Source: Anaerolineales bacterium (GTDB lineage: Bacteria; Chloroflexota; Anaerolineae; Anaerolineales; Villigracilaceae). From it: a DNA stretch of 39,610 nt. The position numbers were made by a program, and so were the translations under genes. Every line of letters begins with the position of its first letter. Within the stretch, counting starts at the first letter, position 1. The DNA is taken from assembly GCA_014860745.1 (NCBI GenBank), contig JACZJC010000075.1, positions 1 through 39,610 of the forward strand. Reading direction: 5' to 3'. The notes beneath the pieces were generated by a model. The model was not told the DNA's origin. It made no database searches and saw nothing but the letters and a program-made list of their open reading frames with translations. Shown here in pieces: positions 1 through 39,610 of the stretch.

Positions 1-93
1 CTCGACTTTGGCTATTAAGAAGAGGTAGTTGAAAAGGGAAAGCCTTCTGAGTAAAGTTTTGGTTGAGAGACCAAACATACCCAGGAGGCTTTC

Positions 94-1515
94 ATGATTA
101 AGGATAGCACGCAGTCGGTCTTATTGCAAAAGTTATTTGAACTGCTGGAAAGGCATCGAACGGCCTTTGGGCCGGAGCGGGTCTATTGGCGGATAGTGGG
201 AATGGTGTTGGGAGAGATCTTCAATTTTGGCAGGCATACGGTGACGCAGGGGTTGATGTCCTTGGGGATCATCGATGGGGATTGGAGTGGGTGGTATCGA
301 TTGTTCAGCAAAGGGCGCTACGAAGAACAAAAGGTGTCGAGGATATTTTTCAGGGAAACGCTTGAACACAGCAGGGAGCCAGAACCCTATGTGACGGGGG
401 TGGATGGGGTTCAAATTCCAAGGAGCAGTTTAAGAATGCCAGGCACGAGCTGGCTGAAAGCACCACGTACGCCGGTGTTCAAAGTGGGGATTCATCGTGC
501 CCAGCGTTTTTTGCATGGCTGCTGGTTGACACCGATGGAAGCAGGCTATAGCCGAGCGATCCCCATACGTTTCCTGCCAGCCTTTCCACCAAAGGCGAAG
601 CCAGCGGAAGTGAAACCTCAACGAGAATGGGAGGCGGGTTTATCGTTTCTGCGTTGGGTGCGTCAGGAAATGGATGAGACAGGCCGGGAAGCACAACTCC
701 TGCTGAACCTGGCGGACGGTTCCTTTGACGTTTTGGACTTTTGGAGAGGCTTGCCCGAACGAAGCCTTGCGGTAGTGCGCACAGCCCGTAACCGGCGTCT
801 GTACTACATGCCCGAGAGACATACAGGTCGTGGTCGTCCTGCCAGCTATGGTGGACTGGCTCCCCATCCCTGCGACTGGTTGCACAAAGGAATCTCCTGG
901 CAGAAACGAGACATCCCGGTCCGTGGCAAATCGATCCTGATGAAGTTTCAAGTCCTGGGACCCTTTGTGCGTGAGGGATTACCTGAGGTTCCGATGTTTC
1001 TCTTCGTGGTGAAAGGCATGCATCGCAAAGTGGGCAAGAAGAAGCCGCACTACAAACATCGCAAACCATCTTTTTATCTTGTCTCCGCGGTTCAAGTCGA
1101 TGGACAATGGCAGTTGCCTCTTCCCATCGATATCATTCTCGCCTGGCTCTGGCAGAGATGGGAGCTGGAGGTCGCGCATCGGGAAATGAAGAGCGGTTTT
1201 GGCGTGGGTGAGAAGCAATGTTGGAATCCCCGCTCTGCCATTTCCTCGGTTCAATGGAGTGTTTGGGTGTATGCCTTACTTTTGCTCTCTGCTTACCGTA
1301 CTTGGGGTTTATTGAATGCTCCTCCCATTCCTACACGCTGGTGGCAGGGTGCAAAACGTTGGTCCTTCAATACGCTCTGGCGCCAATATCGCTCTGCCTT
1401 TTGGAATACCTCCCAATTTCAGGCGTTTTGGACACGAACCCCAGGCAACTGGCTCAAAAAGGAGGCGTTCCTACTCGGCTTGTCCAATTCCATTGCCGCT
1501 TCTACTCGCATTTAA
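94..1515 (+). CDS. DDE transposase, IS4/IS701-like
   Basis: A 473-aa transposase that fills the IS. The start at 94 has a good ribosome binding site (AGGAGG about 6 nt upstream). Candidate catalytic acids are Asp104 (context TGVDGVQ), Asp208 (NLADGSFD) and Glu359 within RWELEVAHREMKSGFG. This last stretch resembles the R-W-x-x-E..K segment of IS4-superfamily enzymes that cut and paste DNA through an RNase H fold. The three acids are assigned by eye. The family within the IS4 superfamily (IS4 versus IS701) is uncertain. The frame is uninterrupted, so the element may still be active. Confidence 0.85.
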   Translation: MIKDSTQSVLLQKLFELLERHRTAFGPERVYWRIVGMVLGEIFNFGRHTVTQGLMSLGIIDGDWSGWYRLFSKGRYEEQKVSRIFFRETLEHSREPEPYVTGVDGVQIPRSSLRMPGTSWLKAPRTPVFKVGIHRAQRFLHGCWLTPMEAGYSRAIPIRFLPAFPPKAKPAEVKPQREWEAGLSFLRWVRQEMDETGREAQLLLNLADGSFDVLDFWRGLPERSLAVVRTARNRRLYYMPERHTGRGRPASYGGLAPHPCDWLHKGISWQKRDIPVRGKSILMKFQVLGPFVREGLPEVPMFLFVVKGMHRKVGKKKPHYKHRKPSFYLVSAVQVDGQWQLPLPIDIILAWLWQRWELEVAHREMKSGFGVGEKQCWNPRSAISSVQWSVWVYALLLLSAYRTWGLLNAPPIPTRWWQGAKRWSFNTLWRQYRSAFWNTSQFQAFWTRTPGNWLKKEAFLLGLSNSIAASTRI

Positions 1516-1518
1516 TAG

Positions 1519-1555
1519 CAAAAAGGGCACTTGCGTACCCTTTTTGTTTCTTTTT
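1519..1555 (+). terminator. Terminator of the transposase gene inside the IS
   Basis: A stem of CAAAAAGGG (1519-1527) and CCCTTTTTG (1538-1546) is followed by a T-rich run. It lies just after the transposase stop codon and before the right inverted repeat, and would limit read-through into prfC. Confidence 0.75.
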
Positions 1556-1651
1556 CTTCGCTGACTTTGCGCTAACAGCCAAAGTCGAGTGCTTTTTATT
1601 CCGAGAAACTATGCTAAAATGTACGGCCTTTGCAGGTTTTTTGGAGAGAAT

Positions 1652-3268
1652 ATGCAGGATGTAATTTCAGTCGTCAATCAGGATATTTCATTGAGCAGGG
1701 CCATCGCAGCCCGCCGGACCTTCGCCATCATTTCACACCCGGATGCGGGGAAGACTACGTTAACCGAAAAACTGCTGTTATATGGCAATGCCATCGAACT
1801 GGCGGGGAATGTGCGCGCGCGCAAGAATCAACGTGCCACCACATCCGATTGGATGGAGATGGAACGCGAGCGCGGGATTTCGATCACTTCCACGATTCTT
1901 CAGTTTCCATATCGGGGTCACATCATTAATCTGCTGGATACGCCCGGCCACCAGGATTTTTCCGAGGATACCTATCGTACCCTCTCCGCTGTGGACTGCG
2001 CGGTGATGGTAATGGATGCGGCGAAAGGCATCGAACCGCAGACCCTGAAATTATTCGAAGTCTGCCGCAAGCGCGGAATTCCGATTTTCACTTTCATCAA
2101 TAAAATGGACAGGCCCGCCCGTGACCCATTGGATTTGCTGGATGAGATCAAGAAAGTTCTGGGCATGGAACCGATTCCCATGAATTGGCCGGTGGGGGAT
2201 GGGCCGAATTTTCAAGGCATATATGACCGCGAAGCAAAAGGCGTTTATCTATTTGAACGCACCGAGCGCAATGAACGTATGGCTCCGGAGGTCTTTATGC
2301 CCCTGGAAGACATGGTCAGGAACCATATTTTGAATGAAGCGCGTCATAAGGAATTGACCGAGAGCATTCATCTTTTGGATGAAGTTGGGGTCGTCTTCGA
2401 TCATGAAAAGGTATTAAGGGAAGAACAAACCCCGGTCTTTTTCGGAAGTGCGGTTACAAACTTCGGTGTCCGCCTCTTTCTGGATTCTTTTGTAAAGTAT
2501 GCTCCTGTTCCGCAGCCATATGTCAGCGATGCTGGCATAATTTCCCCGGAGACTCCTGAATTTTCGGGTTTTGTTTTCAAGATTCAAGCCAACATGAATC
2601 CCAAGCATCGTGACAGCGTGGCATTTTTAAGAATTTGTTCCGGCCGCTTCGAACGAGGCATGGACCTGGTCCATGCGCAGAGCGGGAAGATGATGAAATT
2701 GCTGAGGCCATACAAGCCCTTTGCGAATGAGCGCGAGATTATCGACGAGGCTTTTGCGGGAGATGTGCTGGGGATTCCCAATAACGGCGACTTCGCCATC
2801 GGCGATTCATTGTGCGCGGGGACGCCTGTCCGCTTTGCCCCATTGCCTCGGTTTCAGCCCGAGCATTTTGCCCTGCTGCGAAACACAGACCTGAACAAGC
2901 AGAAGCAGTTCGCCAAGGGACTTTCCCAATTGGAGAACGAAGGCGCGGTGCAGGTGATGTACAACGTCAATGCGTTCAAGCGCGAGCCGATTTTGGCGGT
3001 TGTGGGTCAATTGCAGTTTGATGTGGTGCAGGCAAGGTTGAAGGCCGAATACAACGTCCCGACCGAGGTGGAACGGTTGCCGCATGGGATCATGCGCTGG
3101 ATCAAAGGCACAGACAAGGCTATTGAAGAATTGCCCAACCGCAGTGAAGTCATTATCGCCCGCGATTCGCGGGATGGCTGGGCGGCATTGTTCAGCACGC
3201 CGTTTTTTCTGAAATATTTTGCTGAAAAAAATCCCGATGTGAAGTTTGTGGAAATATCCGAGAGTTAG
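1652..3268 (+). CDS. prfC: Peptide chain release factor 3 (GTPase)
   Basis: RF3 is a cytoplasmic translational GTPase that recycles RF1/RF2 from the ribosome after peptide release. The start at 1652 (MQDVISV) gives 538 aa, close to the usual 525-540, and has a GGAGAG site upstream. A longer in-frame GTG at 1589 would begin in the IS repeat and is rejected. Visible motifs are the G1 loop SHPDAGKTT, the G3 motif DTPGHQDF and the G4 motif NKMD. The switch-I region contains the ATTSDWMEMERERGISI stretch typical of RF3. The RF3 C-terminal domain follows. The IS sits directly in front of it, so transcription may come from a remnant promoter or from the IS. A strong terminator follows. Confidence 0.96.
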   Translation: MQDVISVVNQDISLSRAIAARRTFAIISHPDAGKTTLTEKLLLYGNAIELAGNVRARKNQRATTSDWMEMERERGISITSTILQFPYRGHIINLLDTPGHQDFSEDTYRTLSAVDCAVMVMDAAKGIEPQTLKLFEVCRKRGIPIFTFINKMDRPARDPLDLLDEIKKVLGMEPIPMNWPVGDGPNFQGIYDREAKGVYLFERTERNERMAPEVFMPLEDMVRNHILNEARHKELTESIHLLDEVGVVFDHEKVLREEQTPVFFGSAVTNFGVRLFLDSFVKYAPVPQPYVSDAGIISPETPEFSGFVFKIQANMNPKHRDSVAFLRICSGRFERGMDLVHAQSGKMMKLLRPYKPFANEREIIDEAFAGDVLGIPNNGDFAIGDSLCAGTPVRFAPLPRFQPEHFALLRNTDLNKQKQFAKGLSQLENEGAVQVMYNVNAFKREPILAVVGQLQFDVVQARLKAEYNVPTEVERLPHGIMRWIKGTDKAIEELPNRSEVIIARDSRDGWAALFSTPFFLKYFAEKNPDVKFVEISES

Positions 3269-3273
3269 ACTGC

Positions 3274-3306
3274 AACAGCGATTGGTTCCAATCGCTGTTT
3301 TGTTTT
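3274..3306 (+). terminator. Rho-independent terminator after prfC
   Basis: A perfect 12-bp stem, AACAGCGATTGG (3274-3285) with CCAATCGCTGTT (3288-3299), has a two-base apex and is followed by TTGTTTT. It starts 5 nt after the prfC stop and separates prfC from glpK. Confidence 0.85.
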
Positions 3307-3340
3307 ACAATTAACACGCAGGTTATCTCAGGAGGTTTAT

Positions 3341-4822
3341 ATGTCAAAATACGTCGCTGCCATCGACCAGGGTACGACCAGCACTCGTTGTATTATTTTC
3401 GACCACGGGGGGAATGTAATCGCCGTTGACCAAAGGGAACATCAACAAATATATCCCAAGCCGGGCTGGGTGGAGCATGACGGCCTGGAGATCTGGGAGC
3501 GGACTCAAGAAGTGATGCAGGGCGCTTTGGCAAACGCCAACTGCTCCGTTGCAGATATTGCCTCCATCGGTGTAACCAATCAACGCGAGACAACCCTCGT
3601 GTGGGACAGGGTAACAGGCAAGCCGATTTACAACGCCATCGTCTGGCAGGATACGCGGACAGATGCAATCTGCAATGAGCTCGCCAAAAACGGCGGCCAG
3701 GATAGGCTGCGCTCAAAGACGGGCCTGCCGCTTGCCACGTATTTTTCCGGTCCCAAGATCAAATGGATTTTGGACAATGTGGAAGGCGCGCGCGCCAAAG
3801 CGGAAAAAGGGGATTTGCTCTTTGGCAATATCGATACCTGGGTGATCTGGAATTTGACGGGGCGACATATTACGGACGTGACCAATGCTTCGCGCACTTT
3901 GTTGATGGATTTGAACACCCTCAGTTGGGATGATGAGATTCTGCAATTGTTGACCATCCCGCGTGCAATGCTGCCTGAGATCCATTCTTCGTCCGAAGAA
4001 TATGGCAAAGCGAAGATGATTTTCGAAGGTGTACCTGTCTCAGGTGATCTGGGCGACCAGCAGGCTGCGCTCTTTGGCCAGACTTGTTACAGCGCTGGTG
4101 AGGCGAAGAATACCTATGGCACGGGCTGCTTCATGTTGATGAACATGGGCGAGATTCCCGTGCCTTCGAAATCGGGTTTATTGACCACGCTCGGGTACAA
4201 GATTGGGAATCAAAAAGCAGTCTATGCACTGGAGGGTTCCATTGCCATTGCGGGGGCGTTGATTCAGTGGCTGAGAGATAACTTGGGACTGATCCAATCG
4301 TCGGCGGAGGTGGAGGCGCTTGCGAAATCAGTTGAGGATAACGGTGGCATTTATTTCGTCCCTGCGTTTAGCGGATTGTATGCCCCATATTGGAAATCAG
4401 ATGCGCGGGGTGTGATCGCGGGAATGACTCGTTATGTAACGAAAGCTCACATTGCGCGGGCAGCCCTGGAAGCGACAGCGTTTCAAACTCGCGAAGTGTT
4501 GGACGCGATGGAAATGGATTCAGGTGTCAAACTCAAGGCGTTGAAGGTGGATGGGGGCATGGTCTATAACGAATTGCTGATGCAGTTCCAATCTGATATT
4601 TTGGATGTGCCGGTGGTGCGTCCCAAAGTGGCAGAGACTACGGCTCTTGGCGCGGCATATGCAGCGGGACTCGCGGTTGGCTTCTGGAAAGATTACGATG
4701 AATTGCGCGCCAATTGGGGCAGGGACCGGGAGTGGACTCCGAAAATGGACGTAAAGCAACGCGAGGGTTTATACTCGGGTTGGAAGAAAGCAGTCACACG
4801 CACGTTTGATTGGGTTGAATAG
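3341..4822 (+). CDS. glpK: Glycerol kinase
   Basis: Phosphorylates glycerol to sn-glycerol 3-phosphate with ATP, the first step of glycerol catabolism. The 493-aa length matches the family (about 500). An AGGAGG site lies 6 nt before the ATG. FGGY-kinase signatures are clear: the N-terminal phosphate loop [38 protein letters not shown] near residue 340, and the C-terminal [14 protein letters not shown] with [19 protein letters not shown]. glpD follows on the same strand after a 116-nt repeat-filled gap, so the two form a glycerol block. No glpF facilitator is visible here. Confidence 0.97.
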
Positions 4823-4834
4823 TCTTGCATGTTA

Positions 4835-4932
4835 CAGGTTTCAAGTAGCAAGTTGAAGGGAACAAGCTTCAAACCTTGAACCTGAAACCTTGAACCCTGA
4901 AACTTGGAACCTTCAACCTAAAACTTGGAACC
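4835..4932 (+). repeat. Degenerate TTGAAC/TTGAAAC-type intergenic repeat run
   Basis: Almost the whole glpK-glpD gap is made of variants of CCTTGAACC, CTGAAACC and AAACTTGGAACC in near-tandem array. An imperfect inverted pair (CAGGTTTCAAG at 4835, CTTGAACCTG at 4875) lies within it. Related runs occur at 13757-13790 and 9428-9480. It probably contributes no protein. Its effect on glpD expression is unknown. Confidence 0.6.
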
Positions 4933-4938
4933 AAAACA

Positions 4939-6630
4939 ATGAATCGAAACGAAATTCTCTCCTCTCTCAAAGCAAAACCTGAAATCTCTGTTTTGATCGT
5001 TGGCGCGGGGATCAATGGCATTGGCACATTCCGCGACCTGGCGCTGAATGGCGTGGATGTTCTGCTTGTGGATCGGGCAGATTTTTGTTCGGGTGCAAGC
5101 GCGGCATCCTCACACATGGCGCATGGCGGCATTCGGTATCTTGAGAACGGTGAGTTTCGTCTGGTGCGTGAAGCGGTGCGCGAACGCAATCGTATGATTC
5201 AGAATGCTCCGCATATCGTCAAGCCGCTGCCTACGACCGTGCCCATGTTCAAATATTTTTCAGGCTTGCTCAATGCACCATTGAAATTTTTAGGATTGTT
5301 GGAACGGCCTTCCGAGCGTGGTTCCATCATCATTAAACTTGGCTTGATGATGTACGATGCATACACAGGCAAGAAGCGCACGGTCCCCCGCCACACATTC
5401 TTTTCGCGCGCTGAATCATTGAAGCGCTGGAATAAACTAAACCCCGAGATTGCCAACACCGCCACATATTATGACGGTTTGATCTCCAACCCCGAGCGGC
5501 TGGCTCTTGAAATTCTTTTGGATGCGGAAGCCGATAACCCCAATGCACATGCTTTGAATTATGTCAGCATGGTCAGCGGCGAAAAGGATACGGTCATTCT
5601 CCGCGATGAGCTGAGCGATGAAACCTACGAGGTTCAACCTAAGCTGGTGATTAACGCGGCTGGCCCATGGATCGATTTCACCAATCACAGCCTGGGACTG
5701 TCCACGCGTTTTATTGGCGGCACCAAAGGCTCGCATCTTGTTTTGAATCACCCTGAACTGCGCGAAGCGATTGGCGGCAATGAGTTCTTCTTTGAAAACA
5801 AGGACGGACGCATTGTGCTCATCTTCCCCTTGTATGACCGTGTTCTGGTTGGCACTTCTGATATCAAAATTGACCATCCCGACGAAGCTGTATGCACCGA
5901 TGAAGAGATCGATTATTTCATTGAAATGATCTCGCGTGTATTCCCGACCATCAAAGTGACACGCGGGGATATCGTATTTCAATTTACGGGCGTCCGTCCG
6001 CTGGGGAGCAGCGGCGCGAAGACCACAGGTCAATATAGCCGCGACCATCACATCGAAGTGCTGAGCGGCGATTGGACAAATTTGCAATTCCCGGTCTTTT
6101 CGCTAGTCGGCGGCAAGTGGACTTCCTTCCGCGCGTTTTCAGAGCAGGTGACAGACAAGGCGTTGGAGTACCTTGGAAAGCCCCGCCTGAAAAGCACAGA
6201 AGACCTTCCCATCGGCGGCGGGCGTGGTTATGCCGCCCAAGAGGCCGAACAAAAGCGCCAAATCGATGGCTCTGCCGCGTGGACTGGTTTGAGCAAAGAA
6301 CGCCTGCAAACTTTATATGACCGTTACGGTTCGCGCACCGAATCCGTTGCAACATTTATCAATCGCATACCTGACGAGCCGCTTAAAACCCTGCCCGAAA
6401 TTACTCGCCGCGAGATCGCCTTTCTTGTGCAAAACGAGAAAGCCGTTCACCTCGATGATATTTTGCTCCGCCGGACCATGCTCGCCATGCTGGGACGTTT
6501 AACAAGAGAACGCATGGAAGAGATTGCCGATGCCATGGGCGCGGTTCTCGGCTGGAACGTTGAGCAGAAAAATGCCGAGGTGGGGCGAGCGCTCCGTCTC
6601 CTGGCTGACAGGCATGGGGTCCGCTTGTGA
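4939..6630 (+). CDS. glpD: FAD-dependent glycerol-3-phosphate dehydrogenase
   Basis: Oxidises sn-glycerol 3-phosphate to dihydroxyacetone phosphate and passes electrons to the quinone pool at the membrane. The 563-aa protein has an N-terminal FAD dinucleotide-binding fold (VLIVGAGINGIGTFRDLA near residues 18-35). The family stretch GASAASSHMAHGGIRYLENG follows, then the DAO core, and an alpha-helical C-terminal DAO_C domain from about residue 410 (ITRREIAFLVQNEKAVHLDDILLRR). The ATG has no convincing Shine-Dalgarno sequence; the upstream bases belong to the repeat run. It works with the preceding glpK. Confidence 0.95.
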   Translation: MNRNEILSSLKAKPEISVLIVGAGINGIGTFRDLALNGVDVLLVDRADFCSGASAASSHMAHGGIRYLENGEFRLVREAVRERNRMIQNAPHIVKPLPTTVPMFKYFSGLLNAPLKFLGLLERPSERGSIIIKLGLMMYDAYTGKKRTVPRHTFFSRAESLKRWNKLNPEIANTATYYDGLISNPERLALEILLDAEADNPNAHALNYVSMVSGEKDTVILRDELSDETYEVQPKLVINAAGPWIDFTNHSLGLSTRFIGGTKGSHLVLNHPELREAIGGNEFFFENKDGRIVLIFPLYDRVLVGTSDIKIDHPDEAVCTDEEIDYFIEMISRVFPTIKVTRGDIVFQFTGVRPLGSSGAKTTGQYSRDHHIEVLSGDWTNLQFPVFSLVGGKWTSFRAFSEQVTDKALEYLGKPRLKSTEDLPIGGGRGYAAQEAEQKRQIDGSAAWTGLSKERLQTLYDRYGSRTESVATFINRIPDEPLKTLPEITRREIAFLVQNEKAVHLDDILLRRTMLAMLGRLTRERMEEIADAMGAVLGWNVEQKNAEVGRALRLLADRHGVRL

Positions 6631-6639
6631 GGCGCGTGG

Positions 6640-6645
6640 TAAAAT
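6640..6645 (+). promoter_or_regulatory. Candidate -10 hexamer giving a leaderless glycosyltransferase mRNA
   Basis: TAAAAT in the context GGTAAAAT lies 7 nt upstream of the ATG at 6653, which has no ribosome binding site. The same arrangement recurs at several genes in the window. No good -35 box is visible. Inference only. Confidence 0.4.
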
Positions 6646-6652
6646 CTTCCCG

Positions 6653-7612
6653 ATGTCCCCAAAAAAACAAAAACTCATAGTAGACCTTGTCATTCCCGTT
6701 TTCAACGAATCTGAAGTAATTGGACAAACCTACGCGGATATTTGCCGCGTTGTGGATCTGCTTCCATTCGACTGTAGTTTCATTTATGTGGATGACGGCT
6801 CGACCGACGGGACGGTGGATACGCTTCGAAAATTAGCAGATGACGACCCGCGCATTTTCCTGCTCCAGCTCAGCCGCAACTTTGGGCATCAGGCTGCGCT
6901 GACGGCCGGCATGGACGCCTCGCGCGGCGACATGATGATCTCTCTGGATGGCGACGGACAGCACCCGCCCGAAATGATCCCGCAGATGATTCAACTCATT
7001 CAACAAGGATATGACATTGTGCAGGCTCAACGCATGGAGGATGAGCGTTCCATTTCATTTAAGAAAGTTACCTCCAATTTTTTCTATTGGCTGATCAATA
7101 AAATCAGCGGCACGCAGGTCTTGCAGGGCGCAGCGGATTTCCGCGCGCTCTCGCGCAATGCGCTGGATGGCGTGCGCTCGATGCACGAATATCACCGCTT
7201 CCTGCGCGGCATGATCTCCTGGATGGGATACAAGAGCGTAATCCTTCCTTATCATGAGCCGGCTCGCATTGCGGGGAAATCGAAATACTCCGTGGGAAAA
7301 ATGTTCCGCCTCGCTTCGGATGCGATTTTTTCGTTTTCGCTTGCGCCTTTGTATATCGGGTTGAGTGCGGGGCTGGGCTTTTTCATTTTGGCAGGCGCGC
7401 AATTGATCTACGTCCTCCTGCTATGGCTGACAGGAAATACCGAACGGGTTCAGCCCGGCTGGAGTTCGTTGATGGGTATCCTGCTGATCGCCAGCGGCAT
7501 CATCATGATCCTGCTCGGATTCATTGGGGTATATGTGGGGTATATTTTTCAGGAAGTCAAGCACCGCCCGATCTATCTTGTGAAGGGGATGTTTCCAGAC
7601 GATGGAAAATAA
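6653..7612 (+). CDS. Polyprenyl-phosphate-type family 2 glycosyltransferase
   Basis: A GT-A enzyme of the DPM1/GtrB/ArnC type, which moves a sugar from a nucleotide donor to a polyprenyl phosphate at the inner membrane face. The start at 6653 (MSPKKQK) gives 319 aa. The upstream extension to 6524 overlaps glpD out of frame and is not family-like. The catalytic domain shows VIPVFNES, YVDDGSTDGT, QLSRNFGHQAAL and SLDGDGQHPPEMIP, and the acceptor-side region has FRALSRNALDG. Two C-terminal membrane segments (about 235-260 and 275-300) fit the GtrB group. The sugar cannot be read from sequence. The gene overlaps the next by 11 bp. Confidence 0.9.
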   Translation: MSPKKQKLIVDLVIPVFNESEVIGQTYADICRVVDLLPFDCSFIYVDDGSTDGTVDTLRKLADDDPRIFLLQLSRNFGHQAALTAGMDASRGDMMISLDGDGQHPPEMIPQMIQLIQQGYDIVQAQRMEDERSISFKKVTSNFFYWLINKISGTQVLQGAADFRALSRNALDGVRSMHEYHRFLRGMISWMGYKSVILPYHEPARIAGKSKYSVGKMFRLASDAIFSFSLAPLYIGLSAGLGFFILAGAQLIYVLLLWLTGNTERVQPGWSSLMGILLIASGIIMILLGFIGVYVGYIFQEVKHRPIYLVKGMFPDDGK

Positions 7613-8243
7613 GCCCAAATCCTTTTTCATTACCCTCCTGCGCCACGGTGAATCAGTGGGGAATGCTGAATCCCGCTGGCAGGGACAGGCGGATTTTCCA
7701 CTAACCGGGAGAGGCCGCGAACAGGCGCTTGCCCTCGCAGAACGCTGGAAAAAAGAAAACGTAAAATTCGACCATGTCATCTCCAGCCCGCTTACGCGCA
7801 CGAAGGAAACCGCTGAGATCATCGCCTCGGCGTTGAACCTGAAAATTGAATTCGAGCCGCTCTGGCTCGAACGGGACAACGGCGATTTTGAAGGCTTGAC
7901 GGCTCATGAAGTCCGTCAAAACTTTATTCACCCTTCCTTCACCACACCGTACGACCCAGTCGGTACGGACGGGGAAGGGGACTGGGAATTATTCCTGCGC
8001 GCAGGGCAGGCCCTGCACGATTTATTGAAGCGCGAGCCAGCCCGTTATTTGATCGTTTCGCATGGCGGCCTGCTTAACCAGGTCATGCATGCCGTGGTGG
8101 GGGTTGCACCGCAGGCAAATAACTCCGGAACCCGTTTCCGTTTTGAAAACACCGCCTTTGCCCAGTTGATCTATTACCCGTATCAACATCGCTGGGCGAT
8201 TGACAAGCTCAACGACCACGCCCACTGGCTGGACGTGGAGTAG
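7602..8243 (+). CDS. Histidine phosphatase superfamily protein (phosphoglycerate mutase-like)
   Basis: A 213-aa member of the branch-1 histidine phosphatase family. The phosphohistidine motif is LLRHGESVGNAESRWQGQ near residues 14-31, with Arg and His in the RHG triad, followed by PLTGRGREQA. The second catalytic His is in LIVSHGGLLNQV near residue 150. The family covers cofactor-dependent phosphoglycerate mutases, alpha-ribazole phosphatases and broad phosphatases, and the substrate cannot be assigned. The start overlaps the end of the glycosyltransferase gene by 11 bp, so translation is probably coupled. Confidence 0.88.
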   Translation: MENKPKSFFITLLRHGESVGNAESRWQGQADFPLTGRGREQALALAERWKKENVKFDHVISSPLTRTKETAEIIASALNLKIEFEPLWLERDNGDFEGLTAHEVRQNFIHPSFTTPYDPVGTDGEGDWELFLRAGQALHDLLKREPARYLIVSHGGLLNQVMHAVVGVAPQANNSGTRFRFENTAFAQLIYYPYQHRWAIDKLNDHAHWLDVE

Positions 8244-8326
8244 AAAATCGTAAGACACCCGCACCTGCGTGCTGGTAAGTACAGCCCCACGCCAATCATC
8301 CTGCGCCAATAGTAAATCGGAGAGTC

Positions 8327-9454
8327 ATGGTTCAACCTCTTTCAAATCCATCTGGAATGAAATTTCTTGTCTTCGGGGCGGGGGCAATCGGCACATACAT
8401 CGGCGGTTCACTTGCTCTGGCTGGGAATCAGGTTGTGTTCGTTGAACAACCTAAGATGGTGACTGAACTGCGTGGGAAGGGGCTGAGACTCGACCTTACC
8501 ATTGACGAAAGAAGGAAACATGCCCTGAGCGGAGTCGAAGGAACGAAGGATGCGTTCGTGATCGACCCGCGCTCCTTCATCATCGAACCTTCCCTTGAAT
8601 CCGCATTGAAATTCGGCCCGTTTGATGTAGGCATCTTTGCACTGAAATCCTTCGATACCGCTCCCGCTATGGAAGGGTTAAGACCCTTCGTGGAAAAACT
8701 ACCCCCGATCCTCTGCCTTTCCAACGGCGTGGAAAATGAACAGTCGATTGCCCGCGTGCTCGGCCCGGACAAGGTCATTTACGGAACTGTCACCACGGCC
8801 ATCGGTCGCCGCGGACCCGGGGATGTCATCCTCGAAAAACTGCGGGGCGTAGGCGTTGCGGCAGGGCATCCGCTTTCGGAGAAACTTGTCAGTGTGCTGG
8901 ACCGTGCCTATCTCAAATGCCGCTTATATCCCGATGCGCACAGCATGAAGTGGTCGAAGATGCTAACCAACCTCATTGCCAACCCTACCTCCGCCATACT
9001 CAATATGACTGCGGCACAGGTCTTCGCCAACAGGGACCTGTATAAATTGGAAATCGAAATGTTGAAGGAATGCCTCGCAGTGATGAAAGCGCAAAACCTC
9101 GAGGTGGTTGATCTGCCAGGCACCCCGGTCACTGCATTGGCGTTTGCCACGAAATTACCGCTCTGGCTCTCCAAACCTTTTCTCTCCCGTGCCGCAGGCA
9201 GTGGACGCGGCGCAAAGATGCCCTCCTTTCACATTGACCTGTATTCAGGCCGCGGGCAAAGTGAAGTGGACTTCCTGCACGGCGCGGTCGTCCGCGAAGG
9301 CAGCGCGCGCGGCATTCCAACCCCCGTCAACGAGTTGCTGACAAAAACATTAACGGCGCTTACCAAAAAAGAGATTCAATTGGAAGAATTTGCAGGACAG
9401 CCTGAGAAGTTGCTTGAGAAATTAAGAGTCAAAGGTCAAAAGTCTAACAGTTAA
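8327..9454 (+). CDS. Ketopantoate reductase-like (ApbA/PanE) oxidoreductase
   Basis: An NAD(P)H-dependent 2-dehydropantoate 2-reductase family protein. Family members make pantoate for coenzyme A or act on related 2-keto acids. The Rossmann motif is MKFLVFGAGAIGTYIGG, and CLSNGVENE and KMLTNLIANPTSAIL mark the substrate domain. At 375 aa (345-365 from alternative starts) it is longer than the usual 290-320. Part of the excess is an in-frame repeat (ALSGVEGTK, residues near 66-74) and a C-terminal tail made of another repeat. The ATG at 8327 has GGAG only 3-4 nt away; the ATG at 8357, directly before the Rossmann strand, is a plausible alternative. Confidence 0.85.
   Translation: MVQPLSNPSGMKFLVFGAGAIGTYIGGSLALAGNQVVFVEQPKMVTELRGKGLRLDLTIDERRKHALSGVEGTKDAFVIDPRSFIIEPSLESALKFGPFDVGIFALKSFDTAPAMEGLRPFVEKLPPILCLSNGVENEQSIARVLGPDKVIYGTVTTAIGRRGPGDVILEKLRGVGVAAGHPLSEKLVSVLDRAYLKCRLYPDAHSMKWSKMLTNLIANPTSAILNMTAAQVFANRDLYKLEIEMLKECLAVMKAQNLEVVDLPGTPVTALAFATKLPLWLSKPFLSRAAGSGRGAKMPSFHIDLYSGRGQSEVDFLHGAVVREGSARGIPTPVNELLTKTLTALTKKEIQLEEFAGQPEKLLEKLRVKGQKSNS
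8519..8545 (+). repeat. In-frame copy of a dispersed CTGAGCGGAGTCGAAGG repeat
   Basis: CCCTGAGCGGAGTCGAAGG inside the panE-like gene is read as LSGVEG. I recognise this string and its complement as a short repeat often seen between genes in many bacteria. Here it has been taken into a reading frame without disrupting it. Recognition is from memory, not from a search. Confidence 0.5.
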
Positions 9455-9469
9455 CTTTCGACCTTTGAC
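9428..9469 (+). repeat. Inverted repeat GTCAAAGGTC/GACCTTTGAC at the panE-like gene end
   Basis: GTCAAAGGTC (9428-9437) pairs with GACCTTTGAC (9460-9469). The left arm encodes part of the enzyme's last residues and the right arm lies between the stop codon and the next start. The same decamer recurs in the GT4 gene at 26152-26181. It could form a transcript hairpin, but no U-run follows, so it is not a clear terminator. Confidence 0.6.
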
Positions 9470-9485
9470 CTTCGACCAAAATAAA

Positions 9486-11180
9486 ATGTCCATCCAGATC
9501 ACCCAACCCAGTCCAACCATTGAAATCCACCTGCCAGGGGGCAAGACTCTCTCCGGTCCTCGCGGCACGCAAATAGCCGAGTTCCTTGCCAAAGTCAAAG
9601 ATGATTTTTCCGCGCCGATCGTTGCCGCCATCATCAACAACCAAATTCACGAACTAACCTTTCCCGTTGAAATCGAATCACATTGCCAGCCCGTCACCAT
9701 GAACACCGCCGACGGTGCGCGCATCTATCGCCGCTCACTGGTCTTTTTGCTCGAAATGGTTTTTGCCCAACTATTTCCAAGCGGCAGGTTGAATATTGAC
9801 CATTCCGTTTCATCCGGCGGATTCTATTGTGAGGTGACCGGCCGCCAGGCGCTTTCGCAGAATGAGCTTGGGTCAATCAAAGCTCAAATGCAAAAGTTGA
9901 TCGAAGAGGATCATTCTTTTGTCCGCAGGGAAATTCCCATTCAGGAAGCGGTTCAATATTTTCAACAACGCGGGTATGAAGATAAACTCCGCCTGCTCAA
10001 ATATCGCAGCAAGGATTACCTTACGCTGTACAGCTTCAACGGCCAGATGGATTACATGCATGGCTACATGGTCCCATCCACAGGTTATTTGAAATGGTTC
10101 GACCTCAAGCTGGTCAACGGCGGTTTTCTCCTTCAATTTCCGCGCCGCCATGCCCCCACACAACTCGAGCCGATGGGGGATTATCCAAAATTGCTCAGCG
10201 CGTTCCGTCAATATGGCGACTGGCTGGAAACTCTCAACATCGATAATGTCGGCGCACTCAACGATGCCATCGAAGCGGGACGCGCCGACGAGATCGTGCT
10301 AGTCTCCGAAGCGCTGCACGAACAAAATTTTGCGGATGTAGCTCAACAAATCGTCCAGAAAAAATCACGCATCATCTTGATTGCGGGGCCGACATCCTCG
10401 GGTAAAACAACTTCATCGCGCCGCCTGGCCATTCAACTGCTGGCGCGCGGCATTTCACCCTTCCCGCTTGAACTCGATCATTATTTTGTAGACCGCGAAA
10501 AAACTCCGCTTGATGAAAATGGTCAGCCTGATTTTGAAACCATCGAAGCCTTAAATCTCACACGCCTTGCGGAAGACCTGCAGAAATTGATCAGCGGAGA
10601 AAAAATTCAATTGCCCCGATTCAATTTCAAGGCAGGAAGAAGCGAAGAAGGGGACGTTGTCCAACTGCAAAAGGGACAGCCGGTCATCCTCGAAGGCATC
10701 CATGGCATGAACCCGCGCCTCATTCCCGACCGTTGGTCTGATTCTGTTTTTCGGGTATATGTCTCTGCGCTGACGCAGCTCAACCTCGACCGCCACAACC
10801 GCGTCTCCACCACAGACACGCGCCTCATCCGCCGTATTGTGCGCGACGCGCGCGAGCGTGGATATTCCGCACAAGCCACGATCTCGCGCTGGGAATCGGT
10901 GCGCCGCGGCGAGAAGCGGCACATCTTCCCCTATCAGGAAAACGCGGACGTGATGTTCAACTCTGCATTGGTCTTTGAACTCGCCGCGCTCAAGCAATCC
11001 GCTGAACCGCTGCTTCGCCTCGTCCCGCACACCGCGCCCGAATACATCGAAGCCCGCAGACTGCTCGCCTTCCTCGAATGGTTCCTGCCATTGGACGTGA
11101 GTTTGATCCCCGCCAATTCCATCGTCCGTGAATTTTTGGGCGGCTCCAGTTTGAAGGATTTTAAAATCTGGAGAGGGTGA
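9486..11180 (+). CDS. Kinase fused to ThrRS-like TGS and editing-like domains (uridine kinase-like)
   Basis: A 564-aa cytoplasmic fusion. Residues 1-70 form a TGS-like fold (IEIHLPGGKTL, with GTQIAEFLAK). Residues 70-230 resemble the second additional domain of threonyl-tRNA synthetase (DHSVSSGGFYCEV, then YMHGYMVPSTGYLKWFDLK). From about 290 on there is a uridine kinase/PRK-type P-loop domain with Walker A GPTSSGKTT near residue 300 and the acceptor region ELDHYFVDREKTPLDENG. Such fusions are known and usually called nucleoside kinases, but the phosphorylated substrate is not established. The start at 9486 lacks a Shine-Dalgarno. The last 14 codons, stop included, are duplicated at 11792-11833. 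Confidence 0.85.
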   Translation: MSIQITQPSPTIEIHLPGGKTLSGPRGTQIAEFLAKVKDDFSAPIVAAIINNQIHELTFPVEIESHCQPVTMNTADGARIYRRSLVFLLEMVFAQLFPSGRLNIDHSVSSGGFYCEVTGRQALSQNELGSIKAQMQKLIEEDHSFVRREIPIQEAVQYFQQRGYEDKLRLLKYRSKDYLTLYSFNGQMDYMHGYMVPSTGYLKWFDLKLVNGGFLLQFPRRHAPTQLEPMGDYPKLLSAFRQYGDWLETLNIDNVGALNDAIEAGRADEIVLVSEALHEQNFADVAQQIVQKKSRIILIAGPTSSGKTTSSRRLAIQLLARGISPFPLELDHYFVDREKTPLDENGQPDFETIEALNLTRLAEDLQKLISGEKIQLPRFNFKAGRSEEGDVVQLQKGQPVILEGIHGMNPRLIPDRWSDSVFRVYVSALTQLNLDRHNRVSTTDTRLIRRIVRDARERGYSAQATISRWESVRRGEKRHIFPYQENADVMFNSALVFELAALKQSAEPLLRLVPHTAPEYIEARRLLAFLEWFLPLDVSLIPANSIVREFLGGSSLKDFKIWRG

Positions 11181-11209
11181 AGTAAAGCGTGATGCGTAAT
11201 ACAAAAGAA

Positions 11210-11239
11210 GCCCCCGAGTTATTGAAACAACTCGGGGGC
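11210..11239. terminator. Bidirectional terminator between the kinase and antitoxin genes
   Basis: An 11-bp perfect stem GCCCCCGAGTT/AACTCGGGGGC encloses an ATTGAAAC loop and has flanking A and T tracts. It lies between the convergent kinase gene (+) and antitoxin gene (-) and can serve both. Confidence 0.8.
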
Positions 11240-11255
11240 CTGTACAATATTTTAT

Positions 11256-11489
11256 TTATGTATACCTTGCCCTGCTTTCGTGAATTGCTTCCAAAATATC
11301 CATCCTCGTAATTGGTAACTTAATACTGCGAATCTCAAACGGGGATTTCCTGGCAGGTAGTTCAGGGCGGATAACAAAGATTTGCCCATCCTTGGTTTTA
11401 AACATAACCTGCCCTTCGCTCAATGCCTTCTTGAGCAAGGCGGGAAATTGTTTTTGTACTTCGGTGGATGTATAGATTGTCATTGTCAT
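11256..11489 (-). CDS. Phd/YefM-like antitoxin
   Basis: A 77-aa protein with a Phd/YefM-type N-terminus (IYTSTEVQKQFPALLKKALSEG, then VMFKTKDGQIFVIRP) that would bind DNA and neutralise a PIN toxin through its C-terminal tail. Its ATG overlaps the stop of the upstream PIN gene as ATGA, so the order is toxin then antitoxin, the reverse of most phd/vapC pairs. It may now be an orphan because the toxin is truncated. The family call rests on pattern and neighbourhood. Confidence 0.65.
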   Translation of the reverse strand: MTMTIYTSTEVQKQFPALLKKALSEGQVMFKTKDGQIFVIRPELPARKSPFEIRSIKLPITRMDILEAIHESRARYT

Positions 11490-11780
11490 ACCTCTATTAC
11501 TTGAACGCCTTCTTTGATCGCAATGTCAATTAGGTTTTTGTCGAGCGAGATAAGTGGAATGTCCTGTTCGATAGCGCATTGAAGGATGTATGCATCATAT
11601 ACATAAATATTATACTTGCCTGCGAGTTGTATTGCAGCTTTTAAATTGATCTCCATAATTTCCAGCGAAATCTCCTGGTAAATTTCAATTGCCTCGATTG
11701 CCTGTTCGAGATTAATTCGAGCCTTTTTTATCATTGCAGAAAAGGCGTTCCCAACTTCCCATTTGATGGAAGGCGGCGCA
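11486..11780 (-). pseudogene. VapC-like PIN-domain toxin, 5'-truncated
   Basis: From the first ATG (11734) only 82 aa remain. The open frame continues upstream through APPSIKWEVGNAFSAM, which is true PIN-domain sequence, so that ATG is internal. Retained are the second acid (WEVGNA), the central Asp in VYDAYILQCA and the late Asp in LISLDKNL. The first strand with the leading catalytic Asp (roughly 35 residues) is missing. Upstream the frame runs into the duplicated and inverted kinase fragment with no start codon. PIN toxins are Mg-dependent ribonucleases; this one is presumably inactive. Confidence 0.7.
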
Positions 11781-11791
11781 ACGATGGAATT

Positions 11792-11833
11792 GGCGGGTCC
11801 AGTTTGAAGAATTTCAAGATTTGGAGAGGGTGA
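11792..11833 (+). pseudogene. Duplicated 3' end of the fused kinase gene
   Basis: These 42 bases match 37 of the last 42 bases of the kinase gene (11139-11180). They encode GGSSLKNFKIWRG followed by a stop, against GGSSLKDFKIWRG in the intact gene. Four of the five differences are synonymous. Just upstream, 11781-11797 is an exact 17-bp reverse complement of kinase bases 11109-11125. The segment is therefore a diverged coding remnant placed beyond the toxin-antitoxin pair. Confidence 0.8.
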
Positions 11834-11872
11834 ATAAGAGTTCCAAAGTTTAGATGCTTTGGAGCTCTTATT
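11833..11872. terminator. Terminator hairpin at the convergent kinase remnant / aldo-keto reductase end
   Basis: AATAAGAGTTCCAAAG (11833-11848) pairs with CTTTGGAGCTCTTATT (11857-11872) with one mismatch. It abuts the stop codons on both sides. It may be the original terminator of the kinase gene before the duplication. Confidence 0.65.
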
Positions 11873-12864
11873 TAACTGTTCAAAATATTATCTATCTTTC
11901 CCAACTCATCCCCCGAAAAATCAAGCCGCTTCAACGCTCCCACCGCATCATCAATCTGCAATACATTGCTCGCGCCGATCAGCACGGAGGTCATTGTTTC
12001 GTGGCGTAAAACCCAGGCCAGCGCCAATTGCGCGAGAGTTTGTCCGCGGGATTTGGCAAGCTCGTTTAACTTTTGCACCTTCGCCAGTTTCTCGTCCGTA
12101 AGGTGGGCGGGCTTAAACTCGCTATGCGCTTTGGATGCGCGCGAGCCTTCGGGAATGCCGCCCAGATATTTGTCTGTGAGCAGGCCTTGGGCGAGAGGGG
12201 AAAAGGCAATGCAGCCGATGCCTTCTTCTTTCAAAGCCTTTAGCAAATCCGCTTCCACCCAGCGGTTGAACATGTTGTAGACAGGCTGGTGGATCAAACA
12301 TGGCGTGCCAAGGGATTTCAATATTTTCGAGGCTTCGCGGGTTTTATCGGCGGGATAATTGGAAATGCCCGCATACAACGCCCGCCCGCTGCGGACGATG
12401 AAATCCAATGCCTGCATGGTTTCTTCAAGCGGAGTCTCGGGGTCGGGGCGGTGGTGGTAGAAAATATCAACATATTCCAGTCCCATGCGTTTCAGGCTTT
12501 GATCAAGACTGGAGACGAGATACTTGCGCGAACCCCAATCTCCATACGGGCCGTCCCACATGGTGTAGCCTGCTTTGGACGAGATGATGAGTTCATCACG
12601 ATGAGGGCGCAAGTCCTTTTCGATGATCTGGCCGAAGGTCTCTTCGGCAGAGCCGGGCGGGGGACCGTAATTGTTGGCCAGGTCGAAGTGTGTGATGCCG
12701 AGGTCGAATGCACGCAGGATCATGTCTCGGCTGTTGACGAAGGTATCCACGCCGCCGAAGTTGTGCCACAAGCCAAGAGAGACGGCAGGCAGTTTCAGTC
12801 CGCTGCGGCCTGAGCGGTTGTAGCGCATGGTTTCATAGCGGGAACTATCGGGGATGTAATTCAT
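11872..12864 (-). CDS. yghZ: Aldo/keto reductase, L-glyceraldehyde 3-phosphate reductase type
   Basis: A 330-aa NADPH-dependent (beta/alpha)8 reductase. The N-terminus (RYETMRYNRSGRSGLKLPAV, then SLGLWHNFGG) and THFDLANNYGPPPGSAEE closely follow E. coli YghZ, which reduces toxic L-glyceraldehyde 3-phosphate and methylglyoxal. The tetrad is visible as Asp and Tyr in FDLANNYG, Lys in IISSKAGY and His in FYHHR. It ends about ten residues earlier than YghZ. The link to glycerol and triose metabolism earlier in the window is suggestive only. Confidence 0.9.
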   Translation of the reverse strand: MNYIPDSSRYETMRYNRSGRSGLKLPAVSLGLWHNFGGVDTFVNSRDMILRAFDLGITHFDLANNYGPPPGSAEETFGQIIEKDLRPHRDELIISSKAGYTMWDGPYGDWGSRKYLVSSLDQSLKRMGLEYVDIFYHHRPDPETPLEETMQALDFIVRSGRALYAGISNYPADKTREASKILKSLGTPCLIHQPVYNMFNRWVEADLLKALKEEGIGCIAFSPLAQGLLTDKYLGGIPEGSRASKAHSEFKPAHLTDEKLAKVQKLNELAKSRGQTLAQLALAWVLRHETMTSVLIGASNVLQIDDAVGALKRLDFSGDELGKIDNILNS

Positions 12865-12886
12865 GATTTCACCTAATGGAAGTTAT

Positions 12887-12960
12887 GTGACAGTCACCTT
12901 GGTATGGATGGCCGCAAATCTGCTGGTGTCGGTGACAGGGGGAGGTTGACATACAATCTG
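12887..12960. repeat. GTGACAGTCAC palindrome and flanking gap
   Basis: In the 104-nt gap between the reductase gene and the DUF92 gene there is a GTGAC/GTCAC palindrome (12887-12897) and a second GGTGACAG at 12931-12938. The same core occurs in the terminator hairpin at 29838-29872. No gene is visible here. Confidence 0.4.
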
Positions 12961-12968
12961 CCGTATCC

Positions 12969-13754
12969 CTAAATGATGAACAGCATAGCTACAACGACCC
13001 CGAACGCGCCGCATGCAAAATTGACCCAGTCATTGTCCAGCCACTTCCAGCCGCGGATGTGAACTGTCTCTGTGCCGCAAGTGTGGAGGGGATGCTTCTC
13101 GGTTTCCTTTTTTTCGGTGGGGCAATAATACATGGCCTGAACTGTGGCGCCCAGCAACGAGTCGAAGAGCGAACCAACCAGCCCTGAGAAAGTAATCAGT
13201 AGGAACAGTGACCAGTTATCAGTTAAGAGAGAAGCGAGGAATGCGATTAAGGCGGAGCCTGCCAAAGAGGCGAAGGTGCCGATTAATGAGATTCCGCCGG
13301 AGGTGCCTTTTTCCACAATTTTATTTAGATTCGTGATCATGCGCGGAGGATTTGGATTCAATACACCGAGTTCGGTTGCCCAGGTGTCCGCGTTGACTGC
13401 GGCAAGGGAAGCTGCGAACCCGATCCACGGGATGATTGATTCCGGGAAAAAGAAATGCAGGGCGGCGAAGAAAGCTGCCACACCTCCGTTGCCAAAGACC
13501 TGGCCTGCGTCGCGTTCATGGCCTTTGGAAAATTTTTCGTCGAGACCCTGCTTGCGTTTTTTGAATGCGCGGCTTAATGCGGACGAGGTGATGAAGAACG
13601 TGAGCAATAAAATTGCCCATTGCCAGCCGCCAATGCCAAAGATAACCGTGCCGGTGAAAGCCGCTGCCAGTGCGCCGCTTTTATTTAAACTGTGTGCTTT
13701 GCGGGCGAGAAGTGCGATGATGATCGCGAGGATGAAACCAAGGAAAAGTTGCAT
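12969..13754 (-). CDS. DUF92 family integral membrane protein
   Basis: A 261-aa polytopic membrane protein with the DUF92 (TMEM19-like) signature: GALAAAFTGTVIFGIGGW, then KGHERDAGQVFGNGGVAA and AAVNADTWATELGVL, followed by GTSGGISLIGT. About six hydrophobic segments are visible. A plant member, VTE6, is a phytyl-phosphate kinase, so a prenyl-phosphate or CDP-alcohol related activity is possible but not shown. It lies downstream of the PH-like gene on the same strand after an 80-nt repeat-containing gap. Confidence 0.85.
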   Translation of the reverse strand: MQLFLGFILAIIIALLARKAHSLNKSGALAAAFTGTVIFGIGGWQWAILLLTFFITSSALSRAFKKRKQGLDEKFSKGHERDAGQVFGNGGVAAFFAALHFFFPESIIPWIGFAASLAAVNADTWATELGVLNPNPPRMITNLNKIVEKGTSGGISLIGTFASLAGSALIAFLASLLTDNWSLFLLITFSGLVGSLFDSLLGATVQAMYYCPTEKKETEKHPLHTCGTETVHIRGWKWLDNDWVNFACGAFGVVVAMLFII

Positions 13755-13756
13755 GT

Positions 13757-13827
13757 GGATTTGAAAGTTGAAGGTTTGAAGATAGAAAGTTGAAAGATGG
13801 AGTGTGCTAACCGCTGCCTGTAACTTT
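13757..13827 (-). repeat. CTTTCAAC/CTTCAAACC degenerate repeat run
   Basis: The gap upstream of the DUF92 start holds near-tandem variants of GAAAGTTGAAGG and TTTGAAGATAG. It is the same style as the run between glpK and glpD. It leaves no ribosome binding site for the DUF92 gene. Confidence 0.5.
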
Positions 13828-13834
13828 CAACCCG

Positions 13835-14743
13835 TCAAACAGGAGTTGTGATGACGAAAAGCACTGCAAGCAGGAAGAGCAAACTTGTGAGCGTACCGGA
13901 ACCCCAAACAATGAAGGCAAGCACACGTTCGCGTTCCCAACGATAGAAATACAAGCCTGCGACCCAGCCGATGATGGCAAGCAGGAAACTGGCCACGGGG
14001 AAGATGATCAGTTGGGAGGATGGCACGGTTTCAAGCGTGCCGCCCGCAAACTGCTGGCCCAGCGCAACCCGCGGAGTGGATGGGATGATGAGGCTGGCCC
14101 AAATGAATAAACCGATATTTAGAAATAATGCGGTCAGCCAAAGATAACGGGCAAGTCCGCTTTCCCATGCCTGGGTGACGACAAAAGAAGGATAAACCGA
14201 TTTCGCTTCGACAGGCGTGAGGCTGCCCATTTCGGTGGCGCGCGCAAAGGTCTGCGAAAGGCCGGAGGGATTTTCAGGCGAAATGACAAAGACCCGCTTT
14301 GCCGTGGCCACGAGCAGGAGTTTTTTTGCGTCCGATGCGAGGAACTCGACGATACCCAACTCTGGATGGCGGCGGATTCCCAGCAGACCGCCGGGAAGCG
14401 GCAGGGAGGGCAGGGCAAGCGGGTCGATCAGGTCTTCTGCCGAGCGCATCCATTCGATGTCGGAAAGCGGAATATCTTCGATGCGCAGCCCCCAATGGAT
14501 GGAGAGACTGTCGCGGTCGATGTAATAGTCCGCGCGCCAAAGTGAATAAGTGCGATAGGCAAAGAAGGGAATGGGTGAAAATGAAAACAATGCTGCCAGC
14601 AGCCAGCCTAAGAAGGCGGGCCCGACCTCGGCGTTGGACAGGTTTAGAAAGCCAATGACGGAGATGACTGTCAACACGAGCAGGAGCATGCCGTGGACGA
14701 TCAGGCCGCGTCTTTTGGGTGGAGGATAGTGGCCAACGTTCAT
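13835..14743 (-). CDS. Membrane protein with PH-like (bacterial PH) domain
   Basis: I do not recognise a named family with certainty. The 302-aa protein has two N-terminal hydrophobic segments (about 14-33 and 40-62). A soluble stretch of about 70-190 follows (YYIDRDSLSIHWGLRIEDIP, then VATAKRVFVISPENP), typical of the bPH domain found in many bacterial membrane proteins. Three C-terminal membrane segments come after about residue 195. The ATG lies 3 nt beyond the stop of the upstream ProRS-like gene, so the two are almost surely cotranscribed and may be translationally coupled. Confidence 0.6.
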   Translation of the reverse strand: MNVGHYPPPKRRGLIVHGMLLLVLTVISVIGFLNLSNAEVGPAFLGWLLAALFSFSPIPFFAYRTYSLWRADYYIDRDSLSIHWGLRIEDIPLSDIEWMRSAEDLIDPLALPSLPLPGGLLGIRRHPELGIVEFLASDAKKLLLVATAKRVFVISPENPSGLSQTFARATEMGSLTPVEAKSVYPSFVVTQAWESGLARYLWLTALFLNIGLFIWASLIIPSTPRVALGQQFAGGTLETVPSSQLIIFPVASFLLAIIGWVAGLYFYRWERERVLAFIVWGSGTLTSLLFLLAVLFVITTPV

Positions 14744-14746
14744 AGG

Positions 14747-15946
14747 CTAGAAAAGTTCAGAAATATCTTTCAGGCTCAGGATCTTTTCGACGGGCAGGAC
14801 GCTGCCCCCTGCCGCTGTTCGAAACTTCAATTCAACCATTTCATCCTTTAGCGCCTTTTCACCTGCTGTAATGCGTATGGGGCAGCCGATCAGATCCGCG
14901 TCGTTGAACTTGACTCCCGCGCGTTCATCACGATTATCGAATAACACCGAGATGCCCGCGCTTTGCAGGGCATTGTAAATCTCCCCGGCTTTTTCGAGCG
15001 TGTTGATGGTCTTGCCGGGGACATGCATGAGATATACATCGAACGGCGCAATGGATTTGGGAAGCGCCAGCCCTTTTTCATCGTGATGAGTTTCCGCAAG
15101 GGCAAGCAGGATATTTTGAAATTGGAATTCGGAACGTGTCGTCAGGCTGATGGCGGAAAGCATGGAAAGCGGATTCCCGCAGTTGTTGCAAGCGTCACCC
15201 GCCCTGGCTTGAGTCACATCTGCGACGATCCCGGCGGAATAATCGCGTGCATAATTGGTGTTCTTGAAATGATAGCCTGCGTCATTCGCACCCGCAACGA
15301 GATTTGGAGAACGGGGAATTAATTCATCTGCAACAATGAGGGCATTCTGCAAGCCGATCGGCGACGCAAACCCCGCCTCCGCGCCGGCCCTGCGAATTGA
15401 TTCTTCATCTGCAAGCTTTACCTCCCCGACGGCATTTCGGAGTTTGGCCTCGCTCATTTGCATGTCACCGCGGACAACGACAAAGACAAATTGGCCGTCT
15501 GAAACGCGGGTGTACATCATAGCCTTGGCGGTTTTCTCTTTCGGGACACCGAGAAACTCCGCAAGCGACTCGATGGTGTTGCAATCGGGCGTGGACACTT
15601 TCTCAAGCGGAAGTTTTTCTTCGCGGGGAAGTACCGTCTTTTTGAACAGGGCGAGCTCAAGCCGTTCCGAATATTTACACGATTCGCAATGCAGGATTTC
15701 TAGATTGCCGGTGGAAAGCGGGAAGAAGGTTTCCCGGTCGTTGAGCAGGATCGGCAGGGCGAGATGAAAAAGGAAGGAGGGGTCTTCTGAGACAAGCCGC
15801 AGCCGCGAAATTGCCTGCCGGCCAAGCGGCAGGATCTCACTTTCGCGGGTCAAATACCCTGCGCGGACGAGCCAGCCGAAGCCTTGAGTCCGGGCGTTGT
15901 TCGGGAATTCGCGTTGGGTTTGGATGTTGAGGTCTGTATATTTCAT
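14747..15946 (-). CDS. ProRS-like protein without the aminoacylation core (editing + anticodon-binding domains)
   Basis: A 399-aa relative of bacterial prolyl-tRNA synthetase (normally about 570). Kept are the N-terminal helix region (REFPNNART, then LVRAGYLTRES, ILPLGRQA), a full INS/YbaK editing domain (about 115-265) and a C-terminal anticodon-binding domain (about 298-399: SIAPFDVYLMHV, ISVLFDNRDERAGVKFNDAD). Missing are class II motif 2 and its surroundings, and the motif 3 GIGVTR. The editing residues corresponding to E. coli Lys279 and His369 appear as Lys141 (EKTAKAMM) and His226 (GANDAGYHF). Cys87/Cys90 and Cys253/Cys256 may bind zinc. A trans-acting Ala-tRNAPro deacylase role is inferred. 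Calling it functional proS would be wrong. Confidence 0.8.
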   Translation of the reverse strand: MKYTDLNIQTQREFPNNARTQGFGWLVRAGYLTRESEILPLGRQAISRLRLVSEDPSFLFHLALPILLNDRETFFPLSTGNLEILHCESCKYSERLELALFKKTVLPREEKLPLEKVSTPDCNTIESLAEFLGVPKEKTAKAMMYTRVSDGQFVFVVVRGDMQMSEAKLRNAVGEVKLADEESIRRAGAEAGFASPIGLQNALIVADELIPRSPNLVAGANDAGYHFKNTNYARDYSAGIVADVTQARAGDACNNCGNPLSMLSAISLTTRSEFQFQNILLALAETHHDEKGLALPKSIAPFDVYLMHVPGKTINTLEKAGEIYNALQSAGISVLFDNRDERAGVKFNDADLIGCPIRITAGEKALKDEMVELKFRTAAGGSVLPVEKILSLKDISELF

Positions 15947-15962
15947 GGGATTTAATAATGTA

Positions 15963-15983
15963 GGACACGGCGGCGCCGTGTCC
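15963..15983. repeat. Perfect palindrome GGACACGG-CCGTGTCC
   Basis: GGACACGG (15963-15970) and CCGTGTCC (15976-15983) lie between the bactofilin stop and the ProRS-like start. TTTT follows only on the + strand, where no gene ends, so it may be a dispersed palindrome rather than a dedicated terminator. Confidence 0.55.
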
Positions 15984-15994
15984 CTTTTGATGAT

Positions 15995-16519
15995 CTAGGC
16001 TTCGTTCTTTTTCTTTCGCATGATTTTTTGGGTGGATTCGATCACGGGTTCCGGTGCGGGAATCTGGATCGGCGTCTGGGCGATGGATTCTGCCTGGGCG
16101 GCCTCCGAAGGTGTCGAATCGGGAGCAGGTTCAAGGTCCAGCTCGACCGTTTCTTCCATCCGAATTTGACCGCGCAGGAATGCGCCTTCCTCGGTCACGA
16201 ACGCGGTGGTGACCACATCTCCCCAAACGCGACCCGAAGCGCGGATCTCCAATTTTTGGGTGGTGATATTGCCGCGCACGGCGCCCGCCACAATGACGGT
16301 GTTGGCGCGCACGTTCTGGCAGGTCACACGCCCCGTCTCACCGACAACGAGCATGCCGCGCAGCGCGATCTCACCCTCGAACGCGCCCTCGATGCGTACG
16401 CCGCCGGAGCCGTTGATTGAACCGTGCCAGATGAGACCCGACCCCAGGACTGAGGTAATTCGTTCAACGGCTTGTACGGGTTGCGGAGTTTCTGCAGGAG
16501 TTGCGTTGCGTTTGAACAT
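15995..16519 (-). CDS. Bactofilin family cytoskeletal protein
   Basis: A 174-aa bactofilin. These proteins polymerise without nucleotide into filaments on the inner membrane and act in cell shape, polarity or envelope assembly. The central right-handed beta-helix runs about 22-115 with its repeating turns (GSINGSGGVRIEGAFEGEI, then VGETGRV, VRANTVIVAGAVRGNI, ASGRVWGDV). Short disordered N- and C-tails flank it. The C-tail is rich in Ala, Pro and Glu and ends in KKKNEA. A TAAAAT hexamer 9 nt before the ATG and the absence of a Shine-Dalgarno suggest a leaderless start. Confidence 0.93.
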   Translation of the reverse strand: MFKRNATPAETPQPVQAVERITSVLGSGLIWHGSINGSGGVRIEGAFEGEIALRGMLVVGETGRVTCQNVRANTVIVAGAVRGNITTQKLEIRASGRVWGDVVTTAFVTEEGAFLRGQIRMEETVELDLEPAPDSTPSEAAQAESIAQTPIQIPAPEPVIESTQKIMRKKKNEA

Positions 16520-16528
16520 ATCGGTCTA

Positions 16529-16534
16529 ATTTTA
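16529..16534 (-). promoter_or_regulatory. Candidate -10 for leaderless bactofilin transcript
   Basis: On the - strand GGTAAAAT ends 9 nt before the bactofilin ATG, directly after the fabI terminator. It matches the pattern seen at kynU and at the glycosyltransferase gene at 6653. Confidence 0.4.
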
Positions 16535-16544
16535 CCGTTAAAAC

Positions 16545-16571
16545 AAAAAAGGGCGGACACGATGCCCGCCC
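16545..16571 (-). terminator. fabI terminator
   Basis: On the - strand a GGGCGG/CCGCCC stem is followed by TTTTTTGTTTT. It lies 15 nt after the fabI stop and separates fabI from the bactofilin gene. Confidence 0.85.
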
Positions 16572-16585
16572 CTGCTATTTACCAC

Positions 16586-17386
16586 TCACGATTCACTTTT
16601 TTCCTCTTTTGCACTCATCTGCACGCCGACGGTGTTGAAGCCAGAATCCACGTAAAGCACTTCGCCTGTGATTCGGCGGGAGAGATCGGAAGCCAAAAAG
16701 ACAGCAGAATTGCCCACGTCTTCAATCGTCACATTCTCGCGCATCGGGGACATATCCGCAAAGTGTTTGTACATATCGCGGAATCCGCCCACGCCCGCCG
16801 CCGCCAATGTGCGGATCGGGCCGGCTGAAATCGCATTCACGCGGATTTTCTGCGGGCCAAGGTCATACGCCAGATAGCGGGTGGATGATTCCAACGCCGC
16901 CTTCGCCACGCCCATCACGTTATAATGCGGCGCAACTTTCACCGAACCATAGTAAGTCAGGCACATTACCGAGGCATTGGGATTCAAGAGCGGTAAAAAC
17001 GCATTGGTCAATGCCACGAAAGAAAACACGCTGATATCCATCGCGGTTTTGAAGCCCTCACGGCTGGTTTGGTAGTAGGGCTTGCTCAATTCTTCGCGGC
17101 CCGCGAATGCAATCGAGTGCACCAACACATCGATCTTTCCAAAATGGTTGGCGGCTTTTTCGGCAACCAATGTGATTTGCTCGTCATTGGTCACATCACA
17201 TTCTTCGACCCATTTGCAACCCACCTGCTCGGCGAGCGGTTTCACCCGGCGTTCGAGCATTTCACCGGCATAACTGATTCCCAAATTCGCGCCTTCGCGT
17301 TTGAACGCCTGCGTAATTCCCCAGGCAATCGAGCGTTCATTCGCAAGACCAAAAATTAAAGCGTTTTTACCATCCAACAATCCCAT
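16586..17386 (-). CDS. fabI: Enoyl-[acyl-carrier-protein] reductase (NADH)
   Basis: Catalyses the last reduction of each fatty-acid elongation cycle in the cytoplasm. The start at 17386 (MGLLDGKNALIFGLANERSI) is chosen because GAGGAG lies 6 nt upstream and it matches FabI N-termini; a longer frame to 17479 overlaps the upstream glycosylase gene. The length is 266 aa. Visible are the FabI-type nucleotide loop GLANERSIAWG, and Tyr and Lys in TYYGSVKVAPHYNVMGVAKA. The C-terminal VDSGFNTVG is also characteristic. It lies downstream of the DNA glycosylase gene and ends in a terminator. Confidence 0.95.
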   Translation of the reverse strand: MGLLDGKNALIFGLANERSIAWGITQAFKREGANLGISYAGEMLERRVKPLAEQVGCKWVEECDVTNDEQITLVAEKAANHFGKIDVLVHSIAFAGREELSKPYYQTSREGFKTAMDISVFSFVALTNAFLPLLNPNASVMCLTYYGSVKVAPHYNVMGVAKAALESSTRYLAYDLGPQKIRVNAISAGPIRTLAAAGVGGFRDMYKHFADMSPMRENVTIEDVGNSAVFLASDLSRRITGEVLYVDSGFNTVGVQMSAKEEKSES

Positions 17387-17412
17387 ATTAAACTCCTCGA
17401 TAATCGATATTG

Positions 17413-17440
17413 GATACTCGATTATCGAATTTCGAGTATC
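17413..17440. repeat. GATACTCGA/TCGAGTATC inverted repeat at the glycosylase gene end
   Basis: Nine-base perfect arms (17413-17421 and 17432-17440) overlap the last codons of the glycosylase gene (encoding EPILEIR) and sit within an ATCGATA-rich stretch from 17398. It may be another dispersed repeat that supplies the protein's C-terminus. Confidence 0.5.
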
Positions 17441-18012
17441 GGCTCTTTGACTAAAAACCGCCACGGCATGGATAGCCATGGCTCTGCTGTCTTATTTAAA
17501 CCCACACGAGGGCCAATCGTCACGCTTTTATGGGAGACTTTAATCCCCGCCTCGATTCTTAAACTGGAAGCTGAATCCGTCAGATCGGCATAATTCTGAC
17601 TTTTGGTGATTCCCAGCGCCTGGGTCAATTTGCCCGGCCCAAATGTATCCCGTCCCTGACGGCGTTTCATCATCACATCGATTCCCTCAATCGGCTGAAT
17701 CGCGCGGATCAACACCGCCGCTGGGAATCCCTCCTCCTCGGTAACCGCATTCAACATCCAATGATTGCCGTATGTGAAATAAATATATGCATGCCCCGCA
17801 GGCCCATACATGGGATCGGTGCGAATTGTCCGGCCGGCTTTGGCATGGCAGGCAAGGTCATCCTCGCCGATGTACGCTTCGGTTTCCGTGATGAGACCAT
17901 CGAGTATTTTTCCATGGGAAATATGAACCAGCCGCGACCCGAGCAATTCGCGGGCAACAGTCAGAGTGGGGCGGTTGTAGAATGAACGGGGAAGAGGTGC
18001 TTTTCCTGGCAT
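17422..18012 (-). CDS. mpg: 3-methyladenine DNA glycosylase (AAG/MPG family)
   Basis: A 196-aa monofunctional glycosylase that excises alkylated purines such as 3-methyladenine and hypoxanthine. The family signature is clear: PRSFYNRPTLTVARELLG, the catalytic Glu in LITETEAYIGEDDLACHA, DPMYGPAGHAYIYFTYGNHW, and FGPGKLTQALGI near the C-terminus. Length and start (MPGKAPLPRSFY) fit the family. It stands 35 nt upstream of fabI on the same strand, with an inverted repeat between. No functional tie to fatty-acid synthesis is implied. Confidence 0.93.
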   Translation of the reverse strand: MPGKAPLPRSFYNRPTLTVARELLGSRLVHISHGKILDGLITETEAYIGEDDLACHAKAGRTIRTDPMYGPAGHAYIYFTYGNHWMLNAVTEEEGFPAAVLIRAIQPIEGIDVMMKRRQGRDTFGPGKLTQALGITKSQNYADLTDSASSLRIEAGIKVSHKSVTIGPRVGLNKTAEPWLSMPWRFLVKEPILEIR

Positions 18013-18055
18013 ATTTAAAGCTGGGACGTTTTAACTTGTAAAACTGGGAGTAGGA

Positions 18056-18979
18056 TTATTTAAATCTTGTATCACGCTTTAGCGTTAACCGCAGGCCTTC
18101 TTCCAACTTAATTGATGGAGCGAAGCGTAACTTTTCTCTTGCGAGCAATAAATCCGCTTTCATGCGTGAGACTCCGCCTGAGGTTTGGGAGTTGTAGACC
18201 ACGTTGGCTTTGCTGTTGGTCACGTCCAAAACGGTGCTGATCAGATCCTTGATCGAGGTCTCCACACCTGAGCCAACATTGATGACCAGGCCGTTCACAT
18301 TCGGCGCTGTGGAAGCGGCTACCATCGCGCTGACGACATCATCCACGTAAATGTAATCGCGGGTCTGATTTCCATCGCCGTGGGCCACCAAGGTTCCGCC
18401 GCGCAATGCCTGCCGCAGGTAATGCGGCACCACGGGTGGATGGGATGGCGGCAGGTGCTGGCCGGGACCATAGGCGTTGAAAATCCGTAGGCTGACCGTT
18501 TCGATATTCCACAACCCGCCAATCGTGCGGACGTAATATTCCGCTGAAAGTTTGGAGACGGCATACGGGGAGCGCGGGTTTGGTGTGGCAGACTCTGTCA
18601 GTGTGGAGTCGCCCAGATCGCCGTATACAGCCCCGGACGAAGCAAGAACGACGCGTTTGACTCCCACGTCGCGCATGGCTTCCATCAAGGCCACCGTCCC
18701 GCCCACGTTGACGGAATTATAATCGCGCGGATATAAGATGGATTCCTGCACTGAAACGCGCGCTGCAAGATGGTAGACCACATCCACTTCCTGAAGCAGA
18801 GTCCATAACTTGGGGCGGTCGCTCACATCGCCGCGCGTAAAATGGACATCGGGTGCAAGCACTTTCGGGTCGCCGGTGGAAAGGTCATCCAGCCCGCGGA
18901 CCTGGTGTCCTTCGCGGGCAAGGTAATTGGCAAGCGAAGAGCCGAGGAATCCCGCGGCTCCGGTGATGAGAAAGTTCAT
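18056..18979 (-). CDS. NAD-dependent epimerase/dehydratase (UDP-glucose 4-epimerase-like)
   Basis: A 307-aa extended short-chain dehydrogenase acting on nucleotide sugars. The Rossmann motif is FLITGAAGFLGSSLANYL, the adenine-site stretch is GLDDLSTGDP, and the catalytic Tyr and Lys are in SPYAVSKLSAEYY near residue 147. RIFNAYGPGQ and the YIYVDDVVSAM region are typical of GalE-like enzymes. The exact sugar cannot be assigned. The ATG lies 8 nt downstream of a TATAAT with no Shine-Dalgarno. Confidence 0.88.
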   Translation of the reverse strand: MNFLITGAAGFLGSSLANYLAREGHQVRGLDDLSTGDPKVLAPDVHFTRGDVSDRPKLWTLLQEVDVVYHLAARVSVQESILYPRDYNSVNVGGTVALMEAMRDVGVKRVVLASSGAVYGDLGDSTLTESATPNPRSPYAVSKLSAEYYVRTIGGLWNIETVSLRIFNAYGPGQHLPPSHPPVVPHYLRQALRGGTLVAHGDGNQTRDYIYVDDVVSAMVAASTAPNVNGLVINVGSGVETSIKDLISTVLDVTNSKANVVYNSQTSGGVSRMKADLLLAREKLRFAPSIKLEEGLRLTLKRDTRFK

Positions 18980-18987
18980 AACAAAAG

Positions 18988-18993
18988 ATTATA
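18988..18993 (-). promoter_or_regulatory. TATAAT -10 for leaderless epimerase transcript
   Basis: A consensus TATAAT on the - strand ends 8 nt before the epimerase ATG. It also faces the divergent cold-shock promoter about 30 bp away. Confidence 0.5.
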
Positions 18994-19020
18994 CTCTTAA
19001 TATTGCCTGACCTTTTTTGA

Positions 19021-19049
19021 TTGACGTTTACAGATTCGTGTGTTATTGT
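19021..19049 (+). promoter_or_regulatory. Promoter of the cold-shock gene
   Basis: TTGACG (-35, 19021-19026), a 17-nt spacer and TATTGT (-10, 19044-19049). It predicts a start near 19056 and a leader of about 135 nt before the gene at 19191, a long 5' leader as is usual for cold-shock genes. Confidence 0.6.
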
Positions 19050-19103
19050 TGAAGCCAGATAGGAAAACGGTAGGTTACGTTGGTTTGAAGAACATCAACA
19101 GCT

Positions 19104-19135
19104 CACAGTTTTACTGTGGGTTGTTTTGTTTTGTC
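19104..19135 (+). promoter_or_regulatory. Hairpin and T-rich run in the cold-shock 5' leader
   Basis: CACAGT/ACTGTG (19104-19118, loop TTT) is followed by GGTTGTTTTGTTTTG. It could be a weak attenuator or part of a temperature-responsive leader structure. Seen directly; its function is inferred. Confidence 0.45.
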
Positions 19136-19190
19136 CTCCGATGGAACAAACAGATTTACCTATAAATTTCAATTGCCATAGGAGGCAAAA

Positions 19191-19403
19191 ATGTCTGACA
19201 GAATAATTGGTACAGTAAAGTGGTTCAACGGTGACAAGGGCTTCGGCTTCATCGAGCGCGAAGGCGGCGCGGACGTGTTCGTCCATTTCTCCGCCATTCA
19301 GGGTGACGGTTACCGTAACCTGCAAGAAGGCCAGAAGGTCGAGTTCGTCGTTGAGAAGGGACCGAAGGGTCCTCAGGCCAGCAACGTTACTGTTCTGAGC
19401 TAG
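19191..19403 (+). CDS. Cold-shock domain protein (Csp family)
   Basis: A 70-aa single-domain RNA/ssDNA-binding protein of the CspA family, acting as an RNA chaperone. RNP1 (KGFGFI) and RNP2 (DVFVHF) are intact, with the leading [10 protein letters not shown] stretch and the C-terminal [13 protein letters not shown]. The start has AGGAGG 6 nt upstream. A long leader and a strong terminator flank it, so it is a single-gene unit. Confidence 0.97.
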
Positions 19404-19408
19404 TCAAT

Positions 19409-19446
19409 AAAAAGGAGCCTGATGCGAAAGCGCCAGGCTCCTTTTT
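19409..19446. terminator. Strong terminator after the cold-shock gene, shared with the peptidase gene
   Basis: A 13-bp perfect stem AAAAAGGAGCCTG/CAGGCTCCTTTTT lies between convergent genes (cold-shock + strand, metallopeptidase - strand ending at 19470). A and T tracts on both sides make it bidirectional. Confidence 0.9.
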
Positions 19447-19469
19447 GATTCCATGACTTGTAACTTCAA

Positions 19470-21410
19470 TCATGGAGTGGTTGGTGAGACTACAATCCGA
19501 TAGGAAGCGGGGATGGTGGTGTAGCGAGTCTGGCCAATCACAAAAACCACAATCCGTTTTAAGTCATCGAAATCAACATTCAATGTGCCGATGCCGTCGG
19601 TAACCTCGAGCTCACGCACAAGGATGGAGCCGTCTTCGTTTTGTTCCACGGCGCGCACGCTCCACACTTGCGGGATGCGGTTATGGATAAGTATAAAACC
19701 TTCCGGGCTCCACTGACCATCGGCTGTTTCAGCATCGTCGCTCCAATTGATTTCAGGGATGGAAATATCATCCACAGCAAAACCAAAGTTATTGGCGACA
19801 AGATCGTTTTGCATGGCAAAGCGGATCAAAACACGGCTGCCTGCAAAAGTGCTGAGATCTGCCGATTCTTCGATCCAGACCGCATCTTCGCCCTCTCCGC
19901 TTTTCCCGGAGAACCCATGGCCCAGGTTTTGATCATTCGGGTCTGTCTCACGGCTGGATGTGACGGGGACAAGGGTCCAGTGTTCGCCGTTGTCTGTGGA
20001 AACGAGCAGGTAGGCGTAATCCCAATCTTCCTCAATGTCGTACCATGCCCAGTATTTGAGCGTTGCTTTGGTAACTCCACGCAAGTCAATTTCACGGGTC
20101 AGCGTACTAAATGTTGAATCGTAGCGGTTTGACCACCAGAAATTTTCTCCGCTATGTGCGCTGGCAGGGATTAAACCAGTTACCTGGTCACCGGTGAAAG
20201 TGAGGCTCGCTTCCTGGTCGCCGGTGAAGGTCATAATATCCACACCTCCATATTGCTGTACAACACCTTCGTATATCGCGGGGAGGGAAGTGAATTCATA
20301 ACGCGGCGTGATGGCTGGAATGACCGGCGTATTGAATACATATTCCCTGCCCAGTGCCGCATCGTTGAAAAATGCCGCGATGAAAGAATCAGCGTTTAAC
20401 TGGTCTGCAGAGCGGGGCGAGTCGAATTTGGTAAGTGTCTTGTCTATGCTCGCAAGCCCATTCATGGAATCGGCCACGAGCGCGGAAATAAATTCCTCAC
20501 CCACCTGTTCATAAATATATTCAAGGTATAGGAAAGCCTGACCATAATCCTGGGAACTACTGCTCCAATACCAAAGCGATTGATCTGGCTTTGCCAGATA
20601 ATCGGCAACGGAATTGTAACCGCGCATTCCCGCCACCTGTTGGGCGAGCATGCTCAGCCCTTCGTTCATCCAGCCCTCTTCGTTCGGGTCGATTTTTTTG
20701 TGGATCATGTGCTGGAATTCATGCGCGAGAACTTCCTTATAATAGTCGCTCGCTATGCCGGAAGACCCGCTATTGGATATAAAGAAGAATTGCCCCTGAT
20801 TGGAATGCGCTTCGACCTCCGCCGGCAGCTGGTCTGCCTGACCGAAGTAGCCGCCCACATTCCCCAGCGAATCCGAATGGATCACGAACAGGCGCGCATC
20901 TCCATCCAACCCTGGAGCTTCTTCATAACCGAAAACGGCGCGAACTTTTTCATACGATGAATCGAAACTTTCCCCAGCCGCGGCCCAATCCCTTTCGCTT
21001 GCAAATTCACCGGAAGCATTGACCGGCTTGCTGCCCTCATCCTGCCAGAAATAAGCGTGTTTGGAAATGAACATCAGTCTGGCAGTGATCCGTGTGAATT
21101 CAAACGAACTGCTGTTATGGACCCAAAATTCGCGGGCATCGCCGACTTGATAAATTTGAACAGGTCCGTTTGGGGGAACGGGCAGGGAGGAAGGATCGAG
21201 ACCTTCGATAGCGATGGCAAGGTCAATGCGATTGGATGGGATAGGATTCATGGACGACAGCGCCGTATACAACTCCATGTCAGATTTGGTTACAGGCTCG
21301 GTTGAAACGGCAGTAAATTGCGGCTCGGTGGCGGTCGTTGTTTCCCTGCTGCCGCAGCCTGAAATAAGCAGGCCTGCAAATACAATAATAAAAATAAAAT
21401 TGCGCAGCAT
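19470..21410 (-). CDS. Secreted zinc metallopeptidase lipoprotein, immune-inhibitor-A-like C-terminus
   Basis: A 646-aa lipoprotein. The start at 21410 (MLRNFIFI) has an AGGAG site and gives a signal peptide ending in lipobox ISGC; a longer frame to 21443 is rejected. The zinc motif is HEFQH at 230-234, with a likely third ligand Glu250 in WMNEGLS, a gluzincin arrangement. From about 410 the beta-rich C-terminal region (WWSNRYDSTFSTLTREIDLRG, VSTDNGEHWTLVPV, FAVDDISIPEI) resembles the immune inhibitor A/MAM-like domains of M6 peptidases. It would act outside the membrane on proteins. It follows the alanine-rich lipoprotein gene but has a terminator before it. Confidence 0.82.
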   Translation of the reverse strand: MLRNFIFIIVFAGLLISGCGSRETTTATEPQFTAVSTEPVTKSDMELYTALSSMNPIPSNRIDLAIAIEGLDPSSLPVPPNGPVQIYQVGDAREFWVHNSSSFEFTRITARLMFISKHAYFWQDEGSKPVNASGEFASERDWAAAGESFDSSYEKVRAVFGYEEAPGLDGDARLFVIHSDSLGNVGGYFGQADQLPAEVEAHSNQGQFFFISNSGSSGIASDYYKEVLAHEFQHMIHKKIDPNEEGWMNEGLSMLAQQVAGMRGYNSVADYLAKPDQSLWYWSSSSQDYGQAFLYLEYIYEQVGEEFISALVADSMNGLASIDKTLTKFDSPRSADQLNADSFIAAFFNDAALGREYVFNTPVIPAITPRYEFTSLPAIYEGVVQQYGGVDIMTFTGDQEASLTFTGDQVTGLIPASAHSGENFWWSNRYDSTFSTLTREIDLRGVTKATLKYWAWYDIEEDWDYAYLLVSTDNGEHWTLVPVTSSRETDPNDQNLGHGFSGKSGEGEDAVWIEESADLSTFAGSRVLIRFAMQNDLVANNFGFAVDDISIPEINWSDDAETADGQWSPEGFILIHNRIPQVWSVRAVEQNEDGSILVRELEVTDGIGTLNVDFDDLKRIVVFVIGQTRYTTIPASYRIVVSPTTP

Positions 21411-21442
21411 CGTTGCTCCTACAGGAAGAATAAATACCTGCA

Positions 21443-21481
21443 AAAAATCCCCGACCTTGTTTGCACAAGGCGGGGATTTTT
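21443..21481 (-). terminator. Terminator of the alanine-rich lipoprotein gene
   Basis: A long hairpin, AAAAATCCCC...CCTTGT paired with ACAAGG...GGGGATTTTT with a TTGC loop, lies 17 nt beyond the alanine-rich gene stop and upstream of the peptidase start. Confidence 0.85.
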
Positions 21482-21497
21482 GTAAACAGTCTAAGAG

Positions 21498-22340
21498 CTA
21501 GGCTTTGACTTTGCGGCGGCTGACCATAAAGCCTGCCACTGCCAAGACAACGACTGCAATAATGGTGATCAAAAGGCTGTTGTTGCCTGTCTCGCTGGCG
21601 CTTTTGGTAACAACCACGGCATCAGCCAGGGCAGCGGCTTGGGCAGCGGCTGCGGCTGCTGCTTTTGCGCTCGCTGCTGCGGCAGCCGCGGCCTCGGTAG
21701 CTGCGGCGGCATTGCCGGAAGCGTTGGCAGAAGCGGCGGCAGATGCAGAAGCGGAGGCGTCAGCGGCGGCGGTGGCTGCTGACGCGGCAGCAGCTTTGGC
21801 TTCGGCATTGGCGGATGCAGCAGCGTTTACATAAGCGCTTGCTGCGGCGCTGGCAGCAGCAGCAGCGGATGCATACGCAGAAGCTTCGGCAGTTGCGCTT
21901 GCAGCGGCGGAATAATTTCCAGCGGCTTGCGCACTTGCGGCGGCTGAGGCGGCTGCTTCAGCTTTGGCAGAGGCATTGGCAGCGGCTTTGGCCTGAGCTT
22001 GTGCATCCGCGTTTGCCTTGAAATTAGCAAATGCATTGGCTGCTGCACTGGCTTCCACGGCTGCCTTGGCCGCTGCAGAGGCACTTGCAGAGGCTTTTGC
22101 AGCAGCAGATGCGGCAGCATTCGCAGAAGCAGACGCGGCCGCCATTGCATCGACATTGGCGCTCGCTGCCGCCGCTGCGGCTGCCTCAGCTTTTGCAGCC
22201 GCAGCGGCAGATGCTTCCGCGTACGCAGCAGCTTCAGACTGAGCAAGACCGCTTGATCCGGCCAGGCTTTGGGACGATCCGCAGGCACTAAGGGCTAGTA
22301 CAAAAACAAGGGCAAGGGTAACAAAAATCTTTTTGGACAT
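21498..22340 (-). CDS. Extremely alanine-rich lipoprotein with C-terminal membrane anchor
   Basis: Family unknown. The start at 22340 has GAGGAG upstream and gives 280 aa. A signal peptide ends in a lipobox (ALSAC, Cys20). Residues of about 35-245 are more than half Ala, with Ser, Lys, Glu, Gln and Asn spaced every few residues, as in a long single alpha-helix or coiled rod; Pro is absent there. The C-terminus has SETGNN, then a hydrophobic segment (LLITIIAVVVLAVAGFMV) and SRRKVKA, the layout of an LPXTG-type sorting signal without the LP. The protein could be held at both ends. Open frames on the opposite strand here are composition artefacts. Confidence 0.75.
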   Translation of the reverse strand: MSKKIFVTLALVFVLALSACGSSQSLAGSSGLAQSEAAAYAEASAAAAAKAEAAAAAAASANVDAMAAASASANAAASAAAKASASASAAAKAAVEASAAANAFANFKANADAQAQAKAAANASAKAEAAASAAASAQAAGNYSAAASATAEASAYASAAAAASAAASAYVNAAASANAEAKAAAASAATAAADASASASAAASANASGNAAAATEAAAAAAASAKAAAAAAAQAAALADAVVVTKSASETGNNSLLITIIAVVVLAVAGFMVSRRKVKA

Positions 22341-22511
22341 GATACTCTCCTCTAAAAATGGTTTTGGACTGCTCAAACCCCGGCCCTCTGGATTATTGCC
22401 TATTGAGGTTGAGTAGCTTGGTTTGCATCATTAGTTGACGAAAAGGCAGGAAAGGGGTCTACGAAACTACAGCAAATTTTCCGGGCCGGCCTATGGCTAA
22501 GGCAATCATAA
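22341..22511 (-). other. Leader/upstream region of the alanine-rich gene, nothing firm recognised
   Basis: About 170 bases between the helicase terminator and the alanine-rich start. I see no tRNA, no ORF and no riboswitch consensus that I can defend. A GCAAACC...GGTTTG pairing exists on the - strand (near 22438 and 22376), but its spacing does not match a known class. Confidence 0.4.
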
Positions 22512-22537
22512 AAACCCGCCTCATATGAGACGGGTTT
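22512..22537 (-). terminator. DEAD-box helicase gene terminator
   Basis: On the - strand AAACCCGTCTCAT pairs with ATGAGGCGGGTTT, with one internal mismatch, and TTTTT follows. It is 20 nt past the helicase stop. Confidence 0.85.
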
Positions 22538-22556
22538 CCTGTTCACGGATTACTGA

Positions 22557-23813
22557 TTATTTGATCTTCCTCGGTGCCAGACGATTCCTGCCATAGCTTT
22601 TCGGCGTAGGCGCGGGGCGTGGTGGACGGCGGGAGTCCTCTCGCGGGGCGCCTCTGCCCCGGCCGCCAGAATCAGATCTCGGCGGGGCGGGACGCGTGTA
22701 ATCGAATCCTTCGAGGGTCTCGCGTCTAATCGGGCTTCCCATAATGCGTTCGAGGATCCGAATCATATCCTTGTCTTCCTCTGTGATCAGGGTGAAAGCA
22801 TCGCCTGTGCGTTGGGCGCGGCCGGTGCGGCCAATGCGGTGAATATAGGCATCGGCGGTGTCGGGCATGTCGTAGTTGATGACGTGTGAAATGTTTTCCA
22901 CATCCAGCCCTCGCGCGGCGATGTCGGTGGCCACCATGATGGGATGCGTGCCAGATTTGAAATCTTTAAGAGCTGTTTGGCGCTGCCCCTGCGAACGGTC
23001 GCCATGCAAACTTGTCACCTTGAAGCCGGCGCGCAAAATTTGCTGCGAAACTTTTTGCGCGCGGTATTTTGTGCGGGTGAAAACCAAAACCGAATTCGTA
23101 TCGGTGCGTTTGAGAAGTTCCAGCAAAAGCGCAGACTTCAAGTGCGGCGGCACAGGGTAAAGCGCATGGGTGACGGTGTGCGCGGGCTTGATGATTCCCA
23201 TCGCAATTTTCTGCGGCTGTTTCAGCGCCTGCTGTGCAAGCAGTTCCACATCGGCGGGGAAGGTGGCGGAAAACATCATCGTCTGTCGTTTTTCGGGAAC
23301 GGCCTTCACAATGCGGCGCACATCGGGCAGAAAGCCCATGTCGAACATTCGATCGGCTTCATCGAGCACCAGGATTTCGATATGATTCATTTTTGCATGG
23401 CCCTGCTGGATGAGATCGAGCAGGCGGCCTGGGCAGGCAACAAGGATTTCCGCCCCGTTGCGCAATGCCTGGATTTGAGGCGCGGCTCCGACGCCGCCAT
23501 AAATGGTTGCGCTCTTCAGCTTTGTCCCAACTGACAGGACTTTGATCACATCATGGATCTGCTCGGCTAGTTCGCGCGTTGGTGTGACGATCAATGTGCG
23601 TGTAACATTTCTTTGACCCGTGAGCAGCTTGTTGAGGATGGGGAGGACGAACGCGGCGGTCTTGCCCGTGCCCGTCTGTGCCGTGCCGATGATGTCGCGG
23701 CCGCGCAAGGCGGCGGGGATGGCAGCTTCCTGAATTGGAGTGGCGGTGTCATATCCCGCCTTTTTGATTCCCTGCATGAGGCGGGGATCGAGATTGAATT
23801 GTGTAAAGTCCAT
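22557..23813 (-). CDS. DEAD-box ATP-dependent RNA helicase (RhlE-like)
   Basis: A 418-aa RNA helicase that remodels RNA duplexes in ribosome assembly or mRNA decay. The start at 23813 (MDFTQFNLDPRLMQG) has AAGGA upstream; the longer frame to 23855 is rejected. Motifs in order are the Q-motif (TPIQEAAIP), Walker A AQTGTGKT, PTRELAEQ, the DEAD box in VLDEADRMFDMGF, SAT in MMFSATFP, and HRIGRTGRAQRTG. The C-terminal 50 residues are basic and rich in Arg, Gly and Pro, a common RNA-binding tail. The RhlE subgroup is favoured by the MFDMGF context and the tail. Confidence 0.95.
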   Translation of the reverse strand: MDFTQFNLDPRLMQGIKKAGYDTATPIQEAAIPAALRGRDIIGTAQTGTGKTAAFVLPILNKLLTGQRNVTRTLIVTPTRELAEQIHDVIKVLSVGTKLKSATIYGGVGAAPQIQALRNGAEILVACPGRLLDLIQQGHAKMNHIEILVLDEADRMFDMGFLPDVRRIVKAVPEKRQTMMFSATFPADVELLAQQALKQPQKIAMGIIKPAHTVTHALYPVPPHLKSALLLELLKRTDTNSVLVFTRTKYRAQKVSQQILRAGFKVTSLHGDRSQGQRQTALKDFKSGTHPIMVATDIAARGLDVENISHVINYDMPDTADAYIHRIGRTGRAQRTGDAFTLITEEDKDMIRILERIMGSPIRRETLEGFDYTRPAPPRSDSGGRGRGAPREDSRRPPRPAPTPKSYGRNRLAPRKIK

Positions 23814-24115
23814 ATATTTCCTTATTAGATTAAAACCGCGAAGGGCACGACCCACATTCGGGGTCTTGGGTACACTAGGGGAGTTGTGAGATTGCGCCGC
23901 ACCTTATTTAATGAGTAAGATGATACTCATCGACAAGAATCCGCCCGTAGGGTGCGACGCAGGATTCGCGTGAAACAGCGGGGTAACACTATGAGTACAT
24001 TATAACCCTACATTCTTCTTTTTTACTGGATATTTACCTCAAAGTTTGCAGAGAACGCTAAGACTTAATGCTCTTCTTGGCGATCTTTGTATGCATCGCG
24101 GTTCATTTTTGTGTT
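23814..24115. other. Intergenic region of about 300 bases with degenerate repeat-like sequence
   Basis: No gene seen. The part near 24038-24110 has the flavour of the common CTTTGCG/GCGGTTCATTTTT degenerate repeats found after genes in many environmental genomes, next to the EamA stop. The part near 23830-24000 contains CCCGTAGGGTGCGACG-like text but no clear hairpin or promoter. Confidence 0.4.
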
Positions 24116-25012
24116 TTAGTGTTCGCTGGTTTTTAGTGCAATTTGATTTTCGGTGTCTTTGCTTAGTTCTGCCCGTGTCAACAGAATTACCGCTGCCAGA
24201 ATCAACCCGCCGCCGAGCAGGACGATGGGGAGGAGTTTCTCGCCGAAGAGCCACGCAGCAAGAAGAACAGTGACGACAGGCTCCAGCGTGGAGAGCATCG
24301 CCGCGTTGGTGGGACCGACCCGCTCCAGCCCTGCCAGAAATGTGACCACGGGGATGATGGTGGATACGACGATGATCCCCAGCATGGTGAGCCAGCCTGA
24401 GCTGCCAGCAGGGAAGTGTGCGCCGTTGATGAAGGTGAGGATTCCATAAACCACGCCTGCCGAGGCGAAGATTACCGTGGAGGATTGAACCGCCGAGACG
24501 TGCTTTATCACGTTTGTGCCGACGATGATGTAGATCGAATAGATCAACGCGGCGGCAATGGCAAGCAGGATGCCAGTCCATTGTCCGCCAGCAGGGCCGA
24601 CCGTGAGCAATGTGCCGATGAATGCGATGGCCAATGCGATGGTTTTAACGCGTGTCGGTTTTTCATGCAGAAAAATGACGGAAAGTATTGCGACGAAAAT
24701 CGGATAGAGATAGAGCAAAAGAGCAACCAAACCTGCGGAGGCATATTTGATGGCGGTGAGATACGAAAAGGACTGGCCGACATATCCCAGCGCCCCCATG
24801 CCGACGAGTTGGGCGAGAATGCTCCCGCGTGGGAAATGTTCCTTGCGCAGGATCAGGATCACGGTCATGAAAGAGGCGGAGAGTCCAAACCGTAAAAAGA
24901 GGACGGTGTAGATATCCATACCGTCTTCGTAGGCGAACCTGCCGAAGATGGCAAGCGTCCCGAAGGAGGCGGCGGAGATGGCGATGAGGAGGATGCCGAT
25001 GAGTCGTCTCAT
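24116..25012 (-). CDS. EamA/DMT-superfamily transporter
   Basis: A 298-aa inner-membrane exporter of the drug/metabolite transporter superfamily, with ten hydrophobic segments arranged as two EamA repeats (about 8-140 and 150-285). The start at 25012 (MRRLIGILLIAISAASFGTL) is the family-like one, and the 72-residue upstream extension runs through the terminator and the neighbouring gene. The substrate is unknown; members export amino acids and other metabolites. TATATT 8 nt upstream suggests its own leaderless promoter right after the terminator of the YiiX-like gene. Confidence 0.88.
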   Translation of the reverse strand: MRRLIGILLIAISAASFGTLAIFGRFAYEDGMDIYTVLFLRFGLSASFMTVILILRKEHFPRGSILAQLVGMGALGYVGQSFSYLTAIKYASAGLVALLLYLYPIFVAILSVIFLHEKPTRVKTIALAIAFIGTLLTVGPAGGQWTGILLAIAAALIYSIYIIVGTNVIKHVSAVQSSTVIFASAGVVYGILTFINGAHFPAGSSGWLTMLGIIVVSTIIPVVTFLAGLERVGPTNAAMLSTLEPVVTVLLAAWLFGEKLLPIVLLGGGLILAAVILLTRAELSKDTENQIALKTSEH

Positions 25013-25041
25013 TATGGGAGAATATATCATAGATAAAAAAA

Positions 25042-25057
25042 CTCCCCGCACGGGGAG
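25042..25057 (-). terminator. Terminator ending the 25060-29819 gene block
   Basis: CTCCCCG/CGGGGAG with a two-base loop, followed on the - strand by TTTTTTTAT. It separates the YiiX-like gene from EamA. Confidence 0.85.
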
Positions 25058-25059
25058 AT

Positions 25060-25698
25060 TTATACTGAATCTGAAATCAAGTGCAATTCCTTTTGCCTGT
25101 GAGAAAAGCCATTCCAAATTTCCTGCGGATAAATGATCTGGTTCGTGCCGGGCAGCTGCTCCATCGCGAGGCCTGTGTTCAGGTCGATGCCGACGGTTTG
25201 ATAGGCCTTGTAGGCAAGCTGACTGCAATAAAAAGAATCTTCAGTATCGGAATTCAAAAAATTCAGGTTATATGGCTTGCCAATTTGTGCGAGCACATAC
25301 CCGGTAATAACGGCGCGCATGCGCTGTTCTTCATCTTCTGAAATTTCCAACATGGCCAACGGCGATGCAATTCCATAAAACGTATCGAACAAATGACCGC
25401 GCTGGCGCGCCATGCGTTCGGTATCCCAATGTCCATTGGGCACGTTAAATGAAATCACGCCGCGCGCGCCTGCTTCCACGCAGCGCCCATCGGGGCCGAC
25501 ATAGATCGCAACATGATCCACGTCGCCCGGCACGAGCCGGCCGATAAACCGCCAAAACTCGCCAGGCAGAATATCGGGCTTGCCATTCATCGTGCAGACA
25601 ATGTCGCCTGTTTGCAGTGCCAATCCATTGATTTGATAAGTGTGTACCATTTTTACCGTATTCATTATACGGAAAAACTCCCCCAAAGTTTCAGTCAT
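25060..25698 (-). CDS. YiiX-like permuted papain-fold (NlpC/P60 superfamily) hydrolase
   Basis: A 212-aa cytoplasmic-looking protein with the order typical of circularly permuted NlpC/P60 enzymes. An N-terminal LQTGDIVCTMNG strand comes first, then the catalytic His in GDVDHVAIYVGPDGRCVEAG, and later the catalytic Cys in DSFYCSQLAYKAYQTVGID. YiiX-like members are thought to act on amide or thioester bonds; the substrate is unknown. The ATG at 25698 is 3 nt beyond the GT4 stop, implying coupling. Internal ATGs at 25665 and 25650 follow a TATAAT and are alternatives. It is the last gene of the PTPS/GT4 block. Confidence 0.75.
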   Translation of the reverse strand: MTETLGEFFRIMNTVKMVHTYQINGLALQTGDIVCTMNGKPDILPGEFWRFIGRLVPGDVDHVAIYVGPDGRCVEAGARGVISFNVPNGHWDTERMARQRGHLFDTFYGIASPLAMLEISEDEEQRMRAVITGYVLAQIGKPYNLNFLNSDTEDSFYCSQLAYKAYQTVGIDLNTGLAMEQLPGTNQIIYPQEIWNGFSHRQKELHLISDSV

Positions 25699-25701
25699 TC
25701 A

Positions 25702-26748
25702 TCACGCAAACGAACGCAGAAATTCACGAATTTGATTCGCCGTCTGATTCCATTTCGGCTGGGCGAGATATCGACTCCGTGCCGCAAGGCTCATTTGGAG
25801 GAGGACATCGCGCCTCTCATTTATCATCTGCAGCTTGGTTGCCAGCGAATGAGAATCTCCCAGCTGGATTAAAAACCCATCCACACCATCCCGAATGACT
25901 TCTCCCGCCGCGCCGGCTGTTGTGCCGATGGCGGGCAGGCCAAAGCCCATCCCTTCGAGGTAGACGATGCCAAAGCCTTCATAAGAAGATGGGACGACGA
26001 GCAAATGGGCTTGTTTAAATTTTTCGATGAGCGGTTCATTATTAAGAGAGCCGTGAAGAAAGACGAAAGAGGAAAGATCATTTTGGGCGATGTACTCTTG
26101 CATTTGCTTGGCGTATTCAGGTTCGGATGTGAGAGAACCAACCACATCCACAATGACTTTTGACTTTAGACCTTTGACTACCTCTAAAAGGGTGTGAAGT
26201 CCTTTGCGCCCCATCACATTGCCGAGGAAGAGAATATGCAGTTCTTTCTTCTTTCCTCTTTCTTCAATTTCACTTTCCGAAATGGCATCTCCAAACCGGT
26301 CCGTGGGTGGATAGGCAACTACGTCGGGTTTACTACTCCCTATTAAACTATTCACCACGTGTTTGGTCGTCTGCGAATTGAAGATGAAACCATCCACGCT
26401 TTGCAGATATTTCTTTTCGATGATGCGATAAAGTGTGTTTTGCCATTTGGGGCGAAGTTCGGAACAGCGCAGGTGATGGACAAGTGAAATAATGGGATAA
26501 GGATGCTTCCCCCGGTTTACCCCGATCAGCGAAGGATGATTTAATTCATCTTGAATCAGAATATCCAAATTCTGCGGCAGTTTGAATGATAAATTGTCGC
26601 TTAGATGCGCTGCATAATTCCGCCACGGCAGCGAAATGATCTCCACTTCATCTCCCCGCGCGCGGAGATATTCCACCAGCCGGCGGTCATACATGTATCC
26701 GCCGCTGAGGGTGTCAAGTGATCCATAGATGACGAGGCCGATTTTCAT
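25702..26748 (-). CDS. GT-B glycosyltransferase, family 4
   Basis: A 348-aa retaining-type glycosyltransferase. The N-terminal acceptor domain has SLDTLSGGYMYDRRLVEYLR and LIQDELNHPS. The C-terminal GT4 domain has HILFLGNVMGRKGLHTLLEV and the donor-site motif SYEGFGIVYLEGMGFGLPAIGT with its paired Glu residues. GT4 enzymes use nucleotide sugars. Its place between the PTPS-like and YiiX-like genes suggests that it glycosylates the product of this block rather than a polysaccharide (inference). The segment VVKGLKSKV is encoded by a dispersed repeat (26152-26181). Confidence 0.9.
   Translation of the reverse strand: MKIGLVIYGSLDTLSGGYMYDRRLVEYLRARGDEVEIISLPWRNYAAHLSDNLSFKLPQNLDILIQDELNHPSLIGVNRGKHPYPIISLVHHLRCSELRPKWQNTLYRIIEKKYLQSVDGFIFNSQTTKHVVNSLIGSSKPDVVAYPPTDRFGDAISESEIEERGKKKELHILFLGNVMGRKGLHTLLEVVKGLKSKVIVDVVGSLTSEPEYAKQMQEYIAQNDLSSFVFLHGSLNNEPLIEKFKQAHLLVVPSSYEGFGIVYLEGMGFGLPAIGTTAGAAGEVIRDGVDGFLIQLGDSHSLATKLQMINERRDVLLQMSLAARSRYLAQPKWNQTANQIREFLRSFA
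26152..26181 (-). repeat. In-frame GTCAAAGGTC-type repeat inside the GT4 gene
   Basis: On the - strand the gene reads GTAGTCAAAGGTC, then TAAAGTC and AAAAGTC. It shares GTCAAAGGTC and AAAAGTC with the intergenic inverted repeat at 9428. It encodes VVKGLKSKV at the edge of the GT4 Rossmann fold. Confidence 0.5.
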
Positions 26749-26757
26749 GTATGCGTG

Positions 26758-26818
26758 TCACTCTGAGAGGAGAGTCTCGAATATTAAATGTGAGATGTTT
26801 CGTCGGGAGAGAGTTATC
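26758..26818. repeat. TGTCACTCTGAGAG...GTCTCG element
   Basis: In the 87-nt gap between the PTPS-like and GT4 genes, TGTCACTCTGAGAGGAGAGT and GAGATGTTTCGTCGGGA form a degenerate mirrored pair. A related form on the other strand is at 36791-36842. A small GAGAGA/TCTCTC stem follows. It looks like a dispersed intergenic repeat. Confidence 0.4.
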
Positions 26819-26835
26819 TCTCAATAAGGCACAAA

Positions 26836-27213
26836 CTAACGTTTTACCAAATACGCTGCCCATGCGTTTTGATGTTCCCACAACACCACCTTGAGGGCGG
26901 AAATATTTTTCGCCCTGATTCTTTCATTCAATGATTCGACGAGAATTCTTGAAAAATGTTCGATGGATGGATTCAATCCCGCAAACTCAGGCTTTTCGTT
27001 CAGCATCTGCTCCTTGTAATAACCAACCACTTCATCAAGATGTTTTTCCACGTCCACAATATCTACAAGGTAGCCGTGCTGGTCTAGGTCGCTGCCTTCA
27101 AGCTGTAATTCCAGAATATAGTGATGTGAATTGGGAAAATTTTCAGGCCCCCAATCCCCGCCGATCAAAAAGTGACGGGCGATGAATTCCCTGCGTACTC
27201 CAAGTGTGTACAT
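26836..27213 (-). CDS. 6-pyruvoyl-tetrahydropterin synthase-like protein without cysteine
   Basis: A 125-aa T-fold protein of the PTPS/QueD superfamily. Recognisable are the N-terminal His in REFIARHFL, the His pair in NSHHYILEL, GYLVDIVDVEKHLD in the place of the usual G-x-V-x-D-F segment, NPSIEH in the place of N-P-T-x-E, and the late Glu in VLWEHQNAWAAY. There is no cysteine in the whole protein, so the nucleophilic Cys of classical PTPS and QueD is absent, and the HGH zinc motif is altered. It may be a distinct subfamily acting on a pterin. It is separated by 11 nt from the antiporter gene upstream. Confidence 0.8.
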   Translation of the reverse strand: MYTLGVRREFIARHFLIGGDWGPENFPNSHHYILELQLEGSDLDQHGYLVDIVDVEKHLDEVVGYYKEQMLNEKPEFAGLNPSIEHFSRILVESLNERIRAKNISALKVVLWEHQNAWAAYLVKR

Positions 27214-27224
27214 GAGTGCTCCTA

Positions 27225-28688
27225 TTAAAGTGAATCGTTTGAATTTAATTTGTTTTCGACTTTGGTGAAGGTTTCCATATCGGCCAGCACGATTAAGGTA
27301 TCGCCTGCGCGCAGGGTGATGCCGCCGCTCGGGAGGATGAACTCATTCTCCCGAGCGATCAGGATAATGAGAAATTCCTGCGGCAGGTACATCTCCACAA
27401 TGGTTCTATTGTCTGCTGGGGAACCTGCGGGGATGGTAAGTTCCTTTAGCTCACTTTTGAATCCGCTGACAGGCGTGAATTCTATCGGATAGATCGGTTT
27501 CTTGACCACCGGAACATCCACGCCCAGCCACTTCGCGACATAAGGGATGGTGGCTCCCTGCAATAAGGCGGATGTAATGACCACGAAGAAGACGATGTTG
27601 AAAATGGATTCGGCCTGTTTAAGCCCAGCCAGAAGCGGATAAGTGGCCAGGATGATCGGAACTGCGCCACGGAGCCCCACCCAAGAAATTAAGGTTTTTT
27701 CCTTAAATGTGAACCCTGTCGGCAGAAGGGTGAGGAAGATACTGATCGGGCGGGCGAGAAAAATCAATGAGATGGCGATCAGCAATCCCGTAGTGATGAT
27801 CGGCGGAATTTCAGAGGGATAGACCAGCAGTCCAAGAGTCAAAAACATGGTGATTTGCATTAACCATGCCACACCATCATGAAAACGGATGACACTGCGG
27901 CGATGCACAAAGTCCTGATGTCCCGCGATGATCCCGGCAAGATATACGGCCAGGAACCCATTTCCATAAAGGGTGTTGGCGATGCTGTATGCCAGAAAAA
28001 CGATGGATAGACTCAATACGGGGTACAGTCCCTCGAAGCCAAGCTGGATGCGGTTGGCGAGAAATACCAACAGTTTTCCAAAAATATAACCGCAGATAAT
28101 CCCCACAAAGATCTGCAGGACAAAGGTTCCGAACAGGTCGGTGATCTGGGCTTCGGGTTGCGTCAACAACTGGATCATGCCAACTGTCAGGAAAACCGCC
28201 ATCGGGTCGTTGCTTCCAGATTCCAGTTCCAGCAACGGACGGAGTTTGCCTTTCAATCCCACGCTTTTCGAACGCAAAATCGAAAAGACTGCTGCCGCAT
28301 CGGTGGAGGAAACAATGGCTCCGAGCAAAAGCCCTTCATATAGAGTGAAGCCTAAAAGATATTCCGCGGTAATTCCCACTACCAACGCGGTGATCAATAC
28401 CCCAAGCGTGGAAAGCACAATGCCGTATTTCAACACGGGGCGCACATCGGTCCAATGTGTATCCAGCCCACCGGCAAACAGAATTAGGTTCAAAGCAAGA
28501 ATGCCGATAAATTGTGTTAGTGCGGGGTCGTCGAAGTAAATTCCACCAGGTCCGTCCGAGCCTGCCAGCATCCCAATTCCCAAAAACAGCAAAAGGGCGG
28601 GAATCCCGGAGCGGTCGGATAGTTTGCCTGCCAGCACACTGACAAGTAAAAGACCGGCCGCAATGATCAGGATGAGCTCAAACGACAT
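27225..28688 (-). CDS. K+(Na+)/H+ antiporter, NhaP2/CvrA type with RCK_C domain
   Basis: A 487-aa CPA1-family cation/proton antiporter. About 12 membrane segments cover residues 1-385, with the ion-site stretch SSTDAAAVFSILRSK and LELESGSNDPMAVFL. GLRGAVPIILATYPLL lies near 335-350. A C-terminal cytoplasmic RCK_C (TrkA_C) regulatory domain covers about 405-480 (NRTIVEMYLPQEFLIILI, then GDTLIVLADMETF). It uses the proton gradient to expel K+ or Na+. GGAG precedes the ATG. It lies inside the PTPS block, perhaps only as a passenger. Confidence 0.92.
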   Translation of the reverse strand: MSFELILIIAAGLLLVSVLAGKLSDRSGIPALLLFLGIGMLAGSDGPGGIYFDDPALTQFIGILALNLILFAGGLDTHWTDVRPVLKYGIVLSTLGVLITALVVGITAEYLLGFTLYEGLLLGAIVSSTDAAAVFSILRSKSVGLKGKLRPLLELESGSNDPMAVFLTVGMIQLLTQPEAQITDLFGTFVLQIFVGIICGYIFGKLLVFLANRIQLGFEGLYPVLSLSIVFLAYSIANTLYGNGFLAVYLAGIIAGHQDFVHRRSVIRFHDGVAWLMQITMFLTLGLLVYPSEIPPIITTGLLIAISLIFLARPISIFLTLLPTGFTFKEKTLISWVGLRGAVPIILATYPLLAGLKQAESIFNIVFFVVITSALLQGATIPYVAKWLGVDVPVVKKPIYPIEFTPVSGFKSELKELTIPAGSPADNRTIVEMYLPQEFLIILIARENEFILPSGGITLRAGDTLIVLADMETFTKVENKLNSNDSL

Positions 28689-28811
28689 TTCGCTCCTTTA
28701 CATCGTGTAAGATGAAAGCGGGTGTAGTTGAATTCCATAAATCTGTATCTCGGAAATTCGTTGCAGCTTCTGGGAGACCGATCTCATCGAGTCAGGTGCG
28801 ACATACTCGAT

Positions 28812-29819
28812 TCAATAACTAAAAATAACCTGTATCATTTCCTGCGGATTCTCATCGAGAAATTGATATGCCCTGCCTGCCTCCCCGATCGAAAAGCGAT
28901 GGGTGATCCACTTTTCCGGTTGGATTCGTGCCAACGCCTCCCACGCGACCTCGAACCTGCGTGTTTTATCCCATCGCCCGCTCAACGCGGGTGATATCGT
29001 GCTCACCTGGGATGAGATGATCTGAATGCGCGAACGGTGAAATGCACCACCCAGATCGATCTCCGCGCGTTTTTGTCCGTACCATGAGCCGATGACGATC
29101 CGCCCGCTAAAGGCAGTCAATGCGATGGCATCATTCAACGCAGAAGGGGAGCCGCTCAGTTCAAAAACCAGGTCGAATTTATTCTGCGCGTAGGCAGATG
29201 AGCCTTTGCGAACCTCCTCGAAACTCGGATCAAACGTTTTCACTTTTCGGTCAATTTGAAGCGAAGCCTTGCGTCTCAATTCAAAATGATCGGCCGTCAC
29301 CAATCTCTCCAAAGGAAACTCGCTTAATAAGGAAGCTGTCAATAATCCCAACACACCCTGGCCCAACACCAGGACCCGTTCCCCAAGGATCGGTGCGCCA
29401 TCCTGCACCAGATTCACAGCCGTCTCCATATTTGGGAGGAAGCAGGCAGCTTCAGGTTTTAGGGAGTCGGGAATGGGAATTAAGGAAGAGGGATGAATGT
29501 GGAAGGATGAAGCGTGGGGATGAAACGCAAATACCAGCCGATTCAACCATTCACTGTTCACTTCCTTCCCTACTTCCCTTACTTTTCCCACACACGCATA
29601 CCCATACGCCAGCGGATACATTAACTCGCTGCTGACCGAATCGTGTGCATCCTTCAACTGTGGGAATTGACCGCGATACACCAGCATCTCGGTCCCTGCG
29701 CTGACGGCGGAGCAAATGGTTTCCACGCGCACCTCATCCGCTTTCAACGGAGGGAGGATCGATTCTCGAATCTCAACCTGCTTTGGAGCGCTGAAAAAGA
29801 TCGAACTGGCGTTTGGCAT
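28812..29819 (-). CDS. Medium-chain dehydrogenase without the catalytic zinc cysteine
   Basis: A 335-aa MDR-superfamily oxidoreductase with a GroES-like N-terminal fold and a Rossmann domain (RVLVLGQGVLGLLTASLL near residue 150). The site where zinc alcohol dehydrogenases carry Cys reads CSAVSAGTEMLVYRGQFP, with Ser in that place, as in BchC-like and quinone-oxidoreductase-like branches. FAFHPHASSF and LPNMETAVNLV are further conserved-looking stretches. The cofactor is NAD(P)H by fold; the substrate is unknown. It heads the block with the antiporter, PTPS-like, GT4 and YiiX-like genes. The - strand gap to the antiporter is 123 nt and holds no clear terminator. Confidence 0.8.
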   Translation of the reverse strand: MPNASSIFFSAPKQVEIRESILPPLKADEVRVETICSAVSAGTEMLVYRGQFPQLKDAHDSVSSELMYPLAYGYACVGKVREVGKEVNSEWLNRLVFAFHPHASSFHIHPSSLIPIPDSLKPEAACFLPNMETAVNLVQDGAPILGERVLVLGQGVLGLLTASLLSEFPLERLVTADHFELRRKASLQIDRKVKTFDPSFEEVRKGSSAYAQNKFDLVFELSGSPSALNDAIALTAFSGRIVIGSWYGQKRAEIDLGGAFHRSRIQIISSQVSTISPALSGRWDKTRRFEVAWEALARIQPEKWITHRFSIGEAGRAYQFLDENPQEMIQVIFSY

Positions 29820-29837
29820 GATTGGAAGTTTAACATA

Positions 29838-29872
29838 AAAGGTGACAGTTCCACTTTGGAGCTGTCACCTTT
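29838..29872 (-). terminator. PilZ gene terminator, GGTGACAG palindrome
   Basis: AAAGGTGACAG (29838-29848) pairs with CTGTCACCTTT (29862-29872), with a small inner CCA/TGG stem. On the - strand TTTT follows. It lies between the PilZ stop and the dehydrogenase start. The core resembles the palindrome at 12887. Confidence 0.7.
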
Positions 29873-29892
29873 GCCTTGCCTTATTCCTTCTG

Positions 29893-30279
29893 CTAGGTTT
29901 TCTGACCCGGGCGGGGCGGATAATTCGGCGTATCGCGGCGGAACTCATAATTTTGTATGATTGCCTCGATCATGGCTTTTTGCTCCGCGCTTACTTCCTT
30001 GAACTCAAATCCGATGTTGAAAAACTGCGGGCTAAGGTCCTGCTGACACCATACCACCCGTACCGGAATTGTCATGCGCGTGGCACGGATGCCGGGCAGT
30101 TCCGGCAGTTCAATGGAAATTGTGAGCTCAGAGTTTTCCTTCATGGTCTTTTCCCCGATCACCATCGCGCCATGTGAATTCATCTCACTAAGATACCCAA
30201 GCAGAAAACCGCCATACAGGTCGAAGACCTGGGTGTAGGCCATTAAATTTTTGCGTGCCTCTTTGCGTCTCTCTTTCAT
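29893..30279 (-). CDS. PilZ domain protein
   Basis: A 128-aa protein with the PilZ c-di-GMP binding pattern: an N-terminal arginine cluster ERRKEARKNL, then NSHGAMV in place of the D/N-x-S-x-x-G turn, followed by a six-stranded barrel (IRATRMTIPVRVVWCQQDL, then NIGFEFKEVSAE). It would sense c-di-GMP and regulate motility or surface polysaccharide. No effector domain is attached. It is divergent from the PIG-L gene with a 78-nt shared upstream region. Confidence 0.82.
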   Translation of the reverse strand: MKERRKEARKNLMAYTQVFDLYGGFLLGYLSEMNSHGAMVIGEKTMKENSELTISIELPELPGIRATRMTIPVRVVWCQQDLSPQFFNIGFEFKEVSAEQKAMIEAIIQNYEFRRDTPNYPPRPGQKT

Positions 30280-30357
30280 GCTGCCTCGTGTTTATCCGGG
30301 AAGTTTACAATACATCCTATTTTATTACCATTGCTATTTTGTGGTAAAAATGCGCCC

Positions 30358-31083
30358 ATGCGTTGGGTTTATATTTCACCTCACTTGGATGACGGCGTGC
30401 TCTCAGCTGGCGGCCTGATTTACGAACAAACACAGGCTGGCACACCGGTCGAAATTTGGACGATCCTATGCGGCTTTCCGCCCTCGGAGGAGCTTTCGCC
30501 GTATGCGCAAGTGCTTCATTTTGAATGGGGAATCCCATCGGCGGGGGATGTGATTCGCGCGCGCCGCGCTGAAGATGCCCGCGCCTGCCAGATCGTCGGC
30601 GCACAGCCCGTCTACTTTGATTTTTTGGATTGCATCTACCGCCGCGGCAAAAACGGCGACTGGTTATACGGAGATATTTATTTGCCCCCGCATGAAGACG
30701 AAGCGGATTTACCCGCCGAAATTGCGGAAGCCATTTCCGCACGCCTCGAACCGACCGACCAACTGGTCTGCCAACTTGGTCTTGGTTCACACGTTGACCA
30801 TATTCTTGTTCGTAGGGCTGTGGACTTGCTGGGGCGGCCTGTGCTGTATTATGCCGATATTCCCTACCTTTTCAAGGTACCGGAAGAACTCGGTCCGCAG
30901 ACAGCTGGGATGGAGGCAAATGCTCATGTGGTAGGAGAAGCAGGCCTAAAGCGGTGGCAGGAAGCGGTTTTGGCGTACGAATCCCAGATCAGCAGCTTGT
31001 TTGATGGCCCGGAACATGTCCGCTCCCAAATTCGGAAATATTGGTCAGAAAATGGCGGAATCCGACTTTGGTGGTCTGTCTAG
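30358..31083 (+). CDS. PIG-L/LmbE-family deacetylase
   Basis: A 241-aa zinc-dependent N-acetylglucosaminyl-deacetylase-like enzyme. The zinc motif is SPHLDDGVLSAGG near the N-terminus, with the third ligand in LGSHVDHILV near residue 150. The family includes MshB, BshB and GlcNAc-PI deacetylases; the substrate is not known here. The start at 30358 (MRWVYISPHLDD) directly precedes the conserved strand. It has no Shine-Dalgarno but a GGTAAAAAT hexamer 7 nt upstream, so the transcript may be leaderless. Confidence 0.85.
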   Translation: MRWVYISPHLDDGVLSAGGLIYEQTQAGTPVEIWTILCGFPPSEELSPYAQVLHFEWGIPSAGDVIRARRAEDARACQIVGAQPVYFDFLDCIYRRGKNGDWLYGDIYLPPHEDEADLPAEIAEAISARLEPTDQLVCQLGLGSHVDHILVRRAVDLLGRPVLYYADIPYLFKVPEELGPQTAGMEANAHVVGEAGLKRWQEAVLAYESQISSLFDGPEHVRSQIRKYWSENGGIRLWWSV

Positions 31084-31117
31084 ACAAATGTTGGGTTGTT
31101 CGCAATACTTTTGGCAC

Positions 31118-31146
31118 TTGAATCTCATTTTGAATCATGATATAGT
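31118..31146 (+). promoter_or_regulatory. greA promoter
   Basis: TTGAAT (-35, 31118-31123), a 17-nt spacer and TATAGT (-10, 31141-31146). The predicted start is near 31153, about 87 nt upstream of the greA ATG. Confidence 0.7.
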
Positions 31147-31155
31147 AAACGCACC

Positions 31156-31183
31156 TTTCCGGACAAAACCCCCGGAAATTTTT
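31156..31183 (+). terminator. Early terminator (attenuator) in the greA leader
   Basis: TTTCCGG (31156-31162) pairs with CCGGAAA (31172-31178) and is directly followed by five T residues. It begins only a few bases after the predicted transcription start, so most transcripts could end as RNAs of about 30 nt. Confidence 0.6.
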
Positions 31184-31189
31184 AATCGA

Positions 31190-31214
31190 TTGCATCTCTG
31201 ATCCAGAGATGCAA
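31190..31214 (+). promoter_or_regulatory. Second perfect hairpin in the greA leader
   Basis: An 11-bp perfect stem TTGCATCTCTG/CAGAGATGCAA with an ATC loop, ending 26 nt before the greA start. No T-run follows, so it is not a terminator. It may stabilise or regulate the leader. Confidence 0.6.
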
Positions 31215-31239
31215 AATTCTATTAGTGCAGGACAATACT

Positions 31240-31710
31240 ATGCCAACCAATTTCCTTACCAAAGAGGGCTTTCAAAAGCTACAAGAGGAACTGGATCATC
31301 TGCGCACAACCAAGCGAATGGAAGTGGCCGCGAGGCTGCATGAGGCGATGGAAGGCGGGGAATTGATCGAAAATGCGGAGTACGAGGCCGCCAAGAACGA
31401 GCAGGCTTTTGTGGAAGGCCGCATTCAGGAGTTGGACCTCTTACTCGCCACCGCTCAAATCATCGAAGAGAACGGCAAAACCAAGAAGACCGATGCCATT
31501 CAAGTAGGGACCAAGGTGACCATTAAGGAAGGGAACTTCGAAGCGGAGACCTTTACCATCGTGGGAGCGGCAGAAGCCAACCCCCGCGAAGGGAAAATTT
31601 CGAACGAATCCCCGATCGGCAAGGCCATTTTGGGACACAAAGTCGGCGAAGTTGTAAAAGTGGAAACCCCCGGCGGAACATACAACGTTAAGATCATCAA
31701 AGTCGGCTAA
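31240..31710 (+). CDS. greA: Transcription elongation factor GreA
   Basis: A 156-aa factor that enters the RNA polymerase secondary channel and stimulates transcript cleavage in stalled complexes. The start at 31240 (MPTNFLTKEGFQKL) has AGGA 7 nt upstream. The N-terminal coiled coil carries the acidic tip (GELIENAEYEAAKNEQA) with the Asp/Glu pair region, and the C-terminal FKBP-like domain has NESPIGKAILGHKVGEVV. The leader shows two hairpins, one terminator-like. A terminator follows and lysS is next. Confidence 0.97.
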   Translation: MPTNFLTKEGFQKLQEELDHLRTTKRMEVAARLHEAMEGGELIENAEYEAAKNEQAFVEGRIQELDLLLATAQIIEENGKTKKTDAIQVGTKVTIKEGNFEAETFTIVGAAEANPREGKISNESPIGKAILGHKVGEVVKVETPGGTYNVKIIKVG

Positions 31711-31731
31711 GAACAGGACGCGTACCCATTC

Positions 31732-31770
31732 GCCCCGCGTGCCTGTAGTTTTGGGTCGCGGGGCTTTTTA
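31732..31770 (+). terminator. greA terminator
   Basis: GCCCCGCG (31732-31739) pairs with CGCGGGGC (31757-31764) across a 17-nt loop, followed by TTTTTA. Confidence 0.8.
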
Positions 31771-31845
31771 TTTTCTCCTTATCCCTTTTTTCTTCTTTCG
31801 TGACTCTTGCTGCGAAAGAAAAATGACGAAAGAACACTTACGATC

Positions 31846-33357
31846 ATGGCAGAATACAACTCTCTCGAAAAAATCCGTTTGCAAAAACTGGAGGAACTCC
31901 GCGCCGAGGGTGTGGAGGCTTATCCCACCCGCGCCGCGCGGACTCACACCAGCGCGCAAGCCATCGCTGCATTCGAATCCGATGAGACGAAGGAAGTGAA
32001 AGCCACGCTTGCGGGACGCATCCGCTCCATGCGCCCAAAGGGCAAACTTTCCTTTGTTCATATTGAAGATGGCGACGGCAAGATTCAGTTGTTCTTCCGC
32101 GTAAACGAAGTGGGCGAAGGCCGGCTGGCATTTCTCAACAAGATGTTCGACCTGGGCGATTTCATCGAAGCAGCGGGTGTGATGATGCGCACCAAAGCCG
32201 GTGAAGTGTCGCTTCATGTTCACGACTTCAAGCTGCTTGCCAAATCCATCACTCCGCTCCCCGCTGACAAAGATGTGACGAAAGAGGACGGCACCGTCGT
32301 CCGGTATGCCACGCTGGATGATCCCGAAATTCGCGCCCGCCAGCGATACGCCGACCTTGCCGCCAACCCCGAAGTCCGCGAGACATTCCGCAAGCGTGCG
32401 AAACTGGTCAAAGCATTGCGGACCTTTCTCGATGACCATGATTTTCTCGAGGTGGAAACGCCCATTCTCCAGCCGTTATACGGCGGCGCCGCGGCGCGTC
32501 CGTTTGTTACGCATCACAATGAGCTTGATCAGGATATGTACCTGCGGATTTCATTCGAGCTATATCTCAAACGACTGCTCGTTGGAAATCTTGAAAAAGT
32601 CTACGAGCTTGGGCGCGACTTCCGCAACGAGGGTGTTTCGTTCAAACACAACCCCGAGTTCACGCAGTTGGAATTCTATTGGGCGTATGCCGATTACCTG
32701 CAAGTGATGGAGCTCACCGAGCAAATGGTCTCCTATGCGGCCGAACAGGTGACCGGTTCTACCAAGGTCAAATATGGCGAGCACGAGCTGGAGTTCAAAC
32801 CGCCGTGGAAGCGATTGGAAATGAGGCAGGGAATTTTGGAAACCAGCGGCATTGACATTGCCCAGCATAAAACTGCCGAGGCGTTGCTGCGAGCCATTAA
32901 AGAGAATCAACCCGGAGCGGCGCCCGACCCGAAGGCTACGCGCGGTAAGCTGATCGATTTCCTGCTCAGTGAGTTTCTCGAACCGACTCTCATCCAGCCG
33001 ACATTCCTTTATAACTACCCGCGCGATATTTCCCCGCTGGCGAAGTCCATCCCTGGCGATCCGCTTACTGTGGAACGATTCGAGGGATACGTGGCGGGCT
33101 TTGAGTTGTGTAATGCCTTCACCGAGTTGAATGACCCGCTCGACCAGGAACAACGCTTCCTCGAAATGGGACGCGATTACGCCGCCGATGACGAAGAGAA
33201 GCATCCGATGGATGAGGATTATCTGCGCGCTATGCGATACGGCATGCCACCAAACGGCGGCTTTGGCATGGGCGTGGACCGTCTTGCAATGGTGCTGACC
33301 AATAAACATTCCATTCGCGAGGTGCTTTTGTTCCCTGCACTGCGAAAAGAAGAATAA
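31846..33357 (+). CDS. lysS: Lysyl-tRNA synthetase, class II
   Basis: Charges tRNA-Lys in the cytoplasm. The start at 31846 (MAEYNSLEKIRLQKLEEL) gives 503 aa, the normal size; the frame open to 31807 is rejected. The N-terminal OB-fold anticodon domain (about 50-150) has VTLAGRIRSMR-like text (here VKATLAGRIRSMRPKGK). The catalytic domain has motif 1 FLEVETPILQPLYGGAAARPF, motif 2 ELGRDFRNEGVSFKHNPEFT, and motif 3 GFGMGVDRLAMVLTN. No strong Shine-Dalgarno is seen. Confidence 0.97.
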   Translation: MAEYNSLEKIRLQKLEELRAEGVEAYPTRAARTHTSAQAIAAFESDETKEVKATLAGRIRSMRPKGKLSFVHIEDGDGKIQLFFRVNEVGEGRLAFLNKMFDLGDFIEAAGVMMRTKAGEVSLHVHDFKLLAKSITPLPADKDVTKEDGTVVRYATLDDPEIRARQRYADLAANPEVRETFRKRAKLVKALRTFLDDHDFLEVETPILQPLYGGAAARPFVTHHNELDQDMYLRISFELYLKRLLVGNLEKVYELGRDFRNEGVSFKHNPEFTQLEFYWAYADYLQVMELTEQMVSYAAEQVTGSTKVKYGEHELEFKPPWKRLEMRQGILETSGIDIAQHKTAEALLRAIKENQPGAAPDPKATRGKLIDFLLSEFLEPTLIQPTFLYNYPRDISPLAKSIPGDPLTVERFEGYVAGFELCNAFTELNDPLDQEQRFLEMGRDYAADDEEKHPMDEDYLRAMRYGMPPNGGFGMGVDRLAMVLTNKHSIREVLLFPALRKEE

Positions 33358-33362
33358 AGTTT

Positions 33363-33388
33363 GAGGCGGATCACATCCGCCTCTTTTG
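33363..33388 (+). terminator. lysS terminator
   Basis: A perfect 9-bp stem GAGGCGGAT/ATCCGCCTC with a CAC loop followed by TTTT, 5 nt past the lysS stop. Confidence 0.85.
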
Positions 33389-33398
33389 ATTCAAAAGG

Positions 33399-33404
33399 TA
33401 AAAT
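33399..33404 (+). promoter_or_regulatory. Candidate -10 for leaderless kynU transcript
   Basis: TAAAAT in GGTAAAAT lies 6 nt before the kynU ATG and right after the lysS terminator. There is no Shine-Dalgarno and no room for a leader. Confidence 0.5.
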
Positions 33405-33410
33405 AAGTCC

Positions 33411-34718
33411 ATGACCTCATTTTCCTCCTCTCGTGATTTTGCTTTGCAGCTTGACTCAGAGGATAAGCTCGCCTCTTTTCGCAACCAGTTTTTGATTCAC
33501 GACCCAAACCTGATCTACTTTGACGGCAACTCGCTTGGCATGATGCCCAAAGCCGCGCAGGACGCGTCCCGCCAGATTGTTGATGAACAATGGGGCGTGG
33601 ACTTGATCCGCGGCTGGAACAAAGGCTGGTGGGAAGCTCCTTCCCGCGTGGGCGATAAGATCGGGCAGCTCATCGGCGCGGCTTCCGGTCAAACCCTTGT
33701 CAGCGATACAGTTTCGGTAAACCTCTTCAAGCTTGTGACCGCTGCGCTTACGTATCAGCCTAATAAAACTCGCACCATCACCGACACTTTCAACTTTCCA
33801 TCTGACCTTTATATCTTGCAAGGCATCAACGCTGTACTATCCCCCTCACCCTCTGGGAGAGGGGCTAGGGGTGAGGGCAATTACGAAATCATCCGCATTG
33901 GCGCGAGCGACAACGACATCACCCCCGACCTCGCCGCGCTAGAAACCGCCATCAACGAAAACACCGCACTCGTCACGCTTTCGCATGTTGTCTTCAAAAG
34001 CGGCTACATGTATGATATGCAGCGCATCACCGACCTCGCTCACAAAAAAGGCGCACTCGTTTTGTGGGATTTGTCCCATTCCGTCGGCTCCGTCCCTGTC
34101 CACCTCGACGATTGCAACGCCGACCTCGCCATCGGCTGCACCTACAAATATCTCAACGGCGGACCCGGCGCGCCTGCGTTCTTATACGTGAATAAAAAGA
34201 TTCAAGAAAAACTCTCTTCGCCCATCTGGGGTTGGTGGGGGCAAAAAAATCCCTTCGACTTCGATCTCGATTACACCCCCGCCCCCGGCGCGCAACGATT
34301 CCTCGCCGGCACCCAACCCATGATTTCTTTATTAACTATGGAAGCTGCACTCGAACCGACTCTGCATGCAGGCATGGATGCGCTCCGCGAAAAATCGATG
34401 ATGATGACCGACTACGCCTCCTTCTTAACGGAAAACTGGCTCGTCCCCTTTGGCTTTTCCCTTGGCTCTCCAGTTGACTCTGCTATGCGCGGCTCACACA
34501 TCAGCATCCGCCACGCGGAAGGCTACCGCATCAACCGTGCGCTTATCGAAGAGATGAACGTCATCCCCGACTTCCGCGCTCCAGATAACCTCCGCCTCGG
34601 CTTTGCGCCGCTGTATATTTCATTTGCCGAGATTTGGGAAGGCTTCAATAGAATCCGCCGCGTGATGGAAGAAAAGAGATACGAGAAATATCCAATGCAG
34701 AAATTGGCGGTAACGTAA
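33411..34718 (+). CDS. kynU: Kynureninase
   Basis: A PLP enzyme that cleaves L-kynurenine to anthranilate and alanine (or 3-hydroxykynurenine to 3-hydroxyanthranilate). The 435-aa protein shows FDGNSLGMMPKAA, LVSDTVSVNLFKL, WDLSHSVGSVPVHLDDCNAD and the PLP-lysine region CTYKYLNGGPGAPAF (Lys246). It is slightly longer than usual (about 415-425) because SPSPSGRGARGEG near residues 145-157 is an inserted repeat in a loop between NFPSDLYILQGINAVL and NYEIIRIGA. No other kynurenine-pathway gene is in the window, so its role could be tryptophan catabolism or NAD synthesis. Confidence 0.95.
   Translation: MTSFSSSRDFALQLDSEDKLASFRNQFLIHDPNLIYFDGNSLGMMPKAAQDASRQIVDEQWGVDLIRGWNKGWWEAPSRVGDKIGQLIGAASGQTLVSDTVSVNLFKLVTAALTYQPNKTRTITDTFNFPSDLYILQGINAVLSPSPSGRGARGEGNYEIIRIGASDNDITPDLAALETAINENTALVTLSHVVFKSGYMYDMQRITDLAHKKGALVLWDLSHSVGSVPVHLDDCNADLAIGCTYKYLNGGPGAPAFLYVNKKIQEKLSSPIWGWWGQKNPFDFDLDYTPAPGAQRFLAGTQPMISLLTMEAALEPTLHAGMDALREKSMMMTDYASFLTENWLVPFGFSLGSPVDSAMRGSHISIRHAEGYRINRALIEEMNVIPDFRAPDNLRLGFAPLYISFAEIWEGFNRIRRVMEEKRYEKYPMQKLAVT
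33841..33878 (+). repeat. Palindromic repeat inserted in frame in kynU
   Basis: CCCTCACCC (33843-33851) and GGGTGAGGG (33869-33877) are perfect arms, with an inner CTCTGGGAGAG hairpin. In this frame it encodes SPSGRGARGEG. I recognise it from memory as a widespread bacterial intergenic palindrome. It lengthens a surface loop of kynureninase by about a dozen residues without a frameshift. Confidence 0.75.
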
Positions 34719-34763
34719 ACTGACCAAGGACATTGGACCGCGATCATGTAAGTCGAAGCAGGG

Positions 34764-34800
34764 GATTAACTCCTCGAATCAGCGGAGCGAGTAGTTAATC
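34764..34800. repeat. GATTAACT...AGTTAATC hairpin
   Basis: Eight-base perfect arms (34764-34771 and 34793-34800) with an inner CTCG/CGAG pair lie in the kynU 3' region just before the terminator. It is probably a dispersed palindrome. Confidence 0.5.
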
Positions 34801-34838
34801 AAACAAAAACCAGAGAGTCAAATCTCTGGTTTTTGTTT
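34801..34838. terminator. Bidirectional terminator between kynU and the HslJ-like gene
   Basis: A perfect 16-bp stem AAACAAAAACCAGAGA/TCTCTGGTTTTTGTTT with a GTCAAA loop lies between convergent genes. The outer A/T part provides a U-run in both directions. Confidence 0.9.
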
Positions 34839-34852
34839 TAAGCGGAATATTT

Positions 34853-35278
34853 TTATTTACGTGCCAGCGCTACAACCGATGCACCGTCTGTGGATGTGAG
34901 CGTCAATTGATCCCCATCAATTTGGTAGCGAACTGTTTTGTCGGTCAGAATACCAAGCACTATACTTTCTTGATCTGAAATTCCTTCGCAGAACATCATG
35001 GTGGACATAATCGAGCCGAAGGTGATCCTGTCACCGTCCACTTTGTAATCGGCGCCGAAGGAGTTGCATCCCACGTTTCCGCCGAACGCGCCATCTTCGT
35101 TGAAGTTGATGGATGTTTCCACATCTGGCAAGGCGGGTGTCGGGTTGGATGCGTCGCCGTAGGAAACCAATGTCCACTCTCCTGTAGGGGAGGTGGATGC
35201 CGCTCCGCCAGAGCAGGCGGAAAGAATTATTACAGAAAGCGCGAAAAGTGTAACCAAAGCTAGGGAAGTCTTTTTCAT
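34853..35278 (-). CDS. META/HslJ-domain lipoprotein
   Basis: A 141-aa secreted lipoprotein. The signal peptide ends in lipobox LSAC (Cys22). The META/HslJ domain follows: GEWTLVSYGD, INFNEDGAFGGNVGCNSFGADYKV, ITFGSIMSTMMFCEG, and a closing LTLTSTDG strand. E. coli HslJ is heat-inducible and linked to novobiocin resistance; the molecular role of the domain is unknown. It forms a single-gene unit with a bidirectional terminator. Confidence 0.88.
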   Translation of the reverse strand: MKKTSLALVTLFALSVIILSACSGGAASTSPTGEWTLVSYGDASNPTPALPDVETSINFNEDGAFGGNVGCNSFGADYKVDGDRITFGSIMSTMMFCEGISDQESIVLGILTDKTVRYQIDGDQLTLTSTDGASVVALARK

Positions 35279-35346
35279 GTTTATCTCCAGGATATTGTTT
35301 CATTGATTCAACGTCAAAATATGAAAAATGTTCCCCATTTTTAATG

Positions 35347-35383
35347 GGAAGAGCCAGAGATGCAACGCAGTTCTGGCTCTTCC
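35347..35383. terminator. Hairpin downstream of the MerR-type regulator gene
   Basis: A 12-bp perfect stem GGAAGAGCCAGA/TCTGGCTCTTCC (35347-35358 and 35372-35383). It lies between the regulator stop (35422) and the HslJ-like start (35278). A T-rich stretch follows on the + strand. On the - strand the U-run is poor, so its action as a terminator is uncertain. Confidence 0.55.
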
Positions 35384-35421
35384 TTATTAATTTTCACTTA
35401 TTACTCTTTACTCACAAACTT

Positions 35422-36165
35422 TTACTTCTTCCCGTCCACATACACCTTCACTGCATCACGCATGAACTCAGCGAGGCGCAGGTCCATCTTATCGAAGTTG
35501 GCTTTGAACCTCGGGTCGTCGCTGTAGCCATTGGCAATGCCAAGTAACTGCTCCAAATTCGGCGTCCAGAAATAGTCCATGTGCTTGCGCCAGCGTTCGA
35601 CAATGGCCTGGACTTCGGCGCTTTTGGCACCCTTCGGGATGACCGCGATCATATCCTTGTAGATGGCGCTGCCTTCGGCCAAGATGACTTCCTTCTTCGC
35701 TGCGGAGTACGCCTTCCACTTGCGGTTGGATTCGCGCACGGTTTCAGGGTCGTATAACTGCTCCGCCTCAAGAGCATATTTCTCCTGCTCTTCTTCGCTA
35801 AAGCCTTCAAATAATTTTTCGTCGCTCATTGTTGTGTTTCCTTTCAAATGAATAATTGTGTTGTCCACTGTTTGAATGAGACGGTTGATGCGCACAGCCT
35901 GTTTGCTCAGAGCTTCCTTGTGGCTTTGAAGCGCACCCATCACATCGTAGTCACGGCGTCCCATGATCTTCTTGATGTCGTCGAGTGGAATGTCCAGCTC
36001 ACGGTAGAACAGAATCTGCTGCAAGCGCAGCACGGCATCCTCCCCGTAGTAGCGATAGCCATTATCGCCCACGCGGGATGGCTTGAGGAGGCCGATCTCG
36101 TCATAATGATGCAGGGTGCGGGGGGTGATGCCCGCCAGCTTGGAGAGTTGTTTTACAGTGAACAT
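35422..36165 (-). CDS. MerR-family regulator with TipAS ligand-binding domain
   Basis: A 247-aa TipAL-like transcription activator. The N-terminal MerR winged helix is MFTVKQLSKLAGITPRTLHHYDE with GLLKPSRVGDNGYRYYGED, followed by the dimerising coiled coil (about 75-110). The C-terminal TipAS domain (about 125-245) has FSEEEQEKYALEAEQLYDP, AYSAAKKEVILAEG and the FWTPNLEQLLGIANGYSDDPRF segment typical of thiopeptide-binding or related ligand domains. It sits at a MerR-type 19-bp-spacer promoter in front of its own ATG, so autoregulation is likely. The ATG is 6 nt from the -10, a leaderless arrangement. Confidence 0.93.
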   Translation of the reverse strand: MFTVKQLSKLAGITPRTLHHYDEIGLLKPSRVGDNGYRYYGEDAVLRLQQILFYRELDIPLDDIKKIMGRRDYDVMGALQSHKEALSKQAVRINRLIQTVDNTIIHLKGNTTMSDEKLFEGFSEEEQEKYALEAEQLYDPETVRESNRKWKAYSAAKKEVILAEGSAIYKDMIAVIPKGAKSAEVQAIVERWRKHMDYFWTPNLEQLLGIANGYSDDPRFKANFDKMDLRLAEFMRDAVKVYVDGKK

Positions 36166-36171
36166 GGCGCT

Positions 36172-36204
36172 ACTATAAACCCTGACGTAACGTTAATGTC
36201 AAGG
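36172..36204 (-). promoter_or_regulatory. MerR-type promoter/operator (19-bp spacer)
   Basis: On the - strand TTGACA (36197-36202) and TATAGT (36172-36177) are separated by 19 bp instead of 17. A dyad CCTTGAC...GTCAGG (36181-36204) covers the -35 and spacer. This overlong spacer with a central dyad is the hallmark of MerR-family activated promoters. Confidence 0.8.
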
Positions 36205-36318
36205 TTAATAACAGGAAATTTCTGAATGTACCGGAAGTATAATGACAATAATATTCCGGCAGATGAGCAACCTAACCTTTGCCAGGACATTTATAAATAG
36301 TAGTGAAAGAGGCACAAA

Positions 36319-36771
36319 TTGAAAATCACCGGACAGCAAGGCCTATTAATTCAAACCGGCTCCACTACCCGAACCGATTTCACTTCTACTCCCCTCGAAC
36401 CGGCATGGATTCTTAGGGGCAATCCAGTCTCTAGGTCGATTCCGCTGGCTAAGGCGAAGGATAACAACTTTTCATGCGGATTGTGGGAATGCACCGCAGG
36501 CAAGTTCAAGTTCATTTACTACGAAGATGAGATCGTTCAAATCCTTGAGGGCGAAGTAATTATTCAAGAAGAGGGCGCTGAGTACACCCTGAAGGCTGGT
36601 GACACGGCGTACTTCCCTGAAGGGCTGACAGCGATTTGGACTGTGCCAAAGTACGTGAAGAAATTCGCGGTTTTTCATTCCTCCCCTCCGCCGTTTCATG
36701 TACGGGTGATCTCAAAATTAAAGAAATTCCTCGGTTTACGGCCCCCCGAAAATATTAAAGTGATCGGTTGA
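36319..36771 (+). CDS. Cupin-domain protein (DUF861/ureidoglycine aminohydrolase-like)
   Basis: A 150-aa small cupin. The start is a TTG at 36319 with AGAGG about 6 nt upstream. The fold signature is WECTAGKFKFIYYEDEIVQI, then LEGEVIIQEEGAEYTLKAGD and YFPEGLTAIWTVPKYVKK, as in Cupin_3 (DUF861) proteins. It probably binds a metal or small molecule; no substrate can be assigned. A TATAAT at 36239-36244 lies in the 153-nt gap from the regulator gene and may belong to its promoter. Confidence 0.8.
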   Translation: MKITGQQGLLIQTGSTTRTDFTSTPLEPAWILRGNPVSRSIPLAKAKDNNFSCGLWECTAGKFKFIYYEDEIVQILEGEVIIQEEGAEYTLKAGDTAYFPEGLTAIWTVPKYVKKFAVFHSSPPPFHVRVISKLKKFLGLRPPENIKVIG

Positions 36772-36790
36772 GCTCTCGAAATTAAATTGG

Positions 36791-36842
36791 ATACCGCCGC
36801 TCTGCGGAGGAGACCCTTCGCTGCGCACAGAGCGACATAAAA
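36791..36842. repeat. GTCGCTCTGTGCGCAGCGAAGGGTCTC-type element
   Basis: In the cupin-to-pseudouridine-synthase gap, CGCTCTGCGGAGGAGACCC and TTCGCTGCGCACAGAGCGAC resemble, on the opposite strand, the element at 26758-26785 (TGTC-A/G-CTCTG...GTCTC). It looks like a dispersed intergenic repeat. The rest of this 147-nt gap shows no gene. Confidence 0.4.
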
Positions 36843-36918
36843 GGTCTTTCTTGAATTTGGGTGATTGCAATCAGTATTTACTTCATGACCGGGCTGCCTT
36901 CTGTGGTTTAATTCAAGT

Positions 36919-37569
36919 ATGCAGATAATCCATTCCGATGAGCAAATCCTGGTTATTAATAAACCCGCCGGTCTTTCGGTTCTTCCCGAAGGGTGGGACA
37001 AGGATGCACCCTATCTTGTGAAAATGCTCGAAGAGCAATTCGGCAAGGTCTGGGTTGTGCATCGCATCGACAAGGTCACCAGCGGGATCCTCGTCTTTGC
37101 ATTGACAGCCGAAGCACACCGTTCGTTGAACATCCAGTTTGAAAAGCATCAGGTGGAAAAAATATATCATGCCATCCTCAACGGCTTGCCGAAATGGGAC
37201 GAGAAAATCACCAAATTTCCGCTGCGAGTGAATGTGGGTCACAAGCACCGCACGATGGTGGACAACAAGAGCGGAGTCCGCTCCGAGACGAGGTTCAAGA
37301 TTCTGAAACGCTATCAATCGTCGGCTTTGGCGGAGGCGGCGCCGATGACGGGGAGAACGCACCAGATTCGCGTCCATGCCTTTGCGCTGGGTCATCCACT
37401 TTTGGGCGATGTCCTTTACAGCGCCCCGGAGACCGGGATCATCGCGCGCCCAGCCTTGCATGCTTATTCGTTGAAATTCACTCATCCCAATACGAATGAA
37501 GAGATGAACTTTAACGCAGATTACCCGGAGGATTTCAGAACGGCTGTGAAAGCATTGGGAGGGAAATAA
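36919..37569 (+). CDS. RluA/RluD-family pseudouridine synthase
   Basis: A 216-aa enzyme that isomerises uridine to pseudouridine in rRNA or tRNA. It has no S4 domain. The catalytic Asp is in [17 protein letters not shown] near residue 51, preceded by [11 protein letters not shown]. The later motifs [22 protein letters not shown] and [14 protein letters not shown] are typical. The target site cannot be read from sequence. TTTAAT ends 6 nt before the ATG with no Shine-Dalgarno, again suggesting a leaderless mRNA. Confidence 0.92.
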
Positions 37570-37610
37570 GCAATCCGAAATTATGGTATATTTTGAACAG
37601 GAGTAATGCC

Positions 37611-38288
37611 ATGAATGAGCGAATCCTTATTATCGAAGACGACCAGGCTATTCTAAAGCTGTTGCAACGCGGTTTGGCTTATGAGGGCTACACGGTGGAT
37701 ACAGCCATCGACGGGCGCATGGGGTTGATCGCGGCGCGTGATCATACGCCTGACCTTGTGATTTTGGATTGGATGCTGCCCGGCATGGACGGTTTGGAAG
37801 TGTGCCACCGGCTCCGTACCGGCGGCTCGATCCCGATTTTGATGCTGACTGCCAAGGATACTGTGCAGGACCGCATTCAGGGGCTTGATGCAGGCGCGGA
37901 CGATTACATGGTGAAGCCGTTCAATCTGGATGAATTGCTGGCAAGGGTGCGGGCTCTGCTGCGCCGAACCCAGCCGGAGCGCATTCCCGTTTTGAAATTT
38001 GCAGACCTCTCGCTGGATACCGGCTCACGCCAGGCTTCGCGCGGAACCCGCGTTGTTGCGCTGACCGCGAAGGAATATGAATTGCTTGAATTGTTTCTGC
38101 GGCACCCGAAGCAGGTGCTGACCCGCGAGGTGATCTTCGACCGCGTGTGGGGATATGATTTTGGCGGCGAAAGCAATGTGTTGGAAGTGTATATCCGCTA
38201 CCTGCGGCAGAAGCTGGAAGGGGAAGGGGAGGCGCGGCTCATCCATACCGTGCGTGGGGTGGGATATGTGCTGAGGGAAAATCCGTAG
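37611..38288 (+). CDS. OmpR/PhoB-family response regulator
   Basis: A 225-aa two-component regulator. The receiver domain has acidic residues Asp10/Asp11, the phosphoacceptor Asp53 in [15 protein letters not shown] and the Lys in [15 protein letters not shown]. The C-terminal winged helix (about 128-222) has [20 protein letters not shown] and [12 protein letters not shown]. The start at 37611 has CAGGAG upstream; the TTG at 37593 is rejected. The cognate kinase follows after 75 nt that contain a terminator-like hairpin. Confidence 0.96.
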
Positions 38289-38293
38289 CAATC

Positions 38294-38320
38294 AAGCGGC
38301 AGTTCAACCTGCCGCTTTTC
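38294..38320 (+). terminator. Terminator-like hairpin between regulator and kinase genes
   Basis: AAGCGGCAG/CTGCCGCTT (38294-38302 and 38309-38317) with a TTCAAC loop, followed by TTCTTATT. It should reduce read-through into the kinase, giving unequal amounts of the two proteins. Confidence 0.75.
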
Positions 38321-38363
38321 TTATTCTCAGGTAATCTTAAACTCACCACGTTACACTGGTCTC

Positions 38364-39610
38364 ATGTCGTTACGCCTGCGCCTTACCTTGTTATATACAA
38401 CATTCATGGGTGGAATTCTTTTGATTTTCGGCGCGGCGGTTTATATTCTCGTCAATGTAATTCTTCTTAATCAGGTGGATACCATGCTGGAAGGCGTGGC
38501 GCGCGATATTACACAAGTCACCAAGGTCAACTCAGTAGGGGAGTTGAGCCTGATCAGCCTTCCTCCATTGGATATGACTTCCAATGCCTATGTTCAGGTC
38601 TGGGGACCGGATGGGCGGATCGTGGCGACATCCCCCAGCATTGGGGCATTGGTCAAACCTCTCGATCCCATCGGGCTGACAGCTGGCGGCCCGATCTATG
38701 AAGATTCCTACCTCGACGGAGCCCACCTGCGGGTGTTGAGCATTCCCCTTCAATTGGGGGAACGGGTGATCGGGACGTTGCAAGTGGGTGCAAGCCTGAC
38801 AGTTGTGGATGCAACACGCAGCAACCTGCTCTCGACCATGGTGGTGATTTCGGTGGTGGCGGTTTTGCTCGCGGCCATTGGCTCATGGGCGGTGCTGGGA
38901 CGCGCCTTGTCCCCGCTCGAATCCATTACGGAAACAGTGGACCAGATCAACCGTGCGGATGACCTTTCGCGCCGCATCCCATACAAGGATGCGGCCGAGG
39001 ATGAAATCGGCGACCTGGTGATTTCTTTCAACCAGACACTGGAACGTTTGGAATCCCTGTTCACATCACAACAGCGTTTTCTTGCGGATGTCAGCCATGA
39101 ATTGCGCACGCCTTTGACTGTGATCAAAGGCAATGTGGATTTGATCCGCCGCATGAAAGAAGCCGACGAAGAGTCACTGATCAGCATCGACCAGGAAGCC
39201 GGCAGGCTGACGCGTTTGGTAGGCGGCTTGCTGATGCTTGCACAGGCGGAATCAGGCAAGTTAGCACTGAACTTTGCGCCTGTGGAATTGGACCTTTTGC
39301 TGACGGAAGTCTTTACCGAAATGCGGGTGCTGGCGAAGACCAAGGTGAATGTACATCTCAATGACATCGATCAGGCGATGGTGAGTGGAGACCGCGACCG
39401 GCTCAAGCAGGTCTTTCTGAACCTTGTTTCAAATGCGATTCAATACACTCCGCCCGGCGGAGACATCTTCCTAAGCCTGTCAAAATTAGGCGACCAGGCG
39501 CGTGTCATTGTGCGGGACACGGGTCCGGGCATCCCTGCCGAAGATCTGCCACACATATTCGACCGTTTCTATCGCGCGGAAAAATCGCGCACGCGTTCGA
39601 AGGCTGGCGG
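38364..39610 (+). CDS. Sensor histidine kinase, truncated by the window end
   Basis: The first 415 codons are visible and there is no stop. The N-terminal membrane segment is about 10-35, then a periplasmic/extracellular sensor region (about 36-150) and a second membrane segment (about 150-175, LLSTMVVISVVAVLLAAIG). A HAMP linker follows (LSPLESITETVDQINRADDL). HisKA has the phosphorylated His245 in ADVSHELRTPLTVIKG. HATPase_c has the N-box NLVSNAIQYTPPGG, the G1 box DTGPGI and the F-box FDRFYRAEKSR; the G2 box is cut off. It partners the upstream regulator. TACACT ends 6 nt before the ATG with no Shine-Dalgarno. Confidence 0.93.
   Translation, partial: MSLRLRLTLLYTTFMGGILLIFGAAVYILVNVILLNQVDTMLEGVARDITQVTKVNSVGELSLISLPPLDMTSNAYVQVWGPDGRIVATSPSIGALVKPLDPIGLTAGGPIYEDSYLDGAHLRVLSIPLQLGERVIGTLQVGASLTVVDATRSNLLSTMVVISVVAVLLAAIGSWAVLGRALSPLESITETVDQINRADDLSRRIPYKDAAEDEIGDLVISFNQTLERLESLFTSQQRFLADVSHELRTPLTVIKGNVDLIRRMKEADEESLISIDQEAGRLTRLVGGLLMLAQAESGKLALNFAPVELDLLLTEVFTEMRVLAKTKVNVHLNDIDQAMVSGDRDRLKQVFLNLVSNAIQYTPPGGDIFLSLSKLGDQARVIVRDTGPGIPAEDLPHIFDRFYRAEKSRTRSKAG

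Follow-up and report, generated by a model that had tools for sequence, protein, structure and literature searches.

A prolyl-tRNA synthetase paralogue without its charging core in Anaerolineales: a candidate anticodon-guided trans-editing protein

The stripped gene and its neighbours

The sequence analysed here, referred to as the window, is a stretch of 39,610 nucleotides from an Anaerolineales bacterium of the phylum Chloroflexota (GenBank assembly GCA_014860745.1, contig JACZJC010000075.1). It carries a gene related to bacterial prolyl-tRNA synthetase (ProRS), which we call the stripped ProRS gene. The open reading frame has exactly the limits listed in Table 1 and begins with an ATG start codon.

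Table 1. Features of the stripped ProRS gene and its immediate neighbours in the window
Feature	Position	Strand	Basis or remark
Stripped ProRS gene ('ProRS-ed'), 399 aa	14747..15946	(-)	N-terminal ProRS segment, INS and ABD; class II motifs 2 and 3 absent
Residues 1-54, N-terminal ProRS segment	15785..15946	(-)	Aligns to 2j3l 1-58; in orthologues too
Residues 55-78, short linker replacing the rest of the core up to INS, motif 2 included	15713..15784	(-)	Alignment to 2j3l, motif columns
Residues 79-266, INS aminoacyl-tRNA editing domain	15149..15712	(-)	Pfam, phmmer, fold comparison
Codon for Lys141, aligned with Lys279 of E. coli ProRS	15524..15526	(-)	Lys in 102/102 aligned sequences
Codon for His226, aligned with His369 of E. 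coli ProRS	15269..15271	(-)	His in 102/102 aligned sequences
Residues 267-278, shortened stretch at the place of motif 3; motif lost	15113..15148	(-)	phmmer, motif columns
Residues 279-390, anticodon-binding domain (ABD)	14777..15112	(-)	D337, R339, G344, K346, D351, L352, G354 as in intact ProRS
Bactofilin gene, just upstream of the stripped gene, syntenic marker	15995..16519	(-)	PF04519, E 1.5e-22
PH-domain (bPH_5) membrane gene, downstream neighbour	13835..14743	(-)	PF10882; considered outside the proposed function

Pfam assigned the neighbouring genes of the window to bactofilin, bPH_5, DUF92, aldo/keto reductase, methylpurine-DNA glycosylase, an enoyl-ACP-reductase-like SDR (FabI-like) and an NAD-dependent epimerase (SDR307). 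Loci with the stripped gene were compared in 38 cases, some of them short and with four pairs (L010/L053, L025/L114, L026/L113, L029/L063) that look like one genome represented twice. A bactofilin gene lay upstream in 36 of the 38, and a PH gene was present in 32, at a distance of up to about 120 bp in 13 and further off in 19; it was not seen in 6. The original prediction had described the stripped gene as coupled to the PH-like membrane gene. The two are indeed spaced by 3 bp in the window, but tight spacing is common to only some relatives (13/38 loci), and conserved coupling was therefore ruled out.

Domain content and predicted fold

Two Pfam families were found in the 399-residue protein, tRNA_edit at residues 119-231 (E 3.6e-23) and HGTP_anticodon at residues 304-388 (E 4.7e-15), and no further family at E values up to 1. 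The NCBIfam models PRK09194 and TIGR00409 matched piecewise and below their cut-offs (232.5 bits against 558 and 163.8 bits against 306.7, respectively). At an E-value limit of 0.001, nearly all sequences matched in the PDB were synthetases, and the best among solved structures were bacterial ProRSs. When compared by phmmer with the ProRS of Enterococcus faecalis (2j3l), query residues 79-260 aligned to chain residues 216-400 and residues 278-386 to 447-552; the match of residues 1-54 to 1-58 is weak alone (8.5 bits), and the fold comparison spans residues 1-399. From the breaks in this alignment, the protein is short of approximately 135 residues after the N-terminal segment, up to the start of INS, and of approximately 29 residues ahead of the ABD. 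At ten core catalytic columns examined, the window protein had the catalytic residue in none. The core parts through which ProRS dimerises are lost as well.

An AlphaFold2 model, built from an input alignment of 69 rows, had a mean pLDDT of 95.8 and a pTM of 0.88. Its best Foldseek match was the E. faecalis ProRS (E 4.0e-37), and VIA-align superposed 394 of the 399 residues on 2j3l (Z 29.0, rmsd 4.4), which supplied the overlay on a bacterial ProRS proposed in the original prediction. The ProRS-like N-terminal segment, whole INS domain and ABD described there were confirmed by Pfam, phmmer and the fold comparison, and the reported absence of motifs 2 and 3 was borne out by both the 2j3l alignment and the motif columns. 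The model also aligned to PolG2, the class II synthetase-like accessory subunit of the mitochondrial polymerase, at Z about 15.

Editing-site and anticodon-binding residues are retained

We read the motif columns of 82 INS-type sequences and classed these by eye as 41 intact, 25 decayed and 16 stripped. The editing Lys and His were kept in all 82, and in 102/102 after the addition of 20 further sequences from f1, the family of the window. Column alignment confirmed the earlier assignment of Lys141 and His226 to the editing residues of the E. coli enzyme, which we take to be numbered Lys279 and His369. Residues I125, L128 and T139, which we take to be pocket columns of INS, were conserved in 99, 101 and 100 of the 102 sequences, respectively. 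All five residues were retained in each of the 18 stripped copies aligned. Of the seven ABD residues listed in Table 1, none had been lost from any of these 18 or from the 7 half-core copies in the alignment.

One ABD position differed between the classes. Residue 342 (window 14921-14923) is Arg in 18/18 stripped, 7/7 half-core and 8/51 intact copies, and Ser in 41 intact copies; Arg342 may represent a change in anticodon reading. Two Cys pairs, suggested earlier as potential zinc ligands, do exist as CxxC pairs (residues 87/90 and 253/256). As a distinctive trait of the stripped protein they were ruled out, as each Cys is shared by all, or all but one, of 51 intact relatives and is ordinary for these ProRSs.

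Low dN/dS in the stripped gene

The dN/dS ratio for the whole gene was between 0.07 and 0.22 in all 14 pairs computed; dS was high and, for several of them, saturated or nearly so. By region, a single N-terminal value reached 0.48 and all others were below 0.26; INS ranged from 0.08 to 0.16 in the 14 pairs, and dS for the ABD was infinite in two.

These data bear on whether the protein is a non-catalytic tRNAPro-binding accessory or regulator, such as a ProRS-I partner or a tRNA chaperone, in which INS serves as a scaffold only. Accessory proteins derived from synthetases exist, the model resembles PolG2, and the genome of the window holds other editing proteins. A scaffold, however, would have no need of the editing Lys and His or of I125, L128 and T139, all invariant in the stripped copies, and the low dN/dS of INS likewise argues against this explanation, which we regard as quite improbable.

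The charging enzyme, tRNAPro genes and other editing proteins of the host genome

The genome containing the window (4.32 Mb in 82 contigs, 98% complete) was searched with profiles for ProRS genes. No INS-type ProRS scored over the TIGR00409 (ProRS-II) cut-off. A full archaeal-type ProRS-I is encoded on contig 21 (558.6 bits, cut-off 437, covering positions 4-475 of 475) and was the only match over a ProRS cut-off; no tRNA_edit match was found at its locus. The search for another ProRS gene proposed in the original prediction thus found a full one, lacking an editing domain. Nothing was found in favour of residual charging of tRNAPro by the stripped protein through some unrecognised route; such charging is extremely improbable given this complete ProRS-I, and was ruled out by the missing core residues: at eight core columns none of the 16 stripped copies has the catalytic residue, and at two others one copy each does.

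Three tRNAPro genes were found (UGG, CGG and GGG), all of bacterial type with C1:G72, A73, G35 and G36. G72 and A73 are given as bacterial tRNAPro identity elements in the excerpts of PMC11295145.

Five further, free-standing tRNA_edit proteins are encoded in the same genome. One is close to Thermus ProXp-x (TTHA1699; E 1.1e-35), a family for which a lesser activity on Ala-tRNAPro is also described (PMC11295145, in excerpt), and another is YbaK-like. The other three (G000 contigs C8, C22 and C70; L219, L222, L223) matched no characterised INS family. A PDB chain named ProXp-ala was among the matches of none of the five, which is weak evidence that ProXp-ala is absent. Because of these five proteins, editing may be redundant.

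Amino-acid specificity varies across the INS superfamily (excerpts of PMC11295145), and the genome has these other INS proteins; both would fit a trans-editor that acts on something else, such as tRNAPro charged with Cys, Ser, Abu or azetidine, or on more than one tRNA. We consider this unlikely, since its pocket columns are the same as in intact INS domains and the bacterial ProRS INS domain is described as editing Ala-tRNAPro and not Cys-tRNAPro (PMC10164551 and PMC6344894, both in excerpt).

Distribution of the stripped gene

Among the matches listed from 298 genomes of the class, those starting at residue 1-3 and ending at residue 384 or later came only from family f1, where 13 of the 14 genomes sampled had one. 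The remaining matches listed had later starts and, as a rule, longer frames. Named relatives matching over the full span (L007-L029, with L015 cut by a contig end) were metagenome-assembled genomes (MAGs) labelled Anaerolineales, Anaerolineae or 'Chloroflexi bacterium'.

Of 120 f1 genomes, 77 had a full-span copy free of internal stops, counted as one whose match starts no later than residue 5 and reaches at least residue 376. Five more f1 copies were partial, split or interrupted (G523, G489, G435, G434, G529), and some f1 genomes had no stripped gene. The copy in G434:C155 contains an in-frame TAG and the match in G529:C20 is split in two, possibly through recent decay or assembly error. Such cases, together with the absences, are what a pseudogene heading for loss would produce, but the 77 uninterrupted copies and the low dN/dS strongly disfavour that explanation, which we hold to be very improbable.

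ProRS-I scored over the cut-off in 51 of 53 f1 genomes searched (17/17 in one sample and 34/36 in a second, picked for long, odd or missing copies), and the other two gave partial matches.

Decayed copies occur chiefly with ProRS-I

A census of 151 genomes drawn evenly from the order of the window found ProRS-I over the cut-off in 88 and ProRS-II in 63. Both were present in 16 genomes, ProRS-I alone in 72, ProRS-II alone in 47 and neither in 16; among the ProRS-II matches over the cut-off, those in G306 and G363 are partial genes. Copies with INS and ABD but under the ProRS-II cut-off were found in 35 genomes, 30 with ProRS-I and 5 without, a count that leaves out pieces in G329, G349, G382 and G409 and a weak match in G371. 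The position of the copy over or under the cut-off was associated with ProRS-I (16 and 47 against 30 and 5; Fisher test, p=1e-8, with shared ancestry ignored). This comparison was restricted to the census because intact copies of our first set had been chosen with a preference for genomes containing ProRS-I.

Of the 47 genomes with ProRS-II alone, 15 were read and all 15 had intact motifs as far as the sequence goes (G363 is cut). ProRS-I was over the cut-off in 36 of 41 first-set genomes with decayed or stripped copies. The remaining five had a partial ProRS-I (G334, G312, G375) or none (G411, 82% complete; G425, 77% complete), and MAGs may miss genes. All five decayed copies from outside the order were accompanied by ProRS-I over the cut-off.

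Intact ProRS-II and ProRS-I were found together in 15 genomes of the order sample, in 6 of 11 intact genomes outside the order and in ten further f1 genomes. As the two often coexist, the presence of ProRS-I does not force decay. Conversely, 42 of the 88 ProRS-I genomes in the census, not each inspected, were not counted with an INS and ABD remnant (weak pieces, or pieces at contig edges, occur in four of them); in these genomes a different editor may therefore be enough, or none may be needed. Two of the 42, G358 and G379, had ProRS-I over the cut-off, no ProRS-II over the cut-off and no tRNA_edit (PF04073) match, and hence no INS-type editing enzyme was found in them.

The two synthetase genes were sometimes adjacent. 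ProRS-I and ProRS-II lie close by on one strand in L279 (G457), L280 (G503) and L302 (G164), and by coordinates are also close in G163, G279, G430, G463, G468 and G487; ProRS-II motifs are intact in several of these genomes, giving two synthetases for one amino acid. A tandem pair of this kind is not favoured as the source of the stripped gene, which occurs in another setting. In G119, two ProRS-I genes over the cut-off (contigs C121 and C53) accompany a decayed ProRS-II.

Graded loss of the core among relatives

Intact copies kept 8-10 of the ten core residues and decayed copies 0-7; G164, G119 and G059, classed as decayed with 7/10, are the least certain assignments, and G164 is over the ProRS-II cut-off. 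The ratio of core identity to INS identity was 0.41-0.78 in four decayed groups compared to 1.16-1.27 in five intact groups. The groups were of our choosing, and 7 of the 9 f69 sequences were used (G307 is cut and G341 very divergent). Such a reversal is expected if charging was released from selection while editing was not.

Gene neighbourhoods connected several of these classes. The intact copies G243, G263 and G372 of family f2 have a bactofilin gene upstream (53-60% identical), two of them with the glycosylase and epimerase genes too. No PH or DUF92 match was found beside these three, and no neighbour was seen for G202 of the same family. Motif-decayed G271, from another family, lies alongside bactofilin, PH, DUF92, glycosylase and epimerase genes, and half-core G445 alongside bactofilin, PH and DUF92. 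The half-core g261 copies G446, G466 and G473 have PH and DUF92 downstream, with no bactofilin match, and the deep stripped copies G444 and G500 have bactofilin upstream. On the 6.6-kb contig of G177, none of the window's neighbours was seen. Over the stretches compared, ten decayed copies (G319, G330, G299, G393, G302, G311, G368, G266, G016, G059) showed no setting in common, and decayed G119 had a single FabI-like match among its neighbours.

Two trees were compared. In the second, an unrooted tree of INS and ABD, stripped and half-core copies stood apart from the rest (support 88/87), with g261, g260 and G177 as steps towards the intact copies. The f1 copies did not all fall in one clade there, and a single f1 clade was not rejected (p-AU 0.353). 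Other decays were separate: G164 and G465 were placed among the kind adjoining ProRS-I, and G119 and G266 formed an f6 pair. The fewest changes of state, counted without direction, were at least 4 in the first tree and 3 in the second; the first has long branches (G341, G312, G016) and 28 of 79 inner branches open, and the second 19 of 53 open, with G500 long.

The relatives thus form a graded series from intact to motif-decayed to half-core to stripped, in a direction that we infer. On balance, we lean towards a history in which lineages of one bacterial class repeatedly turned an old ProRS into an anticodon-guided trans-editor once an editing-less archaeal-type ProRS did the charging. Present genomes would then keep the steps, from an intact enzyme through motif-dead and half-core forms to the 399-residue editor, in a shared bactofilin setting and partly in other places again.

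Proposed function

The stripped gene probably encodes a dedicated, anticodon-guided trans-editing deacylase for mischarged tRNAPro, with Ala-tRNAPro the probable substrate, and would be the ProRS counterpart of archaeal ThrRS-ed. A candidate trans-editing deacylase carrying its own anticodon reader had been put forward in the original prediction, and the low dN/dS, the kept editing and ABD residues and the decay series support it. Published work on the dependence of INS on the ABD also favours it. In excerpts of PMC3973320 and PMC11295145, changes to the acceptor stem matter little for deacylation of Ala-tRNAPro by E. coli ProRS, and the ABD and G35/G36 are needed. ProXp-ala, by comparison, is described as reading the acceptor stem (PMC3973320, PMC11295145 and PMC10164551, in excerpt). 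The choice of tRNA by INS in ProRS rests on the ABD (PMC11295145 and PMC3973320, in excerpt); the pieces kept in the stripped protein are therefore those with which INS selects tRNAPro, and the pieces lost are those that charging needs. An Arg of the motif-2 loop contacts G72 in E. coli ProRS (PMC10164551, in excerpt), and this region falls in the part lost from the window protein.

We envisage the protein as a remnant of a bacterial INS-type ProRS, in a lineage where the editing-less archaeal-type ProRS-I charges tRNAPro. Its ABD would grip tRNAPro by the anticodon bases G35 and G36, and INS would remove a misattached amino acid, most probably Ala, by hydrolysis at the 3' end. The protein would thereby act on the products of ProRS-I. 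Deacylation itself, Ala-tRNAPro as the substrate and the partnership with ProRS-I are each inferred here. The graded decay alongside ProRS-I suggests that selection can act on editing independently of charging in genomes with a second synthetase. It further predicts mischarging by the ProRS-I of these bacteria. We also suggest that Anaerolineae genes annotated as proline--tRNA ligase be checked for the motifs before charging is assumed.

Comparison with known systems

In its N-terminal segment, INS, ABD and overall fold the stripped ProRS resembles the INS-type ProRSs of E. faecalis (2j3l) and E. coli. It differs from them in having neither motif 2 nor motif 3 and in its length of 399 residues, compared to 572 in 2j3l. 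As judged from its sequence it is not a ProRS, the charging core being absent while the editing Lys and His of INS and the ABD are present. PolG2 matches in fold, but charges no tRNA, has an unrelated function and lacks an editing domain.

With ProXp-ala, YbaK, ProXp-x and ProXp-ST, which act in trans, the stripped ProRS shares the editing superfamily and its Lys. These proteins are single-domain as described in the sources excerpted, whereas the stripped ProRS has an ABD and an N-terminal segment. Excerpts of PMC11295145 describe trans-editors of the INS superfamily as single-domain and generally without a dedicated RNA-binding domain; the exceptions given are plant ProXp-ala, whose C-terminal domain aids tRNA binding, and ProXp-ala fused to the N-terminus of ProRS in some eukaryotes. 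INS joined to an ABD without a synthetase core is not among the trans-editors described in the excerpts of that paper and related ones, and no earlier description of such a protein was found in the titles and abstract openings of the papers listed by our literature searches. If our interpretation is true, no INS-type trans-editor before this one would have carried an anticodon reader, and the protein would serve as a natural experiment on the separation of editing from charging. A natural protein of this composition would also permit a direct test of whether the ABD is by itself sufficient for the specificity of INS.

The closest parallel is ThrRS-ed, found in some Archaea such as S. solfataricus. 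Like the stripped ProRS, it is a truncated class II synthetase with an editing domain and an ABD, no catalytic site and a separate charging enzyme (PMC9976931, PMC11295145 and PMC7373986, in excerpt). The stripped ProRS does not belong to the ThrRS-ed family proper, as the Ser-tRNA(Thr) hydrolase model PRK14938 matched it weakly and through the ABD only (16.7 bits against a cut-off of 362). The two also differ in the tRNA, in the fold of the editing domain, in their occurrence in Bacteria rather than Archaea, and in the charging enzyme, which here is a ProRS of the other type. In mode, by the domains it has kept and lost and the separate charging enzyme of its host, the stripped protein is ThrRS-ed-like.
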